DNA from: Reyranella massiliensis 521
Lineage (GTDB): Bacteria > Pseudomonadota > Alphaproteobacteria > Reyranellales > Reyranellaceae
Assembly (NCBI GenBank): GCA_945860205.1
Contig: CAMARK010000027.1
Span: 1-50,055 of the forward strand
DNA: 50,055 bases
Direction of reading: 5' to 3'
Part shown: piece by piece, positions 1-50,055 of the stretch
How positions within the stretch are numbered: the stretch's first letter is position 1
How the letters are laid out: each line of letters starts with the position of its first letter
The notes under the pieces: model-generated
The model's input: the letters and a program-made list of their open reading frames with translations, nothing else
The model's database searches: none
What the model was told of the DNA's origin: nothing
Position numbers and translations under genes: made by a program

Positions 1-1124
1 CGTGGGCCGAGAAGAACAACGCGGTCAATTCCGCGGACATGACCAAGAATGAGGAGAACTTCGCCACCCGCAACGCCATGGGCACCGGCCCGTTCATGCT
101 CAAGGAACGCAAGGCCGGCGAGAAGACGATCCTCGTCAACAATCCCAACTGGTGGGACAAGCCGGTTCATAACATCACCGAGGTGATCTTCACGCCGGTG
201 GCCAACCCCGCGACCCGCATCGCCGCGCTCAAGGCGGGCGACATCGACATGACCTACGAGGTCCCGCCGGCTGACACCGAGACGCTGAAGAAGGACGCCA
301 ACGTCAAGGTGCTCGAAGGCCCCGAGACCCGCGTCGTCTTCCTCGGCTTCGACCAGGAGCGTCCCGAGCTGCTCGAGTCGAACGTCAAGGGCAAGAACCC
401 GTTCAAGGACAAGAAGGTCCGCGAAGCCATCCATCGCTCGATCGACGTCGATGCGATCAAGCGCACCGTGATGCGCGGCCAGTCCTTCCCGACCAACCTG
501 ATGGTGGCGCCGGGTATCAACGGCTACATGAAGGACCTCGACAAGCGTCCGGCGCTGCTCAAGCCGGAAGAGGCCAAGAAGATGCTGGCCGACGCCGGCT
601 ATCCCAACGGCTTCGAGACCGGCATGGATTGCCCGAACGACCGCTACGTCAATGACGAGAAGATCTGTCAGGCCGTCGTGGCGATGCTGGCCAAGATCGG
701 CGTGAAGGTGAATCTGCGGGCACAGACCCGCAATCTCTACTTTGCCAAGATCCTGCGCAAAGCTGACCTCAAGCCGGGCGAGACCAGCTTCTACATGCTT
801 GGCTGGTCGCCGGCCCAGACCTACGACGTCCACAACGTCTTCGAGGCGCTGATCCAGACTCCGAACGGCGCCACCAAGAAGGGACAGTTCAACGCCGGCG
901 GCTACTCGAACCCGGCGCTCGACAAGCTCGCCGACTCGATGGAGCAGGAAACCGACAAGGCCAAGCGCGACGCCATGATCAAGGACGCGACCAAGCTCTA
1001 TGTCGACGACTTCGCTTACATCCCCCTGCATCAGCAGGCGGTCGTGTGGGCGGCGCGCAAGAACATCGACCTGGTCCAGCTCGCCGACAACAGCTTCCCG
1101 CTGCGCTTCGTTCAGGTGAAGTAG
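1..1124 (+). CDS. ABC transporter substrate-binding protein, family 5 (peptide type), 5'-truncated by window edge
   Basis: Periplasmic receptor of a dipeptide/oligopeptide-type ABC importer (SBP_bac_5). The frame is open from base 3 with no start, so the N-terminus and signal peptide lie outside the window; the first internal ATG at 39 is not the real start. The visible part carries hallmarks of the family's C-terminal two thirds: a GTGPF-like segment, the NPNWWDKP stretch, a KKVREAIHRSID helix and the terminal 'YIPLHQQAVVWAARKNI' region. Two permease and two ATPase genes follow on the same strand, a complete Dpp/Opp arrangement. The ligand cannot be read from sequence; the downstream M20 amidohydrolase suggests acylated amino acids or short peptides. 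Confidence 0.93.
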   Translation, partial: WAEKNNAVNSADMTKNEENFATRNAMGTGPFMLKERKAGEKTILVNNPNWWDKPVHNITEVIFTPVANPATRIAALKAGDIDMTYEVPPADTETLKKDANVKVLEGPETRVVFLGFDQERPELLESNVKGKNPFKDKKVREAIHRSIDVDAIKRTVMRGQSFPTNLMVAPGINGYMKDLDKRPALLKPEEAKKMLADAGYPNGFETGMDCPNDRYVNDEKICQAVVAMLAKIGVKVNLRAQTRNLYFAKILRKADLKPGETSFYMLGWSPAQTYDVHNVFEALIQTPNGATKKGQFNAGGYSNPALDKLADSMEQETDKAKRDAMIKDATKLYVDDFAYIPLHQQAVVWAARKNIDLVQLADNSFPLRFVQVK

Positions 1125-1147
1125 CTGACCTGAGGACTTTGGAGGTC

Positions 1148-1180
1148 GGCCCCGGTCGCATTGCTAATGTGGCCGGGGCC
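1148..1180 (+). terminator. Strong intergenic hairpin between binding-protein and permease genes
   Basis: A near-perfect inverted repeat: GGCCCCGG at 1148-1155 pairs with CCGGGGCC at 1173-1180, and the inner bases 1156-1162 continue the stem to about 15 pairs (two G-T wobbles) around a 3-base loop. It is followed by only a short T-rich stretch. Its position between a binding-protein gene and the first permease is the usual place for a partial terminator or mRNA-stabilising stem-loop that keeps the receptor more abundant than the membrane parts. That role is inferred. Confidence 0.6.
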
Positions 1181-1236
1181 GGTTCCGTTTTGGCGCCAAT
1201 CCTGCTAGGCCTGCGGCCAGGCTCAACAATCATCCG

Positions 1237-2229
1237 ATGCTTGCCTTTATCCTGAGAAGACTCCTGCAATCGATCGCCGTGTTGTTGACGGTCGGCGTGG
1301 TTGCGTTCTCGCTGTTCCGCTACGTCGGCGATCCGATCAACGCCATGGTCGGCCAGGACACGACGATGGAGGAACGTGCCGAGTTGCGCACCAAGCTGGG
1401 CCTGAACGACCCGGCGCCGATCCAGTTCCTCCACTTCATCGGCAATGCCATCCAGGGCAAATTCGGACTCTCGTACCGGACGTCGGAGCCGGTCGGTCGG
1501 CTGATCTTAGAAAGGATGCCGGCGACGCTCGAACTGTCGCTGTGCGCTGCCGTGTTCGCGCTGTTCGTCGGGGTGCCGATGGGCGTCTACACCGGCCTCT
1601 ATCCCAAACACTGGACGAGCCGGCTATTCCAGGCGGTGTCGCTGATCGGCATATCGTTGCCCACCTTCCTGATCGGCATCCTGCTGATCCTGGTATTCGC
1701 CGTGTGGCTCCGGCTGCTGCCGTCCTTCGGGCGCGGCGAGACCGTCCAGATCGGCTGGTGGACCACCAATTTCCTGACTTGGTCGGGGCTGAAGGCACTG
1801 ATCCTGCCCTCGATCACGCTCGGCTTGTTCCAGCTCACGCTGCTGATGCGGCTGGTGCGTTCGGAAATGCTCGAGGTCATGCGCACCGACTACATCAAGT
1901 TCGCCCGCGCCCGCGGCTTGACCAACCGCGCCATCAATTTCGGCCATGCGCTCAAGAACACGCTGGTGCCGGTGATCACCGTCACCGGCCTCCAGCTCGG
2001 CGCCCTGATCGCCTTCGCCATCGTCACGGAAACGGTGTTCGCCTGGCCGGGCGTCGGCCAGCTCTTCATCCAGTCGGTGCAGTTCTCCGACATTCCCGTG
2101 ATGGCGGCCTACCTGCTGCTCATCGGTCTGCTATTCGTGCTGATCAACCTCACGGTCGATCTGCTCTATTTCGTCGTCGATCCGCGCCTGCGTAGCCAGG
2201 GTGGCTCGGCGCGCGTGGCGGGGCACTGA
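1237..2229 (+). CDS. Peptide-type ABC transporter permease (DppB-like)
   Basis: Inner-membrane channel subunit of the importer begun at base 1. The 330-residue length fits DppB/OppB permeases. It starts with an N-terminal membrane segment (about residues 9-30), the family-typical 'FSLFRYVGDP' stretch and further hydrophobic helices. The cytoplasmic EAA-type coupling loop is near residues 205-225 (RSEMLEVMRTDYIKFARARG) and contacts the ATPases. It lies 112 bases after the receptor gene, past a hairpin, and one base before the next permease start. No strong Shine-Dalgarno is seen (only an AGG about 15 bases upstream), but no other start fits better. Confidence 0.93.
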   Translation: MLAFILRRLLQSIAVLLTVGVVAFSLFRYVGDPINAMVGQDTTMEERAELRTKLGLNDPAPIQFLHFIGNAIQGKFGLSYRTSEPVGRLILERMPATLELSLCAAVFALFVGVPMGVYTGLYPKHWTSRLFQAVSLIGISLPTFLIGILLILVFAVWLRLLPSFGRGETVQIGWWTTNFLTWSGLKALILPSITLGLFQLTLLMRLVRSEMLEVMRTDYIKFARARGLTNRAINFGHALKNTLVPVITVTGLQLGALIAFAIVTETVFAWPGVGQLFIQSVQFSDIPVMAAYLLLIGLLFVLINLTVDLLYFVVDPRLRSQGGSARVAGH

Positions 2230-2230
2230 G

Positions 2231-3166
2231 ATGGTGAAGGGCTCGGCTCTGTCCGGATGGCTGCATCGCGCAGCCGATAGCGACGTCTGGTGGAGCTTCA
2301 AGTCCTCACCGCTTACCGTGAGCGCGGCCACCGTTACCTTCCTGATCGTGGCGATCGCGTTCCTGTCGCCGATCCTGGCGCCTCATACGCCATTCGACCC
2401 GGCGACGCTCAGCCTCAGCGATGGGCTGAAGCCGCCGGCGATGCTGTCGGCCGACGGCGACTGGACGTTTCCGCTCGGGACCGACGACCAGGGCAGGGAT
2501 ATCCTGTCGTCCATCATGTACGGCACGCGGCTGTCGCTGGTCGTCGGGTTGGCCTCCGTCGTCGTCGCCATGGCACTCGGCATCACGCTCGGCCTGGTGA
2601 GCGGCTACATTGGCGGCGCGGTCGATGCGCTCATCATGCGCATCGCCGACGTCCAGCTCACCTTTCCGGCCATCCTGGTGGCGCTGCTGATCGACGGCGT
2701 CGTGCGCGGCATCATCTCGGTGAAGCGCCACGACGAGATCGCGATCTACGTCATCGTCGGCGCCATCGGCCTGTCGTTCTGGGTGCAGTACGCGCGCACG
2801 GTGCGCGGCTCGGTGCTGGTCGAGAAGAACAAGGAATACGTCCAGGCGGCGCGGGTCATCGGCCTGTCGCCGCTGCTGATCATGGTCCGCCACGTGCTGC
2901 CCAACGTCACCGGGCCGGTTCTGGTCATCGCCACCATCAATCTTGGCCTGGCCATCATCACCGAGGCGACGCTGTCTTTCCTCGGCGTCGGCCTGCCGTC
3001 GACCGAACCGTCGCTGGGCACGCTCATCCGCCTCGGCAACGAGGTGCTGCAGTCCGGCGACTGGTGGATCACGGTCTTCCCGGGCGCCACGCTGGCAGCA
3101 CTCGTGCTGGCCGTGAACCTGCTGGGCGACTGGCTACGCGACGCACTCAATCCCAAGCTGCGATGA
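2231..3166 (+). CDS. Peptide-type ABC transporter permease (DppC-like)
   Basis: Second membrane subunit of the peptide importer, 311 residues from the ATG at 2231, which lies one base after the upstream stop. An in-frame ATG at 2201 would overlap the upstream gene by 29 bases and is less likely. The protein shows the DppC plan: a cytoplasmic N-terminus, a first membrane helix (about residues 35-57), the periplasmic 'PLGTDDQGRDILSS' motif and an EAA-type loop (KEYVQAARVIGLS) before the last helices. The stop overlaps the next start as ATGA, which implies translational coupling to the ATPase. Confidence 0.94.
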   Translation: MVKGSALSGWLHRAADSDVWWSFKSSPLTVSAATVTFLIVAIAFLSPILAPHTPFDPATLSLSDGLKPPAMLSADGDWTFPLGTDDQGRDILSSIMYGTRLSLVVGLASVVVAMALGITLGLVSGYIGGAVDALIMRIADVQLTFPAILVALLIDGVVRGIISVKRHDEIAIYVIVGAIGLSFWVQYARTVRGSVLVEKNKEYVQAARVIGLSPLLIMVRHVLPNVTGPVLVIATINLGLAIITEATLSFLGVGLPSTEPSLGTLIRLGNEVLQSGDWWITVFPGATLAALVLAVNLLGDWLRDALNPKLR

Positions 3167-4180
3167 TGGCAACTCCGTCCAACAATCCGCCGCTGCTGGA
3201 GGTCAAGAACCTCCGGGTCGAGTTCCCGACCCGGCGCGGCACGTTGCTCGCGGTCGACGATGTCTCGTTCGATATCGCACCGGGTGAAGTGTTGGGTGTG
3301 GTGGGCGAGTCGGGCGCGGGCAAGTCGCTGACCGGCAATGCCATCATCGGCCTGCTGGAGCCGCCGGGGCGCATCGCCGGCGGCGAGATCCGCCTGGAAG
3401 GGCGGCGTATCGACAATCTGCCCTACGAGGAAATGCGCAAGGTCCGCGGCGCCCGCATCGGCGCTATTTTCCAGGACCCGCTCACCAGCCTCAATCCGCT
3501 TTATTCGGTCGGCCGCCAACTGATCGAGACCATCCAGACCCATCTGCCTCTGTCGGCCGCCGCGGCGCGGACGCGGGCGCTCGATCTCCTGAAGGAGGTC
3601 GGCATCCCGGGGGCCGAGACCCGTATCGACCATTATCCGCACCAGTTTTCGGGTGGCATGCGCCAGAGGGTGGTGATCGCGCTGGCGCTGTGCGCCGGGC
3701 CGCGCCTGATCGTGGCCGACGAACCCACGACGGCGCTCGACGTGTCGATCCAGGCACAGATCATCGCGCTCCTGAAGCGGCTCTGCCGCGAGCACGGCAC
3801 GGCCGTGATGCTGGTGACCCACGACATGGGCGTGATTGCCGAGACCGCCGATCGCGTCGCGGTGATGTATGCCGGGCGTATTGCCGAGATCGGGCCGGTG
3901 CGCGACGTGGTCAAGCACGCCAAGCATCCCTACACCAAGGGCCTGATGGGCTCGATCCCGAGCCTCGGCGTCCGTACTGAGCGGCTGACACAAATCGATG
4001 GCGCCATGCCTCGGCTCACGGAGATTCCCGACGGCTGTGCCTTCAATCCGCGCTGCACTGAGCGCGGTGCGCGCTGCCTGGTCGAACGGCCCAACCTGAT
4101 GGCCGCCGGCACCAGCCGTGCGGCCTGCTGGCTGCACGACCGCGGCGGCGTCGGCACACCGATCGCTAAGGAGACGGTCG

Positions 4181-4188
<8 letters not shown>
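3163..4188 (+). CDS. Peptide ABC transporter ATP-binding protein (DppD-like)
   Basis: First of two ATPases energising the importer, 341 residues. Seen directly: Walker A GESGAGKS at residues 48-55, Q-loop FQDP near 103-106, ABC signature SGGMRQR at 163-169, Walker B LIVADEP at 182-188, and the C-terminal oligopeptide domain with cysteines at about 292, 298, 305 and 322, which in this family marks a possible iron-sulfur or metal site. The start ATG at 3163 overlaps the permease stop (a second ATG follows at 3166). The end overlaps the next gene by 8 bases, so the five transporter genes form one tight operon. Confidence 0.95.
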
Positions 4189-5221
<1,033 letters not shown>

Positions 5222-5277
5222 CACACTGCAATCTTCTTGCATGGGCCGTGATGTGCATGGGTGCATGTCGAGTGCGC

Positions 5278-5305
5278 TTGACCCGTCATGAGGGTGCCGT
5301 ACCAT
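5278..5305 (+). promoter_or_regulatory. Candidate sigma-70-type promoter for the M20 amidohydrolase
   Basis: TTGACC at 5278-5283 and TACCAT at 5300-5305 are separated by 16 bases, a fair match to the -35/-10 consensus, inside the 112-base gap after the transporter operon. A Shine-Dalgarno (GGAGAG) lies at 5323-5328 before the ATG at 5334. If used, the amidohydrolase could be transcribed independently of the transporter. This is pattern matching only. Confidence 0.3.
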
Positions 5306-5333
5306 CTGCGACCTTATCTGTCGGAGAGCATGG

Positions 5334-6527
5334 ATGCCGGTCATTAACCGCATAGCGTCGTTTCACAAGGACATGACCGCCTGGCGCCACGACATCCATA
5401 GTCATCCTGAGACGGCCTTCGAGGAAGTGCGGACGGCCGACGTGGTCGCCGAGAAATTGAAGTCGTTCGGCCTCGAAGTTCACCGTGGCCTCGCCAAGAC
5501 CGGCGTGGTGGGCGTGTTGCGCTCGGGCACGTCGAAGCGGGCGATCGGGCTGCGCGCCGACATGGACGCGCTTGACGTCCTCGAGACCAATCAGTTCGAT
5601 CACAAGTCGACGATCCCGGGCAAGATGCACGCCTGCGGCCATGACGGCCACACGGTGATGCTGCTGGGCGCGGCCAAGTACCTGTCCGAGACCAAGAATT
5701 TCGACGGCACCGTCTACTTCATCTTCCAGCCGGCCGAGGAGAACGAGGGCGGCGGTCGCGTCATGGTGGAAGAGGGGCTGTTCGAAAAGTTCCCGGTCGA
5801 GGGTGTCTACGGCATGCACAACATTCCGGGCATCCCGGTCGGCAAGTTCGCCGTCCGTCCCGGCCCGATGATGGCCGCCTATGACATCTTCGAGGTCGTC
5901 CTCAAGGGCGTCGGCGGGCACGGCGCCATGCCGCATCACACGATCGATCCGGTGGTCGTGGGCGCCCACATCGTGACGGCACTGCAGTCGATCGTGGCGC
6001 GCAACATCGATCCGATGGATACCGCCGTGGTCTCTACCACGCAGATCCACGCCGGCGACGCCTGGAACGTCATTCCCCAGGAATGCGTGCTGCGCGGCAC
6101 GGTCCGCACCTTCAAGAAGCCGGTGCAGGACATGATCGAGAAGAACATCGAGAAGATCTCGCGCAATGTCGCGGCCGGCTTCGGCGCCGAAGTGATCAAG
6201 TGGCGCTACGAGCGGCGTTATCCGGCGACCGTGAACAGCGTGCAGGAGACCGAGTTCGCCGCCCACGCCGCGTCGGCGCTGGTCGGCCTCGACAACGTCA
6301 ACCGCAACCCGACGCCTGCCATGGGCAGCGAGGACTTCGCCTGGATGCTGCTCAAGAGGCCCGGCTGCTACATCTGGATCGGCAATGGCGACGGTGAAGG
6401 CAGTTGCATGGTCCACAACCCGGGCTACGACTTCAACGATGAGATCCTGCCGATCGGTGCCTCGTACTGGGCGACACTCGTCGAGCAGCAACTGGCCCGT
6501 CGCGCCGTGCCGCAGGCGGCGGAATAG
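5334..6527 (+). CDS. M20 family amidohydrolase (hippurate hydrolase / N-acyl-amino-acid hydrolase type)
   Basis: Cytoplasmic di-metal amidohydrolase of peptidase family M20D, 397 residues, expected to cleave N-acyl amino acids. Metal-binding motifs are visible: MHACGHDGHT near residues 99-108, the PAEE glutamates at about 134-136, H162 in YGMHN, and the C-terminal histidine in 'MVHNPGYDF'. The inserted dimerisation domain begins with 'GVGGHGAMPHHTIDP'. The start is supported by GGAGAG 5 bases upstream. Coming after a complete peptide importer, it probably processes the imported substrate. The exact substrate is not readable. Confidence 0.93.
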   Translation: MPVINRIASFHKDMTAWRHDIHSHPETAFEEVRTADVVAEKLKSFGLEVHRGLAKTGVVGVLRSGTSKRAIGLRADMDALDVLETNQFDHKSTIPGKMHACGHDGHTVMLLGAAKYLSETKNFDGTVYFIFQPAEENEGGGRVMVEEGLFEKFPVEGVYGMHNIPGIPVGKFAVRPGPMMAAYDIFEVVLKGVGGHGAMPHHTIDPVVVGAHIVTALQSIVARNIDPMDTAVVSTTQIHAGDAWNVIPQECVLRGTVRTFKKPVQDMIEKNIEKISRNVAAGFGAEVIKWRYERRYPATVNSVQETEFAAHAASALVGLDNVNRNPTPAMGSEDFAWMLLKRPGCYIWIGNGDGEGSCMVHNPGYDFNDEILPIGASYWATLVEQQLARRAVPQAAE

Positions 6528-6564
6528 GCGTCGATCGGGCAACGGCTTGCGGCCGTCGTCTGTG

Positions 6565-7419
6565 ATGGGGCATCCCTACGAGCATGAACGGGTAGGTCTG
6601 GCGACGATCCACGGCAAGGAGCTGGCGATCGCGCCGCCGTTTCGCCGCCTGCTGGGAGCCGAGATCGTGGTCGCTCCCGATCTCGATACCGACACCTTGG
6701 GCACGTTCTCCGGCGAGGTGGCCCGACCGGGCCCCATCGTCGAGACCTGTATGATCAAGGCCGAGCTTGCCTTCCGGACCCTCGATGTCGACTGCGCGAT
6801 CGCCAGCGAAGGCAGCTATGGTCCGATCGATCGGGTGCCGCTGAAGCCCGCCGGCGTGGAGGTGATGGCCTTCATCGACCGCCGTCGCGGGATCAAGATC
6901 ATCGAGACCCTGGCCACCCACCGAACCAACTGGCGCCTGCTGCGCTTCAAGGCCGGCGATCCTGAAGCCGCGGCGGCGGTGACGGCGCTGGGCTTTCCCG
7001 GGAGCGGCGTCTTCGTGATCGCCAGCAGCGATGCCAGCCGGCCGGTCAAGGACCTCGCGCGACTGGACGACGTGGTATCGGCAGTCGACCAGGAGGCGAA
7101 CCGCTCTGACGACGGGCTTGCGATCGTGATCGCCGACATGCGGGCGCACCGCAATCCGATGCGGATGAAGGTGCTGCGCGCGCTGTCCTGGAAGCTCGCC
7201 AGGAGATTGCACTGTCTCTGCCCGGTCTGCAGCGCCCCCGGGTTTGGCCACATCGACTCCCGGCGCGGCCTGCCCTGCGAGGATTGCAGCGGGCCGACGC
7301 ACTGGATCGATTTCGAGATTGATGGCTGCGCCGCCTGCGGCCATGCCGTCGCGCGTCCGCGCAAGGACGGTCGCAGGACCGCCGCGAAGCTCTCCTGCGT
7401 GGCCTGCCGGGGCGCCTAG
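6565..7419 (+). CDS. DUF6671 family protein with cysteine-rich (zinc-binding) C-terminus
   Basis: A 284-residue protein of unknown function. The N-terminal half (HGKELAIAPPF, DTDTLGTFSGE, RPGPIVETCMIKA, AIASEGSYGP) matches what I recall of the DUF6671 domain. The C-terminal ~90 residues contain four pairs of the CxxC type (CPVC, CEDC, CAAC, CVAC), suggesting two zinc ribbons. ATG 6565 gives a start matching the domain beginning; an earlier in-frame ATG at 6385 is inside the M20 gene. It lies 37 bases after the amidohydrolase and may be co-transcribed. No catalytic residues can be assigned with confidence. Confidence 0.75.
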   Translation: MGHPYEHERVGLATIHGKELAIAPPFRRLLGAEIVVAPDLDTDTLGTFSGEVARPGPIVETCMIKAELAFRTLDVDCAIASEGSYGPIDRVPLKPAGVEVMAFIDRRRGIKIIETLATHRTNWRLLRFKAGDPEAAAAVTALGFPGSGVFVIASSDASRPVKDLARLDDVVSAVDQEANRSDDGLAIVIADMRAHRNPMRMKVLRALSWKLARRLHCLCPVCSAPGFGHIDSRRGLPCEDCSGPTHWIDFEIDGCAACGHAVARPRKDGRRTAAKLSCVACRGA

Positions 7420-7475
7420 CCGGCAGCCGCAGCTGGGGGCAGCGCTTTCGTCATGAAGATGCGCCCTGAAAACAA

Positions 7476-7499
7476 CAAAGCCGCCCGTAGGCGGCTTTG
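7476..7499 (-). terminator. Rho-independent terminator, best read on the minus strand
   Basis: A perfect 10-base inverted repeat (CAAAGCCGCC at 7476-7485, GGCGGCTTTG at 7490-7499) surrounds a 4-base loop. On the minus strand it is followed by TTGTTTTC, a T-rich tail; on the plus strand no T-run follows. It therefore ends the minus-strand operon, 18 bases after the stop of the small gene at 7518-7601. It may also stop plus-strand transcripts from 7419 less efficiently. Confidence 0.7.
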
Positions 7500-7517
7500 C
7501 GCCGACTCCTGTCGATC

Positions 7518-7601
7518 TTACGGGCCGCAATTCACCAGAACAGGAACGATCCCGGTGGCGGTTACGGTGAAGGTCGTCGGTGTCGTAATGGTGGACTTCA
7601 C
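7518..7601 (-). CDS. Putative 27-residue peptide gene with extended Shine-Dalgarno
   Basis: A 28-codon frame starts with GTG at 7601 and stops with TAA at 7518. The peptide begins MKSTITTPTTFTVTATG and ends VPVLVNCGP: threonine- and valine-rich, one cysteine near the C-terminus, no charged residue except Lys2. Upstream lies a 13-base stretch complementary to the 16S rRNA 3' end, with GGAGG 7 bases before GTG. The terminator hairpin begins 18 bases after the stop. It is the last gene of the minus-strand run, 78 bases after the DoeB-like deacylase. I do not recognise the peptide; a signalling peptide, modified-peptide precursor or small structural protein are possibilities only. Confidence 0.5.
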   Translation of the reverse strand: MKSTITTPTTFTVTATGIVPVLVNCGP

Positions 7602-7603
7602 GT

Positions 7604-7616
7604 AATCACCTCCTTT
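7604..7616 (-). promoter_or_regulatory. Unusually long ribosome-binding site
   Basis: On the minus strand this reads AAAGGAGGTGATT, complementary over about 12-13 consecutive bases to the conserved 3' end of 16S rRNA. Spacing to the GTG at 7601 is near optimal. It is far stronger than any other ribosome-binding site in the window, where most are 4-7 bases. That is the main reason to call the short frame a gene. Confidence 0.7.
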
Positions 7617-7679
7617 CGAAATTGATGGGACCTCAGCCTCGCACAGTCGGGGCAGGCGGTAAAATGAATTGCCTCCGGG

Positions 7680-8708
7680 TCAGCCCGCGATATCCGTTGC
7701 CAGATGGAACAGGCAGTCGCCGCGCTCGCAGCGTGCGGGCACGCGCTTGCAGAGGACCAGGCCGTCGCGCTTGAAGGCCAGGAGATCGGGCTCGCGCCAG
7801 GGTGTGTGGTGGAAGTGGATGCGCGCGGCCGGTTGCCCCGCCTTGACCTCGGTGCCGAGGTCGACCAGCGGTTCGAACAGGCCGCTGTCGGAGGCGTAGA
7901 CGTAGTAGTCGTCGCCGCCGATCTCGGTGAGCCGTGTCGGTGTGCTCGCCGGCACGGGGCCCTGCAGCAGGCCGACATGGGCGAGCACGCGCCGCATGCC
8001 ATCCTGCGCCACCTTCAGCGAGGCGGGTGTCACCAACCCGCCGCCGCCCAGCTCGGTGCCCATCGACACCACGCCCTGGCGGTACGAGGCCGACGTGAAG
8101 GTGCGGCCGCCGCCTTGCGGTGCCCCCGAGATGTAGCTCACCGGCGCGCCGAAGGCTTTCAGGAGGCCCACGACCTTGGTCATGCGCTCGGGATCGTCAT
8201 GGCGCGGCGCCAGCGCGCTCGGGATGTAGGTGAGGGAACTGCCGCCGGAGTGGAAGTCGAAGCTGTAGTCGAAGCCCGGCAGCAGGGCGTGCTCGATCCA
8301 GTAGGCGATCTGCGGGGTGATCGTGCCGTCGGCGTCACCGGGAAAGGAGCGATTGAGATTGCCGTCGTCGATCGGCGATGTCCGCTGTCCGGCCATCGCG
8401 GCGGGAAAATTTGCCGACGGCAGGATCACGAGCCGGCCTTTTATGTCCTTGGGTTCGAGGCTGCGGATCAGGTTGCCGAGCCCGATCTGGCCCTCCCATT
8501 CGTCGCCATGGTTGCCGGCCTGCATCAGGACGCTGGGACCATCGCCGTTCTTTATGCGCACGATCGGGATCGGAATCCAGCCATAGGCCGAGCGGTGCAC
8601 CGAATGCGGCACGCGGACGAAGCCGGTGGCTTTGCCCTCGGCGGTGAGGTCGATGTCGGCCGACAGCCGGCTCATGGCCGTGAAGTCGGTGGGCTTGGTA
8701 GTGCTCAA
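7680..8708 (-). CDS. Succinylglutamate desuccinylase/aspartoacylase-family zinc deacylase (DoeB-like)
   Basis: A 342-residue M14-related zinc hydrolase that removes acyl groups from N-acylated amino acids. The zinc ligands are visible: GNHGDEWEG (H67, E70) and DFHSGG (H153), plus the substrate-binding NLNRSFPG near residues 117-124. Full-length resemblance is to DoeB-type N-acetyl-diaminobutyrate deacetylases, but no ectoine hydrolase gene is nearby, so the substrate is open. The start is TTG at 8708, overlapping the upstream TGA and supported by GGAG 8 bases before it; ATG 8675 is an alternative. It is coupled to the creatininase-family gene and an amino-acid ABC importer. Confidence 0.88.
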   Translation of the reverse strand: MSTTKPTDFTAMSRLSADIDLTAEGKATGFVRVPHSVHRSAYGWIPIPIVRIKNGDGPSVLMQAGNHGDEWEGQIGLGNLIRSLEPKDIKGRLVILPSANFPAAMAGQRTSPIDDGNLNRSFPGDADGTITPQIAYWIEHALLPGFDYSFDFHSGGSSLTYIPSALAPRHDDPERMTKVVGLLKAFGAPVSYISGAPQGGGRTFTSASYRQGVVSMGTELGGGGLVTPASLKVAQDGMRRVLAHVGLLQGPVPASTPTRLTEIGGDDYYVYASDSGLFEPLVDLGTEVKAGQPAARIHFHHTPWREPDLLAFKRDGLVLCKRVPARCERGDCLFHLATDIAG

Positions 8709-9481
8709 ATCGGTTCACTCCACAAGCGGTCGTTGATGAGGGCTTCGGCGACGTCGGCCGAGATCGCGGCGAGCAGCTTCTCACCTTTGGCGGCGCTGGC
8801 TGTCCCGGCATCGCCGATCACGCCGATCGGCGAGCGGCTAGAAAGCTGCCGCCAGCGGTAGACGCCTTCGTTCACGGTCGGGATGGCCGAAAGACCCGGG
8901 ATGTAGGGTCCATGCATCTGCGACAGCTCGTCCGGGTTCACCAGCTCGGGCGTCATCGCCATGATCATCGAGGTCTCGGCCTCGCAGGCATGCAGCAGTG
9001 CCTCCTGCTTCTCGAGCAGCCCCGCGATCGACTTGGCGGCGATGTCCCAGTAGGTCCCCGTGGCGAACGGTAGTTTGTACTCGACCGTCAGCTCGCCGAT
9101 CATGTTTTGCAGCGCCGTGGTGTTCCCGCCATGGCCGTTCAGCACGAAGATGCGCTTGAAGCCGTGGCGCACCGCCGAAGTGACGACGCAGCGGATGACG
9201 GCGTACATCGTGGCGTAGTCGAGCGTGATCGTGCCGCTGAGCGACATGTGATGTTCCGACATGCCGTAGGGAATGGTCGGCGCCACCACCGTGGGCGTCG
9301 ACTTTTCCATGATGCGGGCGGCCCGATGCGACACCTCGTGCACGCAACGCCAGTCGACCATGCTAGGCAGATGAGGCCCGTGCTGCTCGGTAGCGCCGAT
9401 CGGCACGATGACGATGGCGTTGCGCGCCGCCAGCGTCTTGATCTCCGAGGCTTTCAGCCTCGACCATTCGATCTCCGACAT
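8705..9481 (-). CDS. Creatininase family protein (metal-dependent amidohydrolase)
   Basis: A 258-residue member of the creatinine amidohydrolase/MftE/ArfB family, which hydrolyses cyclic or linear amides with two metal ions. Metal-binding signatures are visible: PIGATEQHGPHLPS (E32, H34) near residues 27-40, followed by an aspartate in MVDW, and the NGHGGN turn about residue 120. Family length is normal. It lies four bases after the binding-protein gene and overlaps the next start, so it is translated with the importer and the deacylase. True creatininase, formamide hydrolase or another amide specificity cannot be told apart here. Confidence 0.9.
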   Translation of the reverse strand: MSEIEWSRLKASEIKTLAARNAIVIVPIGATEQHGPHLPSMVDWRCVHEVSHRAARIMEKSTPTVVAPTIPYGMSEHHMSLSGTITLDYATMYAVIRCVVTSAVRHGFKRIFVLNGHGGNTTALQNMIGELTVEYKLPFATGTYWDIAAKSIAGLLEKQEALLHACEAETSMIMAMTPELVNPDELSQMHGPYIPGLSAIPTVNEGVYRWRQLSSRSPIGVIGDAGTASAAKGEKLLAAISADVAEALINDRLWSEPI

Positions 9482-9485
9482 GAGC

Positions 9486-10268
9486 CTAGAGCGACGGCAG
9501 CGGCGCGAGCGGGATGCCCAGATACTTCTGGTGCATGCGGTCGAGCTCGCCGTTCATCATGTTGAAGAAGATGAAGCTGTCGAGCCAGCGCGCCAGATTG
9601 TGCTCGCCCATGCGGACGCCCATGTGGGCAGGGCTGCGACGAATGGTGAACTTGAGCTCGAACTCCTTGGCCGGATTGCGCTTCTGCAGATCCGGGATGA
9701 TCAGGGTGTTGGTGGCGAACAGCTCGGCCTGGCCCGAGAGATAGGCGGCGGCGGCCGTGGCGTCATCCTCGGTGCGCATGATCGTCGCCTTGGGGTTCAT
9801 GGCGGTGAGCGCCAGCTCCTGGGTCGTGCCCTTGGCGGCGGCAACCTTGAGGCTGCCGATCTTGTCGGCTGACGTCACGTTGGCGCTCTTGGGCCCGAAC
9901 ACCGCCAGCTTGGTGTCGGCATAGGGCGCGGTGAACATGATCTGCTTGGCTCGCTCGGGCGTGAGTCCCATTACCGAGATCACGATATCGACCTTATCGG
10001 TCAGCAGAAAGGGAATGCGGTTGGCGCCGGTGACCTGCTGCAGCTCGAGCTTCACGCCGAGCGCCTTGGCGACCATGCCGGCCAGTTCGACGTCAAAGCC
10101 CTCGGCCTCGCGTGCCTGGTTCTGCGAACCGAAAGGCGGCACGTCGAGCGGCACGGCGATGCGGACAACGCCCTTCTTTAGGATGTCCTCGAACCTGTCT
10201 GCCTTGGCGGCTTGGCCGCTGAATGCAACAAGTGTCAGCGCCAGCAGGCCCGTGATCATGCGCTTCAT
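9486..10268 (-). CDS. Amino-acid ABC transporter substrate-binding protein (PAAT, SBP_bac_3)
   Basis: Periplasmic receptor of the polar amino-acid uptake family, 260 residues. A signal peptide runs to about residue 23 (hydrophobic GLLALTLVAF core, cleavage near QAAKA/D). The mature part shows family features: 'RIAVPLDVPPFG', 'EGFDVELAGMVAKALG', the 'TPERAKQIMFTAPY' stretch and a C-terminal 'WLDSFIFFNMMNGELDRMHQKYLG' segment. Shine-Dalgarno AAGGGAGA precedes the ATG. It is separated from the transporter's ATPase gene by 229 bases, unusual in this otherwise tight run. Confidence 0.93.
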   Translation of the reverse strand: MKRMITGLLALTLVAFSGQAAKADRFEDILKKGVVRIAVPLDVPPFGSQNQAREAEGFDVELAGMVAKALGVKLELQQVTGANRIPFLLTDKVDIVISVMGLTPERAKQIMFTAPYADTKLAVFGPKSANVTSADKIGSLKVAAAKGTTQELALTAMNPKATIMRTEDDATAAAAYLSGQAELFATNTLIIPDLQKRNPAKEFELKFTIRRSPAHMGVRMGEHNLARWLDSFIFFNMMNGELDRMHQKYLGIPLAPLPSL

Positions 10269-10357
10269 GTCGGTTCTCCCTTTTTTCCCCGAAGTAGCAC
10301 TGATCTTGAATTACTATGCGCAAGGTCGTCCACACCGCAGTAGGCAGAGGAACGCAA

Positions 10358-10497
10358 ATGAGCACCGATTTCGGAATTGCGAGGCCTTAGTCCGGCGCCG
10401 CTTTCGAGGCGACGGTGCGGCTCGCCGGATCCATCGCCGGCAATCTACCTGACGAGTTGCCGGCGGCACTGGCCGAAGCGGGTGACCTGCTGCTAAA
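10358..10497 (+). pseudogene. Possible short gene fragment on the plus strand with internal TAG
   Basis: The 229-base gap between ATPase and receptor genes holds a plus-strand frame with ATG at 10358 and a good ribosome-binding site (AGAGGAA). It reads 10 codons (MSTDFGIARP), meets TAG at 10388-10390, then stays open in the same frame as a protein-like stretch including GSIAGNLPDELPAALAEAG, up to the 3' end of the convergent ATPase gene. I do not recognise the family. It could be the decayed remnant of an inserted gene or a chance frame. Confidence 0.25.
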
Positions 10498-11229
10498 TCA
10501 ATGCAAAACAGCGCTCAGGAAGGTCTCAAGTTCGGGCGTACGCGGCCTGCCCAGCGTCTCGGCGGCCGGGCCTTCCTCCCAGATCTTGCCCTCATGCATG
10601 AAAACGACACGATTCGCGACCTTGCGGGCGAAGCCGATTTCGTGCGTGACCAGCATCATGGTCATGCCCTCGCGCGCTACCTCCTCGAGGACTTTTAGCA
10701 CTTCGCCCACCAGCTCGGGATCGAGCGCCGAGGTGATCTCGTCGAACAGCATCAGTTGCGGCGACATGGCGAGCGAACGCGCGATCGCCACGCGCTGCTG
10801 CTGGCCGCCCGACAGCTGGTCGGGATAGGCGGCGATCTTCTCGGCCAGCCCGACTTTGCGCAGCACGGCCTCTGCCAACCTGTGGGCCTCGGCGGGCGGC
10901 ACGCTTTTCACCACCCGGGGGGCGAGCGTGATGTTCTTCTCGACCGAGAGATGGGGGAAGAGATTGAAGCTCTGGAACACGATGCCGACGTGCTGGCGCA
11001 GCTTGCGCAGGTCGGTGGCGGGATCGTTCACCACCGTGCCGTCGAAGGCCACGGTGCCGGCCTGGATCGGCTCAAGGCCGTTGACGCAACGCAGCATGGT
11101 GCTCTTGCCCGAACCCGAGCGGCCGATGATAGCGATGATCTCGCCTTTCTCGACCGTAAGCGACACGCCATTAAGCACCGTGTTCTGGCCGTAGCGTTTG
11201 ACGACGTTCTTGAGTTCAACGAGCGACAT
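10498..11229 (-). CDS. Amino-acid ABC transporter ATP-binding protein (GlnQ-type)
   Basis: Cytoplasmic ATPase of the polar amino-acid importer, 243 residues. Walker A GRSGSGKS is at residues 36-43, Q-loop FQSFNLFPH near 85-93, signature LSGGQQQR at 139-146, Walker B LMLFDE at 159-164 followed by ITSALD, where many relatives have PTSALD, then the switch histidine in VTHE. The start has GGAGG closely upstream and overlaps the end of the second permease gene by 14 bases. It serves the two permeases at 11216-12525 and the receptor at 9486-10268. Confidence 0.95.
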   Translation of the reverse strand: MSLVELKNVVKRYGQNTVLNGVSLTVEKGEIIAIIGRSGSGKSTMLRCVNGLEPIQAGTVAFDGTVVNDPATDLRKLRQHVGIVFQSFNLFPHLSVEKNITLAPRVVKSVPPAEAHRLAEAVLRKVGLAEKIAAYPDQLSGGQQQRVAIARSLAMSPQLMLFDEITSALDPELVGEVLKVLEEVAREGMTMMLVTHEIGFARKVANRVVFMHEGKIWEEGPAAETLGRPRTPELETFLSAVLH

Positions 11230-11866
11230 GGAGCCTCCGCTCGAGCCGCCGGCTCCACTGCGTCAGCGGGAAGCAGAGCGCGAAGTAGATGGCGGCAACG
11301 ATGAGATAGACGGTGAAGGGGCGGAACGTGGTGGCGGTGGTGAGCTGGCCCTCGCGCGTGAGTTCGATGAAGCCGATCACGGCGGCGAGCGAGGTATTCT
11401 TGATGAGCTGGACCAGGAAGCCGACCGTCGGCGGGATCGCCAGCCGCAGCGCCTGGGGTATGATGATGTAGCGCAGCTGCTGGGTGAAGCCGAGACCCAA
11501 CGACGCGCCGGCCTCCCATTGCGTGCGCGGAATCGCCTGCAGACAGCCGCGCCAGATCTCGCCCAGGAAGGCGCCGGCATAGATCGAATAGGCGGCCGCG
11601 GCGGCGAGCCATGGCGATACGGTGAAGCCGAAGATCGACAGGCCGAAGAAGAATACGAACAGCCAGGCGAGCAGGGGCGTGCCCTGCACGGTGTGGACGT
11701 ACACCGCTCCCAGCCAGCGCAGCGGCGTGAATGACGACACGCGCAGCAGCGCGATGGCGAGCCCGACGAGGCCGCCGCCTAGGAAGGCGATGGCCGTCAG
11801 CGCCAGCGTCCAGCGCGTGGCCGCGATCAGGTAGAGCACATCGATGAAGGACAGCTCGCGCATCAT
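11216..11866 (-). CDS. Amino-acid ABC transporter permease (HisMQ/GlnP type), second subunit
   Basis: Membrane subunit of the polar amino-acid importer, 216 residues from the first of two adjacent ATG codons (11866, 11863). That ATG overlaps the upstream permease stop as ATGA. Family features include about five hydrophobic helices, the 'VQGTPLLAWLFVFFFGL' segment, and the coupling loop 'GEIWRGCLQAIPRTQWEAG' followed by ASLGLG. The longer frame running upstream to 12487 is a shadow of the first permease. Together with the next gene it forms a heterodimeric channel. Confidence 0.93.
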   Translation of the reverse strand: MMRELSFIDVLYLIAATRWTLALTAIAFLGGGLVGLAIALLRVSSFTPLRWLGAVYVHTVQGTPLLAWLFVFFFGLSIFGFTVSPWLAAAAAYSIYAGAFLGEIWRGCLQAIPRTQWEAGASLGLGFTQQLRYIIIPQALRLAIPPTVGFLVQLIKNTSLAAVIGFIELTREGQLTTATTFRPFTVYLIVAAIYFALCFPLTQWSRRLERRLHVAR

Positions 11867-12525
11867 CGGCGGGCAAACACGAAGTGATAGATGCCGGCGA
11901 ACGCCAGGCGAAAGAGCAGGGCAAGCACGAGATAAGCCGCCGCCACGAGGATATAGACCTCGAAGTCGCGGAACGTGCGCGACTGGATGATCGAGGCCAT
12001 ATGGAACAGGTCCTGTGCCGAGATCTGCGACACGACGCTGGTCGCCAGCATCAGCAGCACGAACTGGCTGGACAGCGCTGGGAACATCATTCTGAGCGCC
12101 GGGAAGATGATGACGTAGCGATAGATCTGGACCGGCGAGAGACCGAGCGACTGCCCGGCCTCTATCTGGGACTGCGGGATAGCCTCCAGACCGGCGCGGA
12201 TGATCTCGATGGAATAGGCGCCGAGATTGATCGACAGTGCGATCATGGCGGCGGTGTTGGCGTCGAACTTTAGCCCGGCGCTGGGCAGGCCGAAGAAGAT
12301 AAGGAACAGCTGAACGATCAGCGGTGTGTTGCGTATGGTCTCGACATAGACGGCCACCGTGCGCTTGAGCCAGGGCGCGCCGTAGACACGCGCCGCGGCA
12401 CCGGCGAGGCCAATGACCAAGCCGATCGCCATCGTAACCAGCGACAGTTCGAGCGTCAGGACGAGGCCTTCGAGCAGGAATTCCCATGCGGCGAAAACGT
12501 CGCGGAACTGGAAACTGTACGTCAT
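11863..12525 (-). CDS. Amino-acid ABC transporter permease (HisMQ/GlnP type), first subunit
   Basis: First membrane subunit of the polar amino-acid importer, 220 residues. It shows the 'ETIRNTPLIVQLFLIFFGLP' segment and the coupling loop 'IEIIRAGLEAIPQSQIEAG' with QSLGLS, both diagnostic of the family. It is followed without a gap by the second permease. It begins 30 bases after a DppC-like permease gene from a different transporter class, so the two systems may share a transcript although they belong to different families. Confidence 0.93.
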   Translation of the reverse strand: MTYSFQFRDVFAAWEFLLEGLVLTLELSLVTMAIGLVIGLAGAAARVYGAPWLKRTVAVYVETIRNTPLIVQLFLIFFGLPSAGLKFDANTAAMIALSINLGAYSIEIIRAGLEAIPQSQIEAGQSLGLSPVQIYRYVIIFPALRMMFPALSSQFVLLMLATSVVSQISAQDLFHMASIIQSRTFRDFEVYILVAAAYLVLALLFRLAFAGIYHFVFARR

Positions 12526-12555
12526 ACGCTGGTGAACGCTCCCCCCTGCGGGACC

Positions 12556-13458
12556 CTAGCGCCTCTCGCTACGGGGATCGAGTGCATCCTGCAGGCCGTC
12601 GCCGACGAAGTTGAAGGCGATCACCGTGAGGAAGATCAGCAGGCCGGGCCACAGGGCAAGCATGGGCGCCTGTTGCAGGAGTTCCTGTGCGCCGGTCAGC
12701 ATGTTGCCCCAGCTTGCCGCCGGGGGTTGGGTGCCGAGCCCGAGAAACGACAGGGTCGATTCGAACAGGATGAGGGCGCCGACCGACATGGTGGTGGCGA
12801 CCACCAGCGAACCGGCGGCGTTAGGCAGGATATGGCGGAACATGATGCGGCCCGGCCGGGCGCCCAGCGCGCGGGCGGCGCGGGTGAAATCGCGTGCCTT
12901 GAGCGACAGCGTCTCGGCCCGCACCAGCCGCGCCACCGTCGTCCAGCCGGTCAGCGCCACGATGACGACGATGCGATAGAGCGAAAAGGTCTCGGACTGG
13001 GCGATCTCGGCCGGTATGCCGATCTTGCGCGGATCGATGGCGGCCAGGACGATCAGCAGCGGCAGCAGCGGCAGCGAGATGACGCCGTCGGTGAGACGCA
13101 TCAGGAAGCCATCGAGTCTGCCGCCGAGATAGCCCGCCAGGACGCCGATCAGGGCACCCAGGAAGGCCGACAGCACGGCCCCGGAGAGACCGACCAGCAG
13201 CGACACGCGCCCGCCATCCAGCAGCCGCTGGAAGAGGTCGCGCCCGAGATCGTCGGTGCCCAGCCAGTGCTCGGCCGAAGGCGGCTCGAAGCGGCGGAAG
13301 AGATCGGTAGCGGTCGGATCGATGCCGCGCAGGTCCGCGATCAGTGGTGCCGAGAGCGACAGCACCAGGAGAAGGGCGAGGAAGATCAGCGAAGCCCGTG
13401 CGAGGCGATGGCGCGTGAGCTGGACCCAGGCGCGATGGCGCGGGCTTTCCGCGGTCAC
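12556..13458 (-). CDS. Peptide-type ABC transporter permease (DppC-like), system without its own ATPases
   Basis: Membrane subunit of a second peptide-type importer, 300 residues from a GTG at 13458 that overlaps the upstream permease stop (GTGA). The DppC pattern is clear: first helix at about residues 17-37, 'LGTDDLGRDLFQRLL' near 65-80, coupling loop 'KARDFTRAARALGARPG', and the final 'FNFVGDGLQDALDPR'. No DppD/DppF genes follow; the next genes belong to an amino-acid importer. The ATPases are presumably supplied in trans, possibly by the pair at 3163-5221. Confidence 0.92.
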   Translation of the reverse strand: MTAESPRHRAWVQLTRHRLARASLIFLALLLVLSLSAPLIADLRGIDPTATDLFRRFEPPSAEHWLGTDDLGRDLFQRLLDGGRVSLLVGLSGAVLSAFLGALIGVLAGYLGGRLDGFLMRLTDGVISLPLLPLLIVLAAIDPRKIGIPAEIAQSETFSLYRIVVIVALTGWTTVARLVRAETLSLKARDFTRAARALGARPGRIMFRHILPNAAGSLVVATTMSVGALILFESTLSFLGLGTQPPAASWGNMLTGAQELLQQAPMLALWPGLLIFLTVIAFNFVGDGLQDALDPRSERR

Positions 13459-14435
13459 GCCGCGTCTCCCGCGATCGACACGCGTGGATCGACCCAGACA
13501 TAGGCGAGGTCCGCCGCCAGGTTGCCGGCGATGGTGGCCAGCGTCGCCATCAGCAATCCGACGAGGGCCAGATTGTAGTCGTTGTCGAGGATCGCCTGGT
13601 AGATCGCCTTGCCCATGCCGGGCCAGGCGAACATCGTCTCGGTGATCAGCGCCCCGGAAACCAGGCCGCCGAACGAGAGCGCCAGCACGGTGAGCACCGG
13701 TGCCAGCGCATTGGCGAAGGCGTGGCGCCACAGCACGGTGGTCTCGGACGCGCCCTTGGCCCGGGCGGTGCGGATATAGTCCTGGCGCAGTATCTCGATC
13801 ATGGCGCCGCGCATGAAGCGCGTGTAGGCGCCGAGTTGGACGAGGGTCAGAGTGACCACGGGCAACGCTAGATGCCGGAGCTGGTCGATTAGCGCCGTCG
13901 CCCAAGGTGTTCCAGGCCGGACGTCGGCCATGCCGCCTGCCGGCAGCCAGCCGAGGAACACCGCGAACAGGGTGATGAGCAGCAGCGCCAGCCAGAACGG
14001 CGGTGCCGAGATGCCGGCGAAGCACAGCAGGTTGATCAGGTAGTCGGCGCGGCTGCGCGGCCGCTGGGCAGCCCAGATACCGAGCGGCAGGGCGATTGCC
14101 GTCGCCAGCACGAAGGCGGTGCCGGCGAGCAGCAGCGTGTTCAGCAGTCGCGGCCACAGAACAGTCAGCACCGGCTGGCTGAACGAGCGCGAATAGCCGA
14201 AATTGCCCTGCAGCGCCTGTCCGGCCCAGGCGAGGTAGCGTTCGAGCAGCGGCTTGTCGAGGCCGTACATGGCGCGCAGGCGTGCCGCGTCCTCGCTCGT
14301 CATCTGCGGGTCGCCGGAGATCATCATGTCGATGGGATCGCCCGGCATCAGGCCGATCAGCACGAAGACCACCAGGCTCATCAGCGCCAGGGTGATGGCC
14401 GTCTGGACGGCGCGCGCGGCCAGATAGCGGCTCAT
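13455..14435 (-). CDS. Peptide-type ABC transporter permease (DppB-like), system without its own ATPases
   Basis: Partner of the DppC-like permease, 326 residues. It begins with a membrane helix (about residues 9-31) carrying 'VFVLIGLMPGDPIDMM', has a long periplasmic segment with 'RAMYGLDKPLLERYLAW', and shows the coupling loop 'IEILRQDYIRTARAKGAS' before the last helices. It lies 16 bases after the binding-protein gene and overlaps the next permease. Length and layout are normal for the family. Confidence 0.93.
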   Translation of the reverse strand: MSRYLAARAVQTAITLALMSLVVFVLIGLMPGDPIDMMISGDPQMTSEDAARLRAMYGLDKPLLERYLAWAGQALQGNFGYSRSFSQPVLTVLWPRLLNTLLLAGTAFVLATAIALPLGIWAAQRPRSRADYLINLLCFAGISAPPFWLALLLITLFAVFLGWLPAGGMADVRPGTPWATALIDQLRHLALPVVTLTLVQLGAYTRFMRGAMIEILRQDYIRTARAKGASETTVLWRHAFANALAPVLTVLALSFGGLVSGALITETMFAWPGMGKAIYQAILDNDYNLALVGLLMATLATIAGNLAADLAYVWVDPRVSIAGDAA

Positions 14436-14451
14436 GCCGTCATGCCGCGAC

Positions 14452-16125
14452 CTAGTTCTCCCAGCGCCACTGCTCGACCCACAGGGTCGAGCTGTTGAGG
14501 GTGCCGGTGGGCGTCACGCCCTTGAGTGCCTTGGGGATCACAAACGGATCGACCCGAAAGAACAAGGGCAGCGAGGGCAGGTCGTCGGCGGCGAGACGCT
14601 GGATCTCGGCGAACAGGGTGCGCCGCTTGTCGACATCGAGCTCGCGCTCGGCGGCGTCGAGCGCCTTGTCCATCTCGGGATTGGCGTAGCCGGGATAGTT
14701 CTGGCCGCTCCAGGCGTTCGCGGCCGATGGAATTTCCTTGGAATGCAGCGACGAGCGCGGCACGCCCTCGGGGCGCTGCACCCAGGCATACATGCCGAGA
14801 CTGCTATAAGTCCGGCGGCCCATCGCCTCGAAGAAGATGCGCGGCGGCTCGGCCTTGATGCGGACTTCGATGCCGACCTGACGGAGCTGGCTCTGCATCA
14901 CCTGCGCCACCAGTTCGCGCACGCGGTTGCCCGCCGTGGTACCGAGTTCGATCGACAGCCGTTCGTCGGCTGCGTTGTGGCGCACGCCATTCTTCAGCGT
15001 GGCGAAGCCCGCCTCGTCGAGCAGCTTGCGGGCTGCCGCCGGATCGTAACCGTATTGGCGCGCGACCGGGCTGAACATCGGATCAAGGACGCTGATGCCG
15101 CCGTGGGCGATCGGCTGCTTGCCTTCGAAGAGCTTCTCCGAGATCGCCTTGCGGTCGATGGCGAGCAGCATCGCCTGGCGTACGCGCCGGTCGACGAGCA
15201 GCCTGTTGTCGAGATTGACGTCGATGTGCTCGTAGATCAGTGCCGGCTTGTAGACGACACTGTACTTGGCGCCGTGGCGCTTCTCGAAGGCGATGGCCTG
15301 ATCGAGCGAGAGGCCGAGCTCCCCCAGCACATAGTCGACACTGCCCGACAGAAGGTTGGCCTCGAGGGCTGCCGTGTTCTCGATGATCTTGACGACGATG
15401 CGTTTGAAGCCCGGCTTCTGGCCGGCCCACGTCGGGTTCTGTTCGAGAACGATGCGGCTGCCCGGCACGATCTCGACGATGCGGTAGGGGCCGAACGCGA
15501 GGCCGGGGTTGGTCGAATTGGTATCGTAGGCCGTCCTGTTTCGGTACTCGGCCGGGTTGGCGTCGAAGATCGGCTTCTCGATGTGCGCCGGCAGCAGCAG
15601 GAAGCCGATGCTGTTGTAGTCGAAGGTGACGCGGTCGATCGTCATGGTGAAGCGACGGTCGTCCTTCACGTCGAGCTTGATCACGCGCTTATAACCCTCG
15701 GATGAGGCGACGCCCGACAACGGGTGCTTGCCCACCTCGAGGGTGAAGGCGACGTCCTTCGACGAAACCGGTGTGCCGTCGCCCCAGCGCAGGTCGCGCA
15801 GCTCGACGTCGACCTCCATGCCCTTCTTGCCGCCGTCCTTGCCGTCATCCGGCAGGTCGATCACCCGCGCCTTGCCGTTTTGCAGGGTCGGCAGTTCGGT
15901 GCAGGCGAGGCAAACCAGCTTCCAGTCCGCGTCGTAGGCGGTGAGCGGCCTCGCGGTCATGTTGGCGATCAGCGACTTGGCCAGCATCGAGCTGATCAGC
16001 GGATTCCAGGTGCCCGGCGTCTGGGTCATGGCGAGCACCAGCTCGTCCTTTGCCCAGGCTCGATTACCGGCGAGCGAGGCGAGGGCGCAGATTGTCAGGA
16101 GGGCAGAGAAAATGCGGCGGATCAT
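14452..16125 (-). CDS. ABC transporter substrate-binding protein, family 5 (peptide type)
   Basis: Exported receptor of the second peptide-type importer, 557 residues. A signal peptide covers about residues 1-25 (hydrophobic LLTICALASLAG, cleavage near NRAWA/K). Family 5 features follow: 'MTQTPGTWNPLISSM', the 'LRDLRWGDGTPVSSKDVAFT' segment around residues 130-150, 'RVRQAMLLAIDRKAISE' and a C-terminal 'DDLPSLPLFFRVDPFVI'. It heads the receptor-permease-permease set. Its sequence differs clearly from the receptor at base 1, so ligand specificity probably differs too. Confidence 0.93.
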   Translation of the reverse strand: MIRRIFSALLTICALASLAGNRAWAKDELVLAMTQTPGTWNPLISSMLAKSLIANMTARPLTAYDADWKLVCLACTELPTLQNGKARVIDLPDDGKDGGKKGMEVDVELRDLRWGDGTPVSSKDVAFTLEVGKHPLSGVASSEGYKRVIKLDVKDDRRFTMTIDRVTFDYNSIGFLLLPAHIEKPIFDANPAEYRNRTAYDTNSTNPGLAFGPYRIVEIVPGSRIVLEQNPTWAGQKPGFKRIVVKIIENTAALEANLLSGSVDYVLGELGLSLDQAIAFEKRHGAKYSVVYKPALIYEHIDVNLDNRLLVDRRVRQAMLLAIDRKAISEKLFEGKQPIAHGGISVLDPMFSPVARQYGYDPAAARKLLDEAGFATLKNGVRHNAADERLSIELGTTAGNRVRELVAQVMQSQLRQVGIEVRIKAEPPRIFFEAMGRRTYSSLGMYAWVQRPEGVPRSSLHSKEIPSAANAWSGQNYPGYANPEMDKALDAAERELDVDKRRTLFAEIQRLAADDLPSLPLFFRVDPFVIPKALKGVTPTGTLNSSTLWVEQWRWEN

Positions 16126-16152
16126 GTCCGCCGCACCGTAGCAAAGAGCGGG

Positions 16153-16935
16153 CTAGCGGCCCAGCATCGACCGCGGTGCCGGCGGACGGCCGCCGTGATT
16201 GGCCGACCATTGCTCGGGCGCCTCGAGGAAGGCCCGCGTCTCGGTGAGGCCGCGCTCGTCAAAGTACTTGTGCTTCTGCGCCGCTTCCAGGGCGTCCCAC
16301 CAGGTCGCGAGCGCGTGCAGCTTCACGCCGCCCGCCGCCAGCATCTCGATGCTCTGGGGGAAAATGCCATAGTGGAAGATCACGAAGCAGTCGGTGACCT
16401 TGGCTTCGGCCTTCTTCAGGGCCTCGATGAAGACCAGCTTGCTGCCGCCGTCGGTGGCGAGATCCTCGACCAGGAGCACGCGCTTGCCAGGCTTGAGGTC
16501 GCCCTCGATCTGGGCCATCCGGCCGAAGCCCTTGGGCTGCTTGCGCACGTAGATCATCGACTTCTTGGCCAATGCCGCCAGGAAGGCGGCAAACGGGATG
16601 CCGGCGGTCTCGCCGCCCGCGACCACGTCGATCTTGTTCCAGCCGATGGTCTTGTCGATCATCTTGAATGCGTGCTGCATGATCTTGGCGCGCGCTTCCG
16701 GGAAGGAGATGATCTTCCGGCAGTCGATATAGACCGGGCTCGCCCGGCCCGACGTGAAGATGTACGGATTGTCGGGGCGGCAGTGGATCGCCTCGATTTC
16801 CAGCAGTAGACGTGCAGTATCACGCGCTTCCGGCGTACCGCTGGCCTTGGCCGAAATACCCTTGCCGTTCAACTTGTTGGCCGGTTTTTCCACAGGCGAG
16901 GAACCCGACGATTTGGCTTTCTTCTTCGTCGCCAT
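16153..16935 (-). CDS. pyrE: Orotate phosphoribosyltransferase
   Basis: Joins orotate to PRPP to make orotidine-5'-phosphate in de novo pyrimidine synthesis; cytoplasmic. The PRPP-binding motif VLLVEDLATDGGS is at residues 153-165, the catalytic-loop RKQPKGFG at 131-138, and 'YIFTSGRASPVYIDCR' at 58-73. The ATG at 16935 gives 260 residues with a Lys/Ser/Gly-rich N-terminal tail of about 35 residues not needed for the fold. In-frame ATGs at 16992 and 17007 would lengthen the tail. The gene stands alone, downstream of nothing related to pyrimidines. Confidence 0.93.
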   Translation of the reverse strand: MATKKKAKSSGSSPVEKPANKLNGKGISAKASGTPEARDTARLLLEIEAIHCRPDNPYIFTSGRASPVYIDCRKIISFPEARAKIMQHAFKMIDKTIGWNKIDVVAGGETAGIPFAAFLAALAKKSMIYVRKQPKGFGRMAQIEGDLKPGKRVLLVEDLATDGGSKLVFIEALKKAEAKVTDCFVIFHYGIFPQSIEMLAAGGVKLHALATWWDALEAAQKHKYFDERGLTETRAFLEAPEQWSANHGGRPPAPRSMLGR

Positions 16936-17046
16936 GCTGCTTTTTCCCCCCGCCGCTTGCGACAAAATGACGGCCGTGTGTTTAGCGTTCATCCACAGGA
17001 CCGGCAAGAGCGGCGGCAGTGAATCAGCGGTCCTGGGGACTCGAAT

Positions 17047-17676
17047 CTAGTCAGTCTCTTTATAAGACTGATGATTTAGGCCGGCGATGGGCAGCCGCCA
17101 GCCCCGATAGATCGACATGAGACGCAGAAATAGGCACAGGGCCGCCCCGAAAAGAGCCGTCGGGAGGGTGGGCAGGCCCATCCAGAAGCCCAGGGTAATC
17201 GAGCCGGAGCCGGCCAGGGCGGCCACCGCATAGAGTTCCGAGCGGAGAACCGTCGGAACCTGCAGGGTGAGCAGGTCACGAGCCACGCCACCACCGATGC
17301 AGGTGATCATACCCATCATCGCCGCCATCATGGGGGTAAGGCCGTAGGCCAGTGCCTTCTCGGTGCCGGTCACGGCGAAGAGGCAGAGGCCCGCCGCATC
17401 GAACAGCAGGACCGGGGTTTTGAGGCGGGCAATCGTGTCCGAGGCGAAGAAGCCCAGCAGTCCGGCTGCAACGGCGGCTGCCAGATAGCGCCAGTCGGCG
17501 ATGGCGGCCGGCGGCACGGCGCCGATCAGCAGGTCGCGGGCGATGCCGCCCGCGACGGCCGCCACCCAGGCGACCACCAGCACGCCGAACAGGTCGAGCC
17601 GACGACGAACACCGCGGGTGGCGCCGCTGATGGCGAACACGAACGTGGCGGCGAGGTCCATCGCGTCGAACAGCAT
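17047..17676 (-). CDS. Trimeric intracellular cation (TRIC/UPF0126) channel family protein
   Basis: A seven-helix inner-membrane protein of 209 residues made of two internal repeats, each with the family's glycine-rich kink motif: 'AGGIARDLLIG' near residues 42-52 and 'GGGVARDLL' near 128-136. Prokaryotic TRIC homologues conduct potassium or related cations; physiological roles are poorly known. The start is ATG at 17676; a second in-frame ATG lies five codons later. A small 7-base inverted repeat (17051-17057 with 17065-17071) overlaps the last codons and is probably only coding sequence. Confidence 0.9.
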   Translation of the reverse strand: MLFDAMDLAATFVFAISGATRGVRRRLDLFGVLVVAWVAAVAGGIARDLLIGAVPPAAIADWRYLAAAVAAGLLGFFASDTIARLKTPVLLFDAAGLCLFAVTGTEKALAYGLTPMMAAMMGMITCIGGGVARDLLTLQVPTVLRSELYAVAALAGSGSITLGFWMGLPTLPTALFGAALCLFLRLMSIYRGWRLPIAGLNHQSYKETD

Positions 17677-17741
17677 CGCATCGACAATACATGGATTGCC
17701 GTTGCCTGCCGAGATGGCAGAGTGCGGCCGGGGGAGTAAGA

Positions 17742-18413
17742 ATGGCCCAGCGTTCTTTTCGAGATTGGCGGATCTACCGCTTCGTCACCGGCCGACGGCG
17801 TCTGTTGCTGTCGTTTGCCGCCGGGCTGGTGCTGTTTTCGCTTCTTCCCGGGTGGATCCGGCCGCCGACCCGCCTGATCTTGGCCTGGGATTTGACGGCG
17901 GTGATCTACATCGCGGCGACCTTGTGGATGTTCGTGCATTCCACGGTCGACACGTGTCGCAGTCGCGCGGCGCTCTACGACGAAGGCGACTGGATCATCC
18001 TGTTGCTGGTGATCGCCAGCGCAGGTGCGAGCTTCGTTGCCATCTTCGCCGAACTGCCGGGGCTCAAGCAGCCGGAGCATTCGGTGACCGTGGCCCTCAT
18101 CATCACGGGTGCGACGGTGGCACTTTCGTGGACCTTTACCCACACGGTCTTCACGTTGCACTACGCCAACGTCTATTACCGGGAAGGCGACGACGCGCCG
18201 GGTGGCCTCGAGTTTCCCGGCGATCGCGAGCCGGACTATCGCGACTTCCTCTACTATTCCTTCGTCATCGGCTGCGCGGCGCAGACCGGCGACGTCGCCA
18301 CGACCTCCGTCGCCATGCGTTACCTCAGCCTCGTGCACGGCATCGTGGCCTTCACCTTCAACACCGCCATCCTCGCGCTGACGATCAACGTCGGCGCCAG
18401 CCTGTTGTCCTGA
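17742..18413 (+). CDS. DUF1345 domain-containing membrane protein
   Basis: A predicted inner-membrane protein of 223 residues, function unknown. It matches the DUF1345 pattern: an N-terminal Arg-rich stretch, five or so hydrophobic helices, 'TVDTCRSRAALYDEGDW' after the second helix, 'HYANVYYRE' around residue 143, and the conserved 'DFLYYSFVIGCAAQTGDV' segment. The ATG at 17742 follows a GGGGGAG ribosome-binding site; an in-frame ATG at 17691 gives a poor extension. It is divergent from the TRIC gene across 65 bases. Confidence 0.88.
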   Translation: MAQRSFRDWRIYRFVTGRRRLLLSFAAGLVLFSLLPGWIRPPTRLILAWDLTAVIYIAATLWMFVHSTVDTCRSRAALYDEGDWIILLLVIASAGASFVAIFAELPGLKQPEHSVTVALIITGATVALSWTFTHTVFTLHYANVYYREGDDAPGGLEFPGDREPDYRDFLYYSFVIGCAAQTGDVATTSVAMRYLSLVHGIVAFTFNTAILALTINVGASLLS

Positions 18414-18420
18414 GTCCTTC

Positions 18421-18903
18421 GTGAAGCGCAGTCGCACCGTCGAGCTCGTCGGTCTCGCCCTGTTCGTGGGCCTCTGCCTCGGCATCGGGGCGCTCGGCGC
18501 CGCCGTCACCGCAACCAGCGTCAAGACCTGGTATGCGGAGCTCGCCAAGCCTTCCTTCAATCCACCCAATGCCGTGTTCGGCCCGGTGTGGACCGCGCTT
18601 TACGTCCTGATGGCGATCGCTGCCTGGCGGGTATGGCGCAGCGCCGATCGCGAAACCGCGCGGGGGCCGTTGACGCTGTTTGCGCTCCAGCTTGCGCTAA
18701 ATCTCGGCTGGAGCGTGGCCTTCTTCGGCCTGCAGCGGATCGGCCCGTCGGTCGCGGTCATCCTGGTGCTCGAACTGGCCGTGGTGGCGACGGCGCTGGC
18801 ATTCCGTCCCATCGACAGGATCGCGGCGTGGCTCCTCGTGCCCTACGTGGCGTGGGTCGGCTTCGCGACAATTCTCAACATAGCAATCTGGCGCCTGAAT
18901 TAA
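18421..18903 (+). CDS. TspO/MBR family tryptophan-rich sensory protein
   Basis: A five-helix membrane protein of 160 residues in the TspO/translocator-protein family, which binds tetrapyrroles and modulates stress and pigment responses in alphaproteobacteria. The conserved 'WYAELAKPSFNPPNAVFGPVW' region is near residues 38-58 and 'LNLGWSVAFFGLQ' around 97-109. The start is GTG at 18421, 7 bases after the preceding stop, with no clear Shine-Dalgarno, so translation may be coupled to DUF1345. No carotenoid or photosynthesis gene is nearby. Confidence 0.92.
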   Translation: MKRSRTVELVGLALFVGLCLGIGALGAAVTATSVKTWYAELAKPSFNPPNAVFGPVWTALYVLMAIAAWRVWRSADRETARGPLTLFALQLALNLGWSVAFFGLQRIGPSVAVILVLELAVVATALAFRPIDRIAAWLLVPYVAWVGFATILNIAIWRLN

Positions 18904-19361
18904 CCTCTCGCCGCGGCGGGCCCAACTTTTCGATTTTGGCCCAACTCGACACACAGAAATTTGGCTCTCCGCACGCCGGAAAGCCAATAGATCCGGGATT
19001 TTCCCCGCCTCATCGGGCCCACCTGAAACGCCAGTGTGTTGGGCCCCGAACTGTGCCCGGATCTGTCTCCCGACCCGGCGCATCCTGTCTGTCCACGGTT
19101 CGCGGCGTGGCTCTTTGCCTGTTGGTGCCGGCACTGCCAGCACGAAGCCCTCAGCACGAAACCCTTTGGGCTGATTTGGACTGTGTCTCTCCCCAGGTCA
19201 GGACCTGGGGCGGCTGCACCGAGCGCTTGAGTTGCACAAACCCGCGGGCGGCCGCGGGCCGGTCGTGCCGGAAACAAAAAAAGGCCGGCGCAATCCTCGC
19301 CAGCATGCCAGAAATATAGCCAAAAACCTGCTGAAATGTCAACTATTTCTGAATCCGCTCG
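18904..19361 (+). other. Gene-free stretch of 458 bases
   Basis: No frame here looks like a protein; the longest (minus strand, about 125 codons) has no recognisable domain and no ribosome-binding site. Structures seen are a 20-base palindrome at 19191-19210 and an 8-base inverted repeat (CAGAAATA at 19309-19316, TATTTCTG at 19344-19351) just downstream of the stop of the minus-strand MFS gene. The first 130 bases are somewhat AT-richer than neighbouring genes. It may be 3' untranslated sequence between converging genes, a decayed gene or a small RNA locus. Confidence 0.4.
19191..19210. repeat. 20-base palindromic hairpin
   Basis: CCCCAGGT and ACCTGGGG face each other across the 4-base loop CAGG, in the gap between the converging TspO and MFS genes. 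Neither side is followed by a T-run, so it does not look like an intrinsic terminator. It could be a stable RNA stem or a protein-binding palindrome. Confidence 0.4.
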
Positions 19362-20813
19362 CTAGGTCTCGCCGTCGTGCGTGTCGCGGCTGATGGGCGC
19401 GTGTTGGCTGATGGAGTCGCCGTCGTCCTTCCGCAGTTCCATGAAGACGACCGACGACAGGATCGTCATCGCCCCCAGGATGAGGAAAGCCTGCTGCACG
19501 CCGTGGATCATCGCCGACGGATTGGAATGGGCGCCGTAGGGAACGAAAAGGGCGGCGATCAGCGACGCGCCGGCGACGCCGAAGCTGATCGCCAGCTGCT
19601 GGCCGGTAGCGGCGATCGTGCTGGCGCCGCTGGTCTGCGCGCTTGAGACGTCGGCATACACCAGCGTGTTCATGCTGGTGTATTGCATCGACGTGAAGAA
19701 GCCGAGGATGAAAGCCTGGACGACGATCCGCCAGATCGGCGTCTCGCTGCCGACGGTCGCGAAGGACATGATCATGAGGCCGACGATGATCGTGTTGCCG
19801 ACCAGCACGTTGCGGTAGCCCAGGCGCGCCAGGATCGCCGGCATGAAGGTTTTCAGGCCGATCGAGGCCACCGCTTGCGGCAACACCAGCAGGCCCGACT
19901 GGATCGGCGAGAGGCCGAGACCGATCTGGTAGAGCAGCGGGAACAAGAACGGGATGCCGCCCAGGCCAAGGCGGGTGAAGAAGCCACCGGACACCGATGC
20001 CCGGAAGGTCCGGAGCCGGAACAGGCCGAGGTTGAGCAGCGGGAAGGCCGTCAAGGTCGCGCGGATGCCATAGCTTGCGAGCAGGGCCGCAGCGAGGGCG
20101 AGCAGGCCGAGCATCTCGGGCCCGCTCAGCGTGTTTTCGCCGAAGACTTCGAGGACATAGGACAGCAGGGCGATGCCGCCACCGAACATCACCAGGCCGG
20201 CGACGTCGAGTGGATGGGTTTTCTGTTCGCGAAAATCCGGCAGATGGCGCCGGACAAAGTAGAGGCCGAGCAGTCCGACGGGGATGTTGACGAAGAACAC
20301 CACGCTCCAGTGCAGGTAGGTGATGATGAGACCGCCCGCGATGGGGCCGACCATGGGCCCGACCAGGCTGGGGATGGCGACGAAGCTCATGGCGCGGACG
20401 AGGTCGGCCTTGTCGTAGGTGCGCGCGAGCGTCATGCGGCCAACCGGCATCATCATGGCGCCGCCCGCGCCCTGCAGGACGCGGCAGGCGACCAGCATGT
20501 CGATGCTGGTCGACAGGCCGCAGAGCACGGAGCCCACCGTAAACAGGCCGATGGCGGTGGCGAAGACCGCGCGCGTGCCGAACCGGTCGGCCATCCAGCC
20601 GCTGATGGGAATGAAGACGGCCAGGCTCAGCGTATAGCTCGCCAGCACCGACTTCACGCTGAGGGGCGTCACGTCCATGGCCTTGGCGATGGCCGGCACG
20701 GCGGTATTCAAGATCGTCGTGTCGAGCGACTGCATGAAGAACGCCACCGCCACGAGCCACGGCAGGAGTCGCTTGGTGGCATCGTCCGGCCCGGCAGAGG
20801 GCGTTGCTGTCAT
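19362..20813 (-). CDS. MFS transporter, DHA2 (EmrB/QacA) drug-efflux family
   Basis: Proton-driven inner-membrane exporter, 483 residues from the ATG at 20813 (in-frame ATGs at 20831 and 20864 would add 6 or 17 residues; none has a convincing ribosome-binding site). It shows the DHA2 start 'PWLVAVAFFMQSLDTTIL', the MFS loop motif 'GWMADRFGTR', and 'RVLQGAGGAMMMPVGR' in helix 4; hydrophobicity suggests 14 helices. No membrane-fusion partner gene is adjacent, so it probably acts alone. Substrates cannot be predicted. Confidence 0.9.
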   Translation of the reverse strand: MTATPSAGPDDATKRLLPWLVAVAFFMQSLDTTILNTAVPAIAKAMDVTPLSVKSVLASYTLSLAVFIPISGWMADRFGTRAVFATAIGLFTVGSVLCGLSTSIDMLVACRVLQGAGGAMMMPVGRMTLARTYDKADLVRAMSFVAIPSLVGPMVGPIAGGLIITYLHWSVVFFVNIPVGLLGLYFVRRHLPDFREQKTHPLDVAGLVMFGGGIALLSYVLEVFGENTLSGPEMLGLLALAAALLASYGIRATLTAFPLLNLGLFRLRTFRASVSGGFFTRLGLGGIPFLFPLLYQIGLGLSPIQSGLLVLPQAVASIGLKTFMPAILARLGYRNVLVGNTIIVGLMIMSFATVGSETPIWRIVVQAFILGFFTSMQYTSMNTLVYADVSSAQTSGASTIAATGQQLAISFGVAGASLIAALFVPYGAHSNPSAMIHGVQQAFLILGAMTILSSVVFMELRKDDGDSISQHAPISRDTHDGET

Positions 20814-20907
20814 GCATGGCACTGTGGCCATGCATATCTGCCCGTTCAATCGCAAATGATGCACGACGCCGGCCTCGTGCGGTAATGTCCGGCATCAGGG
20901 GATTGTC

Positions 20908-21912
20908 ATGCGCCGCAGAATAATCGTCACGGGCCTTGCCGCCGCGGCCGTCGTCTTTTCCACCGCGTCACCGTCCTTCGGCCAGGCGGATCCGCTGCCC
21001 TCGTGGAACGATGGACCGACAAAGAGGGCGATCCTCGATTTCGTCGCCCGCACCACCACTTCAGGCGGTCGCGATTTCGTGCCGGTCCCCGAGCGCATCG
21101 CCACGTTCGACAACGACGGCACGCTGTGGACCGAGCAGCCGGTCTATTTCCAGGTCGCCTTTGCCTTCGATCAGGTGAAGAAGCTGGCGCCGCAGCGTCC
21201 GGAATGGAAGACGCTGGAGCCCTTCAAGTCGGTCCTGGCGGACGATAGGGCAGCGCTTGCCGCCATGGGCGAGAAGGGCTTGCTCGAGATCATGGCGGCG
21301 ACCCATACCGGCCTCACGACCGCGGAGTTCACCAAGGCGGTCAATGACTGGATCGCGACGGCGCGTCATCCGCGCTTCAATCGTCCCTACACCGATCTTG
21401 TCTACCAGCCGATGCTCGAACTGTTGGGTTACCTGCGCGGCAACCAGTTCAAGACCTTCATCGTCTCCGGCGGCGGCATCGAATTCATGCGGCCGTGGAC
21501 GGAGCAGATCTACGGCATCCCGCCGGAACAGGTGGTGGGCTCCTCCGGTGTCACCAAATTCGTCCTGCAGCCCGACGGCGTGCCGGTGCTGATGAAGGAG
21601 CCCAAGGTCGAGTTCGTCGACGACGGGCCGGGCAAGCCGGTCGGCATCAACCATTTCATCGGGCGGCGGCCGGTCTTGGCCTTCGGCAATTCCGACGGCG
21701 ACCAGCAGATGCTGGAATGGACCGCAGCCGGGACGGGCGCGCGCTTCATGGGCCTCGTTCATCATACCGACGCGGTGCGCGAATACGCCTACGACCGGCA
21801 ATCCCATATCGGCAAGCTGGACAAGGCGTGGGACGAAGCGGTCCGCCGTAAATGGGCCATTGTCGATATGAAGAACGACTGGAAGATCATCTATCCGTTC
21901 GAGCTGAAATGA
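20908..21912 (+). CDS. Exported HAD-superfamily hydrolase
   Basis: A 334-residue predicted periplasmic phosphatase-like protein. A signal peptide covers about residues 1-25 (two Arg then a hydrophobic VTGLAAAAVVF core, cleavage near SFGQA). The catalytic HAD motif FDNDGT lies at residues 67-72, with D68 as nucleophile and D70 as acid/base; motif II is the serine in 'TFIVSGGG', and the later 'LAFGNSDGDQQML' carries the metal-binding aspartates. All core residues are intact, so activity is likely. Substrate unknown. It sits alone between the MFS and LysR genes. Confidence 0.88.
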   Translation: MRRRIIVTGLAAAAVVFSTASPSFGQADPLPSWNDGPTKRAILDFVARTTTSGGRDFVPVPERIATFDNDGTLWTEQPVYFQVAFAFDQVKKLAPQRPEWKTLEPFKSVLADDRAALAAMGEKGLLEIMAATHTGLTTAEFTKAVNDWIATARHPRFNRPYTDLVYQPMLELLGYLRGNQFKTFIVSGGGIEFMRPWTEQIYGIPPEQVVGSSGVTKFVLQPDGVPVLMKEPKVEFVDDGPGKPVGINHFIGRRPVLAFGNSDGDQQMLEWTAAGTGARFMGLVHHTDAVREYAYDRQSHIGKLDKAWDEAVRRKWAIVDMKNDWKIIYPFELK

Positions 21913-21925
21913 ACGTCGAGCCTAT

Positions 21926-22858
21926 TCAGGAACGCTCGATTGCCCGCATGCGCTTGCGGATGAGGCCAATGAACGCGCGCGCCGCAGGCGGCAGCGTGCG
22001 CTCGCGCTTGTAGGCGACGCCCATCTCGGCGACCGGCCGCCTGCTCCGCCACGGCAGATCGAGAATAGCCAGACGGTTGGCGGCGATGCCGTCCTCGATC
22101 TGGCTCAGATGGCCGAGGCTGACGGCGTCGGTACCGGACACGATCTCCAGACCCAGGCGGAACGACGAGACGGCGATCGACGGCAGGATGTCGCCCGTCG
22201 CCGGATCTACCGTGAAGCCGGGATCGATATCCTCGACCAGCGCGACTTTCTCCCGCGACATGCTGGAGAAGACGAAGGGATAGAGCCGAACGTCTCCTGG
22301 ACGCAGAGACGCCTTCTTCAGGAGCGGGTGGCCGGCCCGGCAGTAGTAGACCCCTTCCAGCTTGCCGAGCGGCTCGACGCGGAGCGACGGCACGCCGCGC
22401 AAGGCTGCGATGTCGAGGACCGCGAAATCGACCCGATCCGTCATCAGCATCGAGAGCGCCGCTGTCCATTCGCGCTCAAGCAGCTCCAGACGAACCGAGG
22501 GGTTGGCCTTGATCATCTCGATCGCCGCCGGCCGGACTGCGATGTCGTGGACATAGACGCCCGCCGCGACGCGCAGGCGTCCGCCCCGCCCGTCGCGCAC
22601 CATCTGCAGGCTGTTGGAGATCGCCGCGGCCCGTGAAACGAGCTCGTCGGCCATCTTGAGCACGTCGTCGCCCGCCGGCGTCGCCATGACATCGCGGCGC
22701 GACCGCTCGAAGACACGCAACCCGAGCTGCTTTTCGAGGGTCGCGATGTTACGGCTGAGCGTCGGCTGGCTAATATGCAACGCTGCCGCCGCCCGGCCGA
22801 AGTGACGGTGCTTGGCCAGGACGACGGCGTATTGCAGCAGCTTGAGGTCGATTTCCAT
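21926..22858 (-). CDS. LysR-family transcriptional regulator
   Basis: A 310-residue LysR-type regulator. The N-terminal winged helix-turn-helix spans residues 1-60 (AAAALHISQPTLSRNIATLE, the recognition helix region), followed by a linker helix and the two-lobed effector domain. It is transcribed away from the sulfatase gene with 86 bases between start codons, the standard LysR layout for controlling a divergent operon. The likely target is therefore the sulfatase-TAXI-FGE set. The ligand could be a sulfated compound or its product; this is inference from position. Confidence 0.92.
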   Translation of the reverse strand: MEIDLKLLQYAVVLAKHRHFGRAAAALHISQPTLSRNIATLEKQLGLRVFERSRRDVMATPAGDDVLKMADELVSRAAAISNSLQMVRDGRGGRLRVAAGVYVHDIAVRPAAIEMIKANPSVRLELLEREWTAALSMLMTDRVDFAVLDIAALRGVPSLRVEPLGKLEGVYYCRAGHPLLKKASLRPGDVRLYPFVFSSMSREKVALVEDIDPGFTVDPATGDILPSIAVSSFRLGLEIVSGTDAVSLGHLSQIEDGIAANRLAILDLPWRSRRPVAEMGVAYKRERTLPPAARAFIGLIRKRMRAIERS

Positions 22859-22944
22859 ACGCGAACTGTATCGTCCGGCCCATTGTTTTGCATCGCCGTC
22901 TGGACGAGTTTCAGCCCCATTTCGTGAGATTTAGGAGCAAACCG

Positions 22945-24549
22945 ATGACCAAGGGCAAATTCGGCCGTCTGCTGTCGGCAGCGGCACTCCTCGTCGGCAT
23001 GTCGGGCGGCGTCATGCCGGCAAGCGCGCAGACGCCGGCCAAACTCAACATCCTCGTCATTTTCGGCGACGACATCGGGCTCTGGAACATCAGCGCCTAC
23101 AACCGCGGCATGATGGGCTATCGCACGCCCAACATCGACCGGATCGCCCGCGAAGGCGCGATCTTCACCGACTACTACGGCCAGCAGTCCTGCACGGCGG
23201 GACGCGCGGCCTTCATCACCGGCCAGTCGCCGATCCGTACCGGTCTCCTGAAAGTCGGCCTCCCCGGCGCGCCGGAAGGCCTGTCGGATAAGGACCCGAC
23301 CATCGCCGATCTTCTGAAGCCGCAGGGTTACGTGACCGGCCAGTTCGGCAAGAACCATCTCGGCGACCGCAACGATTTCCTGCCGACCGTGCACGGCTTC
23401 GACGAGTTCTTCGGCAATCTCTACCACCTCAACGCCGAGGAAGAGCCCGAGAACGTCGATTATCCCAAGGATCCGACCTTCAAGGCCCAGTACGGCCCGC
23501 GTGGCGTCATGAAGTGCGTCGCCACGGCGACCGAGACGCCGGGCGAGGATCCGCGCTTCGGCAAGTGGGGCAAACAGAAGTGCGAGGACACCGGCCCGCT
23601 CACCAAGAAGCGCATGGAAACGGTGGACGAGGAGTTCATCAATGCGTCGCTCGACTTCATCGACCGCGCCAACCGCGACAGGAAGCCGTTCTTCGTCTGG
23701 GCCAATTCCAGCCGCATGCACATCTGGACACGCCTGAAGCCCGCCTCCGAGGGCAAGACCGGCCTCGGCGTCTACGCCGACGGCATGGTCGAGCACGACG
23801 GCATGGTCGGCCAGCTCCTGAAGAAGCTCGACGACCTCAAGATCGCCGACAACACCATCGTGATCTACACCACCGACAACGGCGCCGAGGTCATGAGCTG
23901 GCCCGACGGCGGCACCACGCCGTTCCGCGGCGAGAAGAACACCAACTGGGAGGGCGGCTATCGCGTCCCCGCCATGGTGCGCTGGCCGGGCCTGGTGAAG
24001 CCCGGCACCGAGATCAACGAGGTGTTCTCGTCCGAAGACTGGATGCAGACCCTGCTGGCCGCCGTCGGCGAGACCGATCTCAAGGCCAAGCTGATGCGCG
24101 GCGCCAGCTTCGGCGCCAAGAGCTTCAAGGTCCATCTCGACGGCTACGATCAGCGCGAGCTGCTGAAGAACGGCACGGGCAGCGCGCGCAAGGAGTTCTT
24201 CTACTGGACCGACGACGGCGGCCTGGCGGGACTGCGCTACGACAAGTGGAAACTCGCCTTCATGGAACAGCGTAGCCACGGCTTCGACGTCTGGCAGGAC
24301 CCGATGGTGACCTTGCGCGTGCCCAAGCTGTTCGACCTCAAGGCCGATCCGTTCGAACGCGCCGACAAGGAAGGCATGGGCTACGGCCGTTGGCGCATCG
24401 ATCGCGTGTTTCTGCTGGTGCCGGCGCAGGCCTTCGTCGGCCGCTTCCTCCAGACCCTGGCCGAGTTCCCGCCGCGCCAGAAGCCGGGCTCGTTCAACCT
24501 GCAGGGCGTGCTCGACAAGCTGATGTCACCGCCGCAGGGCGTGAACTAG
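22945..24549 (+). CDS. Exported arylsulfatase-type sulfatase
   Basis: A 534-residue type I sulfatase that would hydrolyse sulfate esters in the periplasm. A signal peptide covers about residues 1-28 (cleavage near ASAQ/T). Calcium-binding aspartates are in FGDD (D42, D43). The cysteine converted to formylglycine is C83 in CTAGR (residues 83-87), which fits the relaxed C-x-(P/A)-x-R rule, and 'TDNGAE' appears later near residue 311. The ATG at 22945 has GGAG upstream; the in-frame ATG at 22888 lies in the promoter region. A cysteine-type sulfatase needs an activating enzyme, and one is encoded three genes on. Confidence 0.93.
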   Translation: MTKGKFGRLLSAAALLVGMSGGVMPASAQTPAKLNILVIFGDDIGLWNISAYNRGMMGYRTPNIDRIAREGAIFTDYYGQQSCTAGRAAFITGQSPIRTGLLKVGLPGAPEGLSDKDPTIADLLKPQGYVTGQFGKNHLGDRNDFLPTVHGFDEFFGNLYHLNAEEEPENVDYPKDPTFKAQYGPRGVMKCVATATETPGEDPRFGKWGKQKCEDTGPLTKKRMETVDEEFINASLDFIDRANRDRKPFFVWANSSRMHIWTRLKPASEGKTGLGVYADGMVEHDGMVGQLLKKLDDLKIADNTIVIYTTDNGAEVMSWPDGGTTPFRGEKNTNWEGGYRVPAMVRWPGLVKPGTEINEVFSSEDWMQTLLAAVGETDLKAKLMRGASFGAKSFKVHLDGYDQRELLKNGTGSARKEFFYWTDDGGLAGLRYDKWKLAFMEQRSHGFDVWQDPMVTLRVPKLFDLKADPFERADKEGMGYGRWRIDRVFLLVPAQAFVGRFLQTLAEFPPRQKPGSFNLQGVLDKLMSPPQGVN

Positions 24550-24579
24550 GAAGCTGCGAACCGTCCCGGGAGGAACGAC

Positions 24580-24951
24580 ATGAAAGCCAAGACTGTCACG
24601 GCGTCCCTGATCGGCATCCTGGCAACGGCTGCCGCCGTGGGAGCAAATGCCCAGAACGCGCCTATCGAGTTTCGCGTCGTCGCCGCCAAGGGCAATCCGT
24701 CAGGCTGCGTCAGCCTTGATGCCTCGCTGTCTCGCGTGCACACGATCACCCTCGCGGGCGACAAGGCCATGCTCAAGTCGTCCGGAGGTATCAACGACAC
24801 GCTGAAACAGACGGCGCCCATGGTCTACAAGACCAGGTTCGGCCTGGGCGGCGTGAACCTCGATGTCGTCGCCGACGCTTCGAAGTCGCCGAGGACCCTG
24901 GAGGTGACAGAAGCATCGCGCGGTTGCCACTGGAACGCCGTAGCACCGTAG
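24580..24951 (+). CDS. Small exported protein of unknown function
   Basis: A 123-residue protein with a clear signal peptide (about residues 1-24: two Lys, hydrophobic LIGILATAAAVGA, cleavage near ANAQ/N). The mature part is about 99 residues, predicted mostly beta, with two cysteines (in SGCVSL and RGCHW) that could form one disulfide. The ribosome-binding site GGGAGGAA is strong. It is 30 bases after the sulfatase and 12 before the TAXI receptor gene, so it is part of the operon. I do not recognise the family; a periplasmic accessory of the sulfatase system is a guess from position. Confidence 0.75.
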   Translation: MKAKTVTASLIGILATAAAVGANAQNAPIEFRVVAAKGNPSGCVSLDASLSRVHTITLAGDKAMLKSSGGINDTLKQTAPMVYKTRFGLGGVNLDVVADASKSPRTLEVTEASRGCHWNAVAP

Positions 24952-24963
24952 GCCGGGACGGCC

Positions 24964-26268
24964 ATGTTGGGAGTGAACCGTAATCACCTGCTTGCCGGAT
25001 TGGCCGCGATCCTCTGCATCGCGGGCCTAGCCTGGATCGCGCTCGACCATTTCGTCCCGGCGCCGCCGAAGAAGATCACGGTCGCGGCTGGCTCGAAGGG
25101 CGGGGCGTACGAATTCTACGCCCGCAAGTATCGCGACATACTTGCCCGCAACCACGTGACGCTCGATATCCGCTCGACCGAGGGCACAGTCGAGAATCTG
25201 AAACTTCTCCAGGATCCGAAATCCGGCGTCAGCGTCGGCTTCGTGCAGGGAGGCGTCTCCAACAGCACCCAGGCGCCGGGCCTCGAGTCGCTGGGCCGCA
25301 TCAACTACCTGGCGTTCTTCATTTTCTGCCGCGCCACCGACTCGTTCGCCGACCTCACTCAACTCAAGGGCAAGCGCATCGCCGTGGGACCGGAATCGAG
25401 CGGCACCAACATGGTGGTGACGAAGATCCTCCGGAGCAACGGCATCACGCCACAGAACGCGACGTTCTTGCCTCTGGGCGGGCGGGCGGCAGTCGACGCC
25501 CTGGATGCAGGGAAAGCCGACGTACTGATCATGGGCAACGTCCTCGAAGCGCCGCTCATCCAGAACCTGCTGCGCGATCCCGGGGTTCGGCTGATAAGCC
25601 TGCCGCGCGTAAAAGCGCTGACCCGGAAATTTCCCTTCCTCACGCGCTTGGAATTGCCGAGCGGCGTGGTCGACTTCGAACGGAACATTCCGGGCGCCGA
25701 CGTGACGCTGATCGGAACCACCAGCTCGGTGCTGGTGCGCGGTGACGTTCATCCGGAAATCATCGGCCTCCTGGCACGGGCATTGGTCGAGGTGAACAGC
25801 GAGCCCGGCGTCTTCCAGCAGTTCGGCGAATTCCCCACCCAGACCGACCCGGAATATCCGATGGCCGAGAGCGCCCATGATTTTTACAAGAACGGGCCAT
25901 CGTTCCTGCAGCGCTATCTGCCGTTCTGGGTCTCCAACTATGCTCGGAGGACACTCGCTATTTTGGTGACGGCCATCGCGATCGTCGTCCCGATCTTCAG
26001 TTACGCGCCCAAGCTGTACCTTTGGTTCCTGCGCCGGCGCATCATCCAACTTTATCGCGAACTCCGGGTCGTCGAACATGGGCTGCAGTCCGGACTGCTG
26101 GAGCCACAAGTGATCGCCCTTGAGGGCGACCTCGAGAGAATCGACCGGGCATCGACTGCCCTTCCGATGAGGCACTCGGACCTCTTCTTCGCGCTGAACG
26201 CCCATATCGGCGTCACTCGGACGCGCCTTCGCGCAATGCGCATCGAGGCGCGCGGCCATCCTGTATAG
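24964..26268 (+). CDS. TAXI-family TRAP solute-binding protein with membrane anchor and cytoplasmic tail
   Basis: A 434-residue protein. An N-terminal hydrophobic helix (about residues 8-30) is followed by a TAXI binding domain: 'ITVAAGSKGGAYEFYARKY', 'KGKRIAVGPESSGTNMV', and the 'GGRAAVDALDAGKADVLIM' region. A second membrane helix near residues 330-356 is followed by a basic RRR and a tail of about 74 residues rich in charged helices. TAXI receptors normally work with DctQM-type membrane subunits; none is present. The tail suggests a tethered receptor with a cytoplasmic helical part. Confidence 0.85.
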   Translation: MLGVNRNHLLAGLAAILCIAGLAWIALDHFVPAPPKKITVAAGSKGGAYEFYARKYRDILARNHVTLDIRSTEGTVENLKLLQDPKSGVSVGFVQGGVSNSTQAPGLESLGRINYLAFFIFCRATDSFADLTQLKGKRIAVGPESSGTNMVVTKILRSNGITPQNATFLPLGGRAAVDALDAGKADVLIMGNVLEAPLIQNLLRDPGVRLISLPRVKALTRKFPFLTRLELPSGVVDFERNIPGADVTLIGTTSSVLVRGDVHPEIIGLLARALVEVNSEPGVFQQFGEFPTQTDPEYPMAESAHDFYKNGPSFLQRYLPFWVSNYARRTLAILVTAIAIVVPIFSYAPKLYLWFLRRRIIQLYRELRVVEHGLQSGLLEPQVIALEGDLERIDRASTALPMRHSDLFFALNAHIGVTRTRLRAMRIEARGHPV

Positions 26269-26328
26269 AGGCGCGCGGACAGAGGACGGTGCTTGGCACT
26301 TCGCCAAGAAGCGGGGATAAATACGCAC

Positions 26329-27315
26329 ATGGCAGAAGCTCACCCGCCCGGCTTGCCGCCGTATGCAGGTATGATCGGGATTCCCAGCGGTACGTTCCGC
26401 ATGGGCTCGGATCGCCACTATGCCGAGGAGGCTCCCGCCCAGACGGTTGCCGTCTATGGTTTCTGGATCGATCCGACGCCGGTCACCAACGCCCAGTTCC
26501 GCGCTTTCATCCAGGCGACGGGCTACGTCACCTGGGCCGAGATCGCGCCGGACGCCAAGGACTATCCCGGCGCGCTGCCGCATATGCTGAAGGCCGGCGG
26601 TCTTGTTTTTACGCCGCCGTCGCGTCCCGTTGACCTGCGCGATTGGAGCCAATGGTGGAGCTTCACCTTCGGCGCCAACTGGCGCCGGCCTTATGGCAAG
26701 GGGAGCCACATCGGCGGCCTCGACGATCATCCCGTGGTGCAGATCGCCTATCGCGATGCCGAGGCCTACGCAAAATGGGCGGGCAAGGAGATTCCGACCG
26801 AGGCGGAATGGGAGTTCGCCGCGCGCGGCAGCCTCGATGACACGGAGTTCGCGTGGGGCGACGAGATGACGCCCGGCGGCCGGCATATGGCCAACACCTG
26901 GCAGGGAAACTTCCCGCTCGAGAATCTCAAGACCGACGGCTATGCCCGAACCTCGCCGGTGCGCGCCTTTCCGGCCAATGGCTACGGCGTGCACGACATG
27001 ATCGGCAATGTCTGGGAATGGACCGCCGACTGGTATTCAACTCAGCATACCGCCGCTGCGCCCAAGGCCTGCTGTGTGCCGGAGAATCCGCGCGGCGTAA
27101 CGATAGAGGCGAGCTACGATCCGACCCAGCCGGCCGTGCGCATTCCGCGCAAGGTGTTGAAGGGCGGATCGCACCTGTGCGCGCCGAGCTACTGCCGGCG
27201 TTATCGTCCAGCGGCACGCCATGCCGAAGCGGTCGACACGTCCACCAGCCACGTCGGGTTCCGCTGTGTCGTCAGAGTCGGTAGCCCGGATGCGCTTTAC
27301 AACGCCCCGGTTTGA
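26329..27315 (+). CDS. Formylglycine-generating enzyme (SUMF1 family), sulfatase activator
   Basis: Oxidises the active-site cysteine of sulfatases to formylglycine. The 328 residues from ATG 26329 contain the FGE fold: 'IPSGTFRMGSDRHY' near the start, 'VTNAQFRAFIQATGYVTWAE', 'PVVQIAYRDAEAYAKWAGK', 'GNVWEWTADWY' and the C-terminal 'GGSHLCAPSYCRRYR'. The two catalytic cysteines of true aerobic, copper-dependent FGE are present as C284 and C289 (CAPSYC), where merely FGE-like proteins often lack them. An in-frame TTG at 26293 is an alternative start. It follows the sulfatase, so the operon carries its own activation enzyme. Confidence 0.93.
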   Translation: MAEAHPPGLPPYAGMIGIPSGTFRMGSDRHYAEEAPAQTVAVYGFWIDPTPVTNAQFRAFIQATGYVTWAEIAPDAKDYPGALPHMLKAGGLVFTPPSRPVDLRDWSQWWSFTFGANWRRPYGKGSHIGGLDDHPVVQIAYRDAEAYAKWAGKEIPTEAEWEFAARGSLDDTEFAWGDEMTPGGRHMANTWQGNFPLENLKTDGYARTSPVRAFPANGYGVHDMIGNVWEWTADWYSTQHTAAAPKACCVPENPRGVTIEASYDPTQPAVRIPRKVLKGGSHLCAPSYCRRYRPAARHAEAVDTSTSHVGFRCVVRVGSPDALYNAPV

Positions 27316-27351
27316 CCATCCTTCAAGACTTTGGCAGGCGTGCTGCTTCCC

Positions 27352-27678
27352 CTAGGGATGCGGTCCCCAAGGCGCGGCGTGGAGCAATTTGACCTCCTGG
27401 CTCATCACCAGCGGCCGGAACTTCGAGGCGAAGCCCTCGGTGAAATCCCTGTTCGCGAACACGGCCGTCCAATGGGCGCGGCGCCCGGCGTCATCGTCGA
27501 ATTTCCAGAGATGGACGATCTGGTTGATCATGCCGGTGTCGCCCTGGAAGTAGCCGACGAGGTTCCTGTCGTGGCCGCCCTTCTGGAGCGCGGGAAAGCC
27601 CAGCTCCTGATAGAGCTTCACCGCTTCGGCCATCTTGCCGACGTAGAGCGTGTAGGTTCTGAGTTCGTAGAGTGCCAT
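27352..27678 (-). CDS. NIPSNAP family protein
   Basis: A 108-residue dimeric alpha+beta-barrel protein. It begins with the typical 'MALYELRTYTLYVGK', continues with 'GDTGMINQIVHLWKF' and 'RRAHWTAVF', and has the usual length. Ribosome-binding site AGGAGA. Function is not settled in bacteria; members often sit beside oxygenase and dehydrogenase genes, as here next to an SDR gene 10 bases upstream in the same transcript. Confidence 0.9.
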   Translation of the reverse strand: MALYELRTYTLYVGKMAEAVKLYQELGFPALQKGGHDRNLVGYFQGDTGMINQIVHLWKFDDDAGRRAHWTAVFANRDFTEGFASKFRPLVMSQEVKLLHAAPWGPHP

Positions 27679-27688
27679 GTGCCGTCTC

Positions 27689-28450
27689 CTAGGTGAGTCC
27701 GATTCTTGGGCGGAAGGCCTCGTCGCGCATCGAGACGTCCTGGCCGATCAGGTCGTCGCTGGCGCTGTCGCAGAGATAGAGCAGGCCGCGCACGGCGTGC
27801 GCGACCGGCGAGAGGTCGGCGCGCGGGATGCGGCTCACCTGGTTCATGCCCGAGGCGCGGATCTTCACCTGCATGTCGGTGTCGATCGTGCCGGGCGAGA
27901 AGCCGAAGATGCGGATGCCGCGGCCCGTCGTTTCGAGCGCGATGGCGCGGGTCACCATGGCCAGGCCGGCCTTGCCGGCGCAGTAGGCACTCCAGCCTTC
28001 GAGCGGCCGGTGGGCGGCGCCGGAGGACACGTTGACGATGGTGCCGCCGCCGCCCGTCAGCATGCCGTTGAGCACCGCCCGCACGACGTTGTAGGCGCCC
28101 ACGAGATTGATCTGGATGTTGTTCGCCCAGATGGCGGGATCGGACGTCGCCAAGTCGGCGATCGGCTCGATGATGCCGGCGTTGTTGACCAGCATGTCGA
28201 GACCGCCCAGCCGCTCACGCGTTGTCGCGACAGCGCCAGCGACTGCACCATAGTCGGCGACATCGCAGGCCAATGCCTCGGCGCGGCCGCCCGCAGCCAC
28301 GATCTCGCGCGCGACGGCAGCGGCCGCCGCCCCGTCGCGTGCCACCAGCATGACCGCCGCGCCCTGGTCCGCCATCGCCAGCGCCACGGCGGCACCCAGG
28401 CCGCGGCTGGCACCGGTGACGAACGCCACTTTTCCATCGAGCCTGCTCAT
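27689..28450 (-). CDS. Short-chain dehydrogenase/reductase
   Basis: A classical SDR of 253 residues that would oxidise or reduce an alcohol/ketone with NAD(P). The cofactor motif TGASRGLG is at residues 12-19, NNAG near 90, the catalytic serine in 'VNVSSGAAH' and the Tyr-Lys pair in YCAGK near 152-156. The ribosome-binding site is GGGAGGAA. It forms a two-gene unit with the NIPSNAP gene and is divergent from the FMO gene. Substrate unknown. Confidence 0.92.
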   Translation of the reverse strand: MSRLDGKVAFVTGASRGLGAAVALAMADQGAAVMLVARDGAAAAAVAREIVAAGGRAEALACDVADYGAVAGAVATTRERLGGLDMLVNNAGIIEPIADLATSDPAIWANNIQINLVGAYNVVRAVLNGMLTGGGGTIVNVSSGAAHRPLEGWSAYCAGKAGLAMVTRAIALETTGRGIRIFGFSPGTIDTDMQVKIRASGMNQVSRIPRADLSPVAHAVRGLLYLCDSASDDLIGQDVSMRDEAFRPRIGLT

Positions 28451-28495
28451 CGTTCCTCCCTTGTGTTTGGCTAGTCTATTCGACAGGCTCGCCTC

Positions 28496-30268
28496 ATGGA
28501 TGTCGAATTGAACCGTGATGCGAAACAGATTGTCGGCGACTGGCTCTCGGGCCTGAATGCAGCGCTACAGGCAAACGACACGCGCCAGCTTGGGGCGCTT
28601 TTCCGGCCCGACTGCGACTGGCGCGATATCGTGGCGCTGACCTGGACCATCGAGACGGTGAGCGACCGCGAGCCTGTCGCGCGACGGCTGCTCGAGGCGG
28701 CGGCTGCCACCGGCGCGCGCGCCTTCGCTGTCGACCCCGAGCGTCATCCGCCGCGCGATGTCGAGCGCGCCGGCGAGGAGTGCATCGAGGCCATCCTGAG
28801 GTTCGAGACCAAGGTCGGGCGAGGGGCCGGCATCGTGCGCCTGAAACGCAGCGATTGCCGTGTCGGCGCGGCGGTGGCCTGGACGCTGCTCACGACTCTG
28901 GACGAACTGAAGGGCTACGAGGAAGAGACAATCCTGGAGAGCGCCGAGGAGCCCGCCTTCGAGCGCGACTTCCACGGCCCCAACTGGCTCGACCGGCGGC
29001 GGCAGGCGTCGCGCTATGAGGATCGCGATCCCGATGTGCTGATCGTCGGCGGCGGCCACGCCGGCATCACGGCGGCGGCGCGGCTGAAGGGGCTTGGCAT
29101 CGAGGCGCTGGTGGTCGACCGGATGGAGCGGATCGGCGACAACTGGCGCAAGCGCTATCACGGGTTGAAGCTGCACAACCAGAAGCACAGCAACCATTTC
29201 CCCTATCTGCCCTTCCCCAAGACCTGGCCGAAATACATACCGAAGGACAAGATCGCCAACTGGCTCGAATCCTATGTCGAGACGCTCGAGATCGACTTCT
29301 GGACGCGCACGACCTTCAAGGGCGCGATCTGGGATGACAAGACGAAGCGTTGGACGGCGAACCTCGCGCTCGACGTCGCCGACGGTGCCGGACGGACGTT
29401 GCACCCGCGCCATATCATCATGGCGACCAGCGTCAGCGGCACACCCAACATCCCCGAGATCCCGACGCTCGACCGCTTCAAGGGGCAGGTCGTCCATTCG
29501 AGCAAGTTCGCCAACGGTGCGGAGTGGAAGGGGCGCAACGTCTACGTCTTCGGCACCGGCACCAGCGCCCACGATATCGCCCAGGACCTGCATGGCAACG
29601 GTGCACACACCACCATCGTCCAGCGCAGCCCGACGCTGATCGTCAACGTCGAACCCAGTGCCCAGCTCTATGACGGCATCTACTACGGCAAGGGTCCGAC
29701 CTACGAGGACCGTGACCTGATCAACGTCTCGGTGCCGCTGCGTGTGATGAAGGTCGCGCACAAGATCCTGACCGACAAGGCGCGCGAACTCGACGCGCCC
29801 CTGCTGCAGGGGTTGGAGAAGGTGGGCTTCAAGCTGGAGTTCGGCGAGGACGGCACCGGCTGGCCGCTAAAGTACCGGTCGCGCGGCGGCGGCTACTATT
29901 TCAACGTCGGTGCCTCGGACCTAATCGTCAAGCGGGAAATCGGCCTGATCCAGTATGCCGACATTGCTGAGTTCACCGAGACCGGCATGAAGATGAAGGA
30001 CGGCAGCGACCGGCCCGTCGACCTGATCGTGCTGGCCACCGGCTACAAGGGCCAGGACCATCTGGTCGGAGATCTGTTCGGCAAGGAGATTGCCCGGAAG
30101 GTCGGTCCGGTCTGGGGCTTCGATGCGCGCACGCAGGAGCTCAACAATATGTGGGTGCCGACCACCCAGGCCGGGCTCTGGTTCACCGGCGGTTCCTTCG
30201 CGCAGTGCCGCATGTATTCGAAGTACCTTGCCTTGCAGATCAAGGCCCATGATTTAGGCCTGAGATGA
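28496..30268 (+). CDS. FAD-dependent monooxygenase (FMO-type) with N-terminal NTF2-like domain
   Basis: A 590-residue flavoenzyme. Residues 1-150 resemble an NTF2/SnoaL-like domain. FAD binding is by VGGGHAGI near residues 181-188, and the second dinucleotide motif VFGTGTSAHDIA is near 350, with an FMO-like 'GQVVHSSKFANG' before it. Such two-domain proteins oxygenate ketones, amines or sulfides, and may be Baeyer-Villiger-like. The ATG overlaps an 18-base stretch resembling one flank of the repeat at 48955 (16 of 18 bases), and no good ribosome-binding site is seen. Surrounded by SDR and LLM genes. Confidence 0.88.
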   Translation: MDVELNRDAKQIVGDWLSGLNAALQANDTRQLGALFRPDCDWRDIVALTWTIETVSDREPVARRLLEAAAATGARAFAVDPERHPPRDVERAGEECIEAILRFETKVGRGAGIVRLKRSDCRVGAAVAWTLLTTLDELKGYEEETILESAEEPAFERDFHGPNWLDRRRQASRYEDRDPDVLIVGGGHAGITAAARLKGLGIEALVVDRMERIGDNWRKRYHGLKLHNQKHSNHFPYLPFPKTWPKYIPKDKIANWLESYVETLEIDFWTRTTFKGAIWDDKTKRWTANLALDVADGAGRTLHPRHIIMATSVSGTPNIPEIPTLDRFKGQVVHSSKFANGAEWKGRNVYVFGTGTSAHDIAQDLHGNGAHTTIVQRSPTLIVNVEPSAQLYDGIYYGKGPTYEDRDLINVSVPLRVMKVAHKILTDKARELDAPLLQGLEKVGFKLEFGEDGTGWPLKYRSRGGGYYFNVGASDLIVKREIGLIQYADIAEFTETGMKMKDGSDRPVDLIVLATGYKGQDHLVGDLFGKEIARKVGPVWGFDARTQELNNMWVPTTQAGLWFTGGSFAQCRMYSKYLALQIKAHDLGLR

Positions 30269-30282
30269 AGCGAAGGTGACGC

Positions 30283-31236
30283 TCAGATTTTCTCGATCAC
30301 CGCAGCCTTGAACCGGCGCATCTCGGTGATCATGGCGGCGGCGTCCGGGCGGCCGAAATCGATGTCGATGGCGGTGACGCCGATGTCCCGCAAGGCGCAG
30401 AGATCGCCAATGATATTGGCCTCGCTGCCGGAGAACAGCCGGCGCTCGCCATCGGAGGCCATAGGCGGCACCGCCGCACCATAGCGCTTGACGCGATAGC
30501 CGGTGCCGACCGATGCGGGATCGCGGCCGGCATCGATGGTGGCCTGGCGCAGCCGGGCAATGCCGGCGCGCAGCCGCGGCAACGTATCGAGCAGGTGCTT
30601 GTTGTTGCTGCCGATCGGATACCAGAGATCGCCCACGCGCGCGGCGCGGCGCACGGAGGGGCCGCTCTCGCCGCCGATCCAGATCGGCGGATATGGACGC
30701 TGCACCGGCTTGGGTTCCAGCACGATGCCGTCGAAGCTCGTGTAGCGGCCGGCGAATTTGGGCGCGCTCTCGGTCCACAGCACGCGAAAAGCGTCGATAT
30801 ACTCGTTGGTGACGGCCCCGCGCTCGGGAAACGGCGTCATGACGACCGCATCGAACTCGGTTTTCAGCCAGCCGGCGCCAACACCCACGACCAGCCGGCC
30901 CTCGGAAAGCACATCGAGCGTGGCCAGCATCTTGGCCGCCAGAACTGCGGGGCGATGCGGGACCACCAGCACGGCAGCCACCAGGCGGATGCGCGAGGTC
31001 TTGGCCGCGATGAAAGCCATGCCGATCAACTGTTCGTGCCGCTCGGTCGGCGCCTGCTCGTAGAATTCGCCGCTCTCCGAATAGGGATAGCCGGGAACCT
31101 TGGTGTCGGGCAGCACGACATGGTCGGTCATCGTGAGATAGTCGAAGCCCATCGCCTCGCCTTCGGTGGCGATCCGCGTCATGGCGGCGACGGACGACAG
31201 CGGGCCGGAATTCGGCAGGTTGAAGCCGATCTGCAT
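30283..31236 (-). CDS. LLM-class oxidoreductase (F420-type subfamily)
   Basis: A 317-residue luciferase-like (TIM-barrel) flavin or F420 oxidoreductase. It begins 'MQIGFNLPNSGPLSSV', has 'GFDYLTMTDHVVLP' near residues 34-47, 'VLSEGRLVVGVGAGW' around 120, and 'PPIWIGGESGPSVRRAARVGD'. The pattern resembles the TIGR03619 group often annotated as F420-dependent; whether this bacterium makes F420 cannot be told here, so FMN is equally possible. Next gene in the same orientation is a small dimeric-barrel protein, then a second LLM gene. Confidence 0.88.
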   Translation of the reverse strand: MQIGFNLPNSGPLSSVAAMTRIATEGEAMGFDYLTMTDHVVLPDTKVPGYPYSESGEFYEQAPTERHEQLIGMAFIAAKTSRIRLVAAVLVVPHRPAVLAAKMLATLDVLSEGRLVVGVGAGWLKTEFDAVVMTPFPERGAVTNEYIDAFRVLWTESAPKFAGRYTSFDGIVLEPKPVQRPYPPIWIGGESGPSVRRAARVGDLWYPIGSNNKHLLDTLPRLRAGIARLRQATIDAGRDPASVGTGYRVKRYGAAVPPMASDGERRLFSGSEANIIGDLCALRDIGVTAIDIDFGRPDAAAMITEMRRFKAAVIEKI

Positions 31237-31245
31237 CAGCTCGGC

Positions 31246-31596
31246 TCAGACCGCTTTGCGTACGATGTGGCTGCGGTTCGACGTGAACGGCCGCACCTCA
31301 CTCGCCCAGCGTCCCTTTTCAGCCGCCTCGTTCCAGGCCTTGCTCACCAGAATGTCCGGGCTGTCGATTTCGTAGATCGCCACGTAGTGCGCCGCGGTGC
31401 CGCCATCGATCTGCTTCAACTCGCCGCCGATCACGAAGGCGGCGGGTTCGGTCTTCCAGCGGGTGACCGCCCGGACGCCCGGCAAGGCCAGGAGCAGGGG
31501 CACATGCTCGGTGTCGTAGACTTCGTTGAACAGCGCTTCCTTTTCCTTCGTCACGTCCATGCTGACGATGAACAGGTATTTGGTGGCGATCGGCAT
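31246..31596 (-). CDS. Small dimeric alpha-beta-barrel-like protein (EthD/DUF4286-like)
   Basis: A 116-residue protein from ATG 31596, preceded by GGGAG. It reads like a ferredoxin-like barrel monomer: 'YLFIVSMDVTKEKEALFNEVYDTEHVPLLLALPGV' in outline, then 'RWKT' and 'HYVAIYEIDSPDILVSKAW'. Members are often found as accessory proteins or small enzymes in catabolic clusters. It lies between two LLM genes, with 17 bases to the upstream one, in what appears to be a single operon. The much longer frame in the same phase is a shadow of the LLM gene. Confidence 0.75.
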   Translation of the reverse strand: MPIATKYLFIVSMDVTKEKEALFNEVYDTEHVPLLLALPGVRAVTRWKTEPAAFVIGGELKQIDGGTAAHYVAIYEIDSPDILVSKAWNEAAEKGRWASEVRPFTSNRSHIVRKAV

Positions 31597-31613
31597 GTTC
31601 TGCTCCCTTGATG

Positions 31614-32795
31614 TCAGTCGGCGGCCACGGCGCGTGCCGTCCGGAAGGCCGGCATCACTTCCTTGGCGAAGCGGTCCAATTGTTCCAGCGCGACGGCGAG
31701 CGGCGTGCCGAGCGCCATGCCGCAGCTGACACGATCGAGCCCCGGATAGCGCTTCTCCACTGCCTTCAGTTGTTCGATGATGTCGGCCGGCGTACCGGCC
31801 AGGAACCCGCCGGCCTTCACGGCATCCTCGATCCGGGGCAGCTTGGTGGTGGCGGCCAGTCGCGGATCGCGCATCGCCGCGATCTGCTCGTCGGAGAGCG
31901 CGCGCACGAGGCGCAGCTCGCCGAACATCTTCATGTTCTCTTCGTAGTATTTGCCCGCTGCCCGCATGGCGGCCTCGCGGCTCTCGCCGATGAAGAACTG
32001 GAAGCCCAGCGACAGGCGCTCGCCGATCTCGAGCTTGATGCCGCGGCGGGCGTAGGCCGCCTGGAAGGCGGTCATGTGCTTGTCCACGGCACCGCCCTCG
32101 GCCGAGCCGCCGCCGATCACGCCGGAGATGCCGTGCTTGGCCATGAAGTCGAAGGCGCGGTCGGAGCCGGACTGGATCGGCTGCCAGCATTCCACCGGCA
32201 GACGTAGCGGCCGCGGCACCAGCGTGATGTCCTTCAGCGTATAGCCGCGATAGGGCACTTCAGGCGGGATCGTGTAGTAGGTGCCCTTGTGCGAGAATTT
32301 TTCCTCGTTGAAGGCCTTGAACATGACGTCGCAGCCTTCCTCGAACATCTCGCGGTTGGCCGTCTGGTCGGTGAGTGGCGCGCCGAAGCTCTCGACCTCG
32401 CGCGTGTGATAGCCGCGCGCGACGCCGAAGATGACCCGTCCGCCGCTCAGCACGTCGGCCATCGCATAGTCCTCGGCCAGGCGCAGTGGGTGCCACATCG
32501 GCACCACGTTGAAGCCGCAACCGATCCTAAGGTTCTTGGTCACGTTCGTGAGGTGCAGCGCCATCATCAGGAGGTTCGGGATGCACTCAGTGCCCTCGGG
32601 CTGGAAATGATGCTCCGCCATCCAGAAGGTGTTGTAGCCGAGGCCGTCCATCTTCTTGGCGTAGGCCACCGCCTTGTGCAGGACGCCGGCCAGTTCCTCG
32701 TTCGGGTAGTGGCGTTCGTTGATCGGCGTGCCGCCATAGCCGGGGTTCTCCAGGTCGACCGAGCCGACATAGGAGCTGTCGAATTTGGTGATCAC
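31614..32795 (-). CDS. LLM-class flavin-dependent oxidoreductase
   Basis: A 393-residue bacterial-luciferase-like monooxygenase. Seen: 'YNTFWMAEHHFQPEGTE' near residues 53-69, 'GCGFNVVPMWHPLRLAEDYAM' around 92-112, and 'LSGGRVIFGVARGY'. The start is GTG at 32795 with GGAGG 10 bases upstream. It would oxidise an organic substrate using reduced flavin, typically supplied by a separate reductase; a candidate FMN reductase is at 45505. It heads the LLM/small-barrel/LLM operon and diverges from an SMP-30 gene. Confidence 0.9.
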   Translation of the reverse strand: MITKFDSSYVGSVDLENPGYGGTPINERHYPNEELAGVLHKAVAYAKKMDGLGYNTFWMAEHHFQPEGTECIPNLLMMALHLTNVTKNLRIGCGFNVVPMWHPLRLAEDYAMADVLSGGRVIFGVARGYHTREVESFGAPLTDQTANREMFEEGCDVMFKAFNEEKFSHKGTYYTIPPEVPYRGYTLKDITLVPRPLRLPVECWQPIQSGSDRAFDFMAKHGISGVIGGGSAEGGAVDKHMTAFQAAYARRGIKLEIGERLSLGFQFFIGESREAAMRAAGKYYEENMKMFGELRLVRALSDEQIAAMRDPRLAATTKLPRIEDAVKAGGFLAGTPADIIEQLKAVEKRYPGLDRVSCGMALGTPLAVALEQLDRFAKEVMPAFRTARAVAAD

Positions 32796-32862
32796 GGGCG
32801 CATTTCCTCCGCGGCACTGCCGGCCGATTAGGGGTCAATTGAGCCCACCGATTGCGGTACTT

Positions 32863-32872
32863 GGCAATTGCC
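32863..32872. promoter_or_regulatory. Palindromic operator candidate in divergent intergenic region
   Basis: GGCAATTGCC is a perfect 10-base palindrome, flanked by CTT and CAAG that nearly extend it. It sits in the 177-base gap between the LLM operon and the SMP-30 gene. A symmetrical site here could control both directions. No regulator gene is adjacent, so the binding protein is unknown. Confidence 0.3.
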
Positions 32873-32972
32873 CAAGCGTGGACGTACGACAATTAAGCGT
32901 TTCGCATCACGGGCGCGCGTCTGTCGACAGGCCGTGCGATGCTGGAGTAGATCGATTGAAAGAGGGTCTTTC

Positions 32973-33827
32973 ATGCAACAAGTCGCCACCGGCTACGGCC
33001 TGATCGAAGGCCCTGTCTGGGATCCGGCCCGCGGTCTCTACTTCAGCGACGTCATCAACGGCGGTGTCGATCTGCTGGACCTCGACGGCAAGATTAGGCC
33101 GACGATTCCCAAGCGGCGCGGCATCGGCGGAATGGCGCTGCATGAGCGTGGTGGGCTGGTGGTGGGCGGCCGCGACATCGCCTGCGTGTCGCTGGCCGAC
33201 GGCACCTCGCGTACCCTGCTGGCGCTCGACGCCATCCCCGGCGCCACTGGCTTCAACGATCTCACGACCGACAGGGTGGGCCGCGTCTATGTCGGCTCAC
33301 TCGCCTATAAGGTGTTCGGCGGCGAGGCGCCCCGGCCCGGGCACCTGCACGTCATCGATCTCGACGGCACCATGCGTACCCTGTCGGACGGCATCCTGCT
33401 CACCAACGGCCTCGGCTTCTCGCCGGACGGCAGCCGCCTTTATCACAGCGACGCCCGCGCGGGCCTGGTGCGGGTCTACGACGTGTTGCCGGATGGTGGC
33501 GTCGGCCCGTGGCAGACCTTCGCGACGCTGGGCGACGGGCAGAGCGCCGTGCCCGATGGTCTCAAGGTGGCGAGCGACGGTTCGGTCTGGGTGGCCGACG
33601 CGCATGGCGGCCGCGTTGCCGTGTTCAATGCCGACGGCACGCACCGGCATGATCTCGCGGTGCCGCTGCCGATGGTCACCAGCGTCTGCTTCGCCGGCCA
33701 CGATCTGCGCGACCTCTATGTCGTGACCGGCTCGCGCGGCGGTCCGCACGAGAATTGTGGCAGTATCTTCCGTACGCGCGTCGACGTCGCGGGGCTCGCG
33801 CTGCCGTTGGCCCGGGTTTCAGGTTAG
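32973..33827 (+). CDS. SMP-30/gluconolactonase-family protein
   Basis: A 284-residue beta-propeller metal-dependent lactonase. The start at 32973 puts 'GLIEGPVWDPARGLYFSDV', the first metal-ligand strand with its Glu, at residues 9-27. Later landmarks are 'NDLTTDRVGRVYVGS' and 'NGLGFSPDGSRLYHSDA' with the Asn and Asp ligands. The in-frame upstream ATG at 32868 is rejected because its extension reads like non-coding sequence and AGAGGG precedes 32973. It would open a lactone made by a dehydrogenase or Baeyer-Villiger enzyme, fitting the neighbouring FMO and LLM genes. Confidence 0.9.
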   Translation: MQQVATGYGLIEGPVWDPARGLYFSDVINGGVDLLDLDGKIRPTIPKRRGIGGMALHERGGLVVGGRDIACVSLADGTSRTLLALDAIPGATGFNDLTTDRVGRVYVGSLAYKVFGGEAPRPGHLHVIDLDGTMRTLSDGILLTNGLGFSPDGSRLYHSDARAGLVRVYDVLPDGGVGPWQTFATLGDGQSAVPDGLKVASDGSVWVADAHGGRVAVFNADGTHRHDLAVPLPMVTSVCFAGHDLRDLYVVTGSRGGPHENCGSIFRTRVDVAGLALPLARVSG

Positions 33828-33842
33828 GGAAGGGACGTTTTC

Positions 33843-35030
33843 ATGGATACCCGCGTTCAGCAGGCGATCACTGGCAGCGCTTCGGAGCGGGCCCGCGCCC
33901 TGCAACCGTTGCTGGACGAGCATGGCGCCGAAATGGACCGCCGTCGCGAGCTGACGCCGGAGGTGGTCGAGGCGCTCGTCGGCCAGGACATGCTGCGCCT
34001 GCTTCTGCCGAGGAGCCTCGGCGGACAGGAAATCCATCTCCTGGAGTACTGCAAGACCACCGAGGCGCTGGCCTGGGCGGATGCCAGCGTCGGCTGGTTC
34101 ATCAACCAGTCCAATGTCTCCTCGGCCACCTCCGCCGCCGCCATGCCGCACGAAGCCGCCGCCGCCGTGTTCGGCAATGCGCGCGAAGGCCTCGCCTGGG
34201 GGGCAAAGCATAGCAAGAGCAAGGCGCTGCGCGTCGAGGGCGGCTATCGCCTCAGCGGCACCTGGAGCTTCGCCAGCGGCGGCCGCCACACGCGGTGGCT
34301 CGGCGCCCACAGCGCGGTGCAGAATCCCGATGGCACGCCGCATCTGCGCTACGGCCGGCCGGACGATCGCAGTTTCGTGTTCCTTCGCAAGGACGCGAAG
34401 ATCACCGACGACTGGCATGTGCTCGGCCTCAGAGGTACCGGCAGCGACACCTATACGGTAACCGACCTCTTCGTGCCGGACGAACGGGCTCCGGCGCGTG
34501 ACGCGCTGGAGGAACGGCGGGAGAGTGGGCCGATCTACACCATCATGTCGACGCTGCTCTATGCCACCGGCTTCTGCGGCGTGACCTTGGGCATAGCGCG
34601 GCGGTTGCTGGAGGCCTACGTCGACCTCGCGCGCGGCGGCAAGCACAGCCGCGCCTCGAGCAATTCGATGGCCCTCAACAACGCCGTCCAGCGCGAGATC
34701 GGCCAGCTCGAGGCCAGGCTCTCCGCTGCCCGCGCCTTCCTGCATGAGGCGGCTTGCCAGGCCTACGACGCGGCCGCGGCAGGCAAGCTCGACGTCGACC
34801 TGCGCATGCGGCTGAGACTCGCCACCACCCACGGCATGAACGAGGCGACCGAGGTTTCGATCGCGTCGTATCGTGCCGCCGGCACCACCGCGATCCTGAA
34901 TTCGATGCCGTTCGAGCGCCGCTTCCGCGACGCCATGAGCGCCAGCCAGCATCTGCAGGCGATGCTGCCGCACATCGAGATGGTCGGCCGCCACATCATC
35001 GGCACCGACAACGTGCTTCAGAATATTTGA
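33843..35030 (+). CDS. Acyl-CoA-dehydrogenase-fold flavin monooxygenase/dehydrogenase
   Basis: A 395-residue protein of the acyl-CoA dehydrogenase superfamily, closest in layout to the two-component hydroxylase (HpaB/DszC-like) branch. It shows helical residues 1-110, 'GTWSFASGGRHTRWLGA' near 140-156, 'VLGLRGTGSDTYTV', and an all-helical C-terminal half. The typical catalytic glutamate of fatty-acyl dehydrogenases is not obvious. Its last 23 codons (34962-35030) recur as a decayed copy at 35768-35833. It is co-oriented with and 15 bases after the SMP-30 gene. Confidence 0.87.
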   Translation: MDTRVQQAITGSASERARALQPLLDEHGAEMDRRRELTPEVVEALVGQDMLRLLLPRSLGGQEIHLLEYCKTTEALAWADASVGWFINQSNVSSATSAAAMPHEAAAAVFGNAREGLAWGAKHSKSKALRVEGGYRLSGTWSFASGGRHTRWLGAHSAVQNPDGTPHLRYGRPDDRSFVFLRKDAKITDDWHVLGLRGTGSDTYTVTDLFVPDERAPARDALEERRESGPIYTIMSTLLYATGFCGVTLGIARRLLEAYVDLARGGKHSRASSNSMALNNAVQREIGQLEARLSAARAFLHEAACQAYDAAAAGKLDVDLRMRLRLATTHGMNEATEVSIASYRAAGTTAILNSMPFERRFRDAMSASQHLQAMLPHIEMVGRHIIGTDNVLQNI

Positions 35031-35110
35031 CGGGGGCCGTCGCTCGATCCGGGTTCACAGGCACCTTTGCCGAATCGAGCCTTCCTTGAATCTTGTGGAA
35101 TGAGCCCCGG

Positions 35111-35563
35111 TCAGGTCCTGTGTTCGCCACTTGGTATGACACCCCTTTTCGGGCCTTCCTTCATATGGATTGTGACCTGAAAGATTTCAACTTCGCCATT
35201 GAAGCTCGTGACTTCGTAGATCAAGTGGTCGGTATCGGTGTCGTCAGAGCGCGCTTCATAGGATACGATTTGCGCTGGCGTTTTGACCGATAGACAACCT
35301 GCGATCCTGTCTGTCGTCAGTTCGCCCGGCCTGACAGTCAGAACTCCAGATCTTGGTTTTTCGATGACCCGGATCGTTGGAGGACGGGCCGGCGTACAGT
35401 TGTTGTTCGCGGACGCGTAGTAGCCAAGCTGAACAATCGCGCCTTGGGCCACTCCAAAGCTCGTTTAGCTGGAGGACGATGCGACCTGGGCCATTGCAGC
35501 GCCTGGAATTGCGCCAATGCCGGCCAAAATCCATGCAATGGGTATGAACGCCAACTTGATCAT
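35111..35563 (-). pseudogene. Exported hypothetical protein interrupted by an in-frame TAA after its signal peptide
   Basis: From ATG 35563 the frame encodes a good signal peptide (MIKLAFIPIAWILAGIGAI, then PGAAMAQ) and a few serines, then TAA at 35467-35465. The same frame reopens at once and continues to 35111 as a coherent ~115-residue domain with two cysteines, 'RVIEKPRSGVLTVRPGELTT', 'KTPAQIVSYEARSD' and 'HLIYEVTSFNGEVEIFQV'. This matches an Ig-like exported family I know from alphaproteobacteria. One base change would restore the gene. A GTG at 35452 could restart translation but would give no signal peptide and has no ribosome-binding site. Confidence 0.7.
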
Positions 35564-35767
35564 GATCTTTGCCTGTGAGGAAAACCCGTCTTCAAAGCCC
35601 ATCCATCTTCGATTGAGCGTCCGGCTCGGCGATTCCGGCCATTGGACGGTGCCAATCGTGCACCAGTGGCCCGACTGCATCTCTTGGGCATCTGCCCTAT
35701 ACCCGGCGCGATCGGCCTAACCCATCTGGCCTAGGCAGCTCGACTGCGGATCGGAACGAGCCGGGGG

Positions 35768-35833
35768 ATGCTGCCGCATATCGAGATAGTCGGCTGCCAC
35801 GTCATCGATACCGACAACATGATCCAGCATATC
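35768..35833 (+). pseudogene. 3'-end remnant of a paralogue of the acyl-CoA-dehydrogenase-like gene
   Basis: These 66 bases align without gaps to 34962-35027, the last 22 sense codons of the gene at 33843-35030, with 55 identical bases by my count; 15 of 22 residues agree (it begins MLPHIEIVG). The copy has lost the stop codon and has no upstream gene body. It is in the same orientation as the intact gene, 740 bases downstream and beyond the split exported-protein gene. Most differences change amino acids, as in a relic without function. Confidence 0.75.
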
Positions 35834-35842
35834 TCGGCCTCC

Positions 35843-36934
35843 TCAGGAGATACCGAGCAGCCGGGCCGCGGTGCCGCCCAGGATGGCGATGCGCTCATCG
35901 TCGCTGAGGCCTGGCGTGTTCAGCACGAGATCGACCTCCGTGCTGGTCCACGGGAACGGATAGTCGGTCCCGATCATGATCTGGCCGGCGCCGGTTTCCG
36001 CGATCAGGTGGCGAAGCGCTTCGGGCGTGAACACGATCGTGTCGAAGAACAGCTGGCCGTCCTTGAGGTAGGCCGTCGGGTTCTTCTTGGGCAGCGGGCC
36101 GACCCGGTTGGGGAAGGTGCGGATCACCGCGTCGGAGCGGTTGGCGTAGGACGGCAGGAAGCCGCCGCCGTGCGCGGCGCAGATTTTCAGTCCGGGAAAG
36201 CGGTCGAGCGTGCCCTCGAAGATGAGGTGCGACAGGGCGAGCGTCGTTTCTAGCGGATTGCCGATCGTGTTGGTGAGCAGGCCGCTGCCGCCCAGCCGGC
36301 CGCTTGGCTCCAGCTCGCGCGTGCCGGTGGGATGCATGAACACGAGGACATCGAGCTCCTCGCACTTCTTCCAGAACGGATGGAACTTCGGGTTGGCCAG
36401 TTCCTCGCCGTCGACGCTGCCGCCGACGCTGACGCCTCGGAAGCCGAGCTTCTTCACGGCATGCTCGACCTGTTCCGCGGCGAGGTCGGGATGCTGGAGT
36501 GCCGCCGTGGCGTAGGCCACGAAGCGGTCGGGGTTGGCGGCGCAGAACTCGACCAGGGTCTCGTTCTGGATGCTGATCAGCTCCGACGCGGCATCGCGGC
36601 CGGCGCGGTACCAGTAGGGATTGATGCTGAGCGCCTCGACGTCGATGCCTTGTGCGTCCATTGCCGCTATACGCGTGCTGGTGTCGTCCATCAGCAGGCC
36701 CGGCGCCTCGAGCGGCGACTTGATCACCGCCATCGCTGCCGGCACGCAGCAATGGGCGTGCACGTCGACCGTCTTGACGCGCTTGCCGTTGACCACGACC
36801 TCGCGTCGCCTCGAGCCGGCGTGCGCATGGCCATGCCCGTGGCTCGACGTTTCGGCGGCCGCGCTCAGCATCGCGCAGCCGGTGAAGACCAGTCCGCCCT
36901 GGGGGCTCGTTGCGGGAGTGGTGCCTGTCAGCAT
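35843..36934 (-). CDS. Amidohydrolase-family decarboxylase/hydrolase (ACMSD-like)
   Basis: A 363-residue metal-dependent TIM-barrel enzyme of the amidohydrolase-2 family, which includes aminocarboxymuconate-semialdehyde decarboxylase and resorcylate decarboxylases. Metal ligands are visible: VDVHAHC near residues 56-62, 'VFMHPTG' around 204, 'AAHGGGFLPS' near 265, and the aspartate in 'IGTDYPFPW' around 325. The N-terminal 45 residues include a hydrophobic stretch and a His-rich SSHGHGHAHAG. A ribosome-binding site GAGG precedes ATG 36934. A ring-cleavage-product decarboxylase is plausible. Confidence 0.88.
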   Translation of the reverse strand: MLTGTTPATSPQGGLVFTGCAMLSAAAETSSHGHGHAHAGSRRREVVVNGKRVKTVDVHAHCCVPAAMAVIKSPLEAPGLLMDDTSTRIAAMDAQGIDVEALSINPYWYRAGRDAASELISIQNETLVEFCAANPDRFVAYATAALQHPDLAAEQVEHAVKKLGFRGVSVGGSVDGEELANPKFHPFWKKCEELDVLVFMHPTGTRELEPSGRLGGSGLLTNTIGNPLETTLALSHLIFEGTLDRFPGLKICAAHGGGFLPSYANRSDAVIRTFPNRVGPLPKKNPTAYLKDGQLFFDTIVFTPEALRHLIAETGAGQIMIGTDYPFPWTSTEVDLVLNTPGLSDDERIAILGGTAARLLGIS

Positions 36935-36944
36935 GGTGATGACC

Positions 36945-37694
36945 TCAGTGGAAGGTGCGGCCCGCGTCGATCACGATGGTCTGGCCGGTCATGGTGTTGG
37001 TGCGGCACATGGTGACGACCTGGTTGGCGCAGTCGTCCTTGTCGGCGGCCACGCCGAGGAGCGAGGCCTGACGGCCTTTAGCGACTACTTCCGGCCGCAA
37101 GTTCGCCGTGGCGCGCGTGCCTTCGAGCAGGCCAGGCGCCACGCAGTTCACCAGCACCTCGGGTGCCAGCGCCACGGCCATGCACTTGGTGAGATGGATC
37201 AGGCCGGCCTTGGAGACGGCATAGGCAATCGACGAACCCGTGGGCCCGAGCCCGGCGACCGAGGAGATGTTGACGATCCGGCCGCCGCCACCACGCTTCA
37301 TCACCGGTCCCACGGCCTTGGTCAGCAGCATCGGACCGGTGAGGTTGATGTCGATGATCTTGGTCCATTCCTCGTAGGTGAGGCCGTCGAGATCCGTGAA
37401 CGGGATCGACTTGTTGTAGGCGGCGTCGTTGATCAGGATATCGAGCCGTCCGAAGCGTTTTACGACGTCGTCGACCAGCCTCTGCACCTGGTCGCGCTGG
37501 GTCACGTCGCAGGCAAAGGTGGCGGCCGCGACCTGGTGCTTTTCGAGATCGCGCGCGACGCCGTCGGCCTCGGCCTTGCTCTTTGCGTAGACAACGGCGA
37601 TCTGACAGCCCTCGGCTGCAAGTGCATGGCATATGCGCTGGCCGAGCCCGCCATTGCCGCCGGTGACGACAGCCACTTTACCCTTCAGGTCCAT
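36945..37694 (-). CDS. Short-chain dehydrogenase/reductase
   Basis: A 249-residue classical SDR. The cofactor motif TGGNGGLG is at residues 11-18, 'INDAAYN' replaces the usual NNAG near 87-93, and the catalytic Ser and Tyr-Lys are in 'NISSVAGLGPTGSSIAYAVSKAG'-type order, with YAVSK near 154-158. GGGGAAAAT precedes the ATG. It is 10 bases before the ACMSD-like gene on the same strand, so the two are probably one operon acting on the same pathway. Confidence 0.92.
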   Translation of the reverse strand: MDLKGKVAVVTGGNGGLGQRICHALAAEGCQIAVVYAKSKAEADGVARDLEKHQVAAATFACDVTQRDQVQRLVDDVVKRFGRLDILINDAAYNKSIPFTDLDGLTYEEWTKIIDINLTGPMLLTKAVGPVMKRGGGGRIVNISSVAGLGPTGSSIAYAVSKAGLIHLTKCMAVALAPEVLVNCVAPGLLEGTRATANLRPEVVAKGRQASLLGVAADKDDCANQVVTMCRTNTMTGQTIVIDAGRTFH

Positions 37695-37749
37695 ATTTTC
37701 CCCGGATCGAATTTGGTGGTGGCGACGGTATCGTATTGCCGCGGTGGCG

Positions 37750-38361
37750 TCAGCCGCACAGCCAGATGTTCACCGCAAAGCGGCTATCGCCGAATGCGCC
37801 GTCGGGACAGGAGATTGCCTCCACTTCGTGCCGTGCGGACGAGGGAAAGACGAGCAGGCTGTCGTGTGTCGGTTCGATCTCGATCGACTGCTCACCACTG
37901 AGGTCGAAAAGCCGCAATCGTCCACCGGTGAAACGGCGCGGCTGGCGATGGAGATAGTAGACCATCGTCAGGCGGCGCCGCCCGCCGGGCGTGTATTCAT
38001 CGCCTGTGTAAGTGTCGGTATGCGGCCGGTAGAAGGCACCGTCGCCATGCGCCACCACCTCCATCTGCGTGCTGTTGGCGGGCGTGTGCGCCATGTCGAA
38101 CGCCGTCTCCAGGCCGTCCTGCAGGGCCAATGCCTTTTTTCGCAACGGGCCGGCGAAGGCGCCGAGGTCCTTCAGGACGCTCGATTGCCGCACCACCGCA
38201 TCCAGACGGCCGGTGCCATGGTCGGCGAGCTTGGTCGGCGTGAAGCGTGCCTCGGCGGCCAGGCTGAAGGCCAGCAGGCGGGCCGCCTGCCTTTCGCCCA
38301 GCCATCCGGGGAGGATGCGATGGGGCAGGAACCGCCCGGCGAGGAAAGACGGCTCCGACAT
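37750..38361 (-). CDS. 2-oxoglutarate/Fe(II)-dependent oxygenase
   Basis: A 203-residue double-stranded beta-helix oxygenase from ATG 38361 (an in-frame ATG at 38457 would overlap the start of the divergent gene). The iron triad is visible as H-x-D in 'YRPHTDTYTGDE' and the distal His in 'SSARHEVEAI', with the 2-oxoglutarate-binding Arg in 'DSRFAVNIW'. The layout resembles PKHD/PiuC-type hydroxylases, but no siderophore-receptor gene is nearby. It could hydroxylate a protein or small molecule; substrate unknown. Confidence 0.82.
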   Translation of the reverse strand: MSEPSFLAGRFLPHRILPGWLGERQAARLLAFSLAAEARFTPTKLADHGTGRLDAVVRQSSVLKDLGAFAGPLRKKALALQDGLETAFDMAHTPANSTQMEVVAHGDGAFYRPHTDTYTGDEYTPGGRRRLTMVYYLHRQPRRFTGGRLRLFDLSGEQSIEIEPTHDSLLVFPSSARHEVEAISCPDGAFGDSRFAVNIWLCG

Positions 38362-38440
38362 GCACAAGCTGTCGGCGCCTTCGCCGGGGCGGGCAAGGAC
38401 GAACTGGCGGTTTCCCCGCGAGATGCTTAACGTGCTGAAC

Positions 38441-39013
38441 ATGAAAATCGTGCGCATGCTGGTATTTGCTGCTGCGGGCGCCCTGCTGTCGGCGGTGGGC
38501 AGTGCTTGGGCCCAGGCCGGTCGGCAGCCGATCGACTGGTCGGCCGTTTCCCTCGACTCGATTGGCGGCGGCCCGTTGCCGACGGCGGACTACAAGGGCC
38601 GCGTGATTCTTTTGGTCAACACGGCGTCGCTTTGCGGTTTCACCGGCCAGTATCTCGGCCTGCAGGAACTCTGGCATCACTACAAGGACCGGGACCTCAT
38701 CGTGCTGGGTGTGCCGTCGAACGATTTCGGCGGCCAGGAGCCCGGTACCAAGGAAGAGATCAAGCGCTTCTGCGAGTCGACCTTCGATGTCACCTTCCCG
38801 CTGGCCGACAAGCAGGTCGTCGCCGGCCCCGATGCGCACCCACTCTACCGCTGGGCGGCTGAACAGACCGGCAGGCTCGGCACGCCGAGCTGGAATTTCC
38901 ACAAGATCCTGATCGGCCGGGACGGCCGGGTCATCGACTGGTTCTCGGCCGCCGGTGGTATGGGGCCGAAGCTCGAGCGGGCGATCGAGGCTGCGCTCGC
39001 CGCGGCACCCTAG
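38441..39013 (+). CDS. Exported glutathione peroxidase-family protein
   Basis: A 190-residue thiol peroxidase with a signal peptide (about residues 1-24; cleavage near SAWAQA). It reduces peroxides with glutathione or thioredoxin. The catalytic motif 'NTASLCGFTGQY' contains a normal cysteine, not selenocysteine; the Gln of 'VPSNDFGGQEPG' and the Trp-Asn of 'PSWNFHKIL' complete the active site. The long open frame upstream is a shadow of the oxygenase gene; ATG 38441 gives the signal peptide. Periplasmic location suggests defence against peroxide made by secreted or envelope oxidases. Confidence 0.9.
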   Translation: MKIVRMLVFAAAGALLSAVGSAWAQAGRQPIDWSAVSLDSIGGGPLPTADYKGRVILLVNTASLCGFTGQYLGLQELWHHYKDRDLIVLGVPSNDFGGQEPGTKEEIKRFCESTFDVTFPLADKQVVAGPDAHPLYRWAAEQTGRLGTPSWNFHKILIGRDGRVIDWFSAAGGMGPKLERAIEAALAAAP

Positions 39014-39019
39014 GGCGGC

Positions 39020-39847
39020 TCACGCCACCCGGCCGCCGCTCTTCCAGAAGCGATAAAGCGCCGCTTCGTCACCCGCGAACAGGTTGCGGTCGCAATGGCC
39101 GACGCCCGCGACGGCACGCGGCGCGCTGCCATGGGCGAAATGGCTCTCGGTTTCGTCGGCGACGTATTGCCAGAGACGCCAGCCGCGGTCCGCCCAGGCA
39201 TAGGGGATTTCGGGAGTCTCCCGATAGTCGGCCAGCCACAGGTCGCAGCGCGCCAGGACGGAGCCCGGCGTCACGGCCGCACCCAGGCTGAGGCGTCGGC
39301 GGCCATACTGCTGGCCATTGGCCCAGGCCGGATGGGTATAGAGGAGCGGCAGCCGGCCGGTCGCGCGCTGGACGGCCAGCACGAATTCCTCGGCCTGGGC
39401 GAGCCGCATGGTGTTGGCCGGCTTGCGCTCGTTCGGCTCGAGATCGAGGGCCATGACCGTCGCCGGCCCCGGCTGGCAGGCCGACAGGAAGGCCGCAGCC
39501 TGCTCGGCGCCGGAATACTGCCGCGTGCCGAAATGGTAGCCGCCCCACAGCAATCCCGCCGCCTCGGCCTGGCGGCGTCGCGTCGTGTACGACGGGTCGA
39601 ACCAGTCGCCGCCTTCTGTCACCTTGTGGATGACGGCCAGGATGTTGCTGCGGCGTACCGCGGCGAAGTCGGTGACGGTGACGTTGTGGCTGATGTCGAT
39701 CACTGCATCGAGTCCCGGCACCGAGTGGCGGGGTTGCGCGGCAGCATGGTCAAAACCGGCGCCCTTGGGGGGTGTGCCACCGCATCCGGCAAGGCTCGGG
39801 AGGGATAAACCGGCTGCGCCGACCAACAAATTTCTACGCGAGATCAT
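39020..39847 (-). CDS. Glycoside hydrolase family 25 (lysozyme-type) lipoprotein
   Basis: A 275-residue predicted muramidase. The N-terminus has adjacent arginines, a hydrophobic stretch and the lipobox LAGC (Cys22), so it is probably exported, perhaps by Tat, and lipid-anchored. GH25 residues are clear: 'AVIDISHN' near 48-55, 'HKVTEGGDWFDPSY' around 74, 'WGGYHFGTRQY', and the catalytic Asp/Glu pair in 'VMALDLEPNE' near 132-141, with 'LWLADYRETP' and 'LWQY' later. It could remodel the cell's own peptidoglycan or attack competitors; no immunity gene or phage holin is nearby. Confidence 0.9.
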   Translation of the reverse strand: MISRRNLLVGAAGLSLPSLAGCGGTPPKGAGFDHAAAQPRHSVPGLDAVIDISHNVTVTDFAAVRRSNILAVIHKVTEGGDWFDPSYTTRRRQAEAAGLLWGGYHFGTRQYSGAEQAAAFLSACQPGPATVMALDLEPNERKPANTMRLAQAEEFVLAVQRATGRLPLLYTHPAWANGQQYGRRRLSLGAAVTPGSVLARCDLWLADYRETPEIPYAWADRGWRLWQYVADETESHFAHGSAPRAVAGVGHCDRNLFAGDEAALYRFWKSGGRVA

Positions 39848-39951
39848 TCAGTCGATATTTCCATACAATAGAGGCGCCTGCCAATGGCGATAAGGCACAG
39901 TAGCGGCAGCGCGTGTTGGCAGCGACGGTTAATTGACCGACAATAGCGGCA

Positions 39952-41568
39952 ATGGATTACGACTTTATCGTTGTCGGCGCCGGATCGGCTGGCGCCGTCG
40001 TCGCCAACAGGCTTTCGGCGGACCCGCGCAACAGCGTGCTGCTGCTGGAGGCGGGGCCCGCCGATCATCCCTGGACCCGCATCCCGGTCGGTTCTGCCCG
40101 GATGATCACCAATCCCGCCTTCAACTGGCTCTACAGTTCGGAGCCCGGTGCCAGCACCAACGGTCGCCGCATTCCTGTGCCGCGCGGCCGGATGCTGGGC
40201 GGGTCCAGCGCGCTCAACGGCATGGCCTTCGTGCGCGGCCAGGCGCAGGACTTCGACACCTGGGCGCAGATGGGCAATGCGGGCTGGGGCTACGACAGCG
40301 TCCTGCCGTTCTTCAAGCGCATGGAGAACTACCAGGGCGGAGGGGACGATCGCTTCCGCGGCCGTGACGGGCCGCTCCGCGTCACCAATCCCGACCCGAA
40401 CGATCCGTTCTGCGCGGCGGTGATCAAGGCGGCCGGCGAAGTCGGGATCGAGCACAATCCCGACTACAACGGCCTCAGGCAGGACGGCATCGCCATGAGC
40501 CAGGCCACGATCGCCTCGGGCCGCCGCATGAGCACGGCCCGATGCTATCTCGACCCGGTCCGCAAACGTCCCAATCTCCGCATCGAGACGGGGGCGCTTG
40601 CCGAGTGTCTCCTGTTCGACGGAACGCGCTGCACGGGTGTGCGCTATTCGGTGGGCGGCCCCGGGAGAGGTGAGCGGCGTGAGGCGCGGGCGGCGCGCGA
40701 AGTCATCGTGAGCGGTGGCTCGATCAATTCGCCGCAACTGCTGGAGCTATCGGGCATCGGCCAGCCGGAGCGCCTGCAGGCGCTGGGCATCGGCGTGCGC
40801 CATGCCTTGCTCGGCGTCGGCGAGAACTTGCGCGACCACTATGCGCCCCGGACACGTTGGGCCATCGCGGCCAAGGGCATCACCTACAACGACACGGCGC
40901 GCGGGCTCGGCATTGTGCGCCAGGCGCTGCGCTACGCCTTCTCCAGACGAGGGCTGCTCGGCAGCGTGGGCGCGCCGCTGCGCGCCTTTGTCCGCTCGCG
41001 CGACGGCCTCGCTGCGCCTGACCTGCTGCTGGGCTGGGTGCCGATGCTGACCGAGCCGGGCCCCAAAGGCCCGCGGATCGCCCGCCAATCCGGCGTGACA
41101 TGCTACGCCCATCCGATGCGACCGGAGAGCAAGGGCCATATCCATGTCGTCTCGGCCGATCCGCACAAGCCGCCGGCCATCGATTTCAACTTCCTGTCGT
41201 CGCCGGTCGACGCCGCGCTCACCGTGCGCGCCATCCACATCGCCCGCGCCATCATGACGGCGCCCGCGATGACTCCGCTGCAGGTGAGCGAGATCGCACC
41301 CGGCACGGACCGCGATACCGATGATGAAATACTGGACTGGGTCAAAGCCGCGGCGGAGACCACCTACCACCCGGTTGGTACCTGCAAGATGGGCTCCGAT
41401 GCGATGGCCGTCGTCGATGCCCAGCTTCGCGTCCACGGTATCGACGGCCTCAGGGTCGCGGACGCCTCGATCATGCCAACGCTGACCTCCGGTAACACCA
41501 ACGCGCCCTCGATCATGATCGGCGAGAAGGCGGCGGACATGGTGCTGAAGAGCGCTGCTGCCGGTTAG
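39952..41568 (+). CDS. GMC-family FAD oxidoreductase (choline dehydrogenase type)
   Basis: A 538-residue flavoprotein oxidising an alcohol to aldehyde or acid. The FAD motif VVGAGSAGAVVANRL is at residues 7-21, GMC signature 1 'RMLGGSSALNGMAFVRG' near 82-98, signature 2 'GSINSPQLLELSGIG' around 256-270, and the active-site His and Asn near the C-terminus ('YHPVGTCKMG', 'SGNTNAPSIM'). Its 3' region contains an 11-base direct repeat (CCTCGATCATG at 41465-41475 and 41507-41517) relevant to the remnant at 42771. It is divergent from the lysozyme gene. Confidence 0.93.
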   Translation: MDYDFIVVGAGSAGAVVANRLSADPRNSVLLLEAGPADHPWTRIPVGSARMITNPAFNWLYSSEPGASTNGRRIPVPRGRMLGGSSALNGMAFVRGQAQDFDTWAQMGNAGWGYDSVLPFFKRMENYQGGGDDRFRGRDGPLRVTNPDPNDPFCAAVIKAAGEVGIEHNPDYNGLRQDGIAMSQATIASGRRMSTARCYLDPVRKRPNLRIETGALAECLLFDGTRCTGVRYSVGGPGRGERREARAAREVIVSGGSINSPQLLELSGIGQPERLQALGIGVRHALLGVGENLRDHYAPRTRWAIAAKGITYNDTARGLGIVRQALRYAFSRRGLLGSVGAPLRAFVRSRDGLAAPDLLLGWVPMLTEPGPKGPRIARQSGVTCYAHPMRPESKGHIHVVSADPHKPPAIDFNFLSSPVDAALTVRAIHIARAIMTAPAMTPLQVSEIAPGTDRDTDDEILDWVKAAAETTYHPVGTCKMGSDAMAVVDAQLRVHGIDGLRVADASIMPTLTSGNTNAPSIMIGEKAADMVLKSAAAG

Positions 41569-41577
41569 AGACTCGTA

Positions 41578-41622
41578 CCTCTCCCCCGCTACAGGGCGAG
41601 GCTAGATGAGGGAGCTGCGAGG
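41578..41622. repeat. Degenerate dispersed-repeat-like sequence overlapping a gene's 3' end
   Basis: The stretch has a CCTCTCCCCCGCT arm, an imperfect AGGGCGAGG counterpart and a following TGAGGGAG, resembling the common intergenic 'CTCTCCCC...GGGGAGAGG' repeats of alphaproteobacterial genomes. It overlaps the last codons of the AI-2E-type gene, which end in a low-complexity Ser/Pro tail, suggesting the element supplied that tail. Confidence 0.3.
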
Positions 41623-42702
41623 AGAAGAGCTTGAAGGATCAGGAGCGCCCGCCCGGTGCCTCGATTCGGAAAATATGTCCCAGGCGGCGATGAACATGGC
41701 AGCAATGACGGGCCCGATGACGAAGCCGTTTAGTCCGAACGTGGCGATGCCGCCCAGCGTAGAGATTAGCACGACGTAGTCGGGAATCTTGGTGTCCTTG
41801 CCGACGAGGATCGGACGCAGAAAATTGTCGACAAGGCCGATGACGAGCATCCCATACAGGATCAACACGATCCCCTGCCACATTGCCCCTGTCGCCAGGA
41901 GGTAGATGGCAACCGGCATCCATACCAGGGCGGCGCCGATCGCGGGCAGCAGCGAGAGGAACGCCATCACCACGGCCCAAAGAAGAGGGGCGCCGATCCC
42001 GAGGAACCAAAAGATCAGGCCGCCAAGCGCGCCCTGCAGGAGGGCGACGAGGAAGTCGCCCTTGACGGTCGCCCGGATGACGATGACGAACTTGAGCGTG
42101 AGCGCTTCCAACTGCTCGGCACGCAGCGGAATCGCGCCCTTGAGGCGTGCGGCGAGCGTGTCTCTGTCGCGAAGCAGGAAGAACAGCAGGTAGAGCATCG
42201 CGAACAGGTTTGCGATGAAGTCGAACGTGCCCTGACCGATGTCGAGTGCGTGGCCGGCCAGCAACTGGCTGCCCTTCATGAGGCTGGCTGACACACTTTC
42301 CTGAATGGCGCCGAGGCTCACGAGGCCGAAGCTGTCCAGCAGGCCGGTTGCCCACGCGGGCAGGGCGTCGAGCACCTGCTGGAAGAGCCGCATGAGATCC
42401 AGTTCTCCCGACTTGATCTTCGCATAGGCGCCTGACGCTTCCTGCCCCAGGGACAAGCCGATCAGCGTCAGGGGCAGGATGACGATCGCCACGACGATGA
42501 GCACGGTGGAGAACGCGGCTAAGCTGCGTCGCGGTGCCATCGCTCTCAGCAGCCGTCGATGCAGCGGCGCAAACAGGACGGCAGTGACGGTGCCCCAGAG
42601 CACAGCACCGTAGAACGGCCAGAGGATCCAAGCGAAGCCCAGCGTCACCACGAATATCAGCAGCAGGAAGGCTTTGTCTTCGATGGTTCGCATGGAGAAC
42701 AT
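41602..42702 (-). CDS. AI-2E family transporter (PerM/UPF0118)
   Basis: An inner-membrane protein of 366 residues with about eight helices. It begins 'KAFLLLIFVVTLGFAWILWPF', has the family's 'FLGIGAPLLWAVVMAFLSLLPAIGAALVW'-type central region near residues 235-265, 'GLVDNFLRPILVG' around 285, and a final 'GLNGFVIGPVIAAMFIAAW' helix pair. Homologues export autoinducer-2 or act as Na+/H+ antiporters; this does not say which. The C-terminal 20 residues are Ser/Pro-rich and probably read through a dispersed repeat. It separates the GMC gene from its 3' remnant. Confidence 0.9.
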   Translation of the reverse strand: MFSMRTIEDKAFLLLIFVVTLGFAWILWPFYGAVLWGTVTAVLFAPLHRRLLRAMAPRRSLAAFSTVLIVVAIVILPLTLIGLSLGQEASGAYAKIKSGELDLMRLFQQVLDALPAWATGLLDSFGLVSLGAIQESVSASLMKGSQLLAGHALDIGQGTFDFIANLFAMLYLLFFLLRDRDTLAARLKGAIPLRAEQLEALTLKFVIVIRATVKGDFLVALLQGALGGLIFWFLGIGAPLLWAVVMAFLSLLPAIGAALVWMPVAIYLLATGAMWQGIVLILYGMLVIGLVDNFLRPILVGKDTKIPDYVVLISTLGGIATFGLNGFVIGPVIAAMFIAAWDIFSESRHRAGAPDPSSSSPRSSLI

Positions 42703-42770
42703 TTAATTCAACGCAGGAAGCCGGCGAATGTTCCTTTGAGTTGCGCTATGGCGTGACGAGGTGGGCGATT

Positions 42771-42831
42771 CGGCCTGAGGGTTGCCGACGCCTCGATCAT
42801 GATCGGCGAGAAGGCGGCGGACAGGGTGCTG
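42771..42831 (+). pseudogene. 3'-end remnant of a GMC oxidoreductase paralogue with internal 42-base deletion
   Basis: The 61 bases match 41445-41475 plus 41518-41547 of the GMC gene with 57 identities by my count. The missing 42 bases lie exactly between the parent's direct repeats CCTCGATCATG, and one repeat copy remains. Reading frame is kept (GLRVADASIM joined to IGEKAADRVL); three of four substitutions are at silent third positions. No gene body precedes it. It lies between the AI-2E-type gene and the Liv-type receptor gene. Confidence 0.8.
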
Positions 42832-42863
42832 CGGCCTAGCCGCCGACCAGTCCGCCGGCGTCT

Positions 42864-44072
42864 CTATTTCTTGGCGATCAGCGGACAGCCGCCTTCATCC
42901 ATCGGTCGGAAAGCCTCGTTGCCCGGCACCGTGGCGACCATCTTCACCAGATCCCAGGCGCCCTTCGACTCCTCGGGCGTCTTGGCCTGCATCAGGTACA
43001 TGTCGCGGATGACGCGCCCGTCCTCGCGAACGCGGCCGTTCTTGGTCATGAAGTCGTTGATCGGCAGCTTCTTCATCTGGGCCATCACTGCCTTGGCCTC
43101 GTCGGTGCCGGCGGCCTGAACCGCCTTCAGGTAGTGCATCACGGCGCCGTAGGTTCCGGCCTGGATGAAGGAGGGCGGGCGGCCCCGCTCCTTTGTGAAG
43201 CGGTCGGTGAAGGTGCGCGCCTCCGGAGTCATGTCGTAGTAGAACGGGCTCGAGATCATCGTGCCCTGGGCGATCTTCAGCCCGATGCCGTGGATGTCGG
43301 GAAACTGCGCCAGCGGTGCGCTGACACGCGTGCCTTGCTTCATGAGGCCGAACTCGGATGCCTGCTTGATGCCGTTGACGATGTCACCGCCGCCATTGGC
43401 GAACATCAGCCCCTTGGCCTTGGAGGCCTGTGCCTGCAGGACATAGGAGGAGAAGTCCGCGGTGTTCAGCGGATGGCGCACCGAGCCCAGCACCTTGCCG
43501 CCGGCCGTCTTGATGAAGGTGGTGGCGTCCGCTTCCACCGCCAGGCCGAAGGCATAATCCACCGTGATGAAAAACCAGGTATCGCCACCCATCTTGCTGA
43601 GCGCATTGACGATCGTCTTGCCCTGGCCGTAGGTGTCGTAGATCCAGTGGATGCTGTGCGAGCTGCAGGATTTCCCGGTTAGTTCCGACGTCGCCGCCGC
43701 GGTCGGCATGACGATGCGGTTCTTTTCCTCCGCCACTCTCACGAGCGCGAGCGCCAGCGCCGAATTGGGAATGCCGATGATCATGTCGACGTTCTCGTCG
43801 TCGTACCAGCGCTTGGCGATGCCGGCGCCGACGTCGACCTTGTTCTGGAAATCGGAGGTCACCAGCTCGATCGGTTTGCCGAGCACCGAGCCACCGAAAT
43901 CGGCGATGGCGAATTTGACCGCGGCGACGTCGCCAGGCCCGGTGTTGTCGGCGTAGAGGCCGGACATGTCGTCCAGCACGCCGATCTTCACGGCATTGTT
44001 CTGCGCCAGCGCATTGGCGCCGAGCAGACAGCAAGACAGTAACGCCGCGACAGCGGCCGTCGTGTAGCGCAT
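42864..44072 (-). CDS. Branched-chain amino-acid-type ABC transporter substrate-binding protein (LivK-like)
   Basis: A 402-residue exported type-I periplasmic binding protein. A signal peptide covers about residues 1-23 (cleavage near ANALA/Q). The mature start 'VKIGVLDDMSGLYADNTGPG' and 'VELVTSDFQNKVDVG'-like segment are typical, as is the Ser/Thr pair region 'MPTAAATSELTGKSC'. No permease or ATPase gene is adjacent, so it must use a transporter elsewhere. Shine-Dalgarno GGGAGGAA precedes ATG 44072. Divergent from an amidohydrolase gene across 160 bases, with a palindrome between. Members of this branch often bind aromatic or amide compounds. Confidence 0.92.
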   Translation of the reverse strand: MRYTTAAVAALLSCCLLGANALAQNNAVKIGVLDDMSGLYADNTGPGDVAAVKFAIADFGGSVLGKPIELVTSDFQNKVDVGAGIAKRWYDDENVDMIIGIPNSALALALVRVAEEKNRIVMPTAAATSELTGKSCSSHSIHWIYDTYGQGKTIVNALSKMGGDTWFFITVDYAFGLAVEADATTFIKTAGGKVLGSVRHPLNTADFSSYVLQAQASKAKGLMFANGGGDIVNGIKQASEFGLMKQGTRVSAPLAQFPDIHGIGLKIAQGTMISSPFYYDMTPEARTFTDRFTKERGRPPSFIQAGTYGAVMHYLKAVQAAGTDEAKAVMAQMKKLPINDFMTKNGRVREDGRVIRDMYLMQAKTPEESKGAWDLVKMVATVPGNEAFRPMDEGGCPLIAKK

Positions 44073-44092
44073 CGTTTCCTCCCGGACACAAT

Positions 44093-44107
44093 TGTTTGCG
44101 GCAAACA
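44093..44107. promoter_or_regulatory. Palindromic operator candidate between divergent receptor and amidohydrolase genes
   Basis: TGTTTGC and GCAAACA face each other across one base, a perfect 15-base operator-like palindrome, 21 bases upstream of the receptor's ATG and 125 bases upstream of the amidohydrolase's. Placement next to the receptor's ribosome-binding site suggests a repressor site. No regulator gene is adjacent. Confidence 0.45.
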
Positions 44108-44232
44108 GCCGACGTTCCCGAATTGCACCCTGGGAACAGCACGAACGCTATCATTCCGCCGGATGGCAGGGAATGGGCCCTGCTATAGTCGCGGCCAAGA
44201 AATCACGGGCAAGAAGCCAAGGGGAGGCCAGG

Positions 44233-45504
44233 ATGCGGCTGCTGATCGAGCAAGCGACGATCTGGGACGGCAGCGGCACGGCGCCGTTTCCCGGCCAGGT
44301 GTTGATCGAGGGCGAGCGCATTGTGGCCGTGGTGCCCGCCTCCCAGGCCATGGCCGCCGCCGAGGGCGCGGAGCGGCTCGATGCCGGCGGCAAATTCCTG
44401 ATGCCCGGCCTGGTCGAAGGCCACGCCCATCTCTCCTTCGTCGACACCCCGCGCGGCACGGCGCTGGGCGAACTGCCGCCGGAGGATCATGCACTCCTCA
44501 CCATGGATGCAGCCCGCAAGCTGCTGGGAGCGGGCTTCACCAGTGCCTGCTCGGCGGCGGCGGCCAAGATCCGCCTCGACGTTGCGGTGCGCGACGCCAT
44601 CGAACGCGGCCACACCGACGGGCCGCGGCTGCTGACGGCGAGTCCCGAACTCACCGTCACCGGCGGCCTGGGCGACGGGCGCCGCCTGCACCTGCACCAG
44701 GACAGTTTCGGCGTCGCTGTCGACGGGCCCGACGAGGTCCGTCGAATGGCGCGGCTCTGCCTGCGCGAGGGCTGCGACACGATCAAGCTCAACATCTCGG
44801 GCGACTACGGCACTGAGTCGGCACTGGCCGAGACCACGGTCATGACCGACGCCGAAGTCGCGGCCGGTGTCGAGGCCGCGCACACGATCGGCCGCCGGGT
44901 TGCCGCCCATGCACGGGCCTCCGAGTCGGTGAAGCGGGCGCTGCGCAACGGTGTCGACATCATCTATCACTGCGACTTCGCGGACGAAGAGGCGCTCGAC
45001 ATGCTGGAGGCCCAGAAGGACCGCGTCTTCACCGGCCCCGCGATCGGAATCGTGCTCGCCCGACTGGAGAGCCTGCGCGGCGATAATTCCTGGCAAGGCC
45101 AAGGCTTGCTCGAGCGGCTAAAACCGCTCTACGAGGCGACCTGCCGCACGCATAATGAGATGCGCAAGCGCGGCATCCGCATTGTGGTCGGCGGCGACTA
45201 CGGCTTCGCCGCCAACCCGCAGGGAACCAACGCGCGCGACCTCGAACATTTCGTGACCCACCTCGGGTTCAGCGCCAGTGAGGCGCTGCAGGCCGCGACC
45301 CGCACCGGCGGCGAGATCATGAAGCGTGGCCACGAGCTCGGTCAGGTCAAGCCGGGGTTCCTTGCCGACCTGCTGCTGGTCGACGGCGACCCGCTGCAGG
45401 ACGTGCGCGTGCTGCAGGACAGGAGGCGCCTCGCCATGATCATGAAGGGTGGTGTGCGCTACGTGCCCTGTGAAGGCGCGCCGCATGTGCGGCGGCTGCA
45501 CTAG
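44233..45504 (+). CDS. Amidohydrolase family protein (imidazolonepropionase-like)
   Basis: A 423-residue metal-dependent hydrolase. The start at 44233 follows a strong AAGGGGAGG ribosome-binding site; an upstream in-frame ATG at 44092 lies in the operator region. Metal ligands: 'MPGLVEGHAHLSF' near residues 57-69, the Lys in 'CDTIKLNISGDYG', 'RVAAHARASESVKRAL' and 'DIIYHCDFAD' with further His, and Asp in 'VGGDYGFA'. Such proteins hydrolyse cyclic amides, imides or dipeptides. With the divergent Liv-type receptor it may import and open an amide substrate. Confidence 0.9.
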   Translation: MRLLIEQATIWDGSGTAPFPGQVLIEGERIVAVVPASQAMAAAEGAERLDAGGKFLMPGLVEGHAHLSFVDTPRGTALGELPPEDHALLTMDAARKLLGAGFTSACSAAAAKIRLDVAVRDAIERGHTDGPRLLTASPELTVTGGLGDGRRLHLHQDSFGVAVDGPDEVRRMARLCLREGCDTIKLNISGDYGTESALAETTVMTDAEVAAGVEAAHTIGRRVAAHARASESVKRALRNGVDIIYHCDFADEEALDMLEAQKDRVFTGPAIGIVLARLESLRGDNSWQGQGLLERLKPLYEATCRTHNEMRKRGIRIVVGGDYGFAANPQGTNARDLEHFVTHLGFSASEALQAATRTGGEIMKRGHELGQVKPGFLADLLLVDGDPLQDVRVLQDRRRLAMIMKGGVRYVPCEGAPHVRRLH

Positions 45505-46584
45505 CTACTTGGGGCGCGGCTCCTCGAGGCGCCGGTCCGGCTGCGCGAGCTTGCCGCGCCGCATCAGCTTCACCGCCTCGATAAGGGCGCGCGCCGCATT
45601 GCGCGTCTCCTCCTGAAAGCCGCGATCCTCGTCCAGCGCGACGTGGTTCTCGGCATAGCTCTCGTAGTAGCCGACATAACGATCGATCTCGGCCTGATGG
45701 CCGGCGCCGATCAAGCCCATGTCGCCCAGCCAGTCCGACAGCGAGTGGCGCAAGGTCTCCGTGCCGGCCGAGTCGCCGTGCACCACCAGCGAGAAGGCGC
45801 GGCCGGCGAGGTGTCGCGGAAAGTCCCAGCCTCGCCGCTCGATCGCCTTGGCCTTGTCGGGGTCCTTGCCCGAGGTCGATGTCGGGTCGGGATTGCCGCC
45901 GTCGGCGCAGACCAGGCGATCCATCATCGCCTTCAGCACGGTCGGCGCCTGGTACCAGTGCACCGGCGTCACGATCATGACGCCGTGCGCGGCGACCCAC
46001 TTCGGATAGATCTCGTTCATCCAGTCGTTGACCTGATCGGCGGCGTGGTTGGGATAGCAGGAGCACGGCCAGTGGCAGAGCGGCATCGCCGTCGAGACGC
46101 AGGCCTTGCAAGGATGGATATGCAGGCTGCGTTCGGAGACGATGCGGCTGAGGTCGAGCAGTTCGACCGCGAAATCGGATTCCTGCTGGAAGACCCGTTC
46201 AGCGATCCTGGCGAGCCGCCAGGTCTTGGACTCCTCGCCGGGGCAGGTCTGGTTGCTGCGCGGCGAGCCGTTGATCAGCAGGATGCGGGGTTTTGCGCGC
46301 GCCGATTTCTGCTGCCGCTCGGCCGAGCGGATGGCCTCACGCGCCGCCAGCCATTCGACGGATAGCTCGTAGTCGGGATCGGCAAAGCCTGCGCCGGCGC
46401 GGCGGGTGCGGGGTGCCTTGCGGCCATCCTTGTAGGCTTCCCAGGCGGTGGCGAGAATCTTCTCGATGTCGTCGTCGAGGGGCGTGAAGGCGGGATCGTA
46501 ATAGCGGCGGCGCAGCCGCCGCTCGAACTCTGCCTTGTCGAGCATCGTGCTGGGCATGCCCTTGCGGGCTTTTAGGCGGGTCAT
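45505..46584 (-). CDS. NADPH-dependent FMN reductase-like protein with cysteine-rich insert
   Basis: A 359-residue protein from ATG 46584, which has GGGAGGAA upstream (an in-frame ATG at 46617 is weaker). A ~95-residue N-terminal region precedes a flavodoxin-like domain that opens with 'RILLINGSPRSNQ' near residue 100 and includes 'GVMIVTPVHWYQAPTVLKAMMDR'. Between them lies a cysteine cluster (CKAC, then CHWPCSC, about residues 162-178), the pattern of an iron-sulfur flavoprotein or ISF-like reductase. It could supply reduced flavin to the LLM or acyl-CoA-dehydrogenase-like monooxygenases. It converges with the amidohydrolase gene. Confidence 0.83.
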   Translation of the reverse strand: MTRLKARKGMPSTMLDKAEFERRLRRRYYDPAFTPLDDDIEKILATAWEAYKDGRKAPRTRRAGAGFADPDYELSVEWLAAREAIRSAERQQKSARAKPRILLINGSPRSNQTCPGEESKTWRLARIAERVFQQESDFAVELLDLSRIVSERSLHIHPCKACVSTAMPLCHWPCSCYPNHAADQVNDWMNEIYPKWVAAHGVMIVTPVHWYQAPTVLKAMMDRLVCADGGNPDPTSTSGKDPDKAKAIERRGWDFPRHLAGRAFSLVVHGDSAGTETLRHSLSDWLGDMGLIGAGHQAEIDRYVGYYESYAENHVALDEDRGFQEETRNAARALIEAVKLMRRGKLAQPDRRLEEPRPK

Positions 46585-46657
46585 GTTTCCTCCCGGGACC
46601 AAAACCACAACGTCCACGGGTGCCCGGACGTTGCCATGCCGGTCTCGGCAAGGAGGA

Positions 46658-47542
46658 TTACGCCGCTACTTGTGCCGCAGTGGGGCCGTCGCCGGCCAGC
46701 GTGGTGCGGCGCATGTCGCGCGGCTCGTGGGCCGGGAAGGGGCGGGCGCGGTGCATGGTCTGGCGGTTGTCCCACATCACCAGGTCGTCGACCCGCCATT
46801 TGTGGGTGTAGACGAATTCGCGCTGGGTGGCGTGCTCGATCAGGTCGCGCAGGAAGGCGCGCGCCTCCGGCATTGGCCAGCCGACGATGCCGCCGGCATG
46901 CGACGCGAGGTAGAGCGACTTGCGGCTGGTCACCGGATGGGTGCGGACCATGCATTGCCGGACCGGCCTGAAGCGCTCGCGTTCCTCGTCGGTGAAGTCG
47001 GTGAAGCCGATGAGCTGGCGCGAGAACATCTGGGAATGCTCGCACACCATGTCCTCGACCTCGGCCTTGGTCTCGTCGTCGAGCGCGTCATAGGCCGCCC
47101 GCATGTCGGCGAACTGCGTGTTGCCGCCCTTCGACGGGATGCTGACGGCATGCAACAGCGAGTACTTCGCGGGCACCGCCTTGAACGAGCTGTCGGAGTG
47201 CCACAGCCTGTTGCCGATGGCGAACAGCCGGCGGCGGTCGTCGCGGGCGTAGGGCGTGTTGGTTTTGTCGAGGTTGGAGACATCGGCGAAGGTCGTGGGC
47301 AGGCGCGCCTCATTGGCTGCGCGCAGGCTGGTGCCGATGGCGTGCTCGATCTCGCCCAGGCTGCGGGTGAAGGCGAGTTGCTGCTCGTCGCTGATCCTCT
47401 GGTCGTGAAACACCAGCACGGCATATTTGTCCATGCCGGCATGGATCGCGGCGACCTCGTCGGGTGTCAGCGGCCGGCGCATGTCGATGCCGTCGACTTC
47501 GCCGGCCAAGCAGGGCCCGATCTGGCGGATGGTGACTGTCAT
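46658..47542 (-). CDS. TauD/TfdA-family 2-oxoglutarate dioxygenase
   Basis: A 294-residue iron/2-oxoglutarate dioxygenase from ATG 47542, with GGAGG upstream; the longer frame back to 47734 reads as non-coding shadow. Active-site residues are clear: H-x-D in 'RLWHSDSSFK' near 110-119, the distal His in 'RQTMHRARPF' near 259-268 and the 2OG-binding Arg in 'DMRRTTLAGDGP' near 277-288. Family members open taurine, 2,4-D, or other sulfonates and ethers. The sulfatase operon is over 20 kb away, so a sulfur role is only possible. Confidence 0.92.
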   Translation of the reverse strand: MTVTIRQIGPCLAGEVDGIDMRRPLTPDEVAAIHAGMDKYAVLVFHDQRISDEQQLAFTRSLGEIEHAIGTSLRAANEARLPTTFADVSNLDKTNTPYARDDRRRLFAIGNRLWHSDSSFKAVPAKYSLLHAVSIPSKGGNTQFADMRAAYDALDDETKAEVEDMVCEHSQMFSRQLIGFTDFTDEERERFRPVRQCMVRTHPVTSRKSLYLASHAGGIVGWPMPEARAFLRDLIEHATQREFVYTHKWRVDDLVMWDNRQTMHRARPFPAHEPRDMRRTTLAGDGPTAAQVAA

Positions 47543-47591
47543 TGCCAGCCTCCTCGTCGCGATTGCCACCAATATTGTAGGCGATGCTACC

Positions 47592-48473
47592 TCAGGCGAG
47601 GCTTTTCTTGAAGAAGGCGATGGTCCGATCCCACGACAGCTTGGCCGCCGCCTCCTGGTAGCGCGGCGTCGAGTTGTTGTGGAAGCCGTGCTGCGTGTCC
47701 GGATAGATGAATACCTCGTACGGCACGCCGGCACTCTTCAGCGCCGCCTCGTAGGCCGGGTACATCGTGTTGATGCGCTCGTCGTTCTGCGCGAGCTGCA
47801 CCAGCAGCGGCGCCTTGATCGACGGCACCGACGCGGTCTCGGCCGCAGCACCATAGTACGGCACGCCCGCCTGCATGTCGGCGCCCATCGCGGTGGCCAA
47901 CCAGTTGGTCGTGCCGCCGCCCCAGCAGAAGCCCGTGACGCCGAGCTTGCCGGTCGAGAGCGCGTGCGTCTTGAGATACTTCGCGCTGTTCAGCATGTCG
48001 GTGCGGAGCTTCGGCTGGTCGAGCTTGGCCTGCAGCGCGCGGCCGTCATCGTCGTTGCCGGGATAGCCGCCGACCGGGAACAACCCGTCCGGCGCCAAAG
48101 CGAGGAACCCCTCGGTCGCGGCGCGGCGCGCGACATCCTCGATGTAGGGGTTGAGGCCGCGATTCTCGTGGATCACCAGGACCACGGGGAACGGCCCGTT
48201 GCCCTTGGGCTGCACGAGATAGCCGCGCATCTGGCCCGACGTGCCGCCGGGCGAGGGATAAGTGACGTAGGTCCCCTTGATGCGCTCGTCGGTGAAGGAG
48301 ATCGTCTGGGCGTTGGCGTAGCGCGGCATCAGCGCCTGCGCCATGGAGAGGCCGCCCACCGCCACCACCGCAGCCTGCTGCAGGAAAGCGCGACGGTCGA
48401 TGCGGCCGTGGCAATACTCGTCGTAGAGATCGAACACGCGCTGGTCGATCTCGATCTGGGTGATTGAATCCAT
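47592..48473 (-). CDS. Exported dienelactone hydrolase-family protein
   Basis: A 293-residue alpha/beta hydrolase. An unusual N-terminus of about 26 residues with RRAF precedes a hydrophobic segment 'LQQAAVVAVGGLSMAQALM', suggesting Tat-type export with cleavage near YANAQ (about residue 56). The catalytic triad of the family is present: Cys in 'VTGFCWGGGT', Asp in 'LAQNDERIN', His in 'DTQHGFHNN'. It would open dienelactones or related esters. Its start is ATG 48473, preceded by GAGGGG, and it is divergent from a cupin gene by 48 bases. Confidence 0.9.
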   Translation of the reverse strand: MDSITQIEIDQRVFDLYDEYCHGRIDRRAFLQQAAVVAVGGLSMAQALMPRYANAQTISFTDERIKGTYVTYPSPGGTSGQMRGYLVQPKGNGPFPVVLVIHENRGLNPYIEDVARRAATEGFLALAPDGLFPVGGYPGNDDDGRALQAKLDQPKLRTDMLNSAKYLKTHALSTGKLGVTGFCWGGGTTNWLATAMGADMQAGVPYYGAAAETASVPSIKAPLLVQLAQNDERINTMYPAYEAALKSAGVPYEVFIYPDTQHGFHNNSTPRYQEAAAKLSWDRTIAFFKKSLA

Positions 48474-48521
48474 GTTGCGGCCCCTCTGTTTGTGGCGGCA
48501 TCCTAGCCTAGGAGGTACGCG

Positions 48522-48905
48522 ATGCCAGTCGTCGATTACGCGGCAATGCCGGAATTTCCCATGCGGGCCGGGATCACCGGCAAGTGGATCACCAGCCACG
48601 AGCATGGCGCCACCACGACCAGCGTGCTCTCCAACACCGTCGAGCCGGGCGTCGCCGTCCCAAAACACTTTCACGAATACGAGGAGATCGTGCTGGTCGA
48701 GGAGGGACGGATCTGGGTCGAACTGGGCGACAAGAGAGTGCCCGCCGTCCCCGACCAGGCCGTCATCATCCCGCCGCGCACACCGCACGCCTGGGGAACG
48801 GAAGGCCCGGGCATCGCGCGCGTCCTCTTCGTCTGGCCGGTGCTGGATCCCTTCGCACCGGGCAAGAGCACCTACCTGGAAGGCGCGCCGCCGGCGGTGA
48901 GCTGA
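48522..48905 (+). CDS. Cupin-domain protein
   Basis: A 127-residue single-domain beta-barrel protein. Cupin motif 1 appears as 'VPKHFHEYEEIVLVEEGRIWVELG' in outline (HxH then E, residues 46-69 region), and motif 2 near 'VIIPPRTPHAWGTEG' with its His. A strong ribosome-binding site AGGAGGT precedes ATG 48522. Metal-binding residues look intact. It may be an isomerase, a small oxygenase or a sensor. It is divergent from the dienelactone hydrolase gene and probably functionally linked to it. Confidence 0.88.
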   Translation: MPVVDYAAMPEFPMRAGITGKWITSHEHGATTTSVLSNTVEPGVAVPKHFHEYEEIVLVEEGRIWVELGDKRVPAVPDQAVIIPPRTPHAWGTEGPGIARVLFVWPVLDPFAPGKSTYLEGAPPAVS

Positions 48906-48954
48906 GTCTTGCTCCTCTCCCAATAAAGCAGATCCCGCTTCGGCAGGCTCACCT

Positions 48955-48995
48955 CATGCTGAGGAGCCACGCGAAGCGTGGCGTCTCGAAGCATG
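48955..48995. repeat. REP-like palindromic element
   Basis: A palindrome with outer arms CATGCT (48955-48960) and AGCATG (48990-48995) and inner arms GCCACGC (48966-48972) and GCGTGGC (48976-48982) around GAA. It resembles the dispersed 'CTCATG...GAGGAGC...CTCGAA..CATG' elements common in alphaproteobacterial intergenic DNA. A related 18-base flank (16 of 18 bases) occurs at 28481-28498. It lies between the cupin and gamma-glutamyltransferase genes, next to the truncated receptor signal peptide. Confidence 0.6.
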
Positions 48996-49000
48996 GTGCT

Positions 49001-49117
49001 TTCCAGCGCCACGAAGCCGGTGAGCGGCACGAATACCGGCAGCCGCAGGTCCTGCGCCGCGGCGGAGCCTGCGACGAGGACGGCCAGCGCCGCCCAGGCT
49101 ACTGCGCGGCGCCGCCG
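49001..49117 (-). pseudogene. Fossil signal peptide and first strand of a Liv-type binding protein
   Basis: In a minus-strand frame overlapping the end of the gamma-glutamyltransferase gene the sequence reads VAWAALAVLVAGSAAAQ, a typical signal peptide, and then DLRLPVFVPLTGFVALE, the mature start of branched-chain-type receptors. Immediately after GFVALE the frame enters the REP-like palindrome and runs on into repeat-derived residues. No body of the receptor follows, and no good start codon is seen. I read it as a truncated former operon partner of the gamma-glutamyltransferase. Confidence 0.55.
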
Positions 49118-50055
49118 GCCCAGGGCGACATCACCTCGTTCATGCCAGTGAGCTCGCCCGTCTTGGGGTCGCGCACGATGCAGCTCGGGTTGGCGAAGCC
49201 CAGCGGCGAGATCGGGTTGTCGACCTCGACCATCGGCAGCTTGGCCGCGATCGCCTTCTTGATTGCGTCGGGCAGGTCGCGGTTGACGCGGATCGGGCCC
49301 ACGCCCGAGACGTCGATGCGGGGTTGATGAAAAGCTGCCTCGACATCCATGCCGCGGTCGATTTGCATCAGCGCGAGCTGGGCCACCGCCGGCACGATGC
49401 GCCGGCCGCCCGAGGCGCCGATGCAGAACCACGCCTTGCCATCCTTGGCGACGACGACGGGACAGATGTTGCAAAGCGGCTTCTTGGCGGGTGCGATGGA
49501 GTTTGGCTTGTTGGGTTCGGGATCGAACCACAGCATGCCGTTGTTCATGGTGATGCCGGTCCTCGGCAGCATGACGTTGGAGCCGAACAGCGACATCAGA
49601 GTCTGCGTCAGCGCCACCATATTGCCTTCCGAATCGGCGGCGCAGAAATGCGTGGTGCAGGTGTTGGTGGGCTTGTCGCCCAGGGTTTTTAACCGCTCGT
49701 CGTAGGCCTTGTGCATGCCTTCGGCGAAGGCGGTGAAGAAGGCCGCATCGGGCGCGCCTTTGCCCTTGGTCGCCGCACCCGCCAGTTCGATGGCGCGGCG
49801 CAGGGTCGGGCCCGCGGTGAGGCCGCCCGCCACGTTCACCTGGACGCCATTGTGCTCGAACGACAGCGGGTCGACGACGCGCGCTTCGTAGTTCTTGAGA
49901 TCGTCGATGGAGATCGCCGAGCCGCCTTCTGCCAAGTCGGCCGCGATGTCGCGCGCCAGGCTGCCTTCGTAGAATTCGCGCGGACCGCCTTCGGCCAGCC
50001 GGCGCATCGTCTCGCCGAGATTGCCGAGCTTGAGGTAGCGCCTGGTGTGCGCCCA
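49099..50055 (-). CDS. Gamma-glutamyltransferase, 5'-truncated by window edge
   Basis: The last 318 codons of a gamma-glutamyltransferase; the frame is open to the window end, so the true start and large-subunit N-terminus are missing. The enzyme transfers or hydrolyses gamma-glutamyl groups after self-cleavage before a threonine. The cleavage/catalytic region is visible as 'TCTTHFCAADSEGNMVAL', with the Thr of TTHF as nucleophile, followed by 'GSNVMLPRTGITMNNGM' and the 'SIAPAKKPLCNICPV' and GASGGRR segments of the small subunit. Peptide-linked catabolism of glutathione-type conjugates or gamma-glutamyl amides is likely. Confidence 0.92.
   Translation of the reverse strand, partial: WAHTRRYLKLGNLGETMRRLAEGGPREFYEGSLARDIAADLAEGGSAISIDDLKNYEARVVDPLSFEHNGVQVNVAGGLTAGPTLRRAIELAGAATKGKGAPDAAFFTAFAEGMHKAYDERLKTLGDKPTNTCTTHFCAADSEGNMVALTQTLMSLFGSNVMLPRTGITMNNGMLWFDPEPNKPNSIAPAKKPLCNICPVVVAKDGKAWFCIGASGGRRIVPAVAQLALMQIDRGMDVEAAFHQPRIDVSGVGPIRVNRDLPDAIKKAIAAKLPMVEVDNPISPLGFANPSCIVRDPKTGELTGMNEVMSPWAGGAAQ

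Follow-up and report, generated by a model that had tools for sequence, protein, structure and literature searches.

A ribosome site, a short frame and an internal 16S-tail mimic in Reyranella: a diverged CC2171-type element that may be a ribosome-gated RNA

Why should a near-maximal ribosome site stand before a reading frame of only 27 codons? This is the question raised by positions 7518-7616 of the window (the whole 50,055-nucleotide stretch of Reyranella massiliensis 521 DNA that was analyzed). The original prediction was a strongly translated small protein or peptide precursor at the end of an operon, linked to an amino-acid importer, a creatininase and a DoeB-like deacylase. We propose, with a probability of about one half, that the element is Reyranella's version of the CC2171 family, a ribosome-gated regulatory RNA with the peptide as a by-product; the gating is the step that we infer. 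The features of the element, given in window coordinates, are as follows.

7464-7630, minus strand: the RNA element as a whole, from 5' block through short frame to terminator, of a diverged CC2171 type; 179.1 bits with model R1, E 3.4e-50
7635-7645, minus strand: conserved upstream block TGTGCGAGGCT, from the 25-locus Reyranella alignment; putative promoter
7605-7617, minus strand: extended Shine-Dalgarno, 13-base complement of the 16S rRNA 3' end; run scan and duplex energy
7518-7601, minus strand: short frame of 27 codons, GTG at 7601-7599 and TAA at 7520-7518; frame kept, amino acids without detectable selection
7579-7610, minus strand: helix of 7610-7599 with 7590-7579, half of the site and the start codon against codons 4-8; helix 2 of the Reyranella consensus
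7541-7554, minus strand: internal 16S-tail mimic CGGGATCGTTCCTG, also a local hairpin in Reyranella; motif search and consensus structure
7475-7500, minus strand: intrinsic terminator with an 11-pair stem; terminator scan, helix 6 of the Reyranella consensus structure

The minus strand reads GAAAGGAGGTGATTAC-GTG from 7617 to 7599, with 7 bases between GGAGG and GTG. Its first 13 bases, GAAAGGAGGTGAT at 7617-7605, pair without mismatch with the 16S tail ATCACCTCCTTTC, a tail sequence taken from eight Reyranella loci in genomes other than the window's own. The duplex energy of the site is -24.4 kcal/mol, compared with -10.5 kcal/mol for TAAGGAGG. Nowhere else in the 50-kb window are more than 9 consecutive bases of the ideal 14-base site matched, confirming the claim that no other ribosome site in the window is as strong, and AAAGGAGGTGATNNNRTG occurs once in the 4.98-Mb genome. 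The 13-base complement, the GTG frame and the terminator were all found on the minus strand where they had been described, with two small corrections: the 28 codons reported earlier count the stop, leaving 27 residues, and the terminator begins 17 rather than 18 bases after it. As 0.8 terminator-like sites are expected by chance per 2.1 kb scanned, the case for the terminator rests on its conservation in relatives. The peptide had no match in Pfam or NCBIfam, in keeping with the statement that it belongs to no known family; the RNA, by contrast, has a relative in CC2171 (RF01867), as set out below.

When GTDB genome contigs were searched for the 5' block, 76 loci came up (Reyranella, Bradyrhizobium, Nitrobacter, Rhodospirillales and others), including a Reyranella massiliensis locus (L077) with a peptide identical to the window's. 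AAAGGAGGTGATNNNRTG was found in 25 of 65 Reyranella genomes, one copy each. The covariance model R1, built from 22 of these 25 copies (the window copy among the 22), recovered the same 25 genomes at 167-194 bits when all 65 were searched, the other 40 scoring 32.2 bits or less; 40 of the 65 genomes are thus without a recognisable copy, a count that takes in incomplete assemblies. Presence across the 65 genomes is all-or-none. The only full-length R1 match in the window's genome is at 7464-7630 on the minus strand. A search with the peptide alone gave 21 matches in 19 of 61 genomes, of which 12 were the element by eye (the window included) and nine were chance-like, and a plasmid search with one element gave no match.

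The 25 copies have the upstream block, ribosome site, frame and terminator in common. The frame has 27 codons in 23 copies, 28 in one copy with a 3-base insertion and 25 in one copy with a 6-base deletion that retains the stop; the reading frame is kept in these relatives. Before the GTG stands GATCC in 17 copies and GATTAC in eight. The preceding gene, as identified from a C-terminal motif within 700 bases upstream, is a deacylase in five copies, a methyltransferase in ten and neither in the other ten, indicating that the element is not tied to the importer operon; the suggested link to importer, creatininase and deacylase is not supported by this count. The end-of-operon placement is right as to position, the site lying 62 bases past the deacylase frame, but the element has a conserved upstream block of its own. 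On the best reading the peptide is incidental and has no connection with the importer. The neighbouring gene that follows in the window runs towards the element (frame 6385-7419, plus strand), and we observed in it a DUF6671 domain (PF20376), of unknown function.

The TGTGCGAGGCT block is Reyranella-specific and lies approximately where other alphaproteobacteria carry a -10-like sequence: relative to the site, alphaproteobacterial representatives are T-rich at -50 to -48 and have a -10-like stretch at -27 to -21. A sigma-70 promoter scan of 6500-8600 found none. Terminator-like ends, approximately 165 bases from the start of the site, were present in 82 of 99 representatives compared to 8% of shuffles. 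We take the element to be a small RNA about 170 bases long, present once per carrier genome, that ends in its own terminator and probably has its own promoter as well.

CC2171 is a small RNA family that reportedly goes back to Landt et al. 2008. Positions 1-159 of its Rfam model, RF01867, align with 7624-7478 of the window over the full length of the model and at the right place, with a chance-level score of 11.1 bits (E 2.7), against a cut-off of 75 bits; the window copy is therefore not a formal member of RF01867. Among 28 genomes searched, RF01867 matched the element in seven of nine Reyranella carriers at 21.6-28.7 bits, with no element match in the window's own genome or in G012. These low scores are unspecific: places other than the element reach 28.0 bits in Reyranella (G018), the top match of G014 (26.8 bits) falls off the element, and six of 14 control genomes gave matches, one of them above the cut-off. 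Rfam at the gathering cut-off found no CC2171 in eight Reyranella loci and five others.

The relationship emerges from intermediate loci. One of 11 Rhizobiales loci, L190, reached the cut-off with 83.9 bits exactly on the element, and L283, from a genome (G250) of the window's family and another genus, scored 79.1 bits. Laxer thresholds added L223 (81.7 bits), L224 (69.8), L225 (68.9), L151 (60.6), L226 (50.6), L227 (49.9), L228 (43.6), L054 (42.9), L047 (40.4), L184 (36.7), L229 (36.6) and L199 (26.4). In the reverse search, R1 matched the element in seven of 14 outside loci, clearly in L047 (57.4 bits) and L054 (36.9), and weakly but at the right place in L050 (26.2), L173 (23.5), L151 (20.3), L225 (18.7) and L283 (17.0); a chance match of R1 in the window scores 14.3 bits. 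R1 found the terminator only in L199, L183 and L190, and had no match in L223, L224, L206 and L320. Where RF01867 has the 5' block cAAcaAucGAAAGGAGGUGAUCCAGUG, the window reads CAAtttcGAAAGGAGGTGATtacGTG. The 5' block of the element also precedes other short frames, of 14 residues in Bradyrhizobium, 20 in L047 and 24 in L151. We take this chain of matches to show that the window element is a remote homologue of RF01867.

We then considered whether the start and stop codons are themselves conserved. Most elements were collected by site plus start codon, and the free tests of the start codon are the scan of 372 alphaproteobacterial genomes and the RF01867 search. The 372-genome scan used a pattern without a start codon and found the 15-base 16S complement in 55 genomes, one each (50 of the 55 places were retrieved, and all 55 strings were counted). 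The triplet at the start position was GTG in 26, ATG in 24, TTG in three, GCA in one and GCC in one, with no CTG; the GCC case is a 16S antisense match, judging by its sequence. The eight outside RF01867 matches that were read, found pattern-free (L223-L229 and L251), all have the site followed by ATG or GTG, the site being exact in seven and changed at one base in L229. In the order of Bradyrhizobium, the long site with a start codon was present in 89 of 199 genomes, once in 88 and twice in one (86 of 90 places retrieved), compared to a single match of the reversed control pattern in the same genomes. A further carrier set had one copy per genome in 21 of 21. An antisense copy of the 16S end with its spacer was rejected as an explanation: TAAGGA.. 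follows the 16S tail in eight Reyranella loci, unlike in the element.

In 99 of 105 diverse representatives the stop comes after 13-36 codons; in six it comes later, and in none earlier. The other two frames, an imperfect control that also contains the conserved beginning, close within 13-36 codons in 29 and 22 cases and earlier in 50 and 51. (The set of 99 representatives lacks the frames outside 13-36 codons; the set of 105 was made without that filter.) From 301 elements, we removed those with fewer than 40 bases upstream or 150 downstream and those duplicated in the first 150 bases; 94% of the remaining 209 distinct elements, many of them related, have a stop within 13-30 codons. Dinucleotide shuffles fell within range in 30%, counted from 10 codons, which favours the null. 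These counts argue for selection on the start and stop themselves, or on something with which they are linked. Two other groups of frames came up in the collection. L256, L273 and L299 have a single GAAAGGAGGTGATCC site before frames of 56-57 residues with signal-peptide-like starts, for which neither Pfam nor NCBIfam gave anything above cut-offs. A similar site in L330 and L185, before a glutathione S-transferase-like frame (by eye) and an 80-codon frame, respectively, is probably due to chance.

Conserved start, stop and frame would also be expected of a true small-protein gene, in which the RNA features would give strong, controlled translation of an acting peptide. The two Reyranella indels, of 3 and 6 bases, both keep the frame as aligned here, a SHCH..PRS...TWILAS resemblance recurs between families, and certain Reyranella peptides have, by eye, a hydrophobic, signal-like character. 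We nevertheless regard this reading as doubtful, since synonymous changes are not in excess within the frame, neither in Reyranella nor among 25 pairs taken from other groups. In ten Reyranella sister pairs with 46 changes, 15.5 were synonymous (null 14.3, p=0.33), and tree parsimony gave 45.8-46.8 of 144 (null 42.1, p 0.19-0.25, three runs); in a tree count with 145 changes the three codon positions had changed 47, 46 and 52 times. As a positive control, six 26-codon stretches of the upstream methyltransferase gene from 10 Reyranella loci were analyzed, and all six showed the excess, with 36-68 synonymous changes against nulls of 16-24 (all p<0.05). The element frame from the same 10 loci yielded 10 of 38 (null 10.2, p=0.57). 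The 25 other pairs had 193 changes, 58.8 of them synonymous (null 53.9, p=0.17). Bradyrhizobium had 51, with 3 synonymous, below the null of 14.7. Internal stops had arisen 0 times compared with 2.0 expected (p=0.11). Moreover, the TWILAS codons of the recurring resemblance are the 16S-tail mimic described below, where the W/R/G base tends to track the base opposite, and the peptides tried had no family match. Within the groups tested, the amino acids show no detectable purifying selection. Conservation of the peptide rather than of the DNA alone, named beforehand as the supporting outcome, was thus not seen; of the strongly translated small protein, the selected start and open frame are supported, and the peptide as the selected product is not. 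A selected start and stop around a peptide whose constraint went undetected is seldom met with, and it suggests that the function lies in the act of translating.

We examined the RNA for pairing partners of the ribosome site. Inside the frame is a stretch that resembles the 16S tail. One group has CTGGATCxTCGCCTCC there, another has GTGGAGCAGCCTTC, and Reyranella has CGGGATCGTTCCTG. Compared with shuffles, the strongest duplex that the ribosome site can form within the next 100 bases had a mean z of -1.30 over the 99 representatives; z was below -1 in 65% of them, and 24% reached p<0.05 singly. That duplex ends between 2 bases past the stop and 30 bases before it in 81%, compared to 30% of shuffles. 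The base before the start codon and the opposite base of the mimic form a Watson-Crick pair in 66 of 115 elements, where 32.2 would be expected. Among the representatives they do so in 37 of 70, with an expectation of 24.3 (p=0.0003 by permutations that ignore relatedness). Frames outside 16-36 codons were removed for this test, and with them the 14-residue Bradyrhizobium frames. In L304, L305 and L309 the mimic is in a different reading frame than in their group, and the peptide is changed. By a simple first-match rule the motif was absent in 36 of 151 eligible elements. The ribosome site of the window copy pairs best with a stretch other than the mimic, and that duplex is unremarkable (z -0.29). 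The mimic therefore appears to pair and covary with the ribosome site in many members of the family, and weakly so in the window itself.

Simple sequestration of the ribosome site was considered and rejected, as whole-RNA folds leave it equally open (0.370 compared to 0.362 in shuffles). The Reyranella helix of 7610-7599 with 7590-7579 shows changes on both sides in two of 10 pairs among 22 copies, and one pair is broken in the window copy. For the Reyranella structure as a whole, the cells paired, the cells changed on both sides and the score all exceeded 500 of 500 shuffles, while the number of pairs changed on both sides was reached by 94 of 500 shuffles and that of pair types by 240 of 500. 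In all six Bradyrhizobium-type copies that were folded, the site and start codon fall within a long hairpin whose opposite strand consists of codons of the frame. One Bradyrhizobium copy (L054, 1715-2090) adjoins a tRNA gene, by an Rfam tRNA match, and has its ribosome site and GUG within a hairpin of that type.

Rfam lists CC2171 as an sRNA, and the element could be read as a plain base-pairing sRNA, with the 16S complement and start codon as target or folding constraints and little or no translation. We consider this unlikely: a start position with three kinds of start codon only, at a fixed place, and a constrained stop are hard to explain without ribosomes. In addition, two previously predicted Caulobacter ncRNAs are translated according to the accessible part of Schrader et al. 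2014 (PMC4117421). A further reading is that of a 30S sponge, in which the long complement would soak up free small subunits or mask the 16S tail, the frame serving only to clear the ribosome afterwards. A complement of 12-15 bases that occurs once per carrier genome, with duplex energies of -24 to -29 kcal/mol, would suit such a sponge, which leaves the covarying internal mimic unexplained and which we hold to be quite improbable. A leader peptide with an attenuator for a downstream gene, to which the short frame followed by hairpins and a terminator and the same-strand downstream frames of L199, L031 and L054 might point, is hardly credible given the convergent next gene of the window and nearest frames (mechanical ones) that differ by eye among 13 loci.

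For the reading that we prefer, the Reyranella form of the CC2171 family as a ribosome-gated RNA, the following course is proposed. When few 30S subunits are free, the ribosome site would pair with the mimic or with early codons. A 30S subunit that binds would outcompete the internal pairing, translate through the mimic and stop near it, and this would change how stable the RNA is or which part of it lies exposed. A starting ribosome must cross the mimic and stop near it, which would give the RNA a bound and an unbound state. The parts of this scheme are present in the sequence; the switch that joins them is our proposal. More tentatively, and with well under even odds, CC2171 RNAs may form a ribosome-sensing class, one per genome, that combines a near-perfect complement of the 16S tail with a copy of the tail sequence inside the RNA, and in which translation of an unconserved peptide would set the state of the RNA and the cell would read its level of free ribosomes. 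What the family appears to show is an RNA filed as an sRNA with a selected start and stop in nearly all copies read here and peptide constraint undetected. It offers a concrete gene in Caulobacter and rhizobia for asking whether bacterial RNAs sense ribosome availability, and a caution that a perfect ribosome site with an open frame is no proof of a functional peptide.

In the literature on CC2171 (RF01867), within the parts accessible to us, we found no description of its frame. The accessible part of the Rfam 15 paper (PMC11701678) mentions CC2171 solely among the families, as having gained one covarying pair, and that of a Mesorhizobium study equates MH_s33 with CC2171 (PMC5596092). The element goes unmentioned in the accessible portions of Hahn et al. 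2016 (PMC5082802), those of a stress-regulator paper (PMC5869019) and an iron paper (PMC3751524) contain nothing on CC2171, and a word count over the main text of a survey of peptide coding by bacterial sRNAs (PMC5521070) found no Caulobacter, Rhizobi- or Alphaproteobacteria.

Several known RNAs invite comparison. CcnA is described, in the accessible part of its report, as a Caulobacter RNA at the origin of replication (PMC8959179); CC2171, going by its name, would be located away from that site. BbsR14 of Bartonella bacilliformis (PMC7717549), which we compared by its partial description only, likewise has anti-Shine-Dalgarno motifs within a small RNA, and differs in that this description contains no long Shine-Dalgarno and no frame. 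The element has in common with rnTrpL of Sinorhizobium meliloti (PMC10117765, as far as its accessible text goes) a small transcript, a very short frame and a link between translation and RNA function. However, rnTrpL is leaderless and part of the trpE attenuator, whereas our element has a near-maximal ribosome site and the window shows no same-strand downstream gene. From typical members of CC2171 the Reyranella copies differ in scoring far under the cut-off and in codons 2-5, which are GTGAA.. and similar in place of GTGTCTCATTGTC, so that the CAUUGUC:GACAAUG helix of typical members is absent; the Rfam output for CC2171, moreover, shows no reading frame. With CC2171 they share the 16S complement, within a 5' block that is probably the same, a colinear full-length alignment, the terminator hairpin and a single copy per carrier, the last being a trait of the copies read rather than a stated Rfam criterion.
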